Both the position numbers and the translations under genes were made by a program. The notes beneath the pieces were generated by a model, which saw nothing but the letters and a program-made list of their open reading frames with translations, was not told the origin of the DNA and did not search any database. DNA of 64,000 nt. It comes from Chloroflexota bacterium. GTDB taxonomy: Bacteria > Chloroflexota > Dehalococcoidia > Lucifugimonadales > UBA3495. The stretch spans positions 40,139 to 104,138 of the forward strand of contig JACZUF010000004.1 of assembly GCA_022573285.1 (NCBI GenBank), read 5' to 3'. Shown one piece after another: positions 1 through 64,000 of the stretch (position 1 is its first letter; the number at the start of each line of letters is the position of its first letter).

Positions 1-132
1 TGATTGGAAGCCTATTCGATTGGAATTTACCAAACCCTAGCCGGAATGCTTGATCGTGTCAACGTGGTGTTGACACCTAGAGCACCGATTTCGTTTGGCC
101 CAACCAATTATGAATAAGGCTCGTTTGAGCCT
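1..132. repeat. Left copy of long direct repeat (127 bp identical to 4566-4692; may extend left of the window)
   Basis: Base-by-base comparison: 1-127 identical to 4566-4692, mismatch at 128/4693, then gcct matches again at 129-132/4694-4697. Confidence 0.97.
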
Positions 133-140
133 TATTCATA
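109..140. terminator. Perfect 14-bp hairpin, 4-nt loop (tatgaataaggctc-gttt-gagccttattcata)
   Basis: Direct reading; lies just downstream of the 66-aa leftward CDS. Confidence 0.7.
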
Positions 141-157
141 TTTCTCCAGGCACGAAA

Positions 158-358
158 CTACGCGTGATCGGCGTTAATTGCCAGCTCAGTTGTCAATAGG
201 TCAACGAGACTTAACGCTACGTATTCACCCAATGCTGATGCCTGCTCGTGGTACCAGATTTTACGCAGGTATTCCTCCGAACTGAGACCAAATGACTCGG
301 CTCTTCCTTTCAGTATTCTCTGGAATCGCTCTTTTTCGCCCTCTGGTATTGCCTGCAT
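158..358 (-). CDS. Small hypothetical protein (66 aa)
   Basis: ORF with strong SD on minus strand (aaggagggcaag-ATG) and a downstream hairpin. Confidence 0.6.
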   Translation of the reverse strand: MQAIPEGEKERFQRILKGRAESFGLSSEEYLRKIWYHEQASALGEYVALSLVDLLTTELAINADHA

Positions 359-527
359 CTTGCCCTCCTTGCTTGGTCATGGGACAACCCTATTGTCTAT
401 GCCAGACAACTCAAAGTCGAGCGCGAACACTAACCTCATAATCAACGCAAAGTGGTCTTTACAACGCCGTAAGTATCAGTTAACATTAACCGTGAATGCT
501 GTAACTAAGCATGAACGGAGGTTCGCG

Positions 528-1319
528 ATGAGTACTCAAACCGATGAACAGTCGGGCGAGCGGAAGCGGAAGAGACCGGTTAGGTCTGAATATCTCTTTC
601 CAGCTTATGACCTCGGTGCCGCCCTAAGGGTCACTGAGCGGGTGGAGATGGACGGCGGCGGCACGCTTACTGAAGAAGCATTAGCAATAGCGCTGAAAGA
701 ATCGGCAAAAAGCAGCGCCTTCCGTCTACGCGCATTGACGGCGCGGCAGTTCGGACTTCTGCATAAAAATGCTGAGACTTTAAGTACCACGACGTTGGCA
801 AAGGCGATATTTAAACCTACAACAGGGCAAGAAAAAGCCGAAGCCCTGGCTTCGGCTTTCTTGAACATTCCCCTGTTCAAAGCGGTGGCTGATCGTTTTA
901 AGGGAACCCCCTTGCCGCAACAAGAAGCGCTGAGAAATATCCTGGAACGTGAATTCAAGGTTGAACACGATAGAGTGTCGACTGCGGACCGCATTCTTAT
1001 GGACTCAGCCCGAGAGGCTGGCGTAATGCGCGCGTCTGGAGGGAGTTCGTATCTCGCTCCGGGCGCAATCCAACCTCTGCAGGACGATCCGCTGGCTAAC
1101 CCTCCTGTGGACCCGCCTCTAGGTGAAGCGTCCACTGCTAGGCCGCAGGCTCAACCCGAATCAGCCGGAGGCCTTTTGGATATCAAGGAAGAGGACTTGG
1201 CAGATTTTGACGATAACGAGTTTAACAAGGTTTGGGACGTCCTCGGGATGATAGTGCGGAAGCGAGGACAACGAATGAAAGATCACGAAGCAGACGGGCA
1301 AGACCAAAACGCTAAATAG
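528..1319 (+). CDS. Hypothetical 263-aa protein, DUF5343/winged-helix-like N-terminal half with low-complexity acidic C-terminus
   Basis: ATG at 528 preceded by cggagg; helical repeat pattern RSEYLFPAYDLGAAL...SSAFRLRALTARQFGLL; ORF track extends upstream to 360 but 528 has the SD. Confidence 0.65.
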   Translation: MSTQTDEQSGERKRKRPVRSEYLFPAYDLGAALRVTERVEMDGGGTLTEEALAIALKESAKSSAFRLRALTARQFGLLHKNAETLSTTTLAKAIFKPTTGQEKAEALASAFLNIPLFKAVADRFKGTPLPQQEALRNILEREFKVEHDRVSTADRILMDSAREAGVMRASGGSSYLAPGAIQPLQDDPLANPPVDPPLGEASTARPQAQPESAGGLLDIKEEDLADFDDNEFNKVWDVLGMIVRKRGQRMKDHEADGQDQNAK

Positions 1320-1322
1320 AGA

Positions 1323-1355
1323 GGGCTGGCCATAGGTCGAAACTATGGCCAGCCC
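1323..1355 (+). terminator. Perfect 13-bp hairpin following the 263-aa CDS
   Basis: gggctggccatag-gtcgaaa-ctatggccagccc, 3 bp after the stop codon. Confidence 0.75.
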
Positions 1356-1365
1356 TTGTGATGAC

Positions 1366-1438
1366 GCCCCTGCGCTGGATCGCGGTCCTCCTCTAGCTAA
1401 GGCAGGGAACCTGGGTTCAATTCCCAGCAGGGGCACCA
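1366..1438 (+). other. tRNA-like sequence: perfect 7-bp acceptor stem, perfect T-arm, encoded ACCA; D/anticodon region poorly folded
   Basis: gcccctg (1366-1372) pairs with caggggc (1428-1434); ctggg-ttcaatt-cccag T-arm (1411-1427); ACCA 1435-1438. Confidence 0.6.
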
Positions 1439-1499
1439 AAACCGAATCGGGAACCGCTGACACCGTCAAGTAACAGCGGCCCCTACCAGGAGCGGAACT

Positions 1500-2558
1500 G
1501 TGCGGAACCACTCTGGCAATTATGATTATATCATTGGGCGGGATGCCCCACCGGTAGTCGCCGAGCTTAAATCCCTTTTCGAGCAACTGCCGGATGCAGA
1601 ATTACTCGCTCAACTAAAAGGACGCGTGCGGCGCGGCCCGAAAGGATATGAACCCGATATCCTCTGGCGCTGCTACGTCGCCTATTACTACCTTGGCCTT
1701 GACTCTGTCTCGGCATTGATCCGTTTATTGGAGGACAATCCCTTCATCGCTCAAGCCTGCGGCATTAGTTCACCTGAGAGTATTCCCAGCCAACCCACAT
1801 TCTCACGTTTCGGCACCAAACTCGCCAAACACACGGGGGAGTTTATTCTCGCCGTCAAAAATGTGCATCGTAACCTCACCAGAAAGCTCTACGCGACCCT
1901 TCCAGATTTTGGCAAGACAGTAGCAATTGACAGCACTGATGTGAAGGGGTGGTCGAACGCGATAAAAAAGGGTAAGAAGCGGTCAGGTAAGGTGCGGAGA
2001 CAAAAGCCCAGAGTCGGTAAAGTCTCGGATCCCGATGCCGGTTGGTGCGTCAAAAAGAACACCGAGGGAACCAAGAAATACGTGTTCGGCTACAAAATCC
2101 ACATTTTGGCCGATGCCAAGTATGAGCTTCCGATGGTCGTGGATATCAGCCCTGGAAACATGCACGATATCCGAAAGGCCTCAGCATTACTGCGTGAGGC
2201 TCGGACTGTCACAGGGAAGTTCGTTCCTGATTACGTCCTGGCGGACGCCGGTTACTCCAGTCTCCCTCTCTGGCGATTGATTAAAAACCAATACAGGGCA
2301 GAGCCGATAATTGATCCAAACCCAACTCATAAGGTAATCGTCGCAAGAAATAAGAAAACTTCTGAGTGGAAGAAAATCTACAGCCAAAGAACCTCAATTG
2401 AGCGTCTAAACGGCAGGCTGAAGGGGTTCAGGAAGCTAAACAGTGTGCGGGTCCGGGGTCGGTTTAAGGTACGGATTCACGCGATGATGTCGGTGATCGT
2501 CTGCCAAGCGTTGGCACTAGCGACGGAGAGCAGAGCATCGGTAAGAGGGGTTGCGTAA
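1500..2558 (+). CDS. DDE transposase, IS4/IS5/IS1182-like
   Basis: Motifs VAIDSTDVKGWSN, KYVFGYKIHILADAKYELPMVVDISPGNMHD, DYVLADAGYSS, SIERLNGRLKGFRKLNSVRVRG. Confidence 0.9.
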   Translation: MRNHSGNYDYIIGRDAPPVVAELKSLFEQLPDAELLAQLKGRVRRGPKGYEPDILWRCYVAYYYLGLDSVSALIRLLEDNPFIAQACGISSPESIPSQPTFSRFGTKLAKHTGEFILAVKNVHRNLTRKLYATLPDFGKTVAIDSTDVKGWSNAIKKGKKRSGKVRRQKPRVGKVSDPDAGWCVKKNTEGTKKYVFGYKIHILADAKYELPMVVDISPGNMHDIRKASALLREARTVTGKFVPDYVLADAGYSSLPLWRLIKNQYRAEPIIDPNPTHKVIVARNKKTSEWKKIYSQRTSIERLNGRLKGFRKLNSVRVRGRFKVRIHAMMSVIVCQALALATESRASVRGVA

Positions 2559-2660
2559 CAAAGCCGTTGCCCCGACGAGTTAGCCCAAATCCTCGCCTGA
2601 GTTTTCGCTCATTGAAGGTTATTTGACTGGGGAATGCCAAAAGGGGAACCCATGATCGGA

Positions 2661-2930
2661 CTATGTCCGATTGGACTCCGGTTCGTAAAAATGAGAGGTG
2701 AAATACGTCAGGATGCTGGCTGACCCGTGGAACACGCCTTCAGGTCCAGTCAGCCTAGGAAGAACTCCACCACGCTCCCGAACCGTAATGAATGGTATAC
2801 CAACGTTTCGCAACCGTCTCTCAACCTCCTTACAAGATTGGGATTCATCCAAAAATAAATAGTAGTTGTAGTTCACTCGTTCCAGCCTCCAGTCTCTATT
2901 AGTTGATTCGGTTGACCACCCTTTGGGCAA
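2661..2930 (-). CDS. Small thioredoxin/glutaredoxin-fold-like protein (up to 89 aa)
   Basis: NYYLFLDESQSCKEVERRLRNVGIPFITVRERGGVLPRLTGPEGVFHGSASILTYF resembles the Grx pattern; overlaps the upstream CDS by 32 nt. Confidence 0.5.
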   Translation of the reverse strand: MPKGWSTESTNRDWRLERVNYNYYLFLDESQSCKEVERRLRNVGIPFITVRERGGVLPRLTGPEGVFHGSASILTYFTSHFYEPESNRT

Positions 2931-4566
2931 AATCTATGATAGACAAGTCTTCGCGTATCACCTCCACATCTTCTGTTATTATTAAACTAGAAATGTAGCT
3001 CTGCAATCCAGCGAAGAGCTTACCTCTCTCACTCTCTTCCTCCCGCGCTACAACGGAGGGGTCGGGGGCCATGGCTCGCGCAGTGCGGGTCAGGATTTCG
3101 ATGCCAAATTTACCTAGTAATTCTGAAATGGCTTGACCTTTACTTAGATCAGTATTAGCGTCCTGAATCGATTGCAATTGATCGAAGGTCAAGTCTGACT
3201 TTAGAGAGGCGATCTGTGCGGGTTGGCATTGGAGAATGCCCGCTTCCTGCCAGGAATCAACAATCCTCTTGAAATTGGACACCAGAGTATCTCGCTCATC
3301 CGCTTCAGGATGTAGGATTACCACCTTAGCTCTGTCGAGACCCGCCTGCTGTAAAATTCGGTGGTGAGTGATTTCACGTTGCACCCCTCCCGACTCATTT
3401 CCCCGGAACGCTGGCCGATAAACTGCTAGGCCACTCGCTTGCGTTACTAGGGAGTAGTCCCGAGCTGTGATTTGCTCAAGAATTTGTTCCTGAAGCGCCT
3501 TCAGGGATGGCCAAGCTTGGCGAATCTTTTCATTTTGCGTCTGGTCCAAGTTCTCAATACCGATGTCGGCAATCTCTTGAGCAAACTGCGCCCAACTCGG
3601 GCCAAAGGCATCATCTGGCTCTTGGGGTGCCTCAAAGAGCAAATCGGAGGCCTCATCGCTAGGTAGTGGCCATCTCCACCCAAGTTGGGGGAGGTAGATG
3701 GATTGGTCTTCGAAATCAACAGTGAAATCAAACCTGAGTTCATCTATAGCAGTTGGCTCGATTACGATAAAGTGCTCACTCAATCGCACACACAGATCCT
3801 GGACTCGTTCAACAACCTGCTCAGCCAAGATTTTCTGTTCTTCGGTGCCTCGATTAAGTCGCCGAATCTCTGATATTGGATGTGCTACATAGACGAGCTT
3901 TTTGTCGGTACCGACAAAAAGGTTATGAAAGACTACGATCGGATGCTTGACTGCGAGCACAAAATGCGGAGACTCCGTAATTTCGGCAACCTTAGATGCT
4001 AGGACATTTTCGGTATTCCGCCAGTCAAGAATCCGGAGTAGTCTTAGTACGGCTGTGTGATAGTCATCAGGCTCATCGACATTATAAGAAAAAAGACCGT
4101 GTCGCCTGCTTAACCTGGCTTTGACATCGTATATATCGTCGACCAGAGTGAATACAATATCGGGGCGTTCCTTTAAGTTGGCGAGGCGCCCGAAATCGAT
4201 CCCAGACATGTATTCACGCTCTCCAAGATGGAACCAGGCGGCATGAAACGTCAGAATCACAGGTTGTTCTGATGCCAAAGATTCCCGTATTCCAATGAGG
4301 GCCTCATCAAAGGCCTTGGACCAAAATTCCATCAAAAGAGGTTTCGGAAGCTGAAGCACCTCCATGATGGTCACGTCGGCGGGCTGAAATCGGGGATGGA
4401 GCTTTGATACTGTGTCTCTAGCCAGCGGGACGAGGTGATCGTCTTCGAGAGAAATAATCGAAGGAGGAGATAGGTCATTGCGGGAGCACCAATCAGCATA
4501 CCGTCGAAGAGCCTGCTGAACCCCAGTTCCGGCCATGCCGTTGACGACAGCAAACCTTGCAGCCAT
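2899..4566 (-). CDS. 555-aa protein: adenylate-kinase-like N-terminus with degenerate P-loop plus nucleoside 2-deoxyribosyltransferase-like segments
   Basis: FAVVNGMAGTGVQQALRRYADW; VILTFHAAWFH...IDFGRLANLKERPDIVFTLVDDIYDVKARLSRR; LVYVAHPISEIRRLNRG...EHFIVIEPTAIDE; SGLAVYRPAFRGNESGGVQREITHH. Confidence 0.55.
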   Translation of the reverse strand: MAARFAVVNGMAGTGVQQALRRYADWCSRNDLSPPSIISLEDDHLVPLARDTVSKLHPRFQPADVTIMEVLQLPKPLLMEFWSKAFDEALIGIRESLASEQPVILTFHAAWFHLGEREYMSGIDFGRLANLKERPDIVFTLVDDIYDVKARLSRRHGLFSYNVDEPDDYHTAVLRLLRILDWRNTENVLASKVAEITESPHFVLAVKHPIVVFHNLFVGTDKKLVYVAHPISEIRRLNRGTEEQKILAEQVVERVQDLCVRLSEHFIVIEPTAIDELRFDFTVDFEDQSIYLPQLGWRWPLPSDEASDLLFEAPQEPDDAFGPSWAQFAQEIADIGIENLDQTQNEKIRQAWPSLKALQEQILEQITARDYSLVTQASGLAVYRPAFRGNESGGVQREITHHRILQQAGLDRAKVVILHPEADERDTLVSNFKRIVDSWQEAGILQCQPAQIASLKSDLTFDQLQSIQDANTDLSKGQAISELLGKFGIEILTRTARAMAPDPSVVAREEESERGKLFAGLQSYISSLIITEDVEVIREDLSIIDFAQRVVNRIN

Positions 4567-4697
4567 GATTGGAAGCCTATTCGATTGGAATTTACCAAAC
4601 CCTAGCCGGAATGCTTGATCGTGTCAACGTGGTGTTGACACCTAGAGCACCGATTTCGTTTGGCCCAACCAATTATGAATAAGGCTCGTTTGTGCCT
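4566..4697. repeat. Right copy of long direct repeat
   Basis: Same alignment; left edge coincides with the start codon of the 2899-4566 CDS. Confidence 0.97.
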
Positions 4698-4718
4698 AAG
4701 ACTGCCGTCTGCTACAAT
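4690..4718 (+). promoter_or_regulatory. Putative sigma70-type promoter TTGTGC-N17-TACAAT upstream of the SMP-30 gene
   Basis: -35 4690-4695, -10 4713-4718, 17-bp spacer. Confidence 0.5.
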
Positions 4719-4773
4719 CTGCGCCTAGATTAACCGCTCCCGGATTACCCACGAGTTACGGAGGAACCAGCCC

Positions 4774-5676
4774 ATGAGTTGGCGTTTCCAGTTGCTTAAC
4801 AAGCCCTATGGCAGCGTTACCGAAGGCCCGGTCTGGGACGGCGAGAACCTGCTCTTCACCCACATCTCCGCCAGCCGCATCATGCGCTGCGACGTCGAGA
4901 CCGGCGAGATCACCGTCTGGCGGGAGGGCACCAACCGCACCAACGGCCTGGCCCATGACGCGGAGGGGCGTCTCTTCGGCTGCTGCTCCGGAGGCCGCGC
5001 CATCCTGCGCTTCGACCCCGACGGCAGCAACGCGGTCATCGCCGACCAAGTCGAGGGCAAGAAACTGAACACTCCCAACGACCTGGCCGTCGACCGCCAG
5101 GGCCGAATCTGGTTCACCAACCCGTGGAACGCCACCAACATCGACGCCACCGAGGTCCAGGAACTCGACCACCGCGCCGTGCTCTGCGCCACTCCCCAGG
5201 CCGACGGCAGCTACTCGGTGGCCAGGGTGGAGACCGACAGCACGATGCCCAACGGCATCCTGGTGTCCATCGACGGCAGGACCCTCTACGTGGCCGAGAG
5301 CAACAGCGACGACCCCAGCATCGACCGGGAATTGCAGGCCTATCCCATCCGGGACGACGGCTCCCTGGGCCCCTACGATACCCTCCACGCCTTCGGCACC
5401 AACAAACGGGAGGCCCAGCGCGGCATCGACGGCATGTGCCTGGACCGGGAGGGCAACATCGTCGCCACCGCCGGTTGGCCCCAGTCCGGCCCCGGCCCCC
5501 TGATCTATGTGTTCGACCCCAAGGGGCGGGTCATCGAGACCCACCCGGTGCCCTGCATCCGGCCCACCAACTGCTGCTTCGGCGGCCCGGACCGCTCCAC
5601 CCTGTACGTGACCAGCGCCGAGGGGCACTTTTTCAAAGCAGAAACCGACATGGAAGGCTGGGCCCTATTCCCCTAG
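4774..5676 (+). CDS. SMP-30/gluconolactonase/LRE family protein
   Basis: SVTEGPVWDGENLLFTHISASRIMR..., NTPNDLAVDRQGRIWFTNP. Confidence 0.85.
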   Translation: MSWRFQLLNKPYGSVTEGPVWDGENLLFTHISASRIMRCDVETGEITVWREGTNRTNGLAHDAEGRLFGCCSGGRAILRFDPDGSNAVIADQVEGKKLNTPNDLAVDRQGRIWFTNPWNATNIDATEVQELDHRAVLCATPQADGSYSVARVETDSTMPNGILVSIDGRTLYVAESNSDDPSIDRELQAYPIRDDGSLGPYDTLHAFGTNKREAQRGIDGMCLDREGNIVATAGWPQSGPGPLIYVFDPKGRVIETHPVPCIRPTNCCFGGPDRSTLYVTSAEGHFFKAETDMEGWALFP

Positions 5677-5792
5677 CCGCCGGCGCAGCCGGGTTCCCAT
5701 ATAACAGCAAGGGCGATAACCATGACTTTCAGTTGGCAGCTAAGTCTGAAGGGCAACGGCCGGGGTTCCATGCGACAGCGAGAGCGAAAACC

Positions 5793-6164
5793 ATGACTTT
5801 GAGCGGACGAGGCAGCCTGAGCGACCACGGTTTCACGCGGGCGCAACTGCGCCAGGGGGGAGGCCGCGGCAACGGCAACGACCACTTCGACGAGTTGATC
5901 GGGGCCACCGAACTTTTCGTCTACCAGACGCCCAACAAGAATCCCAAGGGCTTCGAATCGCTGAAGCTGTTCCTGGAAGCGGCCGAATGCGAGTTGATCT
6001 TCACCGTGGACGTCCCGCCGGAACTGCGGAACTACGAGGCCTTTCGCATCACCCACAAATCCGGCGAAAAGATTCCCGACTCGGTGCTGCGCCGCTGCCA
6101 CTCCTGGGCCCACGGCCGCAACTTCCTCCACAGCTTCTTCAAGCCCATGTACGGAGGCCGCTAG
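5793..6164 (+). CDS. Hypothetical protein (123 aa)
   Basis: MTLSGRGSLSDHGFTRAQLRQ...; frame continues the longer ORF 5124-6164, whose N-terminal part is out of frame with the SMP-30 gene and looks spurious. Confidence 0.5.
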   Translation: MTLSGRGSLSDHGFTRAQLRQGGGRGNGNDHFDELIGATELFVYQTPNKNPKGFESLKLFLEAAECELIFTVDVPPELRNYEAFRITHKSGEKIPDSVLRRCHSWAHGRNFLHSFFKPMYGGR

Positions 6165-6475
6165 AGTTAACCCGTCAGGCGGAGATTCAAACATGAGTCA
6201 TCCCGGATTTTCCTGGTGAGTACGCAATTTGGGGCAAATTCCGTCCCCACCTCGTCATTCCAGCGGAGGCTGGAATCCAGGGCTCTCACCCAGGATGACG
6301 GGTGACCGATGCAGTCTTACTGGATTCCGGCTTTCGCCGGAAAGACGAAGGCGGCGCTGCCTATGCTCAATGGCAGAACGCCGCCGACCTGTTCCCAGTG
6401 CCCAGTGTTGCTATCCCTCTTCGCCGAAATCCACCCACTAAACTCCGGGACGACTCATGTTTTCTAGCCCTTTGC

Positions 6476-7357
6476 CTACCTCCGTGGGTGGTTGGCTAGA
6501 AAGTCGTCGGCTATCTCGTTGAAGGTTAGGAACCGGACACCGTCGTGGGACGAGATATACTCCGTCAACCTTTCCAGCATCAGCAAGACTTGGGGACGGC
6601 CGCTGACGTCGGGGTGGATGGTGATGGGGAAGACCGCCTCGTCGTACTCCCGGTACACGAAGTCGAATTGGTCCCGCCACATCTGCTCGATGTCCCGGGG
6701 GTTGACGAATCCGTGGCTATTGGGGGCGCTCTTGATGAACATCATCGGCGGCAGGTCGTCCAGGTACCAGTTGGCCGGTATCTCCACCAAGTCCGTCTCT
6801 TCGCCCCGCACCAGGGCGTGCATCCAATGATCGGCGGGCTGGGAGAAGTCGATCTTGGTCCACCGGTCGCCCTTCCGCACGTAGTAGCACTCGAAGTCCC
6901 GGTGCATCAGACTGTGGTCGTACTTGATGCCATGCTTCTCCAGGAGCTCGTTGGTGACGTGGCTGAACTCCCACCAGGGGGCCACATAGCCGGTGGGCCG
7001 CTCGCCGGAAAGCTGGGTGATCAGGTCGATACAACGGACCAAGACCGCCTCCTCCTGCTCCGGCGTCATGGCGATCGGGTTTTCGTGGGAGTAGCCGTGC
7101 AGCCCGATCTCGTGGCCGCCGCTCACGATCATCTGGCATTCGGTGGGAAATGTTTCCATCGAATGACCGGGAATAAACCAGGTGGTCTTGATCCCCAGCC
7201 GGTCGAATAGCTTGAGCAGGCGGGGGGTGCCCACCTCTCCGGCGAACATGCCCCGCGATATATCGTCGGGCGAGTCCTCGCCACCGTAGGAACCCAGCCA
7301 ACCGCCAACGGCGTCCAGGTCCACTCCGAATGCGCAGGAAATCTTCTTGTCGGCCAC
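6476..7357 (-). CDS. Polysaccharide deacetylase family protein
   Basis: [40 protein letters not shown]. Confidence 0.88.
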
Positions 7358-7451
7358 GGTGCTGCCCCCCTGTTCCGGAAATCTTCCCTGCCACTGACCC
7401 GCCGTAATTCGGTGTTCGCCGACGCGGGACGACAGGTTTTCAGCGGTGGAA

Positions 7452-8126
7452 TCAGGCCCCGGCTAGATATGCGAAAGTGTCGTTGGCCGGGTCCTTGATG
7501 CGGTGGTGCTCGATGAACACCGCGGCGTTCTCGGCCACCTGTTCACCGTCTAAGTCTGCCACCAAGGCCAGGGTCATGTCGATGCCCGCCGATACGCCGG
7601 CGGACGTGATGATTCCCTTGCCGGTGTTCTTGTCCACCAGGTCCACCCAGCGCGGCGCGGCGTCCCAGGCAACGTTCTCTCCCTGGGTCAATACCCAGTC
7701 CCAAGCCGTCTTGTTGCTGGTCGCGGCCTTGTTGTCCAGGATGTGGGTCTGGGCCAGCAGCGCGGCCCCGGTGCAGACCGAGGCCACCACATCGGCCCTT
7801 TTACACGCGGCCGTCAGCGACTCGATAAACGCGGGGTCGGCCACCAGGGCACGCGTGCCGCTGCCGCCGGGCACCAGCAAGATGTCGAAATCGAAGTCGT
7901 CGTTGATGCCGTGTTCCGCCACCACCACCGGTCCCGCTCCGTTTGCTCCCGTAGCGACCGGTCCCTGCTCCTTGCCCACGGTGATCACCCTGTAAAGGGA
8001 CTTGGACCTGTCCGGCTTGGTTGGGTCGTCCTCCCTTGGCGTGCAGGCAACGTTGAACACCTGTATCGGCCCGAACAGGTCCAACGGGGCCATACCCTCG
8101 AATATCAAAGCAGCGACGGTTCTCAT
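7452..8126 (-). CDS. DJ-1/PfpI family protein
   Basis: [29 protein letters not shown]. Confidence 0.88.
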
Positions 8127-8178
8127 CAGAATAAATCAGTTTCCTAATGTTAGTGAACCTGGGCGACGGAAGACGGCA

Positions 8179-8613
8179 TCAGAAATATTCTAGCGTTAAT
8201 ACCCCTGCCGCCTGCAGAGCAAGACCAATACAAACGAGCGTTGCGCCTCTGATTACATACCAGAACCGAATTTCCAGCGAGGCCAAAGGAACTTGAATCC
8301 GCCACCTCTCCGCGATTGTCGGGGCGTTTTGGAAGCCATCGCGCAGATTCCCAATCGCTCTCTCAACCCAACCTCCAACGTCATCCCTAATCATGTCATC
8401 GGCGGAGTCGGGTTTAAAACCTTGCCTAACTAAGTCCTCTCTCAAATAAGCCTGAGGGTTACGGTTAAATTCCGCGGCTTTCTGAGACAATTCCTCCACC
8501 TTTAGCTTGATAGATTCGTTATTTATAGAATGCAGCACTTCCCGAACCAAATCTAAGAACCCGATGAGATTAAAGCCGAGACCACAAAGGACAAGAATAG
8601 CGTTCAAAGACAT
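8179..8613 (-). CDS. Hypothetical membrane protein
   Basis: ATG at 8613 preceded by ggaggg; hydrophobic segments at both ends. Confidence 0.5.
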   Translation of the reverse strand: MSLNAILVLCGLGFNLIGFLDLVREVLHSINNESIKLKVEELSQKAAEFNRNPQAYLREDLVRQGFKPDSADDMIRDDVGGWVERAIGNLRDGFQNAPTIAERWRIQVPLASLEIRFWYVIRGATLVCIGLALQAAGVLTLEYF

Positions 8614-8774
8614 TAACAATCCCTCCGAATGATTAATATTTGTTCCTGGTGCTCGCAGGGGTGCAATCATCTCACCAATTTAGACAGAGTACGCCGCAAC
8701 TTCCCCTCGGTCAAATGCATCGATTCTTCAAAGGGGGGAGCAGGTAGAGGAAGCACGAAGGGGGACAGATGGTA

Positions 8775-8849
8775 TGGTGGGCCCGGTTGGTATCGAACCA
8801 ACTACCAGTCGGTTATGAGCCGACTGCTCTACCAATGAGCTACGGGCCC
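8775..8849 (-). tRNA. tRNA with CAT anticodon (Met or Ile2)
   Basis: gggcccgtagctcattggtagagcagtcggctCATaaccgactggtagttggttcgataccaaccgggcccACCA; cloverleaf with encoded CCA. Confidence 0.93.
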
Positions 8850-8903
8850 TTGATAGAAGCTTAGCCCTGGACTTTTGGGAGTGTCAAGGAAATCCAGGCG
8901 AGC

Positions 8904-10259
8904 CTAGGCGAGGCCCAGGTTCTTCAGGTAGTCGGGGTCCCAGTCGGCCAACAGACCCCGCTCCAGGGCCTCGGATTCGGGCACCCGCGGGGTCGGCTCG
9001 CCGGTGGTCGGCACCGTGGCCACCACCGCGTCATCGACCAGACCTTGAAACGTCTCGCTGTCCACGCCCAACAGGCCCTGGATCACGTCTTCATTGTGCT
9101 GGCCGAAGGTCGGCGGAGGGCCTTGGATCGCCAAGGGGCTGTTGGAGAACTTATAAGGGCGGCCGATGAACAATCTCGAGCCCATCCCCCTCTCTCGAGG
9201 GTAGTCCACGCGTTCCAAGAAGCCGCGGCTCTTGTACTGGGGGTCGTAGTGGATGTCCTTGCCGTTCAGCACCGGTCCCGCCGGAATGCCCACGCCCTGG
9301 AGCGCGTGCATCAGCTCGTACCGGTCCACGCCCGAGGTCCAACCCCGGATGATCTCGTCCATCCGGTCGTGGTTGCGCTGCCTGGATAGCAGGTCGGCGT
9401 AGTGGGGGTTCGTGACCAGTTCGGGCTTGCCCATCAGGCCGCACAGAGCGGCCCAGCCTGCGTCATCGCCCACTGAGAGGGTGATCCACTGGTCTTCGCC
9501 CAAGGCCGGATAACAGCCCTGGGGGGCGCGGTAGGGATGGCGGTTGCCGATGCGGCCACCCTCCCGGCCGTTGACCTGGGCGTCCATGATGTACTCGGAC
9601 ATGAACATCACGCCCGCCTGGTACATGCCGATGTCGACCCACTGACCCTGGCCGGTCTTGTTGCGGTAGCGCAGCGCCGAGCCGATGGCGAAGAGCGCCG
9701 TCCAGGTGGAGAGAAAGTCCACGAAGGACGCCCCCGCCTTGGCCGGGCCCTCGTCTTTGTAGCCCGTGATCCAGCAGTGACCGTGGGTGGCTTCCTGGGT
9801 GGTGGCCTGGGCGGGATAGCCCGAATAGGGGCCGTCGCCGTGGCCGTAGCCGGTGTTGGAGACCATGATGATATCGGGCTTCAGCTTCTTCATGTTGGGA
9901 TAGTCCAGACCCCAACCGCGCATCACCCGGGGGGTGAAGTTCTCCATCACCACGTCGCTGACCTTGATCAGCTCCCGGAACAGGTCCCGGCCCCGGCTGT
10001 CGGTCATGTCCAGGGTTATGGACCGTTTGCCCCGGTGGATCAGGTTGTAGGTGGAGGGACGGTTCCACCAATCGCCGCCCAGGTCGTTCTCCGGGAAGGC
10101 CCCGGCGTAGCCGCCGGTGCGGGTGACGTCGGGACGGCCCGGCCCTTCCACCTTGATCACCTCAGCACCCATGTCGGCCAGCAGGCCGCCGGCATAGGGC
10201 AGGGCGAACACGTAGGTGGAGTCGATTATTCGGATGCCTTCCAGGGGTAACCGGGCCAT
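8904..10259 (-). CDS. CaiB/BaiF CoA-transferase family III
   Basis: GIRIIDSTYVFALPYAGGLLADMGAEVIKVEGPGRPD. Confidence 0.92.
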   Translation of the reverse strand: MARLPLEGIRIIDSTYVFALPYAGGLLADMGAEVIKVEGPGRPDVTRTGGYAGAFPENDLGGDWWNRPSTYNLIHRGKRSITLDMTDSRGRDLFRELIKVSDVVMENFTPRVMRGWGLDYPNMKKLKPDIIMVSNTGYGHGDGPYSGYPAQATTQEATHGHCWITGYKDEGPAKAGASFVDFLSTWTALFAIGSALRYRNKTGQGQWVDIGMYQAGVMFMSEYIMDAQVNGREGGRIGNRHPYRAPQGCYPALGEDQWITLSVGDDAGWAALCGLMGKPELVTNPHYADLLSRQRNHDRMDEIIRGWTSGVDRYELMHALQGVGIPAGPVLNGKDIHYDPQYKSRGFLERVDYPRERGMGSRLFIGRPYKFSNSPLAIQGPPPTFGQHNEDVIQGLLGVDSETFQGLVDDAVVATVPTTGEPTPRVPESEALERGLLADWDPDYLKNLGLA

Positions 10260-10463
10260 TTTTTCTTCCTCTGTTATTTGCCTGCTGTTTGGTTGGATGC
10301 GGGTCCTGCGACGGGTCCGATGTTTTCGAGACTCTCGACCTCCGGTCGGAGCTCAGGATGAGCGGTAGTTGAATGCTTCTTGGTTACACAAACTTGGCAA
10401 TCCCGCGTTACGCTCATGGTGAGCCTGTCGAACCATCGGATGTGTCATGTTTCGGGCGAAGCA

Positions 10464-10484
10464 GGGCGGGTTTGAAACCCGCCC
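10464..10484. repeat. Intergenic palindrome, inner type GGGTTTGAAACCC
   Basis: gggcgggttt-g-aaacccgccc. Confidence 0.85.
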
Positions 10485-10521
10485 CTACATCAGTTGGTCG
10501 TACCTCACGATGAGGGGTTCA

Positions 10522-11760
10522 TTAGATAACGTCCAATTGCCTCAGGCGGACGAAGTCCTCGCGGCTGTATTCCAGGCCGTCCACGTAGATCTCCGAGTTG
10601 TGCTGGCCCAGGGTGGGGGCCGGGCGGGTGTATTGATATGGGGTTAGGCTCAGGTTGAACAGCACCGCCGGCACCTTCACCTTGCCGATCACCGGGTGGT
10701 CGATTTCGCGGTAGAAGTCCCGGGACTCCAATTGGGGGCACTCAAGCAGTTCCGAAGGAGTCTGCACCAGTCCAAATAAAATCCTGGCCTCGGCTGCCTT
10801 GGTGAACAGGTCCCACTTGCCCCGGTCCTTGATGGAATCCAACACCACCTTGTCCAGTTCTTCACTGTTTCTCAGCCTCTGGGCCGGGTCGGCGAACTTG
10901 GGTTCCAGCAGTTGAGGGTCGCCGAAGAAGTCGGCGATGGTGTCCCAGGTGGCCCCGCCTCCGGTCTGCACGATGATCCAGCCGTCCTTGCAGGGCATGG
11001 GGTGGCCGAAGTTGCTACCCGAGGGCCGCCGCCGGGGCAACGTCCCGCCCATGAAGGGATACATGGACTGAGCCGCCATGGCGGTGGACGCCACACACTC
11101 GGTCACCGATACGTCGATGTGTTGGCCCTCGCCGGTGTTGCCCTGCATGAACAGGGCCATGGCAGTCGATGCCGCTCCGTTGAGGCCGCCTTCGTACTGG
11201 GCCTGGAACCCGCCGTGCTTCAGCGGTTCTTGGCCCTGCACTCCGCTGATGCTCATGATCAGGCCCATGGCGTAGGAGACCACTTCCTCCCCCAGATACT
11301 GGCTGTAGGGGCCGGTCTGGCCGAAGGGCGTGATGGAGGTCATGATCAGCGAGGGGTTCTCAGCCTGCAGGTCGTCATAACCCACGCCAAGGCCGGCCAG
11401 ATAGCCGGGCCGGTAGGACTCTATGACCACATCTATATGGGGGACCAAGCGCTTGAGGATGTTCCGCCCCGTGACGGTTGCCAGGTTTAGGGTCGCGCCC
11501 TTTTTGTTCAGGTTCAACAGTAGGTAGAACAGGCTCTTTTCCGGGTGCGGGTCGTCGCCGAAGAAGGGGCCCATCCGGCGCAGGGCGGCCCCGGTGGGCG
11601 GCTCCACCTTCAGAACGTCGGCCCCGTAGTCAGCCAACAGACGGCCGCAGAATGACCCGGCTATGTCCTCGCTCAGGTCCAACACCTTCACACCATCTAA
11701 GGGGCCGTGGGCCAAGGGACCGCTGGAAAGGGCGGCCTGGGGCGATTGGGTGGAAGTCAA
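10522..11760 (-). CDS. CaiB/BaiF CoA-transferase family III
   Basis: GVKVLDLSEDIAGSFCGRLLADYGADVLKVEPPTG. Confidence 0.92.
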   Translation of the reverse strand: MTSTQSPQAALSSGPLAHGPLDGVKVLDLSEDIAGSFCGRLLADYGADVLKVEPPTGAALRRMGPFFGDDPHPEKSLFYLLLNLNKKGATLNLATVTGRNILKRLVPHIDVVIESYRPGYLAGLGVGYDDLQAENPSLIMTSITPFGQTGPYSQYLGEEVVSYAMGLIMSISGVQGQEPLKHGGFQAQYEGGLNGAASTAMALFMQGNTGEGQHIDVSVTECVASTAMAAQSMYPFMGGTLPRRRPSGSNFGHPMPCKDGWIIVQTGGGATWDTIADFFGDPQLLEPKFADPAQRLRNSEELDKVVLDSIKDRGKWDLFTKAAEARILFGLVQTPSELLECPQLESRDFYREIDHPVIGKVKVPAVLFNLSLTPYQYTRPAPTLGQHNSEIYVDGLEYSREDFVRLRQLDVI

Positions 11761-11866
11761 GTTACGCTCGGTCTCCTATCGGTGTGGTTAAGACGGCGGG
11801 GTTGCCGGCGAGGTTGGTCAGGCCGGGAGAATTGTAGCCGACGCCAGTTAGCAAGGCAATCGCCGT

Positions 11867-12796
11867 TTATGGGCCGAAGTGCTGCTCCAACTTGGCGTTG
11901 AACTCGTCCATGGTGAAGCTGTACTGCTGGGTGCCATAGGTCCGCACCGCGTAATGACCGGCCACGTTCCCCATCTGCACGGCCCGCTCCATGGGCAGGC
12001 CTTCGGCCATTCCCTTGATCAGACCGCCACGGAAGGCGTCTCCGGCGCCCGTGGGGTCCACGGCGTCATCGGTGGGCACCACCGGTATCACCGCCGTGCC
12101 GGAAGCGGTCACCAGGTCGCAGCCGTCCTGTCCCTTGGTCACCACCATGGTCTCCACAGTCTCCCCCACCTGCTCCCGGGACATGCCGGTGCTGTTGCAG
12201 ATCATCTCCATCTCATAGTCGTTGCAGACCAGCATCCGCGATTGGCTGATGCACTTGGCCAACGCCGCCGGCTCCCAGGCGGGCAGGGACTGGCCGGGGT
12301 CGAAGATGGAGAAGATGCCGCGCCTCTGGTGCTCGGCGGTGTAATCGGCCATGTCCCGCAGGTTGCCCGGGGCCACGATGGCCAGACAGTCCTTGGGGTC
12401 AACGGAGTCAAAGGCGAAGCACGATTGCTGTTTCATGGCGCCCGGATTGAACACGGTGATCTGGTTGTCCCCGGTATCGGTGGTTATATAGGCGCCGGCG
12501 GTCAGTTCGTCCTCCACGACGCGTATGTCTTCCGTCGGGACGCCATTCTTCTTCAGCCATTCGAAATAGCGGTGGTAGTCCCGGCCGATGGTGGCCAATA
12601 TCCGCGGCTTCTCTCCCAGCAGCGACAGGGAGTAGGCGATGTTGCCCGCCGTGCCGCCGAAATTCTCGGTGAGGCTGTTCACGGTGAAGCTAACGTTGAT
12701 CATGTGCAACTGGTCCGGCAAGATGTAGTCGGAGAATTTGCCGTCGAAGTCCATGATGCGGTCGTAGGCCATTGACCCGGAAACCAGGATCTCCAT
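11867..12796 (-). CDS. PfkB-family carbohydrate/nucleoside kinase
   Basis: ENFGGTAGNIAYSLSLLG, DDAVDPTGAGDAFRGGL. Confidence 0.9.
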   Translation of the reverse strand: MEILVSGSMAYDRIMDFDGKFSDYILPDQLHMINVSFTVNSLTENFGGTAGNIAYSLSLLGEKPRILATIGRDYHRYFEWLKKNGVPTEDIRVVEDELTAGAYITTDTGDNQITVFNPGAMKQQSCFAFDSVDPKDCLAIVAPGNLRDMADYTAEHQRRGIFSIFDPGQSLPAWEPAALAKCISQSRMLVCNDYEMEMICNSTGMSREQVGETVETMVVTKGQDGCDLVTASGTAVIPVVPTDDAVDPTGAGDAFRGGLIKGMAEGLPMERAVQMGNVAGHYAVRTYGTQQYSFTMDEFNAKLEQHFGP

Positions 12797-12866
12797 CTGA
12801 TAGGTCCCTCGCTGTGTCTCTTGATCTGAGGTTGCGGGTTGCTGTTCTTTTTTACCGTGGGCCGGG

Positions 12867-13442
12867 CTAACAGCCGTACCTGCCGGCCAATTCGTCCCGA
12901 AACTCCACCCGGTCGCCTACCGCCAGGCCCAGCGCCGCCGCCTCGCCGCCGTTAATCTCAAGAACGTACTTGGCCGGTGCGTCGGGGGAGTACCGGGGCA
13001 GGTCGTTCAGCGTCGTCCCGGGTTCCGGAACCGGGACGTTTTCCGAGACGTCCACCACCCGGCATCCCGCGCTGATCCAAACAATGTCCAGAGGGAATTC
13101 CATCTCCCTCATCCAGAAACGGAGCCGTTCCGCCTTCTCAAAGACGAACAACATGCCGGTCCCGGCGTCCAGAGATGCCCGCCCGGAGAGCCCCTTGATC
13201 CGCTCCTCCGGACTCTCCGCCAACTCCACCGCGATATCCGTCTCATTCACTCGGACCACCGGCCCGGCGACGGGGGTTTGCCCAATGGCCGGAGTTGACG
13301 AAGAATCGGACGACGGCGCCGCAGTTGGAATAGGCGTCGGGGCGCCCCCGCAGGCGGCGGCCGCGGCCAGCAGACCGGCTGCCATCCCCAAGAGCAGATA
13401 ACGGGTCCAAGTTACAGGTCTGGCAGGGCGGTCGGCGCTCAA
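12867..13442 (-). CDS. DUF192 family lipoprotein-like protein
   Basis: Signal/lipobox-like N-terminus; ELAESPEERIKGLSGRASLDAGTGMLFVFE, MREMEFPLDIVWIS. Confidence 0.85.
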   Translation of the reverse strand: MSADRPARPVTWTRYLLLGMAAGLLAAAAACGGAPTPIPTAAPSSDSSSTPAIGQTPVAGPVVRVNETDIAVELAESPEERIKGLSGRASLDAGTGMLFVFEKAERLRFWMREMEFPLDIVWISAGCRVVDVSENVPVPEPGTTLNDLPRYSPDAPAKYVLEINGGEAAALGLAVGDRVEFRDELAGRYGC

Positions 13443-13826
13443 AATTTTCCCCAGATATCCATCCCCGGGACGGCCTCACGCAGCACGAATCAACGGGTGC
13501 GGCAGTCCGAGAGCCATGTTATCCCAGGGCCACCGAATCCACAAGTTAAACGCCCCTACGACCGGGCTCTTTCGATTGTCACCCTGAGCGTCAGCGAAGG
13601 GTCTCTTTGCCTCACGTCCGAGGTACTTCGCTTCGCTCAGCATGACAATTAGCAGATCCATTGGTCGATTGTCTGGCCCAGATGGAGGCGGGGAGCCGTC
13701 CCAATGGAGAAAATCGAAAGACCCTGCCCCTTCGGCAGCCCCCGCAGGAGAACGACATTGATTCTGTTGACGAATCTGGGAGCCTAGAGTAGGCTGAGGG
13801 CGTCAAATCACCGGAGGGAAACAGCT

Positions 13827-14390
13827 ATGACTCAGGAGGCCCAACAAGACACTCAATCGGTCCTCACGCCAGAGGTTAAGGCCATGATCGGCGTCGAGGG
13901 CGAGGTGATTGAATCCTGGGGGACTGTGGACGTCGAGTATCTGCGGCGTTTCACCCAGGCCGTGATGGACCCCGACCCCAGGTACTGGGACGAAGAGTTC
14001 GCCAAGACCACCCACTACGGCTGTATCATCGTGCCGCCCATCATGGTCAGCTACATGACCGGGCGCATCCGTCCCGACCAGGAAGACCCCATCACCAAGG
14101 CCTTTGAAGAGAACCCAATGTCCGACGGCATCGGCTCGGTGGAGCGGCCCGGCGCCCTGCCTGAGATCCCCACCCACCTGGTGCGTACCCTGAACGCGGG
14201 CAACGAGATCGAGGTCTATCAGTACCCTAACATCGGAGACACGATCTTCTTCCAAAACCGCTATCACGACATTCGGGAAAGGGTCGGAAGAGACGGCAAG
14301 CCCTTTCTGATAATCACCCGCGAGATCACCTACACCAATCAGGACAAGGCCCTGCTCTGCATCACCCGGCAGTCTTCGATTCGCCGGTAA
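13827..14390 (+). CDS. MaoC-like/FAS1-like dehydratase domain protein
   Basis: WGTVDVEYLRRFTQAVMDPDPRYWDEEFAKTTHYGCIIVPPIMV. Confidence 0.75.
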   Translation: MTQEAQQDTQSVLTPEVKAMIGVEGEVIESWGTVDVEYLRRFTQAVMDPDPRYWDEEFAKTTHYGCIIVPPIMVSYMTGRIRPDQEDPITKAFEENPMSDGIGSVERPGALPEIPTHLVRTLNAGNEIEVYQYPNIGDTIFFQNRYHDIRERVGRDGKPFLIITREITYTNQDKALLCITRQSSIRR

Positions 14391-14434
14391 ACGGTCGCAG
14401 GCAGCCACTCAACTAGCCGATTGAGGTTATCAGC

Positions 14435-14995
14435 ATGACCACGCCACTGGAAGAACTGCTAAAGATGAAGCCGGAAGAGATTCTGGCCCGCAACGAAAGG
14501 CCCACCGCCGACCAATTGCGGAACAAGACCCAGACCTATTACGAGGATATAGACGAGGGCTTCGAACTGCCCAAGTACATCTATTCGCCCACGCCGACCC
14601 ACCTGTTCCGCTGGAGCGCGGCCATCGAGAATTTTCACCGGATACATTACGACCTGGACTTTGGGCTGAACCACGACAAGAATCCAAGCATCCTGGTCCA
14701 CGGCTCCTGGAAGCAGAGCGTCGTGCCCCAGTACCTCAAGGACTGGACCCTGCCCAAGGGCTGGCCCTGGAAGGCCCAATTCGAGCACCGGGCCATGCTG
14801 GTTCCCGGCGACGTGCTCATCATGTGGGCCACCGTCACCGGCAAGTACGAGAAGGGCGGCATGGGCTTCATCGAGTTGGACCTGGGAATGAAAACCCATG
14901 ACGGTGTCGAGAGCATGCCCGGCAGCGCCACCGTGGTGCTGCCCCTGAAAGGAGGGCCGGACATACCGTATCCCTTCGTACCGCCCAAGGACTGA
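14435..14995 (+). CDS. MaoC family dehydratase
   Basis: LFRWSAAIENFHRIHYDLDFGLNHDKNPSILVHGSWKQ. Confidence 0.78.
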   Translation: MTTPLEELLKMKPEEILARNERPTADQLRNKTQTYYEDIDEGFELPKYIYSPTPTHLFRWSAAIENFHRIHYDLDFGLNHDKNPSILVHGSWKQSVVPQYLKDWTLPKGWPWKAQFEHRAMLVPGDVLIMWATVTGKYEKGGMGFIELDLGMKTHDGVESMPGSATVVLPLKGGPDIPYPFVPPKD

Positions 14996-15058
14996 GCGAG
15001 CTTTCAGTCCTCAGCTATCAGCTTTTAATTTGACGCGCATAAGAGGTAAACGACCGAC

Positions 15059-15328
15059 ATGGCCCGATTTCTAGCCATACACAACGTTTCCGGACTGACT
15101 GAAGAACAGTTCCGGGAGAAGCTGAGCGCCGTCAGCAAATGGCGCCCGGACCGCCGCACCACCATCCTGAAGGTCTACGGAGACCTGAAGCGCGGCAAGC
15201 TGGTCACCGAGTGCGAAGCAGTGGAGCAGGAGCACTTCGAGGACTGGATCAAGATGACCGGCTGGCCCGCCGAGACCATCTTAAACGTGGACCTGGTGAT
15301 GCAGGTGGGCAATATCTGGAGGCTCTAA
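15059..15328 (+). CDS. Hypothetical small protein (89 aa)
   Basis: ORF in series with the MaoC pair. Confidence 0.6.
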   Translation: MARFLAIHNVSGLTEEQFREKLSAVSKWRPDRRTTILKVYGDLKRGKLVTECEAVEQEHFEDWIKMTGWPAETILNVDLVMQVGNIWRL

Positions 15329-15352
15329 CTCCGGTCCAAGGGCCGACCCACG

Positions 15353-15844
15353 TTAATTTCGGCCTATCGGCCGCCACCCCAGGGGCGGCCAACACCGGAA
15401 CCAGGCCCTTCCCCTGATCAATTCCTCAGGCACCGGCCCAAAAGCGCGGCTGTCGTCGCTGTCGGTCCGGTTGTCACCCAGTAGAAAGTACTCACCGGGC
15501 CCGTTGAACCACTCCCGGTTCTCACCGTCCTCCGCCTCGCCTGCACCCTGAATATATTTCTGTGCCAGCAACTTGCCGTCCAAATATACCCGTCCGCCGG
15601 CTATTCTAATGTCTTCTCCAGGCAGCCCCACAACGCGTTTTATGTAGGTTCCCCCTCCGCCTCCAGGACGTTCAAAAACAGCCACGTCTCCCCGCCGTAG
15701 CCGGTTCCACCTGAACCGTGTCCGCACCACCAATACCGACTCGCCATGCGCCAAGGACGGCAACATGCTATCCCCCTCAACCCGGTACCGGGCCGAGAAG
15801 AAGATGTTTGCCAGCCCCTGCAAAAAGGTGATCAAGACTCGCAT
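15353..15844 (-). CDS. lepB: Signal peptidase I
   Basis: VEGDSMLPSLAHGE, RGDVAVFERPG...TYIKRVVGLPGEDI, LLGDNRTDSDDSRAFGPV. Confidence 0.92.
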   Translation of the reverse strand: MRVLITFLQGLANIFFSARYRVEGDSMLPSLAHGESVLVVRTRFRWNRLRRGDVAVFERPGGGGGTYIKRVVGLPGEDIRIAGGRVYLDGKLLAQKYIQGAGEAEDGENREWFNGPGEYFLLGDNRTDSDDSRAFGPVPEELIRGRAWFRCWPPLGWRPIGRN

Positions 15845-16027
15845 CACCGCCTCGATTAATCAAGTAATCAAGCTCAAGGGTCAAAGGTATTTTAGTACCA
15901 ATCCGGCTGCGGCGGGCCGCCCACTCCTCCTATGGACTAATACCGGCCCCTAGCCTAGAATTACTCAGATTTGAGTCCAGACCAAGAAAACGCGCTTGTA
16001 GCGCCGCCGCAAACTGGGAGGGGAACT

Positions 16028-17095
16028 ATGGAGAACGGAATTATCCGCGTCGGACTGATCGGCGCCGGCGCAAACACCCGGCTCAGGCACATCCCCGGCC
16101 TTCGTGAACAAGAGGGCGTCGAGATAGTCGCCGTGGCCAACCGCAGCCGCGCATCCGGCGAGGCAGTGGCCAGCGAGTATGAGATACCCACCGTGTACGA
16201 CAACTGGATGGAACTCATGGAGGCCGACGACATCGACGCGGTCTGCGTCGGCACCTGGCCCTACATGCACCGCACCCTGGTGCTGGCCGCTCTGGAGAAC
16301 GACAAGCACGTGCTCACCGAGGCCCGCATGGCCATGGACGCCCAGGAGGCCCACGACATGCTGGACGCCTCCCGGCAGTTCCCCCACCTGGTGACCCAGA
16401 TCGTCCCCGCGCCTCAGACGCTGCAGGTCGACCGCACCGTTCAGGACCTGATCGCCGGCGGTTACCTGGGCCAGCCTCTGGCCTTGCGGCTGCGGGTCAG
16501 CGACGGCCACGGCCGGGCCGACCGGTCCGACACCTTCATGAACACCGACGCCCCGCTCCATTGGCGGCATAACCGGCAGCTCAGCGGCTACAACATCATG
16601 GGGATGGGCATCTGGTACGAGACGCTGATGCGCTACGTGGGCCCCGCGACCAAGGTGATGGCCATGACCCGCGTTTTCACCAACCAGCGGAAGGACGAGA
16701 GCGGCATACTGCGCGGCGTCACGGTGCCCGACCACGTGAACGTGCTCTGCGAGTTCGCGTCCGGGGTCCAGGCTGACCTGAGTTGGAGCACGGTTACCGG
16801 CCTGCAGACCGGCGCGGAACTGTGGATCTTCGGCAGCGAGGGCACGATCAAGCTTGAAGGCCCGCCCTTCGACAAGGTCTCGGTTGGCAAAAATGGCGAC
16901 AAAGCATTGACCGATCACCCGATCGCCGACGACAAACGGGGCAAATGGCAGGTGGAGGCTGATTTCATCAATTCCATCCGCGGCAACGCCCCGGTAACCC
17001 ACACTCCCTTCGACGTGGGCTTGCAGTACATGGAATTTACCGAGGCGGTCACACGCAGCGCCCAGACCGGGCAGGCGGTTTATCTGCCCCTTTAG
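16028..17095 (+). CDS. Gfo/Idh/MocA family oxidoreductase
   Basis: IIRVGLIGAGANTRLRHIPG, Rossmann motif; ATG with SD at 16028. Confidence 0.9.
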   Translation: MENGIIRVGLIGAGANTRLRHIPGLREQEGVEIVAVANRSRASGEAVASEYEIPTVYDNWMELMEADDIDAVCVGTWPYMHRTLVLAALENDKHVLTEARMAMDAQEAHDMLDASRQFPHLVTQIVPAPQTLQVDRTVQDLIAGGYLGQPLALRLRVSDGHGRADRSDTFMNTDAPLHWRHNRQLSGYNIMGMGIWYETLMRYVGPATKVMAMTRVFTNQRKDESGILRGVTVPDHVNVLCEFASGVQADLSWSTVTGLQTGAELWIFGSEGTIKLEGPPFDKVSVGKNGDKALTDHPIADDKRGKWQVEADFINSIRGNAPVTHTPFDVGLQYMEFTEAVTRSAQTGQAVYLPL

Positions 17096-17131
17096 TCAGA
17101 TAACAGTTCTTCACTCATAGGGAGGGCAGCC

Positions 17132-18169
17132 ATGGCTTCAGATGGAATCAGGGTCGGCCTCATCGGCGCCGGAAAAAACACCCGGGACCGGCACATCCCC
17201 GGTTTCCAGAAGGTGGACGGCCTAGAGATCACGGCGGTGGCCAACCGCAGCCGGGAGTCGGGACGGGTGGTTGCCGACCAGTTCAACATCCCGACCGTTT
17301 ACGACAACTGGCAGGACCTGTTGGAGGACCCGGGCATCGACGCCGTCTGCATCGGGACCTGGCCCTACATGCACCGCACCCTGACGCTGGCCGCATTGGA
17401 GGCCGGGAAGCACGTCCTCTGCGAGGCCCGGATGGCCACCACCGCCCTGGAAGCCCAGGAGATGCTGGACGCTTCCCGGCAACGTCCCGACCTGACGGCC
17501 CAGATCGTGCCCTCGCCCCTGACTTTCAAGATAGATAACCTGCTCCAAGAGAAGATCAACGAGGGCTACATCGGCGACATCATCGGGGTGTCGGTCCAGT
17601 CCCTGGGGAACAATTTCATGGACCAAGGCGGCCCCATGCACTGGCGCAACGACCGGGACCTGAGCGGGTTCAATATCCTGAGCATGGGCATCTGGTACGA
17701 AGCCATGATCCGCTGGGTGGGCCGGGCCACCAAAGTAACGGCCATGACCAAGATCAACGTATCCAGCCGCCAGGACGAAGACGGCAGCGTTAACTCGATC
17801 TCCATCCCAGACCACGTGGACATCCTCGCCGAATTGGCCAACGGGGCCCAGGCCAACATGCGTTTCAGCGCCGTGACCGGCCTGTCACCGGGCAGCGACG
17901 TCTGGATCTACGGCAGCGAGGGCACGCTCCGAATCGACGGAGGCCTAAACGTCTACGGTGGCCGGCGGGGCGAGGACAAACTCTCCGAGATTCCCAACCC
18001 CCAGGATAAGCAGGCCTATTGGCGCGTGGAGGAAGAATTCTGCAACGCCATCCGAGGGACGGAGAAGATCACCCGCACCCCCTTCGACGTCGGCCTCCAC
18101 TACATGGAGTTCACCGAGGCCGTAACCCGCAGCGCGCAGAGCGGACAGGCGGTGGCGTTGCCACTTTAG
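17132..18169 (+). CDS. Gfo/Idh/MocA family oxidoreductase (tandem paralog)
   Basis: GIRVGLIGAGKNTRDRHIPG; same C-terminal TPFDVGLxYMEFTEAVTRSAQxGQAVxLPL. Confidence 0.9.
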   Translation: MASDGIRVGLIGAGKNTRDRHIPGFQKVDGLEITAVANRSRESGRVVADQFNIPTVYDNWQDLLEDPGIDAVCIGTWPYMHRTLTLAALEAGKHVLCEARMATTALEAQEMLDASRQRPDLTAQIVPSPLTFKIDNLLQEKINEGYIGDIIGVSVQSLGNNFMDQGGPMHWRNDRDLSGFNILSMGIWYEAMIRWVGRATKVTAMTKINVSSRQDEDGSVNSISIPDHVDILAELANGAQANMRFSAVTGLSPGSDVWIYGSEGTLRIDGGLNVYGGRRGEDKLSEIPNPQDKQAYWRVEEEFCNAIRGTEKITRTPFDVGLHYMEFTEAVTRSAQSGQAVALPL

Positions 18170-18372
18170 GTTCCACAGTTGGGGCAACCGTTCGAGCCTA
18201 CCCGGCTCCCTGGGAAATTGCCCGAATGCCGGACCGGAGTACGGAAATCCCCCCAACCCCCCTTTGCAAAGGGAGGCTTTATCTCCCCCTTTTGTAAAGG
18301 GGGACTAAGGGGGATTTAGCCCGGTTCCCCACCACGTGGCCGCGCCAAAAATCCACCGGTCACCGGCATAGA

Positions 18373-18420
18373 AATGGGTAGGGGCATCCCGATTCCTCCG
18401 GAACCGTGCCCCTACCCATT
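18373..18420. repeat. Intergenic palindrome with GTAGGGGC outer arm
   Basis: aatgggtaggggca ... tgcccctacccatt. Confidence 0.85.
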
Positions 18421-18453
18421 TGAGCCACTATTAAGTATTCAGAACTCCGCCCC

Positions 18454-19854
18454 CTACCCACTCCTCCTTCGTTGGTCGCGGTAGTTGGGCGCGGATATGG
18501 GCAGCCAGTCCACCACCATGCCGTCCACCAACCGGGATGCGATGCGGGACTTGGTGTCCTCCAATTCTTCGATGGTGGAGACGGTGGTGATGACGGTGGG
18601 AAGGCGGGCCTCGTGACGGTGGACGATTATCTGGTACAGCTTCTCTTCGGCCCAGGCGGTGCTGCTCTCGGCCCCCAGGTCGTCCAGCACCAGCAGCGGG
18701 ACCGAGTTTATCTGCTCGAACAGCTCGTCGTAGCCCACCAGGCTGTCGGGACTGAAGGTGGCCCTCAGGTGGTCCAACAATGTGGGCACGAAGGCGAAGA
18801 ACACCTGGCTGCCCTGCTTGAGCCGCTCCCCGGCGATGGCCACCGCCAGATGGGTCTTTCCGCAACCGCGTGGACCATTGAAAAGCAACCAGCCTTCCGG
18901 GTCCGCCGCGAACGTTTGGGCGGTGTGCATCGCCCGGTCCAGGGACTCCCGGTCCTGGGGAGAGGCGTTGGCCCCGCCCATGGTGTCGAAATTGTCGAAG
19001 GTCATCCGCTGCAACATCTCGGGCCGCACTTCGCCGATGCCCATGACCAGACGGCTGTTGAAATTCCCCAACTGGACCACGGTGGTGGCCCCGTCGGCGC
19101 TTTCAAGCCGGGTGCGCAATGAATCGTCCAGGCGCCGCAGCGGCCCCCTTACCGTGACCACCGTTGGCAGCGAGTTGTTGTAGCGGTGGTTGATTACCTG
19201 GAACAACTTCTCCTGGGCCCAGGGCGTGGTGCTGGCCGTGCTCAGGTCGTCCAGAACCAACACCGGGACGTTGCGCACCTGCTCGAACAACTCGTCGTAG
19301 GAAACGGGGCTATCGGGCGAATAGGCCGCCCGCAGGTGGTCCAGCAGGTCGGCGGCCACGATGAAGAAGGTGGTCTGGTTCCTTTCGATGCACCGGTTGG
19401 CGATGGCCACGGCCAGGTGCGTTTTGCCACTGCCGCTGGGGCCGGTTAGCACCAGCCAGCCCTGCGGGTCCTCGGCGAACCGGGCGGCGGCGGTGACGCC
19501 CTCGGAGAACATCTGCCGGTCTGGAGCGCCGGGCAGCGGCCCTTCCAGATTAGTGGTGGCAAACGATATCCGGGAGAGGGCGCCCAGGTTGCTGTAGCGG
19601 CGCAATGACGCCATGCGGGTTTCGGAGTCCTGGGTCTTCTGGCAGGCGCAGGGGATGGCCTGTCCGAATTCGGGATGGCCGATATGCACGCGGCGGGTGA
19701 CCCAGCCGCTGCCGTTGCACTGGGGACAGAGCTCAGCGGCCGGCCCGCTGTCGGGGAGGATCACCCCTCCGCCGTTGGTATTCCTCGAGATATTTCTGGC
19801 CGTGATCCTTCTCAGTATGTCGCCCAGGCTTTCCATCTTCTCCCCTTCTGGCAT
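18454..19854 (-). CDS. DnaC-like helicase loader with two tandem AAA+ domains and N-terminal Cys cluster
   Basis: Two Walker A (GPSGSGKTHLAVAIA, GPRGCGKTHLAVAIA), two Walker B (VLVLDDLS, LLVLDDLG); CPQCNGSGW...CAC. Confidence 0.88.
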   Translation of the reverse strand: MPEGEKMESLGDILRRITARNISRNTNGGGVILPDSGPAAELCPQCNGSGWVTRRVHIGHPEFGQAIPCACQKTQDSETRMASLRRYSNLGALSRISFATTNLEGPLPGAPDRQMFSEGVTAAARFAEDPQGWLVLTGPSGSGKTHLAVAIANRCIERNQTTFFIVAADLLDHLRAAYSPDSPVSYDELFEQVRNVPVLVLDDLSTASTTPWAQEKLFQVINHRYNNSLPTVVTVRGPLRRLDDSLRTRLESADGATTVVQLGNFNSRLVMGIGEVRPEMLQRMTFDNFDTMGGANASPQDRESLDRAMHTAQTFAADPEGWLLFNGPRGCGKTHLAVAIAGERLKQGSQVFFAFVPTLLDHLRATFSPDSLVGYDELFEQINSVPLLVLDDLGAESSTAWAEEKLYQIIVHRHEARLPTVITTVSTIEELEDTKSRIASRLVDGMVVDWLPISAPNYRDQRRRSG

Positions 19855-20476
19855 CCCCCCGGTTCTCTTTGCCCTCGGCAGTCCAGCGCCTCAGGATGCC
19901 GGCCACGTAGCGCCAACTGCGTTTGTTCTCCGCCACCGCTATGCCAAAGGCCTCTCGAAGCCAGGGCTCCGGATAGCGTACTTCAGCCTCTTTGAGCTCC
20001 TCGGCCAACAGGGGCGAGAGCAACCCGATGCTGTCTTCGTAAAGCGCGAATATGTTTGGTCTTTGCAACTCCGGCGAATCCACCGCCGGTTCATCGCCTA
20101 TCTCAAGGGGGACCCCGGCCTCGCCGGCCTCCAAACCGGCAAGGGCCCGCCGGCCGGCCTCGGTGTTCAGCAGGAAGACCGCTCCCGTCCCGTCCCGCTG
20201 GTAGGTCAAGAATGTACCGCGGGCCACGGCCAGCCGCAATCCGCGGCGGATTTCCTCCTCAGCATTTTTCCCCTCAGACCTCAAGCCCTTGAGCAGCGAC
20301 CGGTCTGCCAAGAACTCGTCCATGGAAACGGCCCGGTGGGCCCGGTGGAACAGCCACAGGCCCCGCAGCGTCACCTTGAGTTCGGCCAGGTCCTGGATCT
20401 GCTCCAAGATGGGCCCGAACACCGGGTTGGGCACCGGCGTGTAGAGAGTGCTCCCGGTAAAACCCGAGAAAGCCAT
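19733..20476 (-). CDS. DnaD-domain primosomal protein
   Basis: MAFSGFTGSTLYTPVPNPVFG start at 20476; PEPWLREAFGIAVAENKRSWRYVAGILRRW is DnaD-like. Confidence 0.75.
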   Translation of the reverse strand: MAFSGFTGSTLYTPVPNPVFGPILEQIQDLAELKVTLRGLWLFHRAHRAVSMDEFLADRSLLKGLRSEGKNAEEEIRRGLRLAVARGTFLTYQRDGTGAVFLLNTEAGRRALAGLEAGEAGVPLEIGDEPAVDSPELQRPNIFALYEDSIGLLSPLLAEELKEAEVRYPEPWLREAFGIAVAENKRSWRYVAGILRRWTAEGKENRGDARRGEDGKPGRHTEKDHGQKYLEEYQRRRGDPPRQRAGR

Positions 20477-20478
20477 CT

Positions 20479-21846
20479 TTAGAAGTTGTCCACCCTCGAT
20501 AACGAATCGAACCGGACCAGGTTGTCCCGGAAGAGGAGCTGCACGGTGCCGGTGGGCCCGTTCCGGTGCTTGGCCACTATCAGGTCCGTGATGTTTCTGG
20601 GGTAGGGACGGCCGGGGAACTGCTGGTCCCACTCTTCTTCGGTGTAGTAAAGGTCGTCCCGGTGGATGAACATCACCACGTCGGCGTCCTGCTCGATGCT
20701 TCCGCTGTCCCGCAGGTCGGAGAGCATGGGCCGGTGCCCGGTCCGCTGCTCCACCCCGCGGCTGAGCTGGGAGCAGGTTATGAGGGCGATGTTCAGGTCC
20801 CGGGCCATGCCCTTGAGCGACCGGGAAATCTCGCTGATCTCCTGGACCCGGTTCTCGTTCCCGCCACGGCCCCGGCCCTCGATCAACTGCAGATAATCCA
20901 CCACCAGCAGGTCCAGACCGTGCTCCAACATCAGGCGGCGGGCCTTGCTGCGCATTTCGATCATGCCCTGGAACGGCGTGTCGTCGATGTAGACCGGCAG
21001 GTCGGAGAGTTGACCGATGGCATCGATGAGCCGCTGCTCTTCAGCCTCGGTGTAAAGACCCAGACGCAGCCGGTGGGAGTCTATCTCGGCCTCGGACGAG
21101 AGGATGCGTAGCGCCAACTGCTCCCGGCTCATCTCCAGGCTGAACACTCCGGTTGTAGAGCCATTCTTCGCGGCGTTCACGCAGATGTTCAGGGCCAAGG
21201 TGCTCTTGCCTAATGAGGGGCGGGCGCCAACAATCATCAGGTCCGACCGCTGGAGACCCCCCAGGAGTTCGTCCAGGTCGGTATACCCCAGCATCACCGG
21301 GCCGGTGTTCTCGCCGATGGGGTCGATGATGGCCGCGCGGTCTTCTAGGTATTGGTCATAGATCTGCCGGAGGGGCACGAAACCCCGCCGGGTGTCGGCC
21401 CCCCGCACGGTGAACAGCACGTCCTCCGCTTGACGGAGGGTGGCGTCCACGTCGCCGGTGTCTTCGTAGCCCATGGCCGAGATACGGGAAGCAACATCGA
21501 TGAGCTTCCGCATGGTCGCGGTGCGGGCCACCACGTTGGCGTAGTGTTCGGAGTGGGCCGAGGTGGGGGTGACGGAGATCAGGTGGCTGAGATAGGCCAT
21601 GCCGCCCACGGTTTCCAACTGGCTGGCGCGGCTCAGTTCCCTGGCCAGAGTTACCTGGTCGATGGCCTCATCCCGCTGGAATAGGGCCTCGCAGGCGGCA
21701 AAGCACAGCTGATTTCTCTCGCGGTAGAAATCGCCTGCCTTGATGTAAGGCGCCACGCGGGAGAAGCAGTCCCCATCGATTAAGACCGACCCAACAACCG
21801 CTTCCTCCGCCTCCAAGTCATGGGGTAACAGCTTCTCGGCGTACAT
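20479..21846 (-). CDS. dnaB: Replicative DNA helicase DnaB
   Basis: PHDLEAEEAVVGSVLIDGD, IVGARPSLGKSTLALNI, LVVDYLQLIEGRG. Confidence 0.96.
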   Translation of the reverse strand: MYAEKLLPHDLEAEEAVVGSVLIDGDCFSRVAPYIKAGDFYRERNQLCFAACEALFQRDEAIDQVTLARELSRASQLETVGGMAYLSHLISVTPTSAHSEHYANVVARTATMRKLIDVASRISAMGYEDTGDVDATLRQAEDVLFTVRGADTRRGFVPLRQIYDQYLEDRAAIIDPIGENTGPVMLGYTDLDELLGGLQRSDLMIVGARPSLGKSTLALNICVNAAKNGSTTGVFSLEMSREQLALRILSSEAEIDSHRLRLGLYTEAEEQRLIDAIGQLSDLPVYIDDTPFQGMIEMRSKARRLMLEHGLDLLVVDYLQLIEGRGRGGNENRVQEISEISRSLKGMARDLNIALITCSQLSRGVEQRTGHRPMLSDLRDSGSIEQDADVVMFIHRDDLYYTEEEWDQQFPGRPYPRNITDLIVAKHRNGPTGTVQLLFRDNLVRFDSLSRVDNF

Positions 21847-21850
21847 CGCC

Positions 21851-22300
21851 CTATTCTTCTACCTCCGCGTTAACGTGAATCGTGGCTGTGACTTCGGTCG
21901 AGAACCGGAGCAGCACGTCGTATTCGCCGGGCTCACGGATCGGTTCGGCAATCTCCACCCAGCGGCGGTCCACCTCCCGGCCCACCTTTTCGGCCAACTC
22001 CATGGCGATGTGGGTGCTGGTGATGGTCCCGTAGTAACGGCCGGTGGGGGTAATCCTGGCCGACAGAGTGATGGTCACGTCGTCCAACCCCTCCGCCAGT
22101 TCTTCCATGACGGCCGTCTCGCGCACGCGTATCTCGTCGCCGGCGGCGGAAATCTTATGGATCCGCTTCATCACCTCGGGGGTGGCGATCTCCGCCAATC
22201 CCTGGGGCAATAGATAGTTGCGGGCGTAGCCATCAGGCACACGGCGGACCTCGCCCGCCCTGGCCTTATTTGGAACGTCCTGGATGAAAACTACTTCCAT
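21851..22300 (-). CDS. rplI: 50S ribosomal protein L9
   Basis: MEVVFIQDVPNKARAGEVRRVPDGYARNYLLPQGLA. Confidence 0.95.
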   Translation of the reverse strand: MEVVFIQDVPNKARAGEVRRVPDGYARNYLLPQGLAEIATPEVMKRIHKISAAGDEIRVRETAVMEELAEGLDDVTITLSARITPTGRYYGTITSTHIAMELAEKVGREVDRRWVEIAEPIREPGEYDVLLRFSTEVTATIHVNAEVEE

Positions 22301-22633
22301 ATGTTGGTCACTTCCGTTGGGTTCTCCGATGGGAATGGTCGATCGGAATAGGGATTTGGCCCCATGCTAGAGGCCGGGTTAATTATACGGCATGCCCGGT
22401 CTGAGGGGAAAGCGGGACCGGTCTGCGGCCGGGTCCCTGTTGGCACTGCCGAAAATTGACTGCCCGCTGCGCCCCTCCTAAAATCGTTGTCACCCGGACA
22501 AAAACGCGCCCGTCGGTGGGATAAGGGGCGGGACAAGGCTGGCAGATTATTTTCGACCGCTGCAATATATCTCTCTTTGCGCAACAAATCCAGGCAATTT
22601 AGACCAATTCCAAATGGATATTTGGGGCCATAA

Positions 22634-23302
22634 ATGGGATTCATAGCTGACATCGAACGGCGGACCCAGCCCATCAGGCAGGCCATCTTGGCCCACCCCT
22701 TCGTCACGGGCGTGGGCGACGGCACCCTGCCGGTGGAGAAGTTCAAATACTACGTGGCCCAGGACTATGCCTACTTGGTGGACTACAGCCGGGCGCTGGC
22801 CCTGGCGTCGGCCCGGGCCCCCCGGTTGGACGACATGTCCTGGTTCGCGGGGCTGTTGGACGAGACCCTAAACGTGGAGATGGCGCTCCACCGCAGCTAT
22901 TGCGAAGAATTCGGCATCAGCGCCCGAGAACTGGAGGCCACCGTGGCGTCCCCCACGACCGTGGCCTACACCAGCTTCCTGCTTAAGACGGCCCACCAGG
23001 GCAGCTTCGGAGAGTTGGTGGCGTCGTTGCTGCCGTGCCAATGGGGTTACTGGGAGATCGGCGACCACCTGGCCAAGCGGGGCCTGCCCCAGAACGCGCC
23101 CCTCTACGCCAAGTGGATCGAGATGTACACCTCCGAGGAATTCGCCGCCCTCGCCCATCACATCCGGGACATGGCCGGCCGCATCGGCGACGAGGCCGGC
23201 CCCGCCGAGCGGGACGCCATGGGCCAAGCCTACCTGACCAGCGTCCGCCTGGAGCACCAGTTCTGGGACATGGCCTACAACCAGGAGGAGTGGGGGGTTT
23301 AG
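22634..23302 (+). CDS. TenA family protein (thiaminase II-like)
   Basis: HPFVTGVGDGTLPVEKFKYYVAQDYAYLVDYSRALA. Confidence 0.9.
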   Translation: MGFIADIERRTQPIRQAILAHPFVTGVGDGTLPVEKFKYYVAQDYAYLVDYSRALALASARAPRLDDMSWFAGLLDETLNVEMALHRSYCEEFGISARELEATVASPTTVAYTSFLLKTAHQGSFGELVASLLPCQWGYWEIGDHLAKRGLPQNAPLYAKWIEMYTSEEFAALAHHIRDMAGRIGDEAGPAERDAMGQAYLTSVRLEHQFWDMAYNQEEWGV

Positions 23303-23667
23303 ATAGAGCCTCGAGTTACTCGCAACGGACCGTTCGTCCTGAGCGTGTCGAAGGGCGCGGATCAGTCAAGTTCCTGATTGACAATGCCTTGTCTGACCCG
23401 CAGCGGTGGTTCGACGAGCTCACCACGAACGGACTGGAAATGACGAGTGGCCAACAAAATCGTTCGTCCTGGACCCGTCGAAGGATGCGCATAAACCATG
23501 CTCATGGTGGAGAACAATCTTAACTTAGGCGGTGGTTCGACAGGTCCGATTTCATCGAGACTCGCGACTCCCGTCGGAGCTCACCATGAGCGGATGCGGG
23601 AACCCCGATTAGCGGAACTGACCGGGCCGGTCTCGCCGGTGAGCAGCAACTGTGTTCCGGGGCTCGT

Positions 23668-24474
23668 CTACCCCTTCACCGCCCTAAAAACCCAGCAGGG
23701 CCAGGAGAAGGCGATGTCGTCGTGGACCGGGGCCACTTGGAAGGCTTCGCGGGTGGCGGCCGGGGCCTCTAGGAAGTCCCGGCGCAGGGCTTCCGTTTCT
23801 TCCGGAGACACCTTGGTGCGGGCGGTCCACTCGTTGAAACGCAGGTAGATGCGGGGGTAGTCGTTCTCGACCACCGTGAAGCCCCGGCCGGCCAACATTT
23901 CCTGAATCTTGGATACCTGACGGTTCTCCACGTGGCTGAAATCCCGGCGCAGTTCGATGTCGTTCATCCACTCAGCGATGGCGTCGTCTTCGGGGGCCAC
24001 ACTGTCGGCCATGAGCAGCGAGCCACCCTTTTTTAACACCCGTTGGGCCTCGTCCAGGGCCTTTGCGAAATCGCGGAAGTGGTGAGCGGAGACCCGGGAC
24101 GTGACCAGGTCAATGGATCCGCCGGCGAAGGGCAGCGCCTCGGCGGCGTTCTGGCTCAGACCCAGGTTCGTGATGCCTCGTTCCCGTCCCAAGCGTTGGA
24201 CCTGGCGGAGCATGGGCTCGGTCACGTCGCTGGCCACCACCCGGTCCGACACTCCGGCCACCGCAAAGGCGGTGAAGCCGGCGCCGGTGCCCAGGTCTAC
24301 GGCCCAGCGGTAACGGTTGGCCCCGCCGGCGCCCACCATGCGCTCCACCGATTCCAGGCTGTCGTCCCGGATGTGCACCTTGCTGGTGGCGTAGACGGCC
24401 GCCTGGGGGCCGAATACCTGTTGGGCCGCCAGCCTTTGCCCGTTGCCCTGATTATCTTGGTTGTCCAGGGACAT
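23668..24474 (-). CDS. Class I SAM-dependent methyltransferase
   Basis: AVDLGTGAGFTAFAVAG, ALPFAGGSIDLVTSR. Confidence 0.9.
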   Translation of the reverse strand: MSLDNQDNQGNGQRLAAQQVFGPQAAVYATSKVHIRDDSLESVERMVGAGGANRYRWAVDLGTGAGFTAFAVAGVSDRVVASDVTEPMLRQVQRLGRERGITNLGLSQNAAEALPFAGGSIDLVTSRVSAHHFRDFAKALDEAQRVLKKGGSLLMADSVAPEDDAIAEWMNDIELRRDFSHVENRQVSKIQEMLAGRGFTVVENDYPRIYLRFNEWTARTKVSPEETEALRRDFLEAPAATREAFQVAPVHDDIAFSWPCWVFRAVKG

Positions 24475-24540
24475 GTTTCCTCTCGATAGCTAATTCCATT
24501 GTAAGGGTCGGGTAGGAGTCCGGTAGCCGCGCGCAAAAAA

Positions 24541-24576
24541 CTGGCGCTTGGTCAGACGAGCTATCCCAAGCGCCAG
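24541..24576 (-). terminator. 11-bp hairpin downstream of the NHL-repeat gene
   Basis: ctggcgcttgg ... ccaagcgccag. Confidence 0.6.
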
Positions 24577-24633
24577 AGCGTTTCCAGACGCTCCATTTAT
24601 TTTAGGGAGCGGGCCGGGGGAGCGGATACCGCG

Positions 24634-25713
24634 TTAGACCAATACCGGCTCGGCGTTCTTCTGATAGACCTGGAACCGGTGCCGGGAGGTGTCCGCGATC
24701 ATGACGCGGCCCCGGTGGTCGACTCGCACCGCGCAGGGGGTCCACAGCACCTTTTCAGGGGTGAAGTCCCGCACGCCGTTGCGTTGCCGGACCATGTCCG
24801 GGTTCGACTTGATCTTGTCGATGCCCAGCTTGGACAGTGCGGCGTCCCCGGTGAACTCGGTGATGAACCGGCCCTCGGCCGTCAGCACCTGGACCCGGTT
24901 GTTCAGCCAGTCGGCGATGTAGATGTCGCCGTCGTCGTCGACACACACGCCGGTTGGCCGGTTGAACTGGCCCACGGGCGCATCGACGTACATGATACCG
25001 CCCTGCTCCTTGGCGTAGGTGCAGTCGCCGCCGGTGCCGGGCTTGCCGCCGGCGCCGGGTTTGCCGAATGTCGCCAGCCACTTGCCGTCGCTGGTGAAGG
25101 ACTGGATACGGTCGTTACGCCAGTCGGCCACGAACACGTTCCCGTCCTTGTCCAGACAGATGCCCCAGGGCAGGTTGAACTCGCCTTCGCCGGCGCCGGC
25201 GCTGCCGAACTTGCCCAGGAACTTGCCGTCCAAGGTGAATTTCTGGACCCGGTTGTTGCGGCTGTCCACCACGAAAACGGTGCCGTCGCCGCCGATGGTG
25301 ATGCCGGCCGGCCGGTCCAACTCGCCGTCGCCCGAGCCGGGCGAGCCCCAGTGACTCAGGTAGTCGCCGTCTTTGTTGAAGATGGTGATGCGGTTGGTCC
25401 ACTCGTCGGTGACATAGACGTTGGTGTCCTTGTCCAAGGCGATGGCCATGGGCCAGATGAACTGGCCCGGTTCCTCGCCGTAGGAGCCGAACTCGGTGAT
25501 GTACTCTTCGGCGCCCTCGCCGATGCGGAAGAGGTTGATGCGGGTGCCGTCTGACCGCGACTCGTAGGAGCGGTTCACCACGTAGACCAAGTCATCGGGG
25601 CCCAGGGCAAAGTCCATCGGGTTGCGGAATCCGGTGCCCTGAAACTCGGACCGGCCGGCGGTAAAGCTGTAGGTGAACGTCCGGTCGTTAATTCCCAGGA
25701 ATACACTAGCCAT
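24634..25713 (-). CDS. NHL-repeat (beta-propeller) protein
   Basis: Repeated blades DGEFNLPWGICLDKDGNVFVADWRNDRIQSF etc.; ATG 25713 with SD. Confidence 0.88.
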   Translation of the reverse strand: MASVFLGINDRTFTYSFTAGRSEFQGTGFRNPMDFALGPDDLVYVVNRSYESRSDGTRINLFRIGEGAEEYITEFGSYGEEPGQFIWPMAIALDKDTNVYVTDEWTNRITIFNKDGDYLSHWGSPGSGDGELDRPAGITIGGDGTVFVVDSRNNRVQKFTLDGKFLGKFGSAGAGEGEFNLPWGICLDKDGNVFVADWRNDRIQSFTSDGKWLATFGKPGAGGKPGTGGDCTYAKEQGGIMYVDAPVGQFNRPTGVCVDDDGDIYIADWLNNRVQVLTAEGRFITEFTGDAALSKLGIDKIKSNPDMVRQRNGVRDFTPEKVLWTPCAVRVDHRGRVMIADTSRHRFQVYQKNAEPVLV

Positions 25714-25821
25714 TGCTATTCTCCTCAGGGGTGTCGGGACTTTTGCGCCGCAGCGGTTACTCCGGCGCAAAGGTCAAGGTGCTTTGATTGGTCCGGCCGG
25801 TTTTCCGCCGGCATTTCAGTC

Positions 25822-26958
25822 CTAGATAAAGTCCAGGGCCTCGAAATTGCCGCCGACGATGGCCTTGGCGTCCAGGCCCATCCAGCGGTCCAACAGAGTG
25901 GTGTAGGCGGAACGGAAGTCCACTTGCCATTGCAGGTTGCCGCCGTCTTCCAGCTCGTTGGGCTCCAGGGACGGGTACTCGCCATAGAGGCCGCCCTTGA
26001 CGTGGTCACCGAGGACGAAGGCGATGCCGCCGGTGCCGTGGTCGGTGCCGGAGCCATTGTCCATGGCCCGCCGTCCGAACTCTGAGTAGAAGAACAACGT
26101 GACGTTGTCGCTCTTGCCCAACTGCCGGAGGTCGGTCATGAACGAATCGATATTGCTGGTCACGTCCAGCAACAGGTTTGCGTGTCCCACAGCCTGGTTG
26201 GCGTGGGTGTCGAAGATGTTGTAGGGAGCCGTGGTGAACAGCACCCGGGTCCCGAAATCAGCGTTGTGGACCTGGGCCATGTCGCGGAGGTACCCGCCCA
26301 TGGCGCTATTGGCGTACTCGACTTCGGATACGTACTTGCCGGGAGCAGTGGACAGGATGTCGGCGCCCTTCAGCGCTTCGATGCCCGTGCGGCGGATGTA
26401 GTCGTCCACCACGCCCTGACCGATGGCCGGGGCGTACATGCGCCCGAACAGGTCCAGGGCCTCCATCCGCTGCGACTCCTGGTTCATCTCAGTTAGTAGG
26501 CCGTAGGAACTCAAGTCGCCCACCGAGGCTACGGCCACTCCCTCTTTGGCCAGGGAACGGGGTAGGCCGCGGCCGAAGTTGACGCCGGTGAGCACATTCT
26601 CGCCCGTGGGATCGACATCCTGGATGACGCTGCCCAGCCAGCCGGTGAGACCAATTTCATCGGGCTCACAGGTGGCCCAGATGTCCATGGACCGGAAGTG
26701 CGACAGGCTGCCGTTGGGGTAGCCGATCCCCTGAATGATGGCCAGATGGCCTTCGTCCCAATACTTCTTCAACGGGGCCATGGCCGGATGGAAGCCCAGT
26801 TGGTCGGTGATGGGGATTATCTGGTCTTCGGGAATCCCCAGCGTCGGCCGGTAGTCCCGGTAGCGGGGATTGTTGTAGGGGATAACCGTGTTCATGCCGT
26901 CGTTTCCACCGGACAGTGATATCACTGCCAGGACCGGGTCTTTTACGTTTGATACCAT
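25822..26958 (-). CDS. DUF1501 domain-containing protein
   Basis: VISLSGGNDGMNTVIPY, FYSEFGRRAMDNGSGTDHGTGGIAFVLG. Confidence 0.9.
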   Translation of the reverse strand: MVSNVKDPVLAVISLSGGNDGMNTVIPYNNPRYRDYRPTLGIPEDQIIPITDQLGFHPAMAPLKKYWDEGHLAIIQGIGYPNGSLSHFRSMDIWATCEPDEIGLTGWLGSVIQDVDPTGENVLTGVNFGRGLPRSLAKEGVAVASVGDLSSYGLLTEMNQESQRMEALDLFGRMYAPAIGQGVVDDYIRRTGIEALKGADILSTAPGKYVSEVEYANSAMGGYLRDMAQVHNADFGTRVLFTTAPYNIFDTHANQAVGHANLLLDVTSNIDSFMTDLRQLGKSDNVTLFFYSEFGRRAMDNGSGTDHGTGGIAFVLGDHVKGGLYGEYPSLEPNELEDGGNLQWQVDFRSAYTTLLDRWMGLDAKAIVGGNFEALDFI

Positions 26959-27022
26959 CCTAATTCCTCCGCCTAAAGTCGGATAATTTCTAAATATCCA
27001 AGTGTCTGGATTTACGGAGTAC

Positions 27023-28447
27023 CTAACCGAACTGGAACTCCGAGGTGGTGGCAATCATCTGGAGGGTCTCCCCCGCCCGGCGGGCGAATTCGTCCTGCTC
27101 GGCCTTGGTGCCATGCTTCAAAGCTCCGCCGGAATCCAGGTGGGAAACCAACTGGCCGTGGGTTTCCTCGGCCAGTTCCATGGGCCCCAGCAGGTCCAGA
27201 CAGCCGTCAAGGAACTGCTTGGAGCTGGGGCTTTCGCCCAGGGCCATCAGCCGGTTGACCATGGACTTAACGCCGGGCAGTTCAGTGTTGCCCAGCATGG
27301 CGGATGCGAAATTGATGCGGTCGATGAGGCTGCCGCTGTTGATCCACTCGCGGCCCATATGCCAGCCTTCCACCGTTGGGGGGTTCATCAGGTCCATACC
27401 CATGTATTTGGGCTCCATGGCCACGAAGAACAGGCCCGGCTTGGGCTCCAGGTGGTCGCCCACCATCCGCATGGTGCCGATGACCACGTCTGCTGGGCTC
27501 TTCACCTTGGCGAAACGGACCGCCTCGTCCTTGAAGAAGTCGGAGGTGAACAGGACCCGCAACATGGCGGTAATCTCATACCCGGAGTCGAAGTAGGCCT
27601 TCTCCATGGCCTCGATGGCCGCCGGGTCCCGGGGCTCGCTCAACCGCCAAGCAGGCACGGGCGGCTCATCGGCGACAAAGAAGTCGTAGAGTTTGCGGGC
27701 GATGAACCGGGCGGTGGCCGGCTGTTTGCAGATTATATCTACGATGTCACCGCCGTCCCAGTTGCCGGTCTCTCCCAGAAAGGTCTTTTCCCCTTCGTCA
27801 TGGTCCGCCGGGTCGAAGCGGAATTCGAAGGGGGTGCGGCCGTAGGGGAAGACCGGGATGGTGGGGGCCAGGTTCCAGCCGGTGAAGGCGCGGGCGCAGG
27901 CCTTTACATCATCCTCGGTATAGTTGAATTCCCCGTCTTTGCCCACTCCCAGGGAGAACAACTCCAAGAGCTCCCGGCCGAAGTTCTCGTTGACGGCCGT
28001 CTTGTGGCTCTCGATGTTGTCCAGGTAATAGAGCATGGCCGGGTCGGTGGATAGCATCATCAGCAAGTCTTTAAAGTTGCCCATGCCCATGTTCCGGAAC
28101 TTGTCGATCTGGATCGCCGTGGTCCGGGCGTTGTCCACCTTATTGTCGCCGGCGCAGAGGATGGTGTGCCAGAAGAGGGACATCTTCTCTTTGAGCTGGT
28201 ATTTATTGTTGATCATCCGGTAGACCCATTCGGTCTGACCGGTCTCGACCGCGACCTTGTCGAAGTAGGAGGGATAGGCGCGGTACATCAGGTCTTCTTC
28301 GATTCCAGGGTCGTCTCCGGGGTTCAGGAGCTCTTCAACCACACTGTCGTAACCCTGTTTTACTCTGGCCTCGATCTCGTCGCGGCTCGCCCCGTAGCCG
28401 GCGCGGCGCAGAAGGTGGGCCATCAAAGCAATTTTCTGGTCAGCCAT
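27023..28447 (-). CDS. DUF1800 domain-containing protein
   Basis: HLLRRAGYGASRDEIEA, FWHTILCAGDNKV, ARAFTGWNLAP. Confidence 0.92.
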   Translation of the reverse strand: MADQKIALMAHLLRRAGYGASRDEIEARVKQGYDSVVEELLNPGDDPGIEEDLMYRAYPSYFDKVAVETGQTEWVYRMINNKYQLKEKMSLFWHTILCAGDNKVDNARTTAIQIDKFRNMGMGNFKDLLMMLSTDPAMLYYLDNIESHKTAVNENFGRELLELFSLGVGKDGEFNYTEDDVKACARAFTGWNLAPTIPVFPYGRTPFEFRFDPADHDEGEKTFLGETGNWDGGDIVDIICKQPATARFIARKLYDFFVADEPPVPAWRLSEPRDPAAIEAMEKAYFDSGYEITAMLRVLFTSDFFKDEAVRFAKVKSPADVVIGTMRMVGDHLEPKPGLFFVAMEPKYMGMDLMNPPTVEGWHMGREWINSGSLIDRINFASAMLGNTELPGVKSMVNRLMALGESPSSKQFLDGCLDLLGPMELAEETHGQLVSHLDSGGALKHGTKAEQDEFARRAGETLQMIATTSEFQFG

Positions 28448-28745
28448 TTAATCCTCCTCCACAGTGGATCGGTCTATATAAAGAGTATATGTTTCTTATT
28501 CTGTTCCTGGCTCTTTGGAGGGCTGCGAAGATCTCCAACGGACCGGGAAGAACCGGTAGCAAACCCTGGACTCTAGGCAAATAGGCCAAGGTTTCCCGAA
28601 TATGCCGATATTTTGTCGCCTGGAAGGGCCAATGTCAATACTCAATATCAATTTTTTCGAGGCTAGGGCCGTATCTCGAAGGAGCGCTCTATTAGAAAAT
28701 ACCGATTATAAGAAGAGGTTGTCTCAAGTGGTGTGCGGGTGATAT

Positions 28746-29591
28746 TCAGTTGCGGACCAGCAGTCCGGGCTGGCAGTGGCGGCAGTAGCTGGTGATGCGT
28801 TGGTTGGAGTTCAACTGGGTGATGTTGCCGCCGCACTTGGGACAGGGCTGGCCGCCTTTGTTGTGCACCTTCAGGAAGTCTCGGACCTTTTTGTGAATGT
28901 CGCTGCCCATGCGGCTTCTGAGGGTCTCGATGGCCTCTTCCAGCACCTGGCGGCACTGAATGTGGAGCGTCCGCAGTTCCTCGGGTTTGAGGGCCCGGCA
29001 TTTCTTGAAGGGCGATATGCCGGCGGCGAAGAGTATCTCGTCCGAGTAGGCGTTGCCGATGCCGGATATAAAGGCCCCTCGGGTCAGCACGCCCTTGATC
29101 TCGCCGTTGAATTTCTTCAACCGGGCTTGGAAATCTTCAAATGCGATTCCAGAGAGCACGTCCGGGCCCAGGCTGGTGTATTGGGGCACCTGCTCGTCTT
29201 GGGCCTCGCCGCCGCTCCCGTCTTCCCCGTTTCTGATGTAGTAGACCTTGCCCATCTGCCGGCCGTCCAGGTAGCGGAGCTCCATCCCGCCGCCCAGGCC
29301 CAATACCACGCAGGTCTTCTTCTGGACCCGTTCGCTCTCCGGGCAGTGCTGCAGCGCCCCGGTGAGCATGGGGTTGATCACCAGGCTGCGTCCGCCGGAG
29401 AACCGCAGCGTCAAGAACTTGCCCCGGCGCTGGGCGTCCAAGAACGACCGGCCGGGCAGATCGCCGGTTACCTCCGCCGCCAAAGACCGGACCACCGTGG
29501 GCCGCAGGACCCTGCAGGATTCCACCGGCGCGTCTTTTAGGTTGGCGTTCAGATAGTCCTTGATGACTTCCAAATCGGGAGCTTCTGGCAT
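28746..29591 (-). CDS. Formamidopyrimidine-DNA glycosylase / Nei family
   Basis: MPEAPDLEVIKDYLN; C-terminal zinc finger CPKCGGNITQLNSNQRITSYCRHCQ. Confidence 0.88.
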   Translation of the reverse strand: MPEAPDLEVIKDYLNANLKDAPVESCRVLRPTVVRSLAAEVTGDLPGRSFLDAQRRGKFLTLRFSGGRSLVINPMLTGALQHCPESERVQKKTCVVLGLGGGMELRYLDGRQMGKVYYIRNGEDGSGGEAQDEQVPQYTSLGPDVLSGIAFEDFQARLKKFNGEIKGVLTRGAFISGIGNAYSDEILFAAGISPFKKCRALKPEELRTLHIQCRQVLEEAIETLRSRMGSDIHKKVRDFLKVHNKGGQPCPKCGGNITQLNSNQRITSYCRHCQPGLLVRN

Positions 29592-29636
29592 GCCTTTAAT
29601 ATAACTCACCGGCATGCCAATTGTTGCGTGCGTATG

Positions 29637-29671
29637 GTCGTAGGGGCACGGCAATGCCGTGCCCCTACGAC
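29637..29671. repeat. Intergenic palindrome, inner type CACGGCAATGCCGTG
   Basis: 17-bp arms: gtcgtaggggcacggca-a-tgccgtgcccctacgac. Confidence 0.9.
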
Positions 29672-29740
29672 CGCGACGTTGACACGTGGTCTCCGCCATC
29701 CATATTCTTGGAATATGGGGAGCAATTTGGGGGTTTAAAG

Positions 29741-30239
29741 TTGCTGATCGGCGTGGTATCCGACACCCACGGCTTTTATGACCCGCGTGTGCCGCCGCTC
29801 CTTGACGGAGTGGAGCACATCCTCCACGCGGGCGACATCGGCACGGGCCGGATCATCGAGCAGCTATCGGAGATTGCGCCGGTGACGGCGGTGCGGGGCA
29901 ACAACGACCGCGAGGGGCCTGAGTCCCAGTTCCCCGACATGGAGATTGTCGATCTGGGCGGCTGCCGCATCTACCTGACCCACATCGTGAAGGTGCCCAA
30001 GGAAGGGGATGATGCTGGACTTTCCACCTACCTGGACGCTCGGTCCGACGTGGTTGTGTTCGGCCACAGCCACATGGCCTTATTATGAAACGCGCGAAAC
30101 GCGCGAGACGGAGCAGCGAGGGCCGCTCACCTTCTTCAACCCCGGCGCGGCGGGCAAGCGGCGTTTCAAAGTTGTGCCGTCCATCGGACTGCTGGATGTG
30201 GGGCCGGGGAGGGTCGAGGGGCGGATACTGGTCCTCTGA
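29741..30239 (+). pseudogene. YfcE/MJ0936-type metallophosphodiesterase, apparently frameshifted near 30080-30086
   Basis: LLIGVVSDTHGFYDPRVPPLL...VVFGHSHMALL* then +1 frame ...RGPLTFFNPGAAGKRRFKVVPSIGLLDV. Confidence 0.75.
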
Positions 30240-30332
30240 GGCTGGGCTTACCCGGATCGCCCGCCCCCATCCTAAACCTTCCCCCTTGCGAGGAGGAAGG
30301 GATTATTTTGGCGCGAGGCCGTTGAAAAACCA

Positions 30333-31631
30333 TCAGGTGATTCCCGGCACGTTTTGGCGGCCCCTTAAAGTGAATAGGGCCAACAACCCGGACCCAACGG
30401 TCAAGGCTGCGATTAGCTGTATCGCCGGCCTGAAGCCAAATAAGTCGGCCATGATTCCAGCCAGAAGGGCCCCGATGATGAACCCGGAGTCCCTCCAGAA
30501 CCGGTAAACGCCCAGGAACGACGCCCGGTCTATGGCTGGGACGGAATCTCCAACGGCGGCCAATAGGGTGGGATAAACCAGCGCCGTGCCCAAACCCAGC
30601 AAGGACATGGACCCGATCCATACCCCGTAAGAGTGGACACCCGCCGTCAGGGAGATCGCCGCGCCTTGCAGCACCATCCCGATCACTATCAGCGGTTTTC
30701 GTCCTAAAAGATCGCTGGCCCAGCCGGTGGCCAGTTGAAGGACTCCCCAGACCAGGGGGTAAACCGCGACCAGTACCGCGATACGGTCGAGGGCCAGGCC
30801 CTGGCTGGCGAAGTAGAGCGGGAATATCCCCCAGGCCACCCCGTCGTTCAGGTTCTTCACGAGCCCTGCCTGTGTCAGCCCGAACAGGTACGGCTTACGC
30901 CAAGTGGCGTCGGCAAAGTTGGCTTTGAAGGATGACGGTACCCCCATCGGCCCTGAAAGCCCGGCCGTCTCCCCCGGAACCCCGGCCGTCTCCAGTGAAA
31001 GGTGGGCCGCTGTGTCTCGGATAAACAGGACGCTGAACGCCAGGCCCGCGGCGGCTATCCCGATCCCCAGGTAGAAGGGCTCCGGCCTAAGCCCGTAAGC
31101 CTCGGCGATTATCCCGGTCAATAATGCGACCACTGCCAGGGATAGATAACCGGCTGATTCGTTGAATCCCAGCACCAACCCCCGCCAACGTGGGCCGGCC
31201 AGGTCCATCTTCATGTTGACCGTCATCGACCAGGCAAGCCCCTGGTTGACGCCCAATAGCAGGTTGGCGCCGATGACCCATCCCCAGGCCGGGGCCCAGA
31301 TCAATATCAGAGGGACCGGGATACCGATTATCCAACCGGCGATGAGGATCCGGCGGCGGGTGAACCGTTGAGTAAAACCGCCGACCAAGAGGTTGGACAC
31401 GGCCTTGGCCAGGCCGAAGGTCGCGATGAAAGAGACGATGGCCGTTTTGGACGTTACGCCGAATTCCGCTTCAGCCAGGCCGGGCAGGATGGTGCGCTCC
31501 ATCCCGATCATCCCACCGACGAACATGTTGGCGGCCACCAACAGGGCGATCTGACGCCAGTTGTCCGACAGGCCCAGGTGGACCGGCCCTTGGACAGAAG
31601 CGAACCCCGGAAACCGCCTAGCGAAGATCAT
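30333..31631 (-). CDS. MFS transporter
   Basis: Multiple TM segments; GWASDLLGRKPLIVIGMVLQG. Confidence 0.88.
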   Translation of the reverse strand: MIFARRFPGFASVQGPVHLGLSDNWRQIALLVAANMFVGGMIGMERTILPGLAEAEFGVTSKTAIVSFIATFGLAKAVSNLLVGGFTQRFTRRRILIAGWIIGIPVPLILIWAPAWGWVIGANLLLGVNQGLAWSMTVNMKMDLAGPRWRGLVLGFNESAGYLSLAVVALLTGIIAEAYGLRPEPFYLGIGIAAAGLAFSVLFIRDTAAHLSLETAGVPGETAGLSGPMGVPSSFKANFADATWRKPYLFGLTQAGLVKNLNDGVAWGIFPLYFASQGLALDRIAVLVAVYPLVWGVLQLATGWASDLLGRKPLIVIGMVLQGAAISLTAGVHSYGVWIGSMSLLGLGTALVYPTLLAAVGDSVPAIDRASFLGVYRFWRDSGFIIGALLAGIMADLFGFRPAIQLIAALTVGSGLLALFTLRGRQNVPGIT

Positions 31632-31785
31632 AGGAACGTAGCGCCCCCAAGCTAACCTTCCCCCTCAAGGGGGGAAGGGATTATCGTTCTCTCCCCCTCG
31701 CAAGGGGGAGAGTTAGAGTGGGGGCAACCTCTCTGTGGGAACCTGTTTCGCGAGGGAAGACCAGAGCCCACCCAGCTTCAGACCC

Positions 31786-32634
31786 CTACTGGTCCAACCG
31801 TATAGCCTGCGCCCCCAACTGGGGCCAGGCGGCGGGGGCGGCGGCCTTTTCCAGGCGCTCTTCCAGGGGGAGGTCTTCATCCCAGTAGTAGCCGATGAAA
31901 CGCTGGCCGTTGATGCCGTCCGAAGCCTCCGAGGCCAGCCAGACCACGGGTTTCTGCATCACGTCGGGCTGAATCATTTCGCTGCGGTCATGGGCGGCGT
32001 CGTCAGGGATCAGGTCGGTGTTGGCCCTGCCGCCCGGCACCAGAATATTGGCCGTGACTCCCGTGCCTTCCAATTCTCTGGACGCCATGGCCACCAAGGC
32101 TTCATGGGCCGCTTTGGAGGGACCGTAGGGCATGCCCCCCTCGCGGTACATGGTGTTCATGCTGGTGGTGACGCCGATGATCCGGCCCCACCTTTGGGCC
32201 AGCATGTGGGGCACGACTGTCCGCGTCATGTAGAAGGGGCCGCTGCTGTTGACCGAAATGACCCGGTCCCACTCCTCGGCCGTCACTTCCCAGAAGTTGT
32301 TCTTCGTCTCGCCGCCCATGAGCATCTTCCGGGGCGCGATGCCCGCGTTGTTGACCAATATATGGAGCCCGCCCAGCTCTTGGATGGTGCGCTGCACCGA
32401 ACGCTCGGCCTCCTCGATGGAAGAAACGTCCACCACCTGGGCCATGACGCAGTCGTCGCCGCCGATCTCCCGCATGTAGTTCGAGCTTTCGTCCAGCCAT
32501 TGCTGGTTGATGTCCATCATCGACACCCTGGCTCCCGCCCTGACCAATGCCTCGGTCATGGACCGGCCCAACCCCCGCGGGCTGGCCGCGCCGGTGACGA
32601 TCGCAATCTTTCCTTCAAGCGTCTTTTGTTGCAC
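31786..32634 (-). CDS. SDR family oxidoreductase
   Basis: GKIAIVTGAASPRGLGRSM, LVNNAGIAP, YGPSKAA. Confidence 0.93.
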   Translation of the reverse strand: MQQKTLEGKIAIVTGAASPRGLGRSMTEALVRAGARVSMMDINQQWLDESSNYMREIGGDDCVMAQVVDVSSIEEAERSVQRTIQELGGLHILVNNAGIAPRKMLMGGETKNNFWEVTAEEWDRVISVNSSGPFYMTRTVVPHMLAQRWGRIIGVTTSMNTMYREGGMPYGPSKAAHEALVAMASRELEGTGVTANILVPGGRANTDLIPDDAAHDRSEMIQPDVMQKPVVWLASEASDGINGQRFIGYYWDEDLPLEERLEKAAAPAAWPQLGAQAIRLDQ

Positions 32635-32692
32635 GGGAACTCTCCATAACTCGGATATTCGGCGCCCATGAAAACGCGGCTGCGCCGCCGGC

Positions 32693-33445
32693 CTATTGGG
32701 CTAGGTAGCCACCGTCGATCACCAATTCGCTGCCGGTCACGAAGGACGACTCGTCCGACGCCAGGTAAAGCACCCCGTAAGCCACGTCGTCAGGTATCCC
32801 GGTCCGGCCAATCGGAATGCGCGCAATGGACTCGGCCTGGGCCTCCGCGTCGCCTTGGCGGACGGCCGTCATCGGGGTGTCGATGGGGCCGGGATGCACC
32901 GAGTTCACCCGGATGCCCTCCGATGCGTACTGGATGGCGGCCGATTTGGTGAAGATGCGCACCGCGCCCTTTGACGCGTTGTACGCCGCCGCGACGTAGG
33001 ACTGACCGGCGATGCCCGAGATGGAAGAGATGTTGATGATGGACCCGCCGCCGGCCTTCCGCATTTCGGGGATGGCGGCCTTGGTGCCCAGGAACACGCC
33101 CTTGGCGTTGATATTCATGACCCGGTCCCACTCCGCGACGCTGAGGTCCTCCAGCATCACCCTGGACACCACGCCCGCGTTGTTGACCAGGATGTCCAAC
33201 TTGCCGAAGCGGCTCACCGTCTCGGCAATGGCCGACGTCCAGCTCTCTTCGCTGCTGACGTCCAGGTGGACGTAAAGACACTCGCCCCCCAGTTCGTTTA
33301 TCTCGGCCTCGGTCTGTCTTCCCACATCGTCGAGTACGTCCCCAATCACAACCTTGGCCCCCTCCCGGGCAAACATCTTGGCCTCGGCGGCACCCATGCC
33401 CCGGGCTCCGCCGCTCACGAAGGCGACTTTATTCTCCAGACGCAT
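32693..33445 (-). CDS. SDR family oxidoreductase
   Basis: NKVAFVSGGARGMGAAEA, LVNNAGVVS, YNASKGA. Confidence 0.93.
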   Translation of the reverse strand: MRLENKVAFVSGGARGMGAAEAKMFAREGAKVVIGDVLDDVGRQTEAEINELGGECLYVHLDVSSEESWTSAIAETVSRFGKLDILVNNAGVVSRVMLEDLSVAEWDRVMNINAKGVFLGTKAAIPEMRKAGGGSIINISSISGIAGQSYVAAAYNASKGAVRIFTKSAAIQYASEGIRVNSVHPGPIDTPMTAVRQGDAEAQAESIARIPIGRTGIPDDVAYGVLYLASDESSFVTGSELVIDGGYLAQ

Positions 33446-33621
33446 ACATACCCCCTGCCGTCCGGTCGAATGGCACCGGCGGGAACCTGAACGGATGGCA
33501 AGATTCTAACCGTTGGGCGTGGTTAGTCAATGGCCTAGAGCGCCTGGTGGGATTGGGAAAAAGGAAACAGAAGCCGAAGACCGATTGAGGAAGCCCGTTG
33601 AGGAAACCCGGCTGAGCCGGC

Positions 33622-33696
33622 TGGTCGGGGTGGGCAGAATCGAACTGCCGACCTCCTGCTCCCAAAGCAGGCGCCCTACCGCTGGGCTACACCCCG
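33622..33696 (-). tRNA. tRNA-Pro(TGG)
   Basis: cggggtgtagcccagcggtagggcgcctgctTTGGgagcaggaggtcggcagttcgattctgcccaccccgACCA. Confidence 0.93.
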
Positions 33697-33728
33697 GCTG
33701 ACGAAGAAGGGTGGGAATGGGGCTAAAG

Positions 33729-33804
33729 TGGTACCCCCGGAGAGGGTCGAACTCTCGTCCCCGGCTCCGGAGGCCGGTACTCTAATCCACTGAGCTACGG
33801 GGGC
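33729..33804 (-). tRNA. tRNA-Arg(CCG)
   Basis: gcccccgtagctcagtggattagagtaccggcctCCGgagccggggacgagagttcgaccctctccgggggtACCA. Confidence 0.9.
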
Positions 33805-33925
33805 CAGCACACGACTAAGAATAGCATGGTTGAATGGGGCCAACAAGGACGGCGCGGACCGTTGGCTGTGGACAAACCACAGGCCCGCCACTAGACTAGG
33901 GGCACTTTCCCGCCGAGGTTGAAAT

Positions 33926-34978
33926 ATGCCCGTTTTCACGCCCGAATACCTGCACAAAGTCGCCTACCACATCTACCGCGCCAAGGGCACTCCCGACGAT
34001 GAAGCAGAGGTCGTGGCAACCCATCTGGTCAAGGCCAACCTGACCGGCCACGACTCCCACGGCGTGATCCAAATACCCACCTACGCCGAGCGCATCGACG
34101 CCGGGCATATCGTTCCCGGCGCGCCTTTCGATGTGCTGAAGGAAGCCCCCTGCACCGCGGTCATCGACGGCAACTGGGGGTTCGGCTTCGTGGTCACCGA
34201 GAAGGCCACCCGCATGGCCATCGAGAAGGCCAAGACCAACGGCGTCGCGGCCATCACCGTCCGCCGTCAGAGCCACATCGGCCGGTTGGGCGACTACCCC
34301 ACCATGATGGCCGCCGACGGGATGATCGGCATGATCACCGCCGACTCGGGCGCTGGGCCCAAGGCCGTGGCCCCCTTCGGCGGACGGGCCCGCAAACTGG
34401 GCACCAACCCGATCTGCATCTGCATGCCCAGCAACCTGGACGGGCCGGTCTTGATGGACATGGCGACCAGCACCGTGGCCCTGGGCAAAGTCGCGCTGGC
34501 CCGCAACCGGAAACAGGATATTCCCCTGGGCTGGATCGTGGACAAAGACGGCAACCCCACCACCGACCCCAACGACTACTACTCCGGCGGGGCCCTCCTG
34601 CCGGTGGGGGTGGACCAAGGCCACAAGGGCTACGCCCTCTCGTTCATGGTGGAGGTATTCTCCGGCCTGCTCACCGGCCTGGGCTTCGGCATCGACCCCG
34701 AGGCCCGGCACAACGACGGCGTGTTCATCGCCGCCTTCAATTTGGAGCACTTCCGGCCCCTGGAAGAGTTCAAGAAAGAAATCGGCGAGTTCGTCGAGTT
34801 CGTCAAGGACTCCCCGCCCGCGGCCGGATTCAAAGAGGTGCTCTATCCCGGCGAGATCGAGTGGCGTAACGAGCAGACCCGCCGCAAAGAGGGTATCTTC
34901 GTGGAAGACGAGACCTGGGAGCAGATCAGCGGCCTGATGCAGTCTCTGAATGTTGAGCAGGAAGTGGGCCGGCCGTAG
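33926..34978 (+). CDS. Ldh family (malate/L-lactate/sulfolactate-type) dehydrogenase
   Basis: ATHLVKANLTGHDSHGVIQIPTYAERI; GGRARKLGTNPICI. Confidence 0.9.
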   Translation: MPVFTPEYLHKVAYHIYRAKGTPDDEAEVVATHLVKANLTGHDSHGVIQIPTYAERIDAGHIVPGAPFDVLKEAPCTAVIDGNWGFGFVVTEKATRMAIEKAKTNGVAAITVRRQSHIGRLGDYPTMMAADGMIGMITADSGAGPKAVAPFGGRARKLGTNPICICMPSNLDGPVLMDMATSTVALGKVALARNRKQDIPLGWIVDKDGNPTTDPNDYYSGGALLPVGVDQGHKGYALSFMVEVFSGLLTGLGFGIDPEARHNDGVFIAAFNLEHFRPLEEFKKEIGEFVEFVKDSPPAAGFKEVLYPGEIEWRNEQTRRKEGIFVEDETWEQISGLMQSLNVEQEVGRP

Positions 34979-35023
34979 CCAGGCGATTCCGTAGCCGGTC
35001 AATCGATGTAACGGGTGAAATAG

Positions 35024-35641
35024 ATGAGTGGTCAAAAGATCAGGGAGACCTACCTGGAAGCTGGGGAGTTCTTCGGCCGCGTGGTGGACCAGGTGGACAT
35101 CGACGGGTGGGAAGCGCCCGCCCTGGGAGAGTGGTGCGTCCGCGACCTGACCGGGCACACCCACCGCGCCCTCACCACCGTGCTGACCTACTCCGCGAAA
35201 CCGGGGGACAAGGTTGAACTGGAACGGCCGGTGGATTACTTCTTGAAAGCCTTTGAATCCGTGGCCGACCCCAAGCAGGTGGCCGAGCGGGGACGGGCCG
35301 CCGGGCTGGAGATAATCGACGACCCCAAGATGATGGTCCGCGGCTTCGCCATGTACGTAAAGAACAAGCTGGACGAGCTGAGCGACGACCACATCATGGC
35401 CACGCCGGTGGGCGGGATACGGCTCATTGACTACCTCCCCACCCGGACCTTCGAGTTGATCATCCACACCATGGACCTGGCCATCGCCCTGGGCGTGAAC
35501 GACGAACCCCCCGAGAACGGCCTCGAAACAACCATTCAGATACTGGGCCAACTGGCCCTGTACCGGGGCCACGCCCCCGGCCTCATCCTGGCGGCCACCG
35601 GACGGCACGTCCTGCCAGACGGGTTCTCGGTGTTGAGCTAG
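35024..35641 (+). CDS. Maleylpyruvate isomerase/DinB-like N-terminal domain protein
   Basis: WEAPALGEWCVRDLTGHTHRAL; RTFELIIHTMDLAIALG. Confidence 0.8.
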   Translation: MSGQKIRETYLEAGEFFGRVVDQVDIDGWEAPALGEWCVRDLTGHTHRALTTVLTYSAKPGDKVELERPVDYFLKAFESVADPKQVAERGRAAGLEIIDDPKMMVRGFAMYVKNKLDELSDDHIMATPVGGIRLIDYLPTRTFELIIHTMDLAIALGVNDEPPENGLETTIQILGQLALYRGHAPGLILAATGRHVLPDGFSVLS

Positions 35642-35780
35642 GGCTGGCCCCGGCCTGCTCCCTCACGTCATCTTTACCGGTCACCGCCTGCTTCCGGTCA
35701 AGCTGATTCCTGGCCCGAATGACCGATGAAAGCCTGCCAAGGGCCGGCCCAACCCCACCGCCTACAGCCCTCCCTCCGCG

Positions 35781-35809
35781 TTGCCCGGTCCGAGGCTGTA
35801 TGCTATAAT
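35781..35809 (+). promoter_or_regulatory. Putative sigma70-type promoter TTGCCC-N17-TATAAT upstream of rpsO
   Basis: -35 35781-35786, -10 35804-35809. Confidence 0.65.
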
Positions 35810-35856
35810 CCAGCGGACGTAAAAGAAGAGGAAAGAGAGAAGCGAACACACATCTA

Positions 35857-36123
35857 ATGCTAGACGGAGAGACTAAAGCGCGGATTATCAAGGAGTACCA
35901 GATCAACGGCAAAGACACCGGCTCAGCCGAAGTCCAAGTCGCCGTACTAACGGAAAACATCAAAGCGCTCACCGGCCATCTGCGGGAACACAAAAAGGAC
36001 GTTCACTCAAGGCGCGGACTCCTTGGCATGGTTTCCCAGAGGCGGAGACTCCTCAAGTACCTCAACGCGGAAGACGTAAACCGCTACCAGACACTTATCG
36101 CCCGGCTTGGCCTGCGGCGTTAA
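35857..36123 (+). CDS. rpsO: 30S ribosomal protein S15
   Basis: [48 protein letters not shown]. Confidence 0.96.
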
Positions 36124-36133
36124 GCCCCCTCAG

Positions 36134-36160
36134 AACAACACCCTGGTAGGGTGTTGTTTC
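36134..36160 (+). terminator. Rho-independent-type terminator/attenuator between rpsO and pnp (approximate ends)
   Basis: aacaacaccct-ggt-agggtgttgttt. Confidence 0.85.
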
Positions 36161-36227
36161 TCGTCTAGCTCTCACCCCATCTATCGATTGCGCACGCTTT
36201 TTATTGCGAGGTTGCCCTAGGCACATT

Positions 36228-38501
36228 ATGGCTACAGAATTATCTATTCCCACGTCGGTCGAGCGCCAGATCGACGGCAAAACCCTTACCATCGAGACAG
36301 GGAGACTGGCTAACCAGGCCCACGGCAGCGTGACTGTCACCTACGGCGAGTCCATCGTCCTGGCGACGGTCGTGATGTCCAGCAGGCCCCGGGCCGAGGA
36401 CATCGACTTCCTACCCCTCACCGTAGACTACGAAGAACGTCTCTACGCCGCCGGAAAGATCCCCGGAAGCTTCTTCCGCCGGGAGGGCCGCCCCGGACAG
36501 GACGGCGTCCTGGCCGCCAGGATGACCGACCGTTCCATCCGGCCGTTGTTCGCCAAGGGGCTGCACAACGACATCCAGATCACTCTGACGGTGCTCTCCG
36601 CCGACCAGGAGAACCCACCCGAGATTCTGGGCATGATCGGCGCCTCCGCCGCCATCTCCCTCTCCCAGATCCCCTTCAACGGTCCCATCGCCTCCTGCCG
36701 CATCGCTTATCTGGAGGGTGAATACATCATTCACCCGTCCTATGCGCAGAGCAAAGAGAGCAAGTTGAGCATGGTGGTCAGCAGCTCCCGGGACGCGATC
36801 CTGATGGTCGAAGCCGGCTCCGATGAAGTCTCGGAAGAGATCATCCTGGAAGCCATCAAGAAGGCCCAGGAGGCCAACAACAGCACCATCGATATGATCG
36901 AAGACCTGACCCGTCAGGTGGGCAAGCCCAAGATCGACGCCGAATACGACCAGGCCGGGGCCGACGCCCTCGCCGCCAAGATCAAGGAGATCATCGGCTC
37001 CGGGTTCGACGACCTGCTAAGCCGCAACCCCGGCATGTACGAGATGGACGACGGAGAGAAAGAGCTTTCTTCCAAAGTGTCAGAACAACTTAGCGAGGAA
37101 TACTCCCGAAACGCCATCGCCGACGGTTTTAAAAGCGTATTCCGAGAGGCCGTGAGAAGCCGCATCCTGCAACAGCACGTACGGTCGGACGGACGGGCAT
37201 TGGACCAAGTACGCCCGATCTCCTGCGACACGGGCATCCTGCCCCGCACCCACGGCACGGGACTCTTCACCCGCGGCGAAACTCAGGTCCTGTCCATCTT
37301 GACCGTGGGCTCTCTTGCCATGCGCCAGACCCTGGACACCGTCGGCCCCGACGGCACCAAGCGGTTCATGCACCATTACAACTTCCCGTCATTCTCCACC
37401 GGAGAAGCCCGGCGCGTCATGTCCCCAGGACGGCGCGAGATCGGACACGGGGCTTTGGCCGAACGGGCGATCCTGCCGGTCCTCCCATCGGAGGATGACT
37501 TTCCCTACGCCATCCGCATCGTCTCCGAATGCCTCAGTTCCAACGGCAGCACGTCCATGGGCAGCGTCTGTGGCTCCTCTCTTGCACTGATGGACGGGGG
37601 TGTCCCCATCAAGGCGGCGGTGGCCGGTATCGCCATGGGCCTGATCACCGGCGAAGACGGCGAATATGCCATCCTGAGCGACATCCAGGGTGTCGAAGAC
37701 TTCCTTGGCGATATGGACTTCAAAGTGGCGGGCACCGCCGACGGCGTGAACGCCCTCCAGATGGACGTCAAGACCCCTCATCTGACCTACGACATCCTGA
37801 AAGAGGCCTTGGAACAGGCGCGTCAGGGACGGCTTCACATAATGGGGAAGATGAACGAGGTCCTCTCCGAGACACGGAGCCAGATGAGCGAACACGCGCC
37901 CAAGATGGTCCGCCTGAAGATCAAGGTCGAGAAGATCGGCGCCCTCATCGGGCCCGGCGGTCGCGTCATCCGGGCCATAATCGAGGAGACCGGCACCACC
38001 ATCAACGTGGAAGACGACGGTTCTGTGACCATCGGCGGCGTCGATCCGGCCATGCTTGAACTGGCCGAATCCAGGGTGGACGCCCTCACCCGCGAATTGG
38101 CGATAGGCGACATATTCACCGGCAAGGTGGTTCGCATCACCAACTTCGGCGCCTTCGTGGAACTGGTGCCCGGCAAGGACGGCCTGATCCGCAACGGCGA
38201 CCTGGGCGAGATGGATGAGGAACTGACCGAGGGTCAGGAACTCACGGTCATCATCCGTGAGATCGACTCGCAGGGACGGGTCAACCTGTCCCGGAAGGCC
38301 CTATTTGGCGACGACAGCCCCCCAGCCCCACGGACCGATTCCGGCCCTCCCCGTGACCGAAGCGGTGACCGGGGCGGACGCGGCGGGTTCGGCGGCGGAC
38401 GCGGCGGTTCCGGCGGCGGACGTGGCGGCCCCCGTAACGGTGGCGGTGGCCGTGGTCCAGGAGGCCCCGGCGGCGGACGATTTCAGGGAGGAAACCGGTA
38501 G
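36228..38501 (+). CDS. pnp: Polyribonucleotide nucleotidyltransferase with C-terminal Gly/Arg-rich tail
   Basis: PNPase RNase PH domains, KH (IGALIGPGGRVIRAIIEETG), S1 (FTGKVVRITNFGAFVELVPGKDGLI). Confidence 0.97.
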   Translation: MATELSIPTSVERQIDGKTLTIETGRLANQAHGSVTVTYGESIVLATVVMSSRPRAEDIDFLPLTVDYEERLYAAGKIPGSFFRREGRPGQDGVLAARMTDRSIRPLFAKGLHNDIQITLTVLSADQENPPEILGMIGASAAISLSQIPFNGPIASCRIAYLEGEYIIHPSYAQSKESKLSMVVSSSRDAILMVEAGSDEVSEEIILEAIKKAQEANNSTIDMIEDLTRQVGKPKIDAEYDQAGADALAAKIKEIIGSGFDDLLSRNPGMYEMDDGEKELSSKVSEQLSEEYSRNAIADGFKSVFREAVRSRILQQHVRSDGRALDQVRPISCDTGILPRTHGTGLFTRGETQVLSILTVGSLAMRQTLDTVGPDGTKRFMHHYNFPSFSTGEARRVMSPGRREIGHGALAERAILPVLPSEDDFPYAIRIVSECLSSNGSTSMGSVCGSSLALMDGGVPIKAAVAGIAMGLITGEDGEYAILSDIQGVEDFLGDMDFKVAGTADGVNALQMDVKTPHLTYDILKEALEQARQGRLHIMGKMNEVLSETRSQMSEHAPKMVRLKIKVEKIGALIGPGGRVIRAIIEETGTTINVEDDGSVTIGGVDPAMLELAESRVDALTRELAIGDIFTGKVVRITNFGAFVELVPGKDGLIRNGDLGEMDEELTEGQELTVIIREIDSQGRVNLSRKALFGDDSPPAPRTDSGPPRDRSGDRGGRGGFGGGRGGSGGGRGGPRNGGGGRGPGGPGGGRFQGGNR

Positions 38502-38527
38502 CCGGACCCACATAAACTAGCCAGCCA

Positions 38528-38574
38528 ACAGCCCCGTCCTTCCACAGGATGAATTGGAAGGGCGGGGCTGTTTC
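38528..38574 (+). terminator. Terminator downstream of pnp (approximate ends)
   Basis: agccccgtccttcca ... tggaagggcggggct followed by gtttcatttt. Confidence 0.8.
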
Positions 38575-38655
38575 ATTTTCCGGGATTCACTGGGCTCGAC
38601 CGCATGCTATCATCAGAGGTGAATTGGCTCGATGATTGGAGCTTGGTTGATGGGT

Positions 38656-38684
38656 GTAGGGGCAGGTTTGAAACCTGCCCCTAC
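38656..38684. repeat. Intergenic palindrome, inner type GGTTTGAAACC
   Basis: gtaggggcaggttt-g-aaacctgcccctac. Confidence 0.9.
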
Positions 38685-38799
38685 GTCTCCGATGCCAACT
38701 AACGCGATGTGGCAACGCAACCCGCCCAATCCGCTCATCCTGAGCTTGTCAAAGGGCGTGAATTAGTCACCTTGCTGACCAGCAGAATTAGGAGTCGCC

Positions 38800-39588
38800 A
38801 TGGCGGCAATAAAAGTCGTGATCAGCGGCGCAACCGGCAAGATGGGCCTTGAAACCGTCGCGGCAGTCTCCCGAGAAAGCGATCTTGAATTGGTGGGAGG
38901 TTCCTGCCGGCAGGACCGGGGGCCCACTCTGACTACCCCGTACAGCACGGTGGTCCCCCTTACGACGGACCTGGACTCCTTGCTGGAACAGACACGGCCC
39001 GCCGTGTTGGTGGACTTCACCAACGCCGCCGTGGCCATGGACGCCGCCGCAAAAGCCGCCGCCCGGTCCATCAACATCGTCATGGGCGCCAGCGGGTTCT
39101 CAGAAGACAATCTGAAGCAACTGGACGCCATGGCCAACGACAATGGCGTCGGCATCATCGTGGCGCCAAATTTCGCGCTGGGAGCCATCGTGCTCAAGAA
39201 GCTGGCCGAACAGGCGGCCCCCTACTTCGACTACGTGGACATAATCGAATCCCACCACGAGGCGAAGATCGACTCCCCCTCCGGGTTCGCCCTGGCCTTG
39301 GCGCGCAGCCTGGGCGAGATCAAGCAGTTCACCCGCAACCAGCCGGAGAAAGAGAACCTGGCCAACACCAGGGGCGGCGAGCACAACGGGATCTCGGTCC
39401 ACAGCATCCGCATGCCCGGCAAGAGCGCCCACCACGAGGTGATCTTCGGTGCGGCGGGGCAGACCGTGTCACTGCGCCACGACACCCTGGGCCGCGACTG
39501 CTACATGCCCGGCGTGGTGCGCTGCATCCGCGACGTTGTGACCCTTCAGGGCCTTGTGATAGGCTTGGAGAACGTGCTCGGTCTTTAG
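38800..39588 (+). CDS. dapB: 4-hydroxy-tetrahydrodipicolinate reductase
   Basis: VVISGATGKMGLETVAAV, IIESHHEAKIDSPSGFAL. Confidence 0.95.
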   Translation: MAAIKVVISGATGKMGLETVAAVSRESDLELVGGSCRQDRGPTLTTPYSTVVPLTTDLDSLLEQTRPAVLVDFTNAAVAMDAAAKAAARSINIVMGASGFSEDNLKQLDAMANDNGVGIIVAPNFALGAIVLKKLAEQAAPYFDYVDIIESHHEAKIDSPSGFALALARSLGEIKQFTRNQPEKENLANTRGGEHNGISVHSIRMPGKSAHHEVIFGAAGQTVSLRHDTLGRDCYMPGVVRCIRDVVTLQGLVIGLENVLGL

Positions 39589-39624
39589 TTAGGCACGAAT
39601 CCCAGCGTAGTCAGAGAGACACCA

Positions 39625-40686
39625 GTGCAGTCGCCAACCATCTCCCCGGACCTAACCATCGCTGTCGTGGGCGCCACCGGCGCGGTGGGCGCCGAATTTC
39701 TCCGCATCGTGGAAAGCCGCTATACCAGCCTGCCCAAGCTGAAGTTGCTGGCATCCAGCCGCTCGGCCGGCAAGCGCATCAGCGTGGGCGGGAAAGAACT
39801 GGTGGTGGAGGAAGCCACTGAAAGGTCCTTCGACGGCGTGGACGTGGCCTTCATCTCGGCCAGCTCGGAGGTCAGCCGGCGGCTCGCCCCGGCGGCGGTG
39901 GCCGCTGGAGCAGTGGTCATCGACGATGGTTCCGAATTCCGCATGGATGACACGGTCCCCCTGGTGGTGCCCGAGGTTAACGGCGCGGACGTCGAATGGC
40001 ACCAGGGGATCATCGCCATCCCCAACTGCTCCACCACTCCTTTGGTGATGGCCGCCCACCCGCTGCACCAGGTCAACCCCATCAAACGGATCGTGGCCGA
40101 CACCTACCAGTCGGTCTCCGGAGCCGGCGGCGGGGCCATGACCGAACTGAGAGAACAATCGGAGCGGCTCCTTGACGCCGACTCCAGCACCAGCAAGTCC
40201 GGCAAGGGTCAGATCGCCTACAACGTGGTCCCCCAGATCGACCGGTTCCTGGACACCGGCTACACCTTCGAAGAGCAGAAGATGCGGCAGGAATCCCAGA
40301 AGATAATGCACGCCCCGGACTTGAAGATCTCCGCCACCTGCGTGCGGGTCCCGGTGTACATCTCCCATTCCGCCTCGGTGCACATCGAATTCACCCGGCC
40401 CATGCCCGTGGCAGAGGCCAGAGAGCTTTTGGCGGCCATGCCCGGAGTTACCGTGCTAGACAACCCGGAGGCGGGCGAATACCCCATGCCCTGGGACGTG
40501 GCCGGTGAGGACGATGTTTTCGTGGGGCGCATCCGGCAAGACCTTTCCCATCCCAACGGACTGGTGCTGTGGATCGTTTCCGACAACCTGCGCAAAGGCG
40601 CGGCGCTCAACTCGCTCCAGATTGCCGAAGAGCTGGTCTCCCGGGGCCGGTTGAAGCCAAAGCACGCCAGCGGAGTGACCGGCTAG
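39625..40686 (+). CDS. asd: Aspartate-semialdehyde dehydrogenase
   Basis: IAVVGATGAVGAEFLRI, GIIAIPNCSTTPLVMA, SATCVRVPVYISHS. Confidence 0.95.
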   Translation: MQSPTISPDLTIAVVGATGAVGAEFLRIVESRYTSLPKLKLLASSRSAGKRISVGGKELVVEEATERSFDGVDVAFISASSEVSRRLAPAAVAAGAVVIDDGSEFRMDDTVPLVVPEVNGADVEWHQGIIAIPNCSTTPLVMAAHPLHQVNPIKRIVADTYQSVSGAGGGAMTELREQSERLLDADSSTSKSGKGQIAYNVVPQIDRFLDTGYTFEEQKMRQESQKIMHAPDLKISATCVRVPVYISHSASVHIEFTRPMPVAEARELLAAMPGVTVLDNPEAGEYPMPWDVAGEDDVFVGRIRQDLSHPNGLVLWIVSDNLRKGAALNSLQIAEELVSRGRLKPKHASGVTG

Positions 40687-40838
40687 ACCCCAGCGGCAGG
40701 TCGGGGCATTCCTCAGAATTCAAGTCCTCCCGATTAGACATTTGATATCGCCTTTACCCGTCAAACCGTCTTTCCGGCGGAAGCTGGAATCCAGATTGGC
40801 GGACTCGGCTTGTTTCTTGGAGCTCGGTTGAACAGATA

Positions 40839-40863
40839 CAGGGCGGGTTTGAAACCCGCCCTG
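40839..40863. repeat. Intergenic palindrome, inner type GGGTTTGAAACCC
   Basis: cagggcgggttt-g-aaacccgccctg. Confidence 0.88.
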
Positions 40864-41029
40864 GTTCATATTCGACAACGTCATTGAAAGAATGGTGGAC
40901 CATCACGCAACTAGCAATGTATCTTTTCTCTCCTCATTCCAGAGGATGCGATATGAGGTATCTGAGGGTATAATGCAACAAATTTCCAAGTCCCAGGCAT
41001 TGCCGCAAAGGCAATTACAGGAGGCGGGC

Positions 41030-41926
41030 ATGGCAGAGATAGGAAGGCTTCTCACAGCGATGGTTACCCCCTTTGACGACCAGGGTGCGGTCGACTACGA
41101 GCAGGCCAAGCGGCTCGCCCATGCCCTTCTGGACTCGGGCAGCGACGGCGTGGTCCTGTCCGGCACCACCGGCGAATCGCCCACCTTGACCACCGACGAG
41201 AAGATGCGTCTATTTAGCGAGGTCAAAGAGTCGATCGGAGACAAAGGCGTGGTCATCGCCGGCACCGGTACCTACAGCACCGCCGAGAGCATCAAGCTAA
41301 GCCAGGAAGCCGAGAAACAGGGCGTCGACGGCCTGCTGCTGGTGGTGCCCTACTACAACAAACCCCCGCAGGAGGGTATCTACCAGCACTTCAAGGCGAT
41401 CGCGGGTAAGACCAACCTGCCTTGCATCGTCTATAACATCATGGGCCGCACCGGCGTCAACATGACCGACGAAACGACCATCCGGCTGAGCCAGATCGAC
41501 AACATCGTCGGCACCAAGGAAGCCAGCGGCGACCTGAACCAGATCGCCCGCATCATCGGCGGCGTCAGTCCCGGATTCAAAGTCTGGAGCGGCGACGACA
41601 ACCAGACCTTCTTGATCATGTCCATCGGCGGCTACGGCGTGGTCAGCGTCGCGTCCCACCTGGTCGGGAACCAGATCAAGCACATGATGGGCCTGCTGTT
41701 GGAGGGCGACATCGAAGGTGCGGCCTCCGAGCACCGCCGCCTGCTCCCCATCTTTAACGGCATTTTCATCGAGTCCAACCCCATCCCGGTGAAATACGCG
41801 GTGAACCGCATCGGCATCAAGGTGGGCGGTCCCAGGCTACCCATGGTGCCCCTCAGTGAAAAGGCCGTCGCCCAGATCGACAAATTGCTGGAGCAGTACG
41901 AGATAGACCTGCCCGTCTCCGCCTGA
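41030..41926 (+). CDS. dapA: 4-hydroxy-tetrahydrodipicolinate synthase
   Basis: GRLLTAMVTPFDDQGAVD, VVLSGTTGESPTLT, YNIMGRTGVN; SD ggaggcgggc before ATG 41030. Confidence 0.95.
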   Translation: MAEIGRLLTAMVTPFDDQGAVDYEQAKRLAHALLDSGSDGVVLSGTTGESPTLTTDEKMRLFSEVKESIGDKGVVIAGTGTYSTAESIKLSQEAEKQGVDGLLLVVPYYNKPPQEGIYQHFKAIAGKTNLPCIVYNIMGRTGVNMTDETTIRLSQIDNIVGTKEASGDLNQIARIIGGVSPGFKVWSGDDNQTFLIMSIGGYGVVSVASHLVGNQIKHMMGLLLEGDIEGAASEHRRLLPIFNGIFIESNPIPVKYAVNRIGIKVGGPRLPMVPLSEKAVAQIDKLLEQYEIDLPVSA

Positions 41927-42060
41927 CCGGTACGTAGGGGCGGGTTTCCAACCCGCCCTAGCGCTGGTAAACCAGGCTCCTATCGGCCAAGACCTTCGTG
42001 GGCGAACATGCCTCTCCCCAGTGGCTCCTTCGTTTCGACAACCGCAGTGGCAAAGTAAAA

Positions 42061-42087
42061 GGGCATCCCGATTCCATCGGGATGCCC
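42061..42087. repeat. Intergenic palindrome, inner type ATCCCGAT..ATCGGGAT
   Basis: gggcatcccgat-tcc-atcgggatgccc. Confidence 0.88.
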
Positions 42088-42143
42088 CTACGTGGGATTG
42101 ACCTCACTCCCCCAAGGTCGAAAGACGGTTTAAAAAGGACCGA

Positions 42144-43430
42144 TTAAGTAAAAACCGGCTCCACCTGAATGGTCTCGGCGCGGCTGGGGCCGGTGGATAT
42201 GATCTGGACCCGGCATCCCACCAGTTCTTCGATCCGCTTCACGTAGGCCAACGCATTGTCGGGAAGTTGGGACAACTTGGTGGCGCTGGCGGTAGGTTGG
42301 TCCCAGCCGGGGAGTTCCTCGTAAATAGGTTCGCAGCGGGCCAACAATCCGGTGTTGGCCGGGAAGCGGTCCAAACGCTCGCCGTTCACCATGTAGCCCA
42401 CGCACACCTTGACCGTCTTGAAACCGTCGAGAATGTCCAGGCGGGTCAGCACCAGTCCGGTGAATCCGTTGACCAACTGGCTGTACTTCCCAGCCACTCC
42501 GTCGAACCAGCCGATGCGCCGCGCCCGGCCGGTGGTGACGCCGAACTCCTGGGCCTTCTCCCGTATCACCGATGCCTCTTCGTCATGGATCTCCGAGGGC
42601 ATGGGGCCGCCGCCCACCCGGGTGGAATAGGCTTTGAACACGCCCAACACTCCCTTGATGGCCTGGGGGTTTAACCCCAACCCGGTGCAGGCGCCGCCGA
42701 TGGATGGCGACGAAGAGGTCACGTAGGGGTAGGATCCGTGGTCGATGTCCAGAAGCGTGCCCTGGGCGCCCTCCAGCAATACCCTTTTGCCCTGGGCGAG
42801 CAAGTCCTGGATCAGTTGCTCGGTGGGCTTGGCAAAGGGCGCCAGTTGGTCGGCCCAGATGCGGCACTTGGCCAGCACGTCATCCAAGGCCAGAGGCTCG
42901 CCGCCGTAGATCTTGGTGATCAGGGCGTTCTTGTGTTTCAGGGTCTGTTCCACCATGGGCACCAGGGCGTCCCAGTCCAACAGGTCGCCGACCCTGATCC
43001 CCGCGCGGCCCGTCTTGTCCACATAGGCCGGGCCGATTCCCCGGCCGGTGGTGCCGATGGCCGCATCGCCTCTGGCCTCCTCCTCCAGGTGGTCGAGGAC
43101 GATGTGGTAGGGCATGATGACGTGGGCGCGCTCGCTGATATAGAGCTTGCTGGTGTCGATACCCCGAGCGGCGATCTCGGCAAGCTCGTTGACCAACACA
43201 TCGGGGTCGACAACCACCCCGTTGCCGATGATGCCGTAGACATTCGGCCAGCAGATGCCGGCGGGCACCAGATGTAACTGGAAAGTTCCCTTATCGTTGA
43301 CGACCGTATGACCGGCGTTGTTGCCGCCCGCATAACGGACTACGCTGTCAACGTCTCCGGCAAGGTAGTCGATCACCTTCCCCTTGCCCTCGTCACCCCA
43401 TTGGCCGCCGATCACGGCATATGCCGGCAT
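42144..43430 (-). CDS. purA: Adenylosuccinate synthetase
   Basis: VIGGQWGDEGKGKVIDYLA, GNNAGHTVV, EGAQGTLLDIDHGSYPYVTSSS. Confidence 0.97.
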   Translation of the reverse strand: MPAYAVIGGQWGDEGKGKVIDYLAGDVDSVVRYAGGNNAGHTVVNDKGTFQLHLVPAGICWPNVYGIIGNGVVVDPDVLVNELAEIAARGIDTSKLYISERAHVIMPYHIVLDHLEEEARGDAAIGTTGRGIGPAYVDKTGRAGIRVGDLLDWDALVPMVEQTLKHKNALITKIYGGEPLALDDVLAKCRIWADQLAPFAKPTEQLIQDLLAQGKRVLLEGAQGTLLDIDHGSYPYVTSSSPSIGGACTGLGLNPQAIKGVLGVFKAYSTRVGGGPMPSEIHDEEASVIREKAQEFGVTTGRARRIGWFDGVAGKYSQLVNGFTGLVLTRLDILDGFKTVKVCVGYMVNGERLDRFPANTGLLARCEPIYEELPGWDQPTASATKLSQLPDNALAYVKRIEELVGCRVQIISTGPSRAETIQVEPVFT

Positions 43431-43716
43431 CCCTAATAGCCCGCCTTACAAAAAACATACCCGTCCCCAGGAAAAGGGAGGAGCTAAACGAGTATAGCAA
43501 AATCATTTTCCATGGGAAAGTGAGGGCAAGCAAGGCAGTTAGGTCTCAGATTCCTGGGCCATCTTGCCGAGGCGTATAAAACGGGCGCGGTTGCCGATTT
43601 GACACCCAATTCCGGCCCCGGCAGTAGTCGCCGCGCCCCGCTCAAGGGTAGAATGGACCTGCGCCATACCAGCCCAAATCAAATCCGCCCGGACCAGGCA
43701 GGAACGAATTTTCACC

Positions 43717-44169
43717 ATGGCCCTCAGAGACAAACTGGAAGAAGACATCAAAGATTCCATGCGCAACCGCGATCAGGCACGCTTGGACGCCCTGCGCTTC
43801 CTGAAATTTGCCGTTCAGGCCGTCGAGAAGGAACAGAAGAAGGGGCTGGACGACGCCGGCATGGTCGAGGTGGCCACCAAACAGGCCAGCGACCGCCGCG
43901 ACAGCATCAGGGCCTTCGAGGAGGGCGGCCGCGACACCATGGCGGCCAAAGAGGCAACCGAACTCAAGGTCCTGGAAGAATTCCTCCCGCCCCAGATGTC
44001 CCCTGAGGCGTTAACCCAACTGATTAAGGACACCGCCGCCGAGGTTGGGGCGGCCTCGCCCCAGGACAAGGGCAAGCTCATGGGCAAGCTCATGCCCCAG
44101 GTGCGTGGCAAAGCCGACGGCGCCGTGGTCAACCAGATGGCCACCGAGTACCTGGAGTCCTTAGCCTGA
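43717..44169 (+). CDS. GatB/YqeY domain protein
   Basis: LEEDIKDSMRNRDQARLDALRFL..., FLPPQMSPEALTQLI. Confidence 0.92.
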   Translation: MALRDKLEEDIKDSMRNRDQARLDALRFLKFAVQAVEKEQKKGLDDAGMVEVATKQASDRRDSIRAFEEGGRDTMAAKEATELKVLEEFLPPQMSPEALTQLIKDTAAEVGAASPQDKGKLMGKLMPQVRGKADGAVVNQMATEYLESLA

Positions 44170-44864
44170 TGCGGTTCGGCATTCTGGTCTTCCCCGGCAC
44201 CTGGAGCGACACCGACTGCTACTATCAGGTAAAGAACATCCTGGGACAAGACGCCGAGTACGTCTGGCACCAGGAGACCAGTCTGGACGGATTCGACTCG
44301 GTGATCCTGCCGGGAGGCTTCTCCTACGGCGACTACCTGCGGCCCGGAGCCATGGCCCGGTTTTCCCCGGTTATGGACGCCCTGAACAGATTTATCGACT
44401 CCGGAAGGACGGCCATCGGCATCTGCAACGGGTTCCAGATACTCTGTGAATCGGGCCTCCTGCCCGGCGCCTTGCTCCCCAATCACCACCTGGAGTACCG
44501 CTGCCAGTGGACCCACCTGCGCACCGAGCGGGCCGACACCCCCTTCACCCAGTCCTGCGGGCAGGGCCAACTCTTGAAGGTGCCGGTCTCCCACGGGGAG
44601 GGCAACTACTTCGCCGATACCGCCACCCTGGCCCAGCTTGAGGAGGAGGGGCGGGTGCTCTTCCGGTACTGCGACGCCTCGGGCCGGGCCACCGAGGACG
44701 CCAACCCCAACGGCTCGGCCAATAACATCGCCGGCATCATCAACGAAGCGGGCAACGTGCTGGGGATGATGCCCCACCCCGAACGGAGCTGCGAAGCCAT
44801 CCTGGGCAGCACCGACGGCAACCTGATAATCGAGTCAATCATCGAAAGCTGCAGGCAGGGCTAG
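44169..44864 (+). CDS. purQ: Phosphoribosylformylglycinamidine synthase subunit PurQ
   Basis: FGILVFPGTWSDTDCYY, LPGGFSYGDYLRPGAMAR, GICNGFQILCESGLLPGAL. Confidence 0.95.
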   Translation: MRFGILVFPGTWSDTDCYYQVKNILGQDAEYVWHQETSLDGFDSVILPGGFSYGDYLRPGAMARFSPVMDALNRFIDSGRTAIGICNGFQILCESGLLPGALLPNHHLEYRCQWTHLRTERADTPFTQSCGQGQLLKVPVSHGEGNYFADTATLAQLEEEGRVLFRYCDASGRATEDANPNGSANNIAGIINEAGNVLGMMPHPERSCEAILGSTDGNLIIESIIESCRQG

Positions 44865-44872
44865 CCAGCCCG

Positions 44873-45802
44873 ATGGCGGCCGTCGGCCTATCGATACTTG
44901 CCGCCTTTGGGTTCGCCAGTTCGGCGGTCCTCTCCCGCCAGGGCATGCAGGCCATATTCCCCCTTCCGGGCGTCATGGTCTCCCTCTTTGTCAGCTTCCT
45001 TCTTTCGTCGGTCATGGTCCTGCTGTTCGCATTTTCCGACATCAGCAGTATCCCGCAGGCAGCCGTCTTCTGGATCCTCGGTCTGGGGGTCATGAACTTT
45101 CTGGGCGGCCGGTCCCAAAACTTCCTGTCGGTCAACATGATCGGCGCTTCCCGGGCCAGTCTGTTCGTATCTTCGCAGGCGCCCTTCGCCGCCATATTCG
45201 CCGTAACGTTCACCGGCGAGAGCATCCATCCCCTGGTGGCCCTGGGCACGGTCGGCGTGGTGGGCGGCCTGCTTTTCGCCAGCGGAGACTCCATATTGCA
45301 GGGTTGGCGGACCGATAAAATCTTCTTGTTGGGCTACCTGATGGCTCTGGGCGCGGGAGCCTCCTATGGGGCCACCAACGTGATGGCCAAACAGACCCTC
45401 CAGGTATACGACTCCCCGCTCATGATGACCGCCTTCAGCATGCTGGTTGGTCTGGTGGTGCTGTCGCCACTGGTAGGCGCAAGCGCCGCCCATAGCGGTG
45501 TCATTCGGACTAGAAACACCGGAGTTCGGGGATATCGCGGTTTCCTTCGGTCTTTGTCATCTTTTAAGTTCGTTGCGCTGTCCGGGCTGGCTTCGGGGAT
45601 TGCCGTGATCGCCTGGTATTTCGCCGTGCAACGGGCCGATGTGGTAGTCATCAGCCCAATCGTCTCCAGCAGCCCCCTGATTACCCTCTTCTTGGCCCAC
45701 CTGTTCTTAGCCAGGCTGGAACGGGTCACGCGGCGATTGGCCGCCGGGGCCGCGCTAACCGTCATCGGAGTCCTTCTGGTGGTTTGGGGCTCCCAGTTTT
45801 GA
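44873..45802 (+). CDS. EamA/DMT family transporter
   Basis: 10-TM-like hydrophobic protein; FAVQRADVVVISPIVSSSPLITLFLAHLFL. Confidence 0.85.
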   Translation: MAAVGLSILAAFGFASSAVLSRQGMQAIFPLPGVMVSLFVSFLLSSVMVLLFAFSDISSIPQAAVFWILGLGVMNFLGGRSQNFLSVNMIGASRASLFVSSQAPFAAIFAVTFTGESIHPLVALGTVGVVGGLLFASGDSILQGWRTDKIFLLGYLMALGAGASYGATNVMAKQTLQVYDSPLMMTAFSMLVGLVVLSPLVGASAAHSGVIRTRNTGVRGYRGFLRSLSSFKFVALSGLASGIAVIAWYFAVQRADVVVISPIVSSSPLITLFLAHLFLARLERVTRRLAAGAALTVIGVLLVVWGSQF

Positions 45803-45822
45803 TTGGGACGGCTCGGTAAACC

Positions 45823-46716
45823 GTGACGGCGATAGCGCTGTCTTTATTGTCGGGCTTCGGGTTCGGCAGCGCGGCCATCTTCGCCCGCGTCGGCATGCAG
45901 GGGGTGAGCCCTCTACCCAGCACCTTGATTTCGGTGGTGGTCAGCTTCGTTCCATCGCTCATTCTGGCCTTGGTCTTCGCCCTGTCCGACTTCAGGGACC
46001 TGCCGCCCATCGCCATTGCGTGGTTCTTGGTGTTGGGGGCAGTGAACTTTCTTGGCGGGCGGACTCAGAGCTACCGGGCCATCGGACGCATCGGCGCTTC
46101 CCGCGCCGGCGCGATCCTGGGCACCTCGGCAGTATTCGCCACGGTATTCGCCATCACCCTTACCGGCGAGCGCCCTCACTTCGTGGTCCTCGTTGGCACC
46201 GCAGTGGTGGTTATGGGCCTGATCGCCGCCTTGGGCAACTCCATCCGCGAAGGAATCGCGGCCGACCGGCGGGCGGCGCTTGGCTACCTGATGGCCCTGG
46301 TTGCCGCCGCCTGCTACGGGGGAACCAACGTTATCGCCAAGCACCTGACCGAGGCTTACGGGTCGCCGCTCATGATTTCCACCATCAGCCTGCTGTTCGG
46401 CATCATCCTCCTGTGGCCATTGGCCGGACGCGAGGCTGTCTCCGCGTTGCGGGCGTCGCGGAGGAACCCCACTTTCGCCATATCAGCGGGGTTGTCCGGG
46501 TTGGCGGCCGCCACCGGGGTCATCTGCCTGTACTTCGCGCTGGAGCGGGCCGACGTGGCCGTGGTCTCGCCCATAGTCTCCATCAACCCCATAATCACCT
46601 TGGTCTTGGCCCAGATCTTTATCTCCCGCATGGAAGACCTGACCAAGTGGTTGTACTTGGGGGTCGGCATCACGGTGGCCGGAGTGGCAATTGTGTCCCT
46701 GGGTAGCACGCTCTAA
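45823..46716 (+). CDS. EamA/DMT family transporter (tandem paralog)
   Basis: FALERADVAVVSPIVSINPIITLVLAQIFI; GTG start. Confidence 0.85.
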   Translation: MTAIALSLLSGFGFGSAAIFARVGMQGVSPLPSTLISVVVSFVPSLILALVFALSDFRDLPPIAIAWFLVLGAVNFLGGRTQSYRAIGRIGASRAGAILGTSAVFATVFAITLTGERPHFVVLVGTAVVVMGLIAALGNSIREGIAADRRAALGYLMALVAAACYGGTNVIAKHLTEAYGSPLMISTISLLFGIILLWPLAGREAVSALRASRRNPTFAISAGLSGLAAATGVICLYFALERADVAVVSPIVSINPIITLVLAQIFISRMEDLTKWLYLGVGITVAGVAIVSLGSTL

Positions 46717-46847
46717 CTCCCATTGCTTGCCCTGCATCCCCCACGCCTGCCCAAGGGGCACCGGCTTTGTGGCATAATTGGGCCCAGACGTATCGGCGCC
46801 GCACCACATCGCAAGATTAATCGGATAGAGGAGTCTGAGGAGACACC

Positions 46848-47666
46848 GTGTTCGAGAAGATTCAACACATCGGGTATCTGACCCCGGACCTGGACGCCGC
46901 AATCGCCTGGTTCGAGAAGTCCTTCGGCGCCACCAACGCCGGCGGCGGCCCCCTGAGTAAGACTTACGCCCTGCCCAGCGGCGGCCGCAACGCCTACGTT
47001 CGCTTCGGCAACGCCGAGGCCGAATTGCTTGAGCCTGAGGACAAGTCCGGTCTCTCCAGCGATGTCCTCACCATGCACCACGTTGGCTACGTGGTGGCCG
47101 ACATCGACAAGTCCGTCGATGAGCTCGCCACCCGTGGATTCAAATTCGCCGCCGACAAGCCATTTACCAACGTGTTCGGCCAGCAGGTCCTCTACTTCGA
47201 CGCATCAACCACCAACGGTGTGATGGTGCACCTGACCCAGTTGCCCGCCCAACCGGACACCACCAAAGCCGGCACCGGCCTCGAAGTAGAGCGCATCATC
47301 CACGCCGGCTACCGGGTGCCGAACCTGGAAGAGGCCATCAAGTGGTACGTGGAAAAGTTCGACGGCGAGCACCTGGGCGGCGGCCCATCCAGGAGCGGCG
47401 GCCGCAACGCCTTTGTGAACTTCGGCCAGGTCCAAGTGGAGCTTATCGAGCCTGGAGACCCCGCCGGCATGGGCAACGGCCATACGATGGACCACGTAGG
47501 CTACGTGGTGGGCGACATACCGTCCTGCATGGGCGAGTGCCAGTCCCACGGCCTGAGATTCGTGGCCGACACGCCCATTACCAACTCGGTGGGTCAGCAG
47601 GTGCTGTACTTCGAAACCGACACCAGCATGGGTTCACGGATGCACCTGACCCGGCTGCCGGACTAG
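46848..47666 (+). CDS. VOC/glyoxalase superfamily protein with two VOC modules
   Basis: IQHIGYLTPDLDAAIAWFEKSFG and IIHAGYRVPNLEEAIKWYVEKFDG. Confidence 0.88.
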   Translation: MFEKIQHIGYLTPDLDAAIAWFEKSFGATNAGGGPLSKTYALPSGGRNAYVRFGNAEAELLEPEDKSGLSSDVLTMHHVGYVVADIDKSVDELATRGFKFAADKPFTNVFGQQVLYFDASTTNGVMVHLTQLPAQPDTTKAGTGLEVERIIHAGYRVPNLEEAIKWYVEKFDGEHLGGGPSRSGGRNAFVNFGQVQVELIEPGDPAGMGNGHTMDHVGYVVGDIPSCMGECQSHGLRFVADTPITNSVGQQVLYFETDTSMGSRMHLTRLPD

Positions 47667-47709
47667 GCCCACGGCCAGCCCGTCGAGTTATATAAACACG
47701 CAGGCCGAC

Positions 47710-48258
47710 ATGCAGGCAGACCAGGTGCGCAACATAATCTTGGTGGGCTTCATGGCCTCAGGTAAAAGCAGCGTGGGGCGGGCCCTATCCCGCCGCATTG
47801 GCTGGCCCAGAGTGGACGCCGACGAGGAGATAGTGTCCAGGGCCGGAAGGCCCATCGCCGACATCTTCCGGGACTCGGGCGAGGACGCCTTCAGAGAACT
47901 GGAGCGTGCGGTGATGCGCGACATCTGCCTGGAGAACGGCCGCATCATCGCCGCGGGTGGCGGGTCGTTCGTAGATGAAGAGACCCGCCGGACGATGCTG
48001 GAATGCGGGACAGTATTTTATCTCAGCACCCGTCCCGAGACGATCCACCGCCGGGTGACCAGGGGGAACCCCAACGCCCCGGCCCGGCCGCTGCTGGCCG
48101 GAGGGGACCCGTTGGAGCGCATTAAAGAACTACTGGCCCAGCGGGCCCCCGCCTACTCCCAGGCCCATCACTCGATTGAAACAGACCAACTGTCCCCGGA
48201 CCAAGTGGCGGAGGCCATCTTGAATATCTGCGGACCGGGGTTGTCAAAAAGCACCTGA
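47710..48258 (+). CDS. aroK: Shikimate kinase
   Basis: IILVGFMASGKSSVGRALSRRIGWPRVDADEEI, FRELERAVMRD. Confidence 0.93.
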   Translation: MQADQVRNIILVGFMASGKSSVGRALSRRIGWPRVDADEEIVSRAGRPIADIFRDSGEDAFRELERAVMRDICLENGRIIAAGGGSFVDEETRRTMLECGTVFYLSTRPETIHRRVTRGNPNAPARPLLAGGDPLERIKELLAQRAPAYSQAHHSIETDQLSPDQVAEAILNICGPGLSKST

Positions 48259-48275
48259 AGAACGGAGACCAGACC

Positions 48276-49376
48276 ATGGCCGACCCAGACTTGGCGGCGG
48301 AAGTAACCCACTCCGGCGGGTCCTATCCGGTGATTGCCGGTTGGGGCGTCATCGACAACCTGGGCGACCGGTTTGCGGACCTGGGGCTGACGAACACGGC
48401 CTATATCATCACCGACGAAAACGTGATGAACCCCTACGGGCGCAACGTCCAGCGGGCGCTCCAGAAACGGCGCATCCCCGCCCACTGCTTCATCATCCCC
48501 GCCGGGGAGACCAGCAAGAGTTTCGAGCTGGCCCAGGGCATCTACAACTGGCTGGCGGGACTAAAAGCCGAGCGCGGCCACACGATCATCAGCGTCGGCG
48601 GCGGTGTCGCCGGAGACCTGGGCGGGTTCGTCGCCGCCACCTACCTGCGGGGCATGCCCTTCGTGCAGGTGCCCACCAGCATGGCCGCCATGGTGGACGC
48701 GTCCATCGGCGGCAAGGTCGCGGTCAACCTGCCCCAGGCCAAGAACCTGGTGGGGGCCTTCCACCAGCCCAAGGGCGTGTTCGCCGACGTGCAGGCCCTC
48801 TCCACCCTGGGTAAAAGGGAACTGGCCGAGGGTTGGGCCGAGGCCATTAAGCATGGCTTCATCCTGGACGCCGGCCTGGTGGACGTGTTCGAAGAGCACG
48901 CCGAGGCCCTGATGAACGTGGAGCCCGAGATCACAACCGAGGTGATCCGCCGCAGCATGGCCATCAAGGCCAACGTGGTCAGCCAGGATGAAAGGGAAAC
49001 CCTGGGCATCCGCATCATGCTGAATTACGGCCACACCATCGGGCATGCCCTGGAATCATCCACCGAGTACGGCCGGTTCTTGCACGGCGAAGGCGTCGCC
49101 GTGGGGATGATGGGCGCGGCGTCCATGGCCCAGGAGATGGGGCTGCACTCCCAGGACTTAGTGGACCGCCAGCGCCGGCTGTTGGAGCGGTTCGACCTGC
49201 CCACATCGGCCAAAGGGGTGGCGGTGGACGATATCCTGAGGGGCCTGGCCCTGGACAAGAAGAGCCAGGACGGCTCCAACCGCTGGGTGATGCTGGAAGA
49301 GGTGGGCCGGTCCGTGGTCCGCAGCGACGTGCCCAAGGAGTTGGTGGAGAAGACGGTCCGGGAACTGGTCAGCTAA
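48276..49376 (+). CDS. aroB: 3-dehydroquinate synthase
   Basis: ISVGGGVAGDLGGFVAATYLRGMPFVQVPTSMAAMVDASIGGKVAVNLPQAKNLVGAFHQP. Confidence 0.97.
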   Translation: MADPDLAAEVTHSGGSYPVIAGWGVIDNLGDRFADLGLTNTAYIITDENVMNPYGRNVQRALQKRRIPAHCFIIPAGETSKSFELAQGIYNWLAGLKAERGHTIISVGGGVAGDLGGFVAATYLRGMPFVQVPTSMAAMVDASIGGKVAVNLPQAKNLVGAFHQPKGVFADVQALSTLGKRELAEGWAEAIKHGFILDAGLVDVFEEHAEALMNVEPEITTEVIRRSMAIKANVVSQDERETLGIRIMLNYGHTIGHALESSTEYGRFLHGEGVAVGMMGAASMAQEMGLHSQDLVDRQRRLLERFDLPTSAKGVAVDDILRGLALDKKSQDGSNRWVMLEEVGRSVVRSDVPKELVEKTVRELVS

Positions 49377-50470
49377 TCGTCGGCTGGGAGCAACTCCCGG
49401 CTCCGGCGTTTGGCCCGGACCATCAACACCCCGATCGTGAGGCACATCGCTCCCGCCACGCTAAGCAGCACCACCGAGGCCAGCGTCGACAGGAATTCCA
49501 AACTCTCCGAGAACGTCGATATCTGCTCGAGGGCCACCGCCGCGCAGCCGCCCAGAATCGTAACCCCGAATAGGATGCGTATGCGGGCCGGATCTACGAA
49601 CCTGGTGGCTGAAGTCCCCAGTTGGGAGCCAACCGAAGCCGCGCTCAACATTATCACCGCCATCAACGGGTCCACGTTGTGCGACAGGGCATAGATGAAC
49701 GTTCCCCAGGAGCCGGTGACGACTATTTGGAATAGGTCGGTTCCGATGGCCACGGTCGTGGGCACACCCAGTCCGAAGATCAATGCGGGCATGAGCAGGA
49801 ATCCGCCCCCCGCTCCCAATAGTCCAGCGAAAAAGCCCACGCCGAGGCCCAGGGTCATCGGGATGAACACCGATAGACTTTCAATGCGGGAAACCGGCAA
49901 AGAAACGTACGTGGGGACTGTCCCGATTACCGGCAGCCATATGACGTGGGGTGGGATGCGCAGCCTCTGCACGCGCCGGGCAAACGAAACTGTTGAGACC
50001 TCTTCCCCGCCCACGGCCGCGTTCCGGCGCTGTCTCAAGTGATCATAGATAATAAACCCGCCAAGCGCCGCCAAAAGCACTATGTACACGTAGCGTATGA
50101 CCGGGCCAATTAGGCCCGCCGCTTCCAGCGACGAGTTCAATCTCTCGGCCAAAAAAACGCCCGGGATGGTGCCCACGAGCATCAGGAGTCCCAAGCGGAT
50201 GTCCACGTTGCCCAGACTGCGGTGTTTGAGGGTATTGATCATCGAGGAACCCATGATCAAGGCCAGGCCCGTTCCCACCGCGAATACCGGCGGGACGCCG
50301 AATACCAGCAGCCCTCCCGTGATCAAGAACCCACCGCCCACGCCGAAAAACCCACTCAGGGTACCCACCATGACACCCAGAAGCAGAAGGAGGACTGGAT
50401 TGACAACGACATCGGCGTTGGGGAACCACATCTTAGCCGCTGCCCTCGGGTCCTTTTCTTGACATTCCAC
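49373..50470 (-). CDS. TauE/SafE family sulfite exporter/permease
   Basis: GTLSGFFGVGGGFLITGGLLVFG, GFFAGLLGAGGGFLLMPALIFGLGVPT. Confidence 0.92.
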   Translation of the reverse strand: MECQEKDPRAAAKMWFPNADVVVNPVLLLLLGVMVGTLSGFFGVGGGFLITGGLLVFGVPPVFAVGTGLALIMGSSMINTLKHRSLGNVDIRLGLLMLVGTIPGVFLAERLNSSLEAAGLIGPVIRYVYIVLLAALGGFIIYDHLRQRRNAAVGGEEVSTVSFARRVQRLRIPPHVIWLPVIGTVPTYVSLPVSRIESLSVFIPMTLGLGVGFFAGLLGAGGGFLLMPALIFGLGVPTTVAIGTDLFQIVVTGSWGTFIYALSHNVDPLMAVIMLSAASVGSQLGTSATRFVDPARIRILFGVTILGGCAAVALEQISTFSESLEFLSTLASVVLLSVAGAMCLTIGVLMVRAKRRSRELLPADD

Positions 50471-50892
50471 GCAGGACGGCTACGGTCCGGAACACCGCAG
50501 TCCAGAAAAGGTGCAACCCGATGGCCGCAGCAGCGACGGCTCCAATGATTAGCAACGCCCAAAGCAAAGCGTGGTCGGAACTGTAGCTGGTTAAAAATTC
50601 GTTCATCGTGGGGCGGCAGGGCCTAAGCTCTGCTGTCGCTTCATGTCAGTTAATAATTGCCAGATAGTTGAAGGGGCCTGCCGGTAGAGGATACCATGGC
50701 CGTGCCTGCCACGGCCGTCGAATACGGAATAACACCCGTCGCAGGCAGGACTATTACCTAGTTTTGGAAATATGCATGACGGTCATCCGTTCATCCTGAG
50801 CCTCGTCGAAGGACCCCGGCTTCGGCGCAGCATGGTTCGACGGAGCTCACCACGAACGGTTGGTAACGCGGATTATCGATAGGAAGTACTAG

Positions 50893-52086
<1,194 letters not shown>

Positions 52087-52158
52087 ATCGCCCGGGGCAG
52101 GTAGCCAGCCAGGTGCAGGCAGGGCTGTGGAGGAGCCCCGGACTGGGTGAGGGGAGCG

Positions 52159-52437
52159 CTAGAAGCCGCCGGCAACCGCCGGGACTATGCTGATCTCGTC
52201 GCCCTCCTTGGTGGCGGTGCTCAGTCCATCCAGAAATCGAACGTCCTCGCCGTTCAGGTAGATGTTCACGAAATAGCGCAGTTCTCCGTTCTCATCAACC
52301 AGGCGGTCCTTGAATCCTGGAAACTCGCCGTTCAGCTTCTCCACCAACTCACCAAGATTGGCGGACTCCATCTCTACCTTGGCCTGGCCATTGGTCATAC
52401 GCCGTAGCGGCGTGGGAATTCGAACCATGACGCCCAT
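52159..52437 (-). CDS. MoaD/ThiS-family small sulfur-carrier-like protein, C-terminus ...AVAGGF
   Basis: RYFVNIYLNGEDVRFLDGLSTATKEGDEISIVPAVAGGF; alternative start at 52428. Confidence 0.88.
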   Translation of the reverse strand: MGVMVRIPTPLRRMTNGQAKVEMESANLGELVEKLNGEFPGFKDRLVDENGELRYFVNIYLNGEDVRFLDGLSTATKEGDEISIVPAVAGGF

Positions 52438-52496
52438 CTGGAAAACCCTCCTAAACCTTTCGCCCCATCTTGGGGCGCCTGGGGCAGGACTAACTC

Positions 52497-52739
52497 CTAC
52501 CCTTCGATTACGTCCCCGCCAAGCGGGTCCACCCTCACCCCCGTGGAACTCACCCATTCGAGCCCACGCTTGATCTCCGGCTCGTCGCCGTCCAGTTCCA
52601 GGACCACCCAGCCCGAGTCTTCTCCCACGTCGGCCCGCCGGATGTTCGTAACGATCTTGAACTTCTGGCCCAACTCGTAAATCACCGGTTGCTTCACCAA
52701 GTCGTCCACAAAGGTGAACTTGACTCTCTGCTTGCCCAT
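52497..52739 (-). CDS. NIL-domain protein
   Basis: RVKFTFVDDLVKQPVIYELGQKFKIVTNIRRADVGEDSGWVVLELDGDEPEIKRGLEWVSSTGVRVDPL. Confidence 0.87.
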   Translation of the reverse strand: MGKQRVKFTFVDDLVKQPVIYELGQKFKIVTNIRRADVGEDSGWVVLELDGDEPEIKRGLEWVSSTGVRVDPLGGDVIEG

Positions 52740-52769
52740 TCCCGAACACCTCCCGGCTATTTACCCCAG

Positions 52770-54086
52770 CTATTTGCCTCCGTCGAACGCTTCTTCGAAA
52801 GAGCGAACGCTAGGCTTGATCGAAAGCGGGTTCACCACTTCCTCCACCGCTTCTTGGGTCTTGAGCCCGTTGCCGGTAATATAAACAACGGTCAGTTCGT
52901 CGGGCTTGATGGCCCCTGACTTGGCCAGGTGCTTGAGCCCCGACATCGTCACGCCGCCGGCCGTCTCGGTGAAGATGCCCTCGGTCTCGGCCAGCAGTTT
53001 TATGCCATCTACTATATCCGATTCCGGGACCGCATAGGCGGACCCGCCGGATCTCTCAATCACCCTTAGGGCGTAGATGCCGTCGGCGGGGTTCCCGATG
53101 GCCAAGGACTTTGCCAGGCTCTTCGGCCGAACCGGAATAACTTGGGTTTGGCCGTTGGCCCATGCGGTCACAATCGGCGAACAACCTTCCGCCTGGGTCA
53201 TGTGCATCTTGGTGGTGACGCCGGGATGATGGACAGTGTTCTGGTCCACGCCGAAGGAGCTGGACGCCACCCCTTCCAAGAGCCCCAGGCAGGCGAGCTC
53301 GTTGAAGCCCTTCCAGATCTTGGTGAACATGGCGCCGGAGGCTGAGGGCACCACCACGTGGTCCGGCAGCCGCCAGCCCAATTGTTCCGCAACCTCGTAA
53401 CCCAGGGTCTTGCTGCCCTCGGCGTAATAGGGCCGCATGTTGATATTGACGAAAGCCCAGGGGTAATCGTCGGCCAACTCGCTGCAGAGACGGTTCACTT
53501 CGTCATAGGTGCCGTCGACCGACACCAGCACTGGGTTGTAAATGGCGGCGCCGATGATCTTGCCCCGCTCCAGATCGGAGGGTATGAAGACCACGGCGCG
53601 GACGCCGGCCCGGGCGCAATGGGCGGCGACGCTGCAAGCCAAGTTGCCGGTGGACGCGCAGGCTATGGTCTCGTAGCCGAACTCGAGTGCCTTGGTTGCC
53701 GCCACGGAGACCACCCGGTCCTTGAATGAGAACGACGGGTTGACGCTGTCGTTCTTGATGTACAGGTTGTTGAGGCCCAACCGTTTGCCCAAGCCCTTGG
53801 CCTTGATCAGCGGAGTGAAGCCCGCCATGATGTCCACGGGGTCGTCGCCTTCAGCGGGAAGCAGGTCCTTGTACCGCCAGATGCTGAGGGGGCCCTTGGC
53901 GATGCTGTCCTGATTGATCACTTCGGAGATGGTGGCATAGTCGTAGACCACTTCCAGAGGCCCAAAGCAAAAGTCGCATACATTCAGGGGTTCCGCCGGG
54001 TATTCCCTGCCGCATTCACGGCATTTGAGTCCATTTACGAAAGCCACCGGGGTTGGTTCCTCCTGGCCGTTGAAAGGCCGGGCCAA
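52770..54086 (-). CDS. thrC: Threonine synthase
   Basis: LKCRECGREYPAEPLNVCDFCFGPLEVVYDY, NPSFSFKDRVVSVAATKALE, ACASTGNLACSVAAHCARAG. Confidence 0.95.
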   Translation of the reverse strand: MARPFNGQEEPTPVAFVNGLKCRECGREYPAEPLNVCDFCFGPLEVVYDYATISEVINQDSIAKGPLSIWRYKDLLPAEGDDPVDIMAGFTPLIKAKGLGKRLGLNNLYIKNDSVNPSFSFKDRVVSVAATKALEFGYETIACASTGNLACSVAAHCARAGVRAVVFIPSDLERGKIIGAAIYNPVLVSVDGTYDEVNRLCSELADDYPWAFVNINMRPYYAEGSKTLGYEVAEQLGWRLPDHVVVPSASGAMFTKIWKGFNELACLGLLEGVASSSFGVDQNTVHHPGVTTKMHMTQAEGCSPIVTAWANGQTQVIPVRPKSLAKSLAIGNPADGIYALRVIERSGGSAYAVPESDIVDGIKLLAETEGIFTETAGGVTMSGLKHLAKSGAIKPDELTVVYITGNGLKTQEAVEEVVNPLSIKPSVRSFEEAFDGGK

Positions 54087-54096
54087 AAGCCCAAAT

Positions 54097-54123
54097 CAGC
54101 CTGGAAACTATGCCTCCAGGCTG
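54097..54123 (-). promoter_or_regulatory. 9-bp leader hairpin upstream of thrC
   Basis: cagcctgga-aactatgcc-tccaggctg. Confidence 0.5.
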
Positions 54124-54129
54124 CCCGTG

Positions 54130-54158
54130 ATAGTAACAAAGGCCCTATGTGTTGTCAA
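54130..54158 (-). promoter_or_regulatory. Putative sigma70-type promoter TTGACA-N17-TACTAT for thrC
   Basis: -35 54153-54158, -10 54130-54135 on minus strand, exactly 17-bp spacer. Confidence 0.65.
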
Positions 54159-54403
54159 CTTGAGCCACGCCTGGCGGGCCCTCCTCACGAGGCTGGCGAA
54201 CGCCTTGGTTTCGGCTTGGTCCACGGTGATATAATCCTCCGGGCGTTCGCCCCATCGGCGTTCATGGCCGCCAAGATGCGCTCCGAAATTGTTCCGTCAT
54301 AAAATAACGGTCCGCCCTGAGATTTATCAAATAGGGTAGTGCTCTGCTCCGCCCGCACCACATAAACCTCCTCCAGCAATTCTCCATACCGCTGATCATC
54401 GGC

Positions 54404-55633
54404 GTGATCGCCGGCTTGGTCTTTGCCAACATCGACATCCACGCCTACGAAGACATGGTGGACTACCACATCTTCGGCGACAACACCAAGATCTTCGGCA
54501 AATCTGTCACGGTCCATTTCCTCGTCAACGAGATCTTCATGGTGTTCTTCTTCGGCATCGCCACCAAGGAGATCACCGAGTCGGCGCTGCCCGGCGGGGC
54601 GCTGAACCCCCTCCGCAAGGCCATCAACCCCCTGATGGGCACCCTGGGCGGGATCCTGGGACCGGCGGGGCTGTTCTTCCTGCTGGCCTGGGTTTTCTAC
54701 GGCGGGTCCAGCGAATTTAGCATCGTGGCCAACGGCTGGGGCATCCCCACCGCCACCGACATCGCCCTGGCCTGGCTCGCGGCCCGCGTCATCTTCGGGG
54801 CCTCCCACCCGGCGGTCAACTTTCTGCTGTTGCTGGCGGTGGCCGACGACGCCATCGGCCTGGGGATCATCGCCGTGTTCTACCCGGACCCGGAACATCC
54901 CGTAGTCGCTTCCTGGCTGCTGTTGGTGGTCGCCGGCATGGCCGCGGCCTACGTCATGCGCCGTTTCGATGTGCGCTACTGGCAAATCTACGTCCTGATC
55001 GCCGGGGGGCTAAGCTGGGTCGGCCTGGTCAAGTCGTCCATTGAACCGGCCCTGGCCTTGGTGGTCATAGTGCCTTTCCTGCCTGGACCCCAGACAACCC
55101 ACGGCCTGTTTGAAGAGGACGAATACGAATTTGAGCACACCCATCCCGAAGGCGCAGAGGCCGTTCCAACCGGCGCGGCGCTGTCCGAGAACCCCACAGA
55201 GGATGAAGAACTGCACCACCGCCATGCCCCCCTGGACGCTTTCGAGCACGATCTCAAGCTGCCCGTGGACTTCGGCCTGTTCTTCTTCGCCTTCTTCAAC
55301 GCGGGAGTCGCCTTCGCCAGCATCACCCAGGTCACCTTTATCGTCCTGATCTCGCTGATCGCCGGCAAAACCGTGGGCATCACGCTGTTCTCCTGGGTGG
55401 GAGAAAGGCTAGGGTTCCCATTGCCCGACGGCATGGGCGTCAAGCACCTTTTGGTGGCCTCCATTATCGCCGGTCTGGGACTGACCGTTGCCCTGTTCGT
55501 GGCCGGCAAGGCCTACGATGACCCGGCCTTCCGAGACCCGGCCAAGATGGGCGCAGTGCTCAGCGCCGGGGCGGCCATTATCGCCTTCGCCGTAGGGCGT
55601 TTGCTCAGGGTCAAAGACGGCTCGGACAAGTGA
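54404..55633 (+). CDS. nhaA: Na+/H+ antiporter NhaA family (N-terminus uncertain; frame open upstream to 54335)
   Basis: VHFLVNEIFMVFFFGIATKEITES, GWGIPTATDIALAWLAARVIFG, LLLAVADDAIGLGIIAVFY. Confidence 0.92.
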   Translation: MIAGLVFANIDIHAYEDMVDYHIFGDNTKIFGKSVTVHFLVNEIFMVFFFGIATKEITESALPGGALNPLRKAINPLMGTLGGILGPAGLFFLLAWVFYGGSSEFSIVANGWGIPTATDIALAWLAARVIFGASHPAVNFLLLLAVADDAIGLGIIAVFYPDPEHPVVASWLLLVVAGMAAAYVMRRFDVRYWQIYVLIAGGLSWVGLVKSSIEPALALVVIVPFLPGPQTTHGLFEEDEYEFEHTHPEGAEAVPTGAALSENPTEDEELHHRHAPLDAFEHDLKLPVDFGLFFFAFFNAGVAFASITQVTFIVLISLIAGKTVGITLFSWVGERLGFPLPDGMGVKHLLVASIIAGLGLTVALFVAGKAYDDPAFRDPAKMGAVLSAGAAIIAFAVGRLLRVKDGSDK

Positions 55634-55686
55634 TATACTCGTGCCTGCGGACCCGATTCTGAATCGGATTTTAGGAGCCCCATGCG

Positions 55687-55974
55687 ATGATCGGCGTACT
55701 CACGCACCACTGGGCAAAACCGGACAAGATCGAAGCGGCGAAGAAGCTGTTGGACGGCAACGGCCTGGCCCAGAGCAAAGCACCCGGCTACGGAAGCCGT
55801 CTGACGTTTATCTCCCTAAGTGACCCCACCAAGATCTCGACCCTGGTCACCTGGGACTCCACCGAAATCTACGACGCCTGGCGTGCCAGCCCCGAGCGGG
55901 CGGCCGCCATGCAAGGGGCCGACGAGCTATGGGCCAAACCGGCTGAGTCCGAACGGTTCCAGATGGCCGGATAG
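55687..55974 (+). CDS. ABM-like small protein
   Basis: 95-aa ORF, MIGVLTHHWAKPDKIEAAKKLL...YDAWRASPER. Confidence 0.65.
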   Translation: MIGVLTHHWAKPDKIEAAKKLLDGNGLAQSKAPGYGSRLTFISLSDPTKISTLVTWDSTEIYDAWRASPERAAAMQGADELWAKPAESERFQMAG

Positions 55975-55986
55975 TGGGAGACGATT

Positions 55987-57597
55987 ATGGCCAAGCGAAG
56001 TTTCTGGGCCTGGGGCATGGAGCCGGACGAGCCAACCGCCGAGCAGATGAAGACCGCCGCGGAGGCGCTGGCCAAACGATATAACGTTAGCCTGACCCCG
56101 GTAACACCGCCCAGACCGTCGGACCTATCTTTGCGCAAGCCCCGCATCACGCCTCCTTCGTCATTGACCGCCATCTGCGCCAGCGACGACCACGACCGGG
56201 CGGTCCACACCTACGGGCGCAGCTTCCGGGACCGCATCCGGGCCTTCAATTTGGATTTTCCCAATCCGCCCGACGTGGTGGCCCGTCCCCGTAACGAACA
56301 GGACGTCGAAGCCGTGCTGGAGTGGTGCTCCACCTCCGGTCACGCCGCCATCCCCTTCGGCGGTGGCAGTTCCACCGTGGCCGGGTTCGAGCCGCCCGAG
56401 GGCTACGACGGCATCGTGACCATCGACATGGGCGGGTTGGGCCAGGTGTTGGAGATCGACGACGTATCCCGCTCCGCCCGCATCCAGGGCGGGGTCTACG
56501 GCCCTGCTTTGGAAGACCAACTGCGGCCCCACGGCTTCACCCTGCGCCACTACCCTCAGAGCTTCGAGTTCTCCACCCTGGGCGGCTGGATCGCCACCCG
56601 CTCGGGAGGCCATTACGCCACCAACCAGACCCACATAGACGACATGGTGGAGTCGGTGCGGATGGTGACTCCTTCGGGATTGTGGGAGTCCCGGCGTTTG
56701 CCGGGCAGCGGCGCCGGCCCCAGCCCCGACCGGATGGCCATCGGCAGCGAGGGCATCTTGGGCATCATCACCGAAGCCTGGATGCGCATCCAGGCCAGGC
56801 CCGTATTCCGGGCGTCGGCCGGGGTGACTTTCCCCACCTTCGCCGCCGGGGCCGAGGCCGCCCGCCACATCGTGCAGACCAAGCTCTGGCCCGCCAACTG
56901 CCGTCTCCTTGACCCGGTGGAGGCCGCGTCAGCCGCGGGGATGGACGGCGCCAATGCGTTGTTGCTGCTGGGGTTCGAGTCGGCCGAGGTGCCCCAGGGC
57001 GAGTTCATCCGCCACGCCGTGGACATAGCCCGAGAGGCCGGCGGGACCATCGACGAGGCCGACGTCCGGGTCTCAGACGGTTCAGGCGGAGACTCGGAAC
57101 GCGGCACGGGCCGCCAAGGCTCGGTGGGAACGTGGCGCAACTCTTTCTTGAACGCTCCCTACCTGAAGAACCATCAAGCCGGGCTGGGACTGGTGGCCGA
57201 GACCATGGAGACCGCCATCACCTGGGACCGTTGGCCCGCCTTGGACGAGATGGTGCGGGGCGCGCTCCAGGGCGCTCTGGACCGGGTCTGCGGCGGAGGC
57301 AGCGTCTCGTGCCGGTTCACCCACGTGTACACGGACGGGCCAGCCCCCTACTTCACCTTCGAGGGCATGGGCCGGCTGGGGGCCGAGTTGGAGATGTACG
57401 CCGAGATCAAGCAGGCGGCTTCAGACGCTATCATGGCCGCCGGTGGCACCATCACCCACCACCACGCCGTGGGCCGGCTGCACCGGCCCTGGTACGACCG
57501 GCAACGTCCCGAACTGTTCGCCCAGGCGTTGCGGGCCGTCAAGCGGACTCTGGACCCCAACGGGGTGTTGAACCCTGGGCTTTTGATCGACGCGTAG
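55987..57597 (+). CDS. FAD-binding oxidase (alkyldihydroxyacetonephosphate synthase/GlcD-like)
   Basis: AAIPFGGGSSTVAGFEPP, HYPQSFEFSTLGGWIATRSGGHYATNQTHIDDMV, GRLHRPWYDRQRPELFAQALRAVKRTLDPNGVLNPG. Confidence 0.93.
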   Translation: MAKRSFWAWGMEPDEPTAEQMKTAAEALAKRYNVSLTPVTPPRPSDLSLRKPRITPPSSLTAICASDDHDRAVHTYGRSFRDRIRAFNLDFPNPPDVVARPRNEQDVEAVLEWCSTSGHAAIPFGGGSSTVAGFEPPEGYDGIVTIDMGGLGQVLEIDDVSRSARIQGGVYGPALEDQLRPHGFTLRHYPQSFEFSTLGGWIATRSGGHYATNQTHIDDMVESVRMVTPSGLWESRRLPGSGAGPSPDRMAIGSEGILGIITEAWMRIQARPVFRASAGVTFPTFAAGAEAARHIVQTKLWPANCRLLDPVEAASAAGMDGANALLLLGFESAEVPQGEFIRHAVDIAREAGGTIDEADVRVSDGSGGDSERGTGRQGSVGTWRNSFLNAPYLKNHQAGLGLVAETMETAITWDRWPALDEMVRGALQGALDRVCGGGSVSCRFTHVYTDGPAPYFTFEGMGRLGAELEMYAEIKQAASDAIMAAGGTITHHHAVGRLHRPWYDRQRPELFAQALRAVKRTLDPNGVLNPGLLIDA

Positions 57598-57621
57598 GGC
57601 CGAACGCGGCTATCGCCCAAC

Positions 57622-57654
57622 CCGTAGGGGCACGGCAATGCCGTGCCCCTACGG
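57622..57654. repeat. Intergenic palindrome, inner type CACGGCAATGCCGTG
   Basis: ccgtaggggcacggca-a-tgccgtgcccctacgg. Confidence 0.9.
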
Positions 57655-57801
57655 TTATCAAAATCATTTCTCAGCTTTTGAAGCAATCCGTAACCGACAG
57701 CCTCCCCGTTGGCACCGAGTCCCCGCCGGCCCATTAACCTTGCGCGCACGACGTTGAACCGCCCTCGCCCGGCCTGTACAATGGGGCACCTACCGTAGAG
57801 G

Positions 57802-59193
57802 GTGAGCATGCTTAGGTTCGGAATGACGCCGGCCGGATTTGCGCTGGGAAAGCGCAACGTCCACTACTCCTGGGTAATCGTCGGTGTCGCCTCATTGATG
57901 TGGATGACCAGCTCCGGCATGCGCTTCGCCGCCAGCCTGTTGGTGGACGAGTTCAACAAGCCGGAGTATTTCGGCTGGAGCATCGGGGCCATCACCCTCG
58001 GGTTCACCATTCAGTGGATCATATCGGGAGCACTGGGTCCCGTTTGTGGATGGCTGGGCGACCAACACGGCGTGCGCCGTGTCATGTGGGGCGGCGGAAT
58101 TCTGTTCATCGCCGGGATGGTCCTGACCGGCTCCATGAACCACCTTTGGCAATTCTACCTGTACTTCGGCGTCATCCTGGCGGCCGGCATGGCCGCATTC
58201 CAGGTCACCCTGGTTGCCGGCGTGACCCTATGGTTCCGGAAGCAACTGGGCCTGGCCATGGGGATTCTGCAGGCGCTGCAGGGACTGGGCACCGCCGCCG
58301 CCATCCTCATGGTGTTCATCATCTTCGACCAATTCGGACTGCGCTGGACATTTTGGATCCCTGGAATAGCCGGCGGGGCGCTCCTCCTATACCTGACGCG
58401 CTACTTCCATAACGAACCCGCTGAAATTGGCCTACGGCCGTGGGGCGCGCCGGACGACGAGCCCATCCGCAGGCTGCAGAGCAACGACGTGGCCAAGGTG
58501 CGCACCAATGTCTTCCTGAAACAGGCCCAGAAGACCAACGCCTTCTGGAACCTGGTGGGGATCCATTTCTGGGGCTGCGCCGGGCACAACATCATCCTGA
58601 TCCTGCTGGTCGCCATGGCCACCGACTCCGGACTTTCCAAGGGCATGGCGGTGGCGGTGTACCTCACCCTCACCATCGTCAGCACCCTCACCCGGTTCGC
58701 AGTGCCGGTGCTGGCCGACCGCTTCGGCGCCAAGACGGTGATGAAGATCTGTTTCTCGGCCCAGACCTTCCCCCTGCTGCTCTTGCTGATTTCCCAGGAC
58801 GTGTCGACCTACTTCGTGTTCGCCGCGCTCTTCGGCTTCGGTATGGGCGGCGAGATGACCGCCTTCCCCATCATCAACCGCCAGTACTACGGCGACGCGC
58901 CCACGGGAACGACCTATGGGTGGCAGATGGCCGGAGCGGGCATCGGAATGGCCATCGGGCCGGTGCTGGGCGGGTTCTTGAGGGACTGGACCAACTCCTA
59001 TGACTGGTCCATCATCCTATCCTTCGGTCTTAGCATGATCGCCGTGGGCTGCATCTTTTTACTGCCCTCCACGGCCCACCACCAACTGCCCCATTGGGAA
59101 GACGCTTTGCCCCCCGAAGCCCGGACGGCTGGAGGGTATGGCACGCCCGCTGCTGTCCCCGCCTCCAGTGGCGGAGACGGTTCCGACGATTAA
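57802..59193 (+). CDS. MFS transporter (OFA/oxalate-formate antiporter-like)
   Basis: 12-TM-like pattern; LVAGVTLWFRKQLGLAMGILQALQGLG. Confidence 0.88.
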   Translation: MSMLRFGMTPAGFALGKRNVHYSWVIVGVASLMWMTSSGMRFAASLLVDEFNKPEYFGWSIGAITLGFTIQWIISGALGPVCGWLGDQHGVRRVMWGGGILFIAGMVLTGSMNHLWQFYLYFGVILAAGMAAFQVTLVAGVTLWFRKQLGLAMGILQALQGLGTAAAILMVFIIFDQFGLRWTFWIPGIAGGALLLYLTRYFHNEPAEIGLRPWGAPDDEPIRRLQSNDVAKVRTNVFLKQAQKTNAFWNLVGIHFWGCAGHNIILILLVAMATDSGLSKGMAVAVYLTLTIVSTLTRFAVPVLADRFGAKTVMKICFSAQTFPLLLLLISQDVSTYFVFAALFGFGMGGEMTAFPIINRQYYGDAPTGTTYGWQMAGAGIGMAIGPVLGGFLRDWTNSYDWSIILSFGLSMIAVGCIFLLPSTAHHQLPHWEDALPPEARTAGGYGTPAAVPASSGGDGSDD

Positions 59194-59213
59194 AATCTCG
59201 ACGGCTCATGGGC

Positions 59214-59251
59214 GTAGGGGCACGGCCCCGATGGCATCGGGGTGCCCTTAC
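59214..59251. repeat. Intergenic palindrome, imperfect, inner CCCCGATGGCATCGGGG
   Basis: gtaggggcacggccccgatggcatcggggtgcccttac. Confidence 0.8.
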
Positions 59252-59268
59252 ATCTGCACCCTCAAACC

Positions 59269-59997
59269 ATGAATACAAAAAATCCAGGCCCCACGATTTC
59301 CGCCACCGAACTGGGGACTTACGCCCGTTCTCGCTTCTGTCCCCGTTGCGCCTGGGTCCGGCTCCACATCAAGAAGCTGCCCTACCAGAGCTTTCCCGGC
59401 ATCTTCAGCAGCATCGACCGCTACAACAAGTTGATCGTCCACAACCATTTCGACCGGGAGGGTCACGCCCCGTCGTGGCTGGCCGAACTGGGGGAAACCG
59501 GCGAGTACCTGGAACCGCCCCACTGGTCCAGTTTCAAGACTCTGGACGAGGAAACCGGGATTACCCTCCGGGGCGAGGCCGACGGCATCTTCAAACTGGC
59601 CGGCGGCTCTTACGTGATCGTCGACTACAAGACGTCCCGTTACTCCCCGGCCCAGCAGGGCATGTTCAAGAATTACGAGGTGCAACTCAACGCCTACGCG
59701 CTGATCGCCGAACGGTTGGGGCTGTCACCGGTCTCCAAGCTGGCCCTGGTCTACATGGAGCCGGCCACAGATGCCGAGACGGCCCAGGAACCCAGTCTGA
59801 TCGACAGCCGGGGCTTCACGATGGGCTTCCTCGCCAGGGTTGTGGAAGTGGAGCTTAAGCAGGAGAAGCTGCTGCCGCCCTTACTCCGCAAGGCACGGCG
59901 CATCTGGGACATGACCACCCCGCCTTCCGGAATCGGAGACTGCAAAGACTGCGCGGCTGTAAGCGGACTGATCGAAGCCTTAGGTGGCTCTCCCTAG
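59269..59997 (+). CDS. PD-(D/E)XK nuclease family, Cas4/RecB-like, with N- and C-terminal CxxC motifs
   Basis: CPRC near N-terminus, GEADGIFKLAGGSYVIVDYKTSRYSP, QLNAYALIAERLG, CKDC near C-terminus. Confidence 0.8.
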   Translation: MNTKNPGPTISATELGTYARSRFCPRCAWVRLHIKKLPYQSFPGIFSSIDRYNKLIVHNHFDREGHAPSWLAELGETGEYLEPPHWSSFKTLDEETGITLRGEADGIFKLAGGSYVIVDYKTSRYSPAQQGMFKNYEVQLNAYALIAERLGLSPVSKLALVYMEPATDAETAQEPSLIDSRGFTMGFLARVVEVELKQEKLLPPLLRKARRIWDMTTPPSGIGDCKDCAAVSGLIEALGGSP

Positions 59998-60141
59998 CGT
60001 CAAATCTCCTCAGCGAAGATACGAAAATCCCCCCTTGGCCCCCCCTTGGCAAAGGGGGGTTGGGGGGATTTCCGTTGCTCCATGGAAAATTATTTGCCAG
60101 AGCTAGTGGTTCGACAATCGTGCTTTGGCTGCTGTGCGTTA

Positions 60142-60162
60142 GGGCGGGTTTAAAACCCGCCC
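60142..60162. repeat. Intergenic palindrome, inner type GGGTTTAAAACCC
   Basis: gggcgggttt-a-aaacccgccc. Confidence 0.85.
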
Positions 60163-60286
60163 CTACAACACCGATGCAAACCCACTTACCCTGTTCACCC
60201 TGAGCGGGCAATTCGCAAACATGGCCCGAAAACCTAACAACTCCTGTCCACCGAAGGTATTTGGGTCCAGACTCAGCCTGGCCTGG

Positions 60287-61261
60287 TCAACCTGGTGGGG
60301 TTAGGAGGATCTTGCCTACGGTTTCCCGGCCTTCCAGTTGGCGATGCGCTTCTGACGCTTCGGCCAGGGGCAGAGTCAGACCGATATGCAACTTGAGCTC
60401 ACCCGACAGCACCCACCCCAGGACCTCCTGGGCCCGCTGGAGCAGCTCGTCGCGGGTGGCTGTGTAGTCGCCTAGGCTGGGCCGGGTTAGATATAGTGAT
60501 CCGTTCTGCAACGCGCGGGTATTGGTGTCCGTCACCGCGCCGCCGGCCTGACCGTAAAGGACCATGTAACCGCGCCGGCCCAGGCATTTGAAACCCTTCT
60601 CGAAGGTGGTCTGCCCCACAGCGTCCAGCACCATCCGCAAACCATGGCCGCCGGTGGCCTTCCTGATCTCCTCTTCGAAGTCCTGCTTGGTGTAGAGGAT
60701 GGTCTGGTCGGCCCCGGCCTGCTTGGCCATCTCGGCCTTGGCTTCGGTGGAAACGGTGGTGAAGACGTGGACGCCCAGGCGTTTTAGCAACTGAACCAGA
60801 AGAAGGCCCATCCCTCCGGCTCCCGCGTGGACCAGGACCTGGTCGCCGGGGTTGAGCCGCGCGATGCCGAAGACCAGGAAATGGGCGGTCATGCCCTGGA
60901 GCAGAGACGCCGAGCCGGTGGCGAAATCCATGGCGTCCGGGATACGGACCAGCAGCCAAGATGGCACAGCCTGCCGCTCGGCGTAGGAGCCGGTGTGCAT
61001 GGCGTAGGCCACCCGGTCCCCGACGGCCACCTCGCTGACGCCTTCGCCGATGGCGGTGACCACCCCGCAGGCTTCCCGGCCCGGAGTCCAGGGAAAGCCC
61101 GGCGGGGGATTGGTGCCTTTGCGGCTGGAAACGTCGGTGTAATTAACGCCGATGGACCTGATATCGACCACGGCTTGGCCGGGGCCCGGGGTGGGCTCGG
61201 GCACATCTTCCAGTTTCAGGACCTCGGGCCCACCTATCTCGTACGCGCGAATCGCCTTCAT
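60287..61261 (-). CDS. Quinone oxidoreductase/zinc-type alcohol dehydrogenase family
   Basis: VLKLEDVPEPTPGPGQAVVDIRSIGVNYTDV, VLVHAGAGGMGLLLVQLLKRLG. Confidence 0.93.
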   Translation of the reverse strand: MKAIRAYEIGGPEVLKLEDVPEPTPGPGQAVVDIRSIGVNYTDVSSRKGTNPPPGFPWTPGREACGVVTAIGEGVSEVAVGDRVAYAMHTGSYAERQAVPSWLLVRIPDAMDFATGSASLLQGMTAHFLVFGIARLNPGDQVLVHAGAGGMGLLLVQLLKRLGVHVFTTVSTEAKAEMAKQAGADQTILYTKQDFEEEIRKATGGHGLRMVLDAVGQTTFEKGFKCLGRRGYMVLYGQAGGAVTDTNTRALQNGSLYLTRPSLGDYTATRDELLQRAQEVLGWVLSGELKLHIGLTLPLAEASEAHRQLEGRETVGKILLTPPG

Positions 61262-61586
61262 CGCCTGCCTCGCCGCCAGGATTTGGGGCTAGGTTACAAC
61301 ACCAGGAAGCCGGCGGGAAGGAGGGGCCGGGGATGCGCAGGCGGGCCGGCTTGGGCGGGAGGCCCGCCTGCGGCGTGGTAAGACAGCGGCCCCAACTTGG
61401 GAAGCGGGATGGGTGCTAGGGCTACTGCCTGCTCAGTGCCCGGCGGCGCTGCCGGGTGACGTGGACCGGGACCAGAGTTTGCCAGTTGGCATGCCGGTGA
61501 TTGGCGATCGCCATGACAGAAAGAGAGCGCCGTCAACGGCCCCGTGACCTCAAGGGGAGTAGAGGCAGGACGAATGTCTGGTTATC

Positions 61587-62015
61587 TCAGTCGGCGGCCA
61601 CCGGCTCCAACGGCGTGGCGCGCAGGTCATAAAGCCTCTCCCGGATCATTCGGACCTGGCGGGCGCCGCGCCCGACCATCTCGGCGATCTGCCGCACGCT
61701 ATTGCCCTTGTCGAGGTGGTATATCACCTGTCGGTTCCTGGTCCACCAATTTTCCTCGCTGCGTCGCTTGGCCGCGACCACGGAGTTGATGCGGCGGGGC
61801 GACCGGCGGGCCTTGCGCCGTTTGCGGTCGAGGTCAGCCTCACCGGGCGATATATCGGTGGACAGTGGGTGATGGACCTCCATCGGGTCCAGCAAAAGTT
61901 CCATGGGAGACCGCTGGGGATAGTAGATGCGGCCGCACTGGAAACAGCGCCATTCATCGAAGTCCAGCACCAGGTCGCCGCCGCATTTTCCGCAATCCTT
62001 CAATCGGCACAACAT
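61587..62015 (-). CDS. Zinc-ribbon plus helix-turn-helix protein
   Basis: CGKCGGDLVLDFDEWRCFQCGRIYYP; VIYHLDKGNSVRQIAEMVGRGARQVRMIRERL; ATG 62015 with SD. Confidence 0.65.
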   Translation of the reverse strand: MLCRLKDCGKCGGDLVLDFDEWRCFQCGRIYYPQRSPMELLLDPMEVHHPLSTDISPGEADLDRKRRKARRSPRRINSVVAAKRRSEENWWTRNRQVIYHLDKGNSVRQIAEMVGRGARQVRMIRERLYDLRATPLEPVAAD

Positions 62016-62378
62016 CTTGCTCACCTCTTTGGGCCTCCGGAGTGGTGTCTCCGGGCCAGTCCTTAGATTTCGCTGTTGCACCATCCAGTTAACTTCCGCC
62101 TGCCGTTTTAAACCGTGATGGCAGGTACAGACGATCCGTGACCTTCCTCACATTGTTTAGTTGAGCCCAGACCCAAATACCTTCGGTAAAGGGGGATGCC
62201 TGCCAATTCGAGTCGTGCGGGTCGGTCGGGGTCAGAGGGTGGAGACCCAAGCGGCAGAGAAGTTTACTTTGCAGGCTTGGTATGGTTTATTAGACCTTGC
62301 AAGGCGGCCAACCAGGCCGGGAGACCGGAGGCCGCTCGGGGTGAAGATTTTGGGTGAAGATAGGGAGTAGCTGAAGCG

Positions 62379-63152
62379 ATGAGTTTCGAGTTGATAAAAA
62401 CGGACCAGGTGGACCGGGTGGCCATCGTCACGTTGAACCGGCCCGAGGTCCTGAACGCCCTCAGTCTGCAATTGGTGCGGGAATTGGACGAATTTATAAC
62501 CCAGGCGGAGCAGGACGACGGCATCGGCGCCATCGTGATAACCGGCGCGGGCGAACGGGCGTTTTCCGCGGGCGCCGACATCCACGAGAACCGCGAAAAT
62601 TCGGAAGAGCAACGCGCCGCGGGCGCTGCTGCACGAGCCGAATACACCTGGCATCTGGCCACCGCCACCAAACCGGTCATCGGGGCCATCAACGGCCTCT
62701 GCTACGGCGGCGGGACGGTCATGGCCACCAGCATGGACTTTCTAATGGGCAGCGAAAAAAGCAGCTTCCGGTTCCTGGCGGTCAATTACGGACAATTGAA
62801 CGCCACCTGGAGCCTGCCGACCATGGTGGGGTGGCCCAAGGCCAAAGAACTGCTCTACAGCGGGCGCGAAGTATTCGCCGACGAGGCCTACCACATCGGT
62901 CTGATCAACCACCTGGTGCCCTCCGGCGAGCTGATGGACCGGACCATTGAGGCCGCGGCAGGCATCGCCAAGAACCGGGCCGAGGGCGTGGCCAACATCA
63001 AGGCCCTTTTGATCGAGCACACCGGCGAGGCCCTGGAGACCCAGTACCGGACGGAGATTGAAGGCCGGAAGGGCCGTTTCAAGGGATTGTCCGTGGAGGA
63101 CGGCTTCAAGGATTTCCTGGACCGCAAGGGACGCAAACCCCGGGTCTCCTAG
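62379..63152 (+). CDS. Enoyl-CoA hydratase/isomerase
   Basis: VAIVTLNRPEVLNALSLQLVRELDEFI, ITGAGERAFSAGADIHE, KPVIGAINGLCYGGGTVMA. Confidence 0.94.
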   Translation: MSFELIKTDQVDRVAIVTLNRPEVLNALSLQLVRELDEFITQAEQDDGIGAIVITGAGERAFSAGADIHENRENSEEQRAAGAAARAEYTWHLATATKPVIGAINGLCYGGGTVMATSMDFLMGSEKSSFRFLAVNYGQLNATWSLPTMVGWPKAKELLYSGREVFADEAYHIGLINHLVPSGELMDRTIEAAAGIAKNRAEGVANIKALLIEHTGEALETQYRTEIEGRKGRFKGLSVEDGFKDFLDRKGRKPRVS

Positions 63153-63179
63153 CCGGTAACGCTCGCAACTGATTCTGAT

Positions 63180-63211
63180 AAAGGCCCCGGACGATCACTC
63201 CGGGGCCTTTA
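63180..63211 (+). terminator. Terminator downstream of enoyl-CoA hydratase gene
   Basis: aaggccccgg-acgatcact-ccggggccttt. Confidence 0.85.
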
Positions 63212-63387
63212 ATTATGGCCGGGCAGGTTCCCTTGTGCCGCCTTTCCCGCTGGGGTAGAGTAGGTGCCGCTGAATAAACGGCGTACTCCGGCTGCAGCGC
63301 GACCCCGGCGCGCCGGAGGATGAAATCGGACCTGTCGCGCCGTTCCGCCAGATAGCCAATTTGATCGATCTACTCACCACCAGAAAC

Positions 63388-64000
63388 ATGCGCCCCGGCG
63401 TTTTGGCCTTTCGCCTCGGCCTGCCGGCTGCCGTCTTCGCCGCAGTGATCCTGGCGCCCAACCCCGAAGGACTCACCGACCAGGGACAGCGGGCTTTAGC
63501 TGTGATGGCCTTGGCGGTGGTGCTGTGGGCCACCGAGACACTGCACATCGCCGTGACCGGCATGGTCGGCATCGTCCTGTTGGTGTTGGTGAACGCCGTG
63601 GACGGCGTGGAGGTGGCGCTGTACGGCTTTTCCCAGCCCGTCACCTATTTCCTTTTGGGCATCCTCACCCTGGGACTGGCGGTGCATCAGTCGGGGCTGG
63701 CCGAACGGATGGCGGTTTATCTCATCCGGCTGGCCGGCGGAAGCCCCCGAAAACTGTATGTTCAGATGCTGGTCTCTTTCGCTGCGTTGACCTTCGCTTT
63801 GCCCTCGGCCAGCACCCGCGGGGCCATCATGGTCCACGTGTACGAGCAGGTGCTGCAGCATTGGAAGGTGGACAAGTCCGCGCCGTTGAATAAAGCGGTC
63901 ATGATGGCCATGGGCTCGCTGAACCGGCTGGGGTCCACGGCCCTGTTGGCCGGAGGGATCACCCCGGTGGTGGCGTCGGCGCTGATCGCGGACTTCGGCC
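63388..64000 (+). CDS. SLC13/DASS-type anion permease, partial (runs off the window)
   Basis: Open frame MRPGVLAFRLGLPAAVFAAVILAPNPEGLTDQGQRALAVMALAVVLWATETLHIAVTGM...; missing from the ORF track because it lacks a stop. Confidence 0.82.
   Translation, partial: MRPGVLAFRLGLPAAVFAAVILAPNPEGLTDQGQRALAVMALAVVLWATETLHIAVTGMVGIVLLVLVNAVDGVEVALYGFSQPVTYFLLGILTLGLAVHQSGLAERMAVYLIRLAGGSPRKLYVQMLVSFAALTFALPSASTRGAIMVHVYEQVLQHWKVDKSAPLNKAVMMAMGSLNRLGSTALLAGGITPVVASALIADFG

Follow-up and report, generated by a model that had tools for sequence, protein, structure and literature searches.

A 4,561-bp DDE transposon with a tRNA-like sequence before its transposase gene, and the likely assembly origin of its 127-bp flanking repeat

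The window, that is, the whole stretch of 64,000 nucleotides analyzed here, opens with a segment that is AT-richer than its surroundings, as originally predicted (GC content of ~0.50, against 0.60-0.68 to the right). This segment contains a gene encoding a DDE transposase of 352 aa, located at 1500-2558 on the forward strand and identified by the Pfam domain DDE_Tnp_1 (2.5e-24). The gene adjoining it, denoted ORF-A (528-1319, forward strand), encodes 263 aa and had no family match in a Pfam search. Two further genes are found on the reverse strand, an ORF of 66 aa at 158-358, to which family searches assigned no family, and a gene for a protein of 555 aa at 2899-4566. The original prediction placed a transposase and four other genes in this segment. 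The transposase and the genes for the 66-aa, 263-aa, and 555-aa proteins are credible, but the remaining ORF of 89 aa, at 2661-2930, is doubtful. Between the stop codon of ORF-A and the start of the transposase gene, we found a 15-bp hairpin (1321-1356), a tRNA-like sequence (1366-1438), and a second hairpin in the transposase leader (1449-1483), all on the forward strand.

These genes had been described as lying between two copies of a long direct repeat, but the real repeats of the module were found to be short inverted ones. A 17-bp terminal inverted repeat, GAGCCTTATTCATATTT, is located at 127-143 on the forward strand, and its partner, GAGCCTTATTCATAATT on the reverse strand, at 4671-4687. 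The two match each other at 16 of 17 positions. Each is bordered on the outside by GTTT. The right copy of this motif lies at 4688-4691 and the left copy outside the window, at 39913-39916 of C41, the contig from which the window was taken. The left flank reads AGCC-GTTT-GAGCC and the right end GGCTC-GTTT-GTGCC. The presence of GTTT on both outer sides delimits an element of 4,561 bp at 127-4687 (forward strand), with 17-bp inverted repeats and a 4-bp target-site duplication. The genome contains one copy of this element.

The element is flanked by a signal peptidase gene upstream, outside the window, and by an SMP-30-like gene at 4774-5676, both named from reading of the sequence. In genomes of the same genus these two genes adjoin each other. 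A query made of the joined flanks aligned straight through all 9 of 9 same-genus loci, which were uninterrupted, had 71-83% identity, and contained one GTTT; GCCGTTTGT was kept at all nine. These empty sites indicate that the insertion is restricted to this lineage and that the duplicated bases are GTTT. The results show that a DDE transposon with 17-bp inverted repeats was inserted between the signal peptidase and SMP-30-like genes, duplicating the 4 bp GTTT. The proposal of an inserted accessory module is thereby supported. Relatives with a single copy of the long repeat and no cargo had been named as a finding that would support it; the empty sites exist, but only GTTT is found there. Defined ends, a target duplication with its empty site, a DDE transposase, and variable cargo are together what characterizes a transposon or an insertion sequence (IS) with passenger genes. 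A tRNA-integrated genomic island is not indicated, as no integrase was found among the ORFs searched and the tRNA-like sequence is internal rather than terminal.

In the deposited sequence, window positions 1-127 are identical to 4566-4692 over exactly 127 bp, just as the original prediction stated. The second copy consists of the true right end of the element with 5 bp beyond it, and the first of the same right end followed by CGTTTG. The identity ends at exactly 127 bp on the right side, while its leftward extent is limited because window base 1 (C41 40139) directly follows a gap of exactly 100 N (C41 40039-40138). This gap is the single N run in C41, which is 130,826 bp long and belongs to an assembly of 81 contigs. 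The 127 bases to the left of the gap (C41 39912-40038) were found to be identical to window positions 122-248, again over exactly 127 bp. Two further overlaps that end at base 127 appeared among the contig starts that we sampled in the same assembly, one between the starts of C3 and C7 and one between the start of C9 and the reverse strand of C41. Contigs from a de Bruijn assembler share exactly k bases where the graph breaks, and 127 is a usual top value of k. The two exact 127-bp overlaps at one gap, together with the C3/C7 and C9/C41 overlaps, point to the k of the assembler. This strongly suggests a short-read assembly at k = 127, with both 127-bp overlaps being overlaps of the assembly graph. 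A branch point at the element ends, at which the contig following the gap begins, would then account for the 100-N gap and both overlaps as well as for the breaks between contigs.

The identical copies do bracket accessory genes with a transposase, and they could be taken as a true duplication, such as attachment sites or a recombination unit around exchangeable cassettes. We rejected this reading on the basis of the k-mer overlaps and the empty sites and regard a true duplication as barely conceivable: the first copy directly follows the 100-N gap at a contig edge, the same gap is spanned by another 127-bp overlap, the empty sites contain no 127-bp copy, and there is no integrase. The extra copies that the original prediction had named as support were also absent from the rest of the genome in a genome search. 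That prediction had itself listed a tandem assembly artefact among the findings that would overturn its proposal, and 127-bp overlaps were found at both sides of the gap. Taken together, it is highly likely that the locus holds a 4,561-bp DDE transposon and that its 127-bp repeat originated in assembly. More generally, exact-length repeats at contig edges can mimic recombination units, and can alternatively be read as evidence of an end-joined transposon.

Four joins can be read from the assembly graph. Two connect the element with its left and right flanks, one is the element body, and one links the end of the element to its start. The k-mer at 4566-4692 continues either with T, into the right flank, or with A (window position 128), into the left part of the element. 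For the k-mer at 122-248, the preceding base is either C, in the left flank, or T (window position 121), in the right end of the element. Window positions 1-248 form a joint of right end, GTTT, and left end, ...AATTATGAATAAGGCTC-GTTT-GAGCCTTATTCATATTT..., in which the copy of the right terminal inverted repeat occupies 106-122 on the reverse strand and the GTTT spacer 123-126. This spacer is the same as the 4-bp target duplication, and the junction itself forms a perfect 14-bp hairpin. Because the contig starts with this joint, the assembled reads appear to hold the element joined end to end. The end-joined form may be an excised or copied-out circle, or a tandem dimer. In both the minicircles and the tandem dimers of IS30, 2 bp separate the joined ends (PMC9333248), and other copy-out families behave in the same way in end joining (PMC3299598). 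A stable chromosomal tandem dimer (element-GTTT-element), rather than a free circle, would be expected to produce the same assembly graph and, with both forms known from IS30 (PMC9333248), it is a serious possibility, if somewhat short of an even one. We consider it improbable that the junction is chimeric or an edge made in assembly and that the chromosome holds one simple copy. Metagenomic short-read assemblies can contain chimeras, and the end-joint motif, with its hairpin, occurred in no other genome or viral contig among the GTDB contigs and IMG/VR sequences searched. However, an assembly at k = 127 needs coverage of the joint over 121 consecutive positions, which requires several independent reads, and the spacer equals exactly the 4-bp duplication.

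The transposase has the domains DDE_Tnp_1 and DUF772. The residues D144, D249, and E301 are invariant across the 11 transposases of the family that were aligned. Relatives were found in 8 of 295 genomes of the class, including the genome of the window itself, and in 16 of 393 class genomes by a profile search with a looser limit. The family is rare in the class. No useful relatives were identified in plasmids and viral contigs, where only matches of 25% identity appeared; 38 viral contigs with the inverted-repeat motif had no related transposase, and the motif is probably there by chance. Four relatives share the core of the inverted repeat with 0-3 changes, and each has its own 4-bp duplication: L022 (4159-7049, CGTT), L023 (3688-6303, AATG), L024 (3364-7152, AATT), and L028 (3988-6880, TACT). 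The L028 element sits inside a metallo-beta-lactamase-fold gene, a name that comes from reading of the sequence.

The cargo was found to differ among these four sister elements: L023 has a PIN-like/DUF433 pair, L028 has a DUF4145 protein, and the cargo proteins of L022 and L024 have no family. The proposed exchange of accessory cassettes agrees with this variation, but the 127-bp repeat, a k-mer overlap, is not supported as the unit of exchange. In the window, the 555-aa gene near the right end appears to be passenger cargo. Family searches found no confident family for its protein, and no homologue was detected in a scan of genome contigs. A whole-genome search uncovered two weak homologues, L029, which is split in two frames, and L030, which is partial and matches a nucleoside deoxyribosyltransferase model. 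No solved structure was matched by the sequence of the 555-aa protein, and a structure predicted for it without an alignment was of unusable quality (mean pLDDT of 39). On reading of the sequences, a glycine-rich loop resembling a nucleotide-binding site is present at the start of both the 555-aa protein and L030. The putative role of the protein could equally be metabolic or one in defence. A defence role had been suggested for the module as a whole; PADLOC returned no model match at E <= 1 for the five ORFs, and we rejected the reading as a defence island.

The tRNA-like sequence had also been predicted and is indeed present, inside the element and just 5' of the transposase gene. Its acceptor stem (7/7) and T arm (5/5) are fully paired, and it has a TTCAATT loop, a discriminator A, and an encoded CCA, while the D and anticodon arms are degenerate. 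It is not a normal tRNA: neither ARAGORN nor the Rfam tRNA model detected one at 1366-1438, and it does not qualify as a functional tRNA gene. A tRNA or tRNA-like sequence was found directly upstream in 8 of 13 related transposase genes. Besides the window copy, these are tRNA-Leu(tag) in L022, tRNA-Leu(taa) in L026, tRNA-Ser(gga) in L028, tRNA-Val(cac) in L106, tRNA-Ala(ggc) in L111, a degenerate tRNA-like sequence in L105, and, in L025, a copy truncated at the start of the contig, of which the T arm and acceptor end are left. Bacterial tRNA-Leu usually has a long variable arm. The tRNA-Leu sequences of L022 and L026 are 74 nt long and lack this arm, which makes decoding by them doubtful. All of the sequences are on the transposase strand, end ~60-90 bp before the transposase start, and lie inside the inverted repeats wherever repeats were found. 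As controls, 3 of 493 ORFs had a same-strand tRNA <=130 bp upstream (~0.4-0.6%), one of the three being the L106 transposase gene, and a strict test for the acceptor and T arms gave 1 match in 5.1 Mb of shuffled sequence. On a tree of the 13 transposases, the trait is spread over the branches and present in every deep branch, with a minimum of 3 changes (4 by parsimony). A literature search found no report of tRNA genes inside transposons, which does not prove that there are none. The recurrence of this sequence before the transposase, seen across 13 loci, may be the part that a specialist finds surprising.

Mobile DNA often has tRNA genes, and five family members have no tRNA or tRNA-like sequence at this place. 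The sequences could be captured host tRNAs or remnants of insertion sites, without function in the element. We find this rather unlikely given their constant strand and distance from the transposase start, their position within the inverted repeats, and their presence in every deep branch. Two of the tRNA-like sequences also have perfect acceptor and T arms with a degenerate remainder, which suggests an RNA-processing site.

The gene layout was also found to recur. In the seven complete tRNA-bearing cases, the end of an ORF is followed by a hairpin and then by the tRNA; in the window, this hairpin has a folding energy of -30.7 kcal/mol (z -7.8). Some sister elements have wHTH proteins at the position of ORF-A. 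The ORF-A proteins of L022 and L028 are homologous (41%), and those of L105 and L111 have a HARE-HTH and a DUF5343 domain, respectively, but the ORF-A proteins of tRNA-bearing loci are not all homologous. Hairpins similar to that in the transposase leader occur at the same place in several relatives, which is moderate evidence for it. Transposase leaders fold somewhat better than controls, only moderately above them (Mann-Whitney p = 0.01), in a comparison by folding scores only, the sequence alignment being too poor for counting covariation.

From this layout, we propose that ORF-A and the transposase form a gene pair separated by a hairpin, then a tRNA or tRNA-like sequence, and often a second hairpin in the leader. 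The tRNA-like part is most likely, if tentatively, a predicted RNA-processing site between two genes of one transcript, at which RNase P and the tRNA 3'-end enzymes would split the shared ORF-A/transposase transcript in two. Minimal RNase P substrates have been described (PMC11221534). With a little more reserve, tRNA and tRNA-like sequences may be considered as transcript punctuation separating the transposase from a DNA-binding accessory gene, where host tRNA-processing enzymes would cut the shared mRNA and set transposase expression, and in place of which at least two tRNA-less members would have a sigma-70-type promoter. In L024 and L104, which have no tRNA, an 11/12 sigma-70-type match is located at the place of the tRNA, with a chance expectation of ~0.6-0.7 in those stretches. 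A structured non-coding RNA acting in transposition, made of the tRNA-like part and the two hairpins, would also fit the arrangement next to the transposase in several elements, where the tRNA-like part stands between two hairpins. This is highly unlikely, as the sequence is unconserved and five family members have no tRNA-like part; moreover, we know of no DDE element of this kind that uses an RNA guide. These elements form a small, defined set with a tRNA-like sequence between two transposon genes, in which tRNA maturation may control transposase expression.

Among known systems, the IS1182 family provided the best transposase model (NCBIfam NF033551, 1.6e-37) and has the same DDE_Tnp_1 and DUF772 domains. 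However, the score of 129.6 bits is under the cut-off of 270, the protein has 352 aa compared to a 488-aa model, and the window element carries passenger genes and a tRNA-like sequence. The IS5 family models were second best (NF033581 and NF033580, 5.5e-23 and 1.6e-18), and IS5 itself makes a 4-bp target duplication, as does the element; here the best score is 81.7 bits against a cut-off of 140, and the window element is much longer, with cargo. As the transposase is under both NCBIfam equivalog cut-offs, it belongs to neither family by those rules. We place the module in an as yet unnamed transposon group close to IS1182 and IS5. The junction would resemble copy-out/paste-in transposition in IS30 and IS2, whose minicircles or tandem dimers have a short spacer between the joined ends (PMC9333248, PMC3299598), but the joint here is known from the assembly and the transposase is of another family. 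With one transposase, short inverted repeats, a target duplication, and unrelated cargo genes, the element is similar to a transporter IS (an IS with passenger genes), from which it differs in having a tRNA or tRNA-like sequence after a recurring ORF-A and before the transposase gene. Finally, a tRNA-like fold at a transcript boundary would be shared with mitochondrial tRNA punctuation and with mascRNA, whose model matches 1366-1438 weakly (26.8 bits, below the cut-off of 42.5); in contrast to these, the sequence described here is part of a bacterial transposon, and its processing is predicted from sequence.

We found a second inverted-repeat subgroup among the elements with related transposases, comprising those at loci L026 (4047-7151), L106 (3280-7426) and L105 (about 217-2777). 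The core of their inverted repeats resembles TTGCGAAACT and takes the form TGTGCGAAAC in L106. The flanking duplications in L026 and L106 were 6 bp rather than 4 bp. In L026 (7134-7175), AAATAC separates the right inverted repeat from a further inverted-repeat-like sequence, GAGCTTGTTGCGCAACTC, which may represent either the end of a second element or a tandem remnant adjoining the L026 element.

L028 and L024 are among the four relatives that share the inverted-repeat core of the window element. The transposase reading frame of the L028 copy was found to be broken in two (L028:5067-6100), and this transposon copy is therefore probably inactive. Upstream of the L024 transposase, a strong promoter match overlaps two CCATAC/GTATGG palindromes (L024:6130-6200), an arrangement resembling an operator.

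Three ordinary tRNA genes (Met, Pro, and Arg) were located in the window at 8775-8849 and 33622-33804 and are unrelated to the element. Upstream of the window, two adjacent paralogous lipoprotein-like genes (L003:5867-8321) encode products of ~400 aa that contain a Thr-Pro-rich stretch, and their DNA identity was 79-88%.

The closest relative of the 555-aa cargo protein (L029:5701-7306; 35-41% identity) was located outside any recognised transposon, and its gene was broken into two frames. The sister element L023 carries a PIN-like/DUF433 pair as cargo (L023:3926-5069), which resembles a toxin-antitoxin module.
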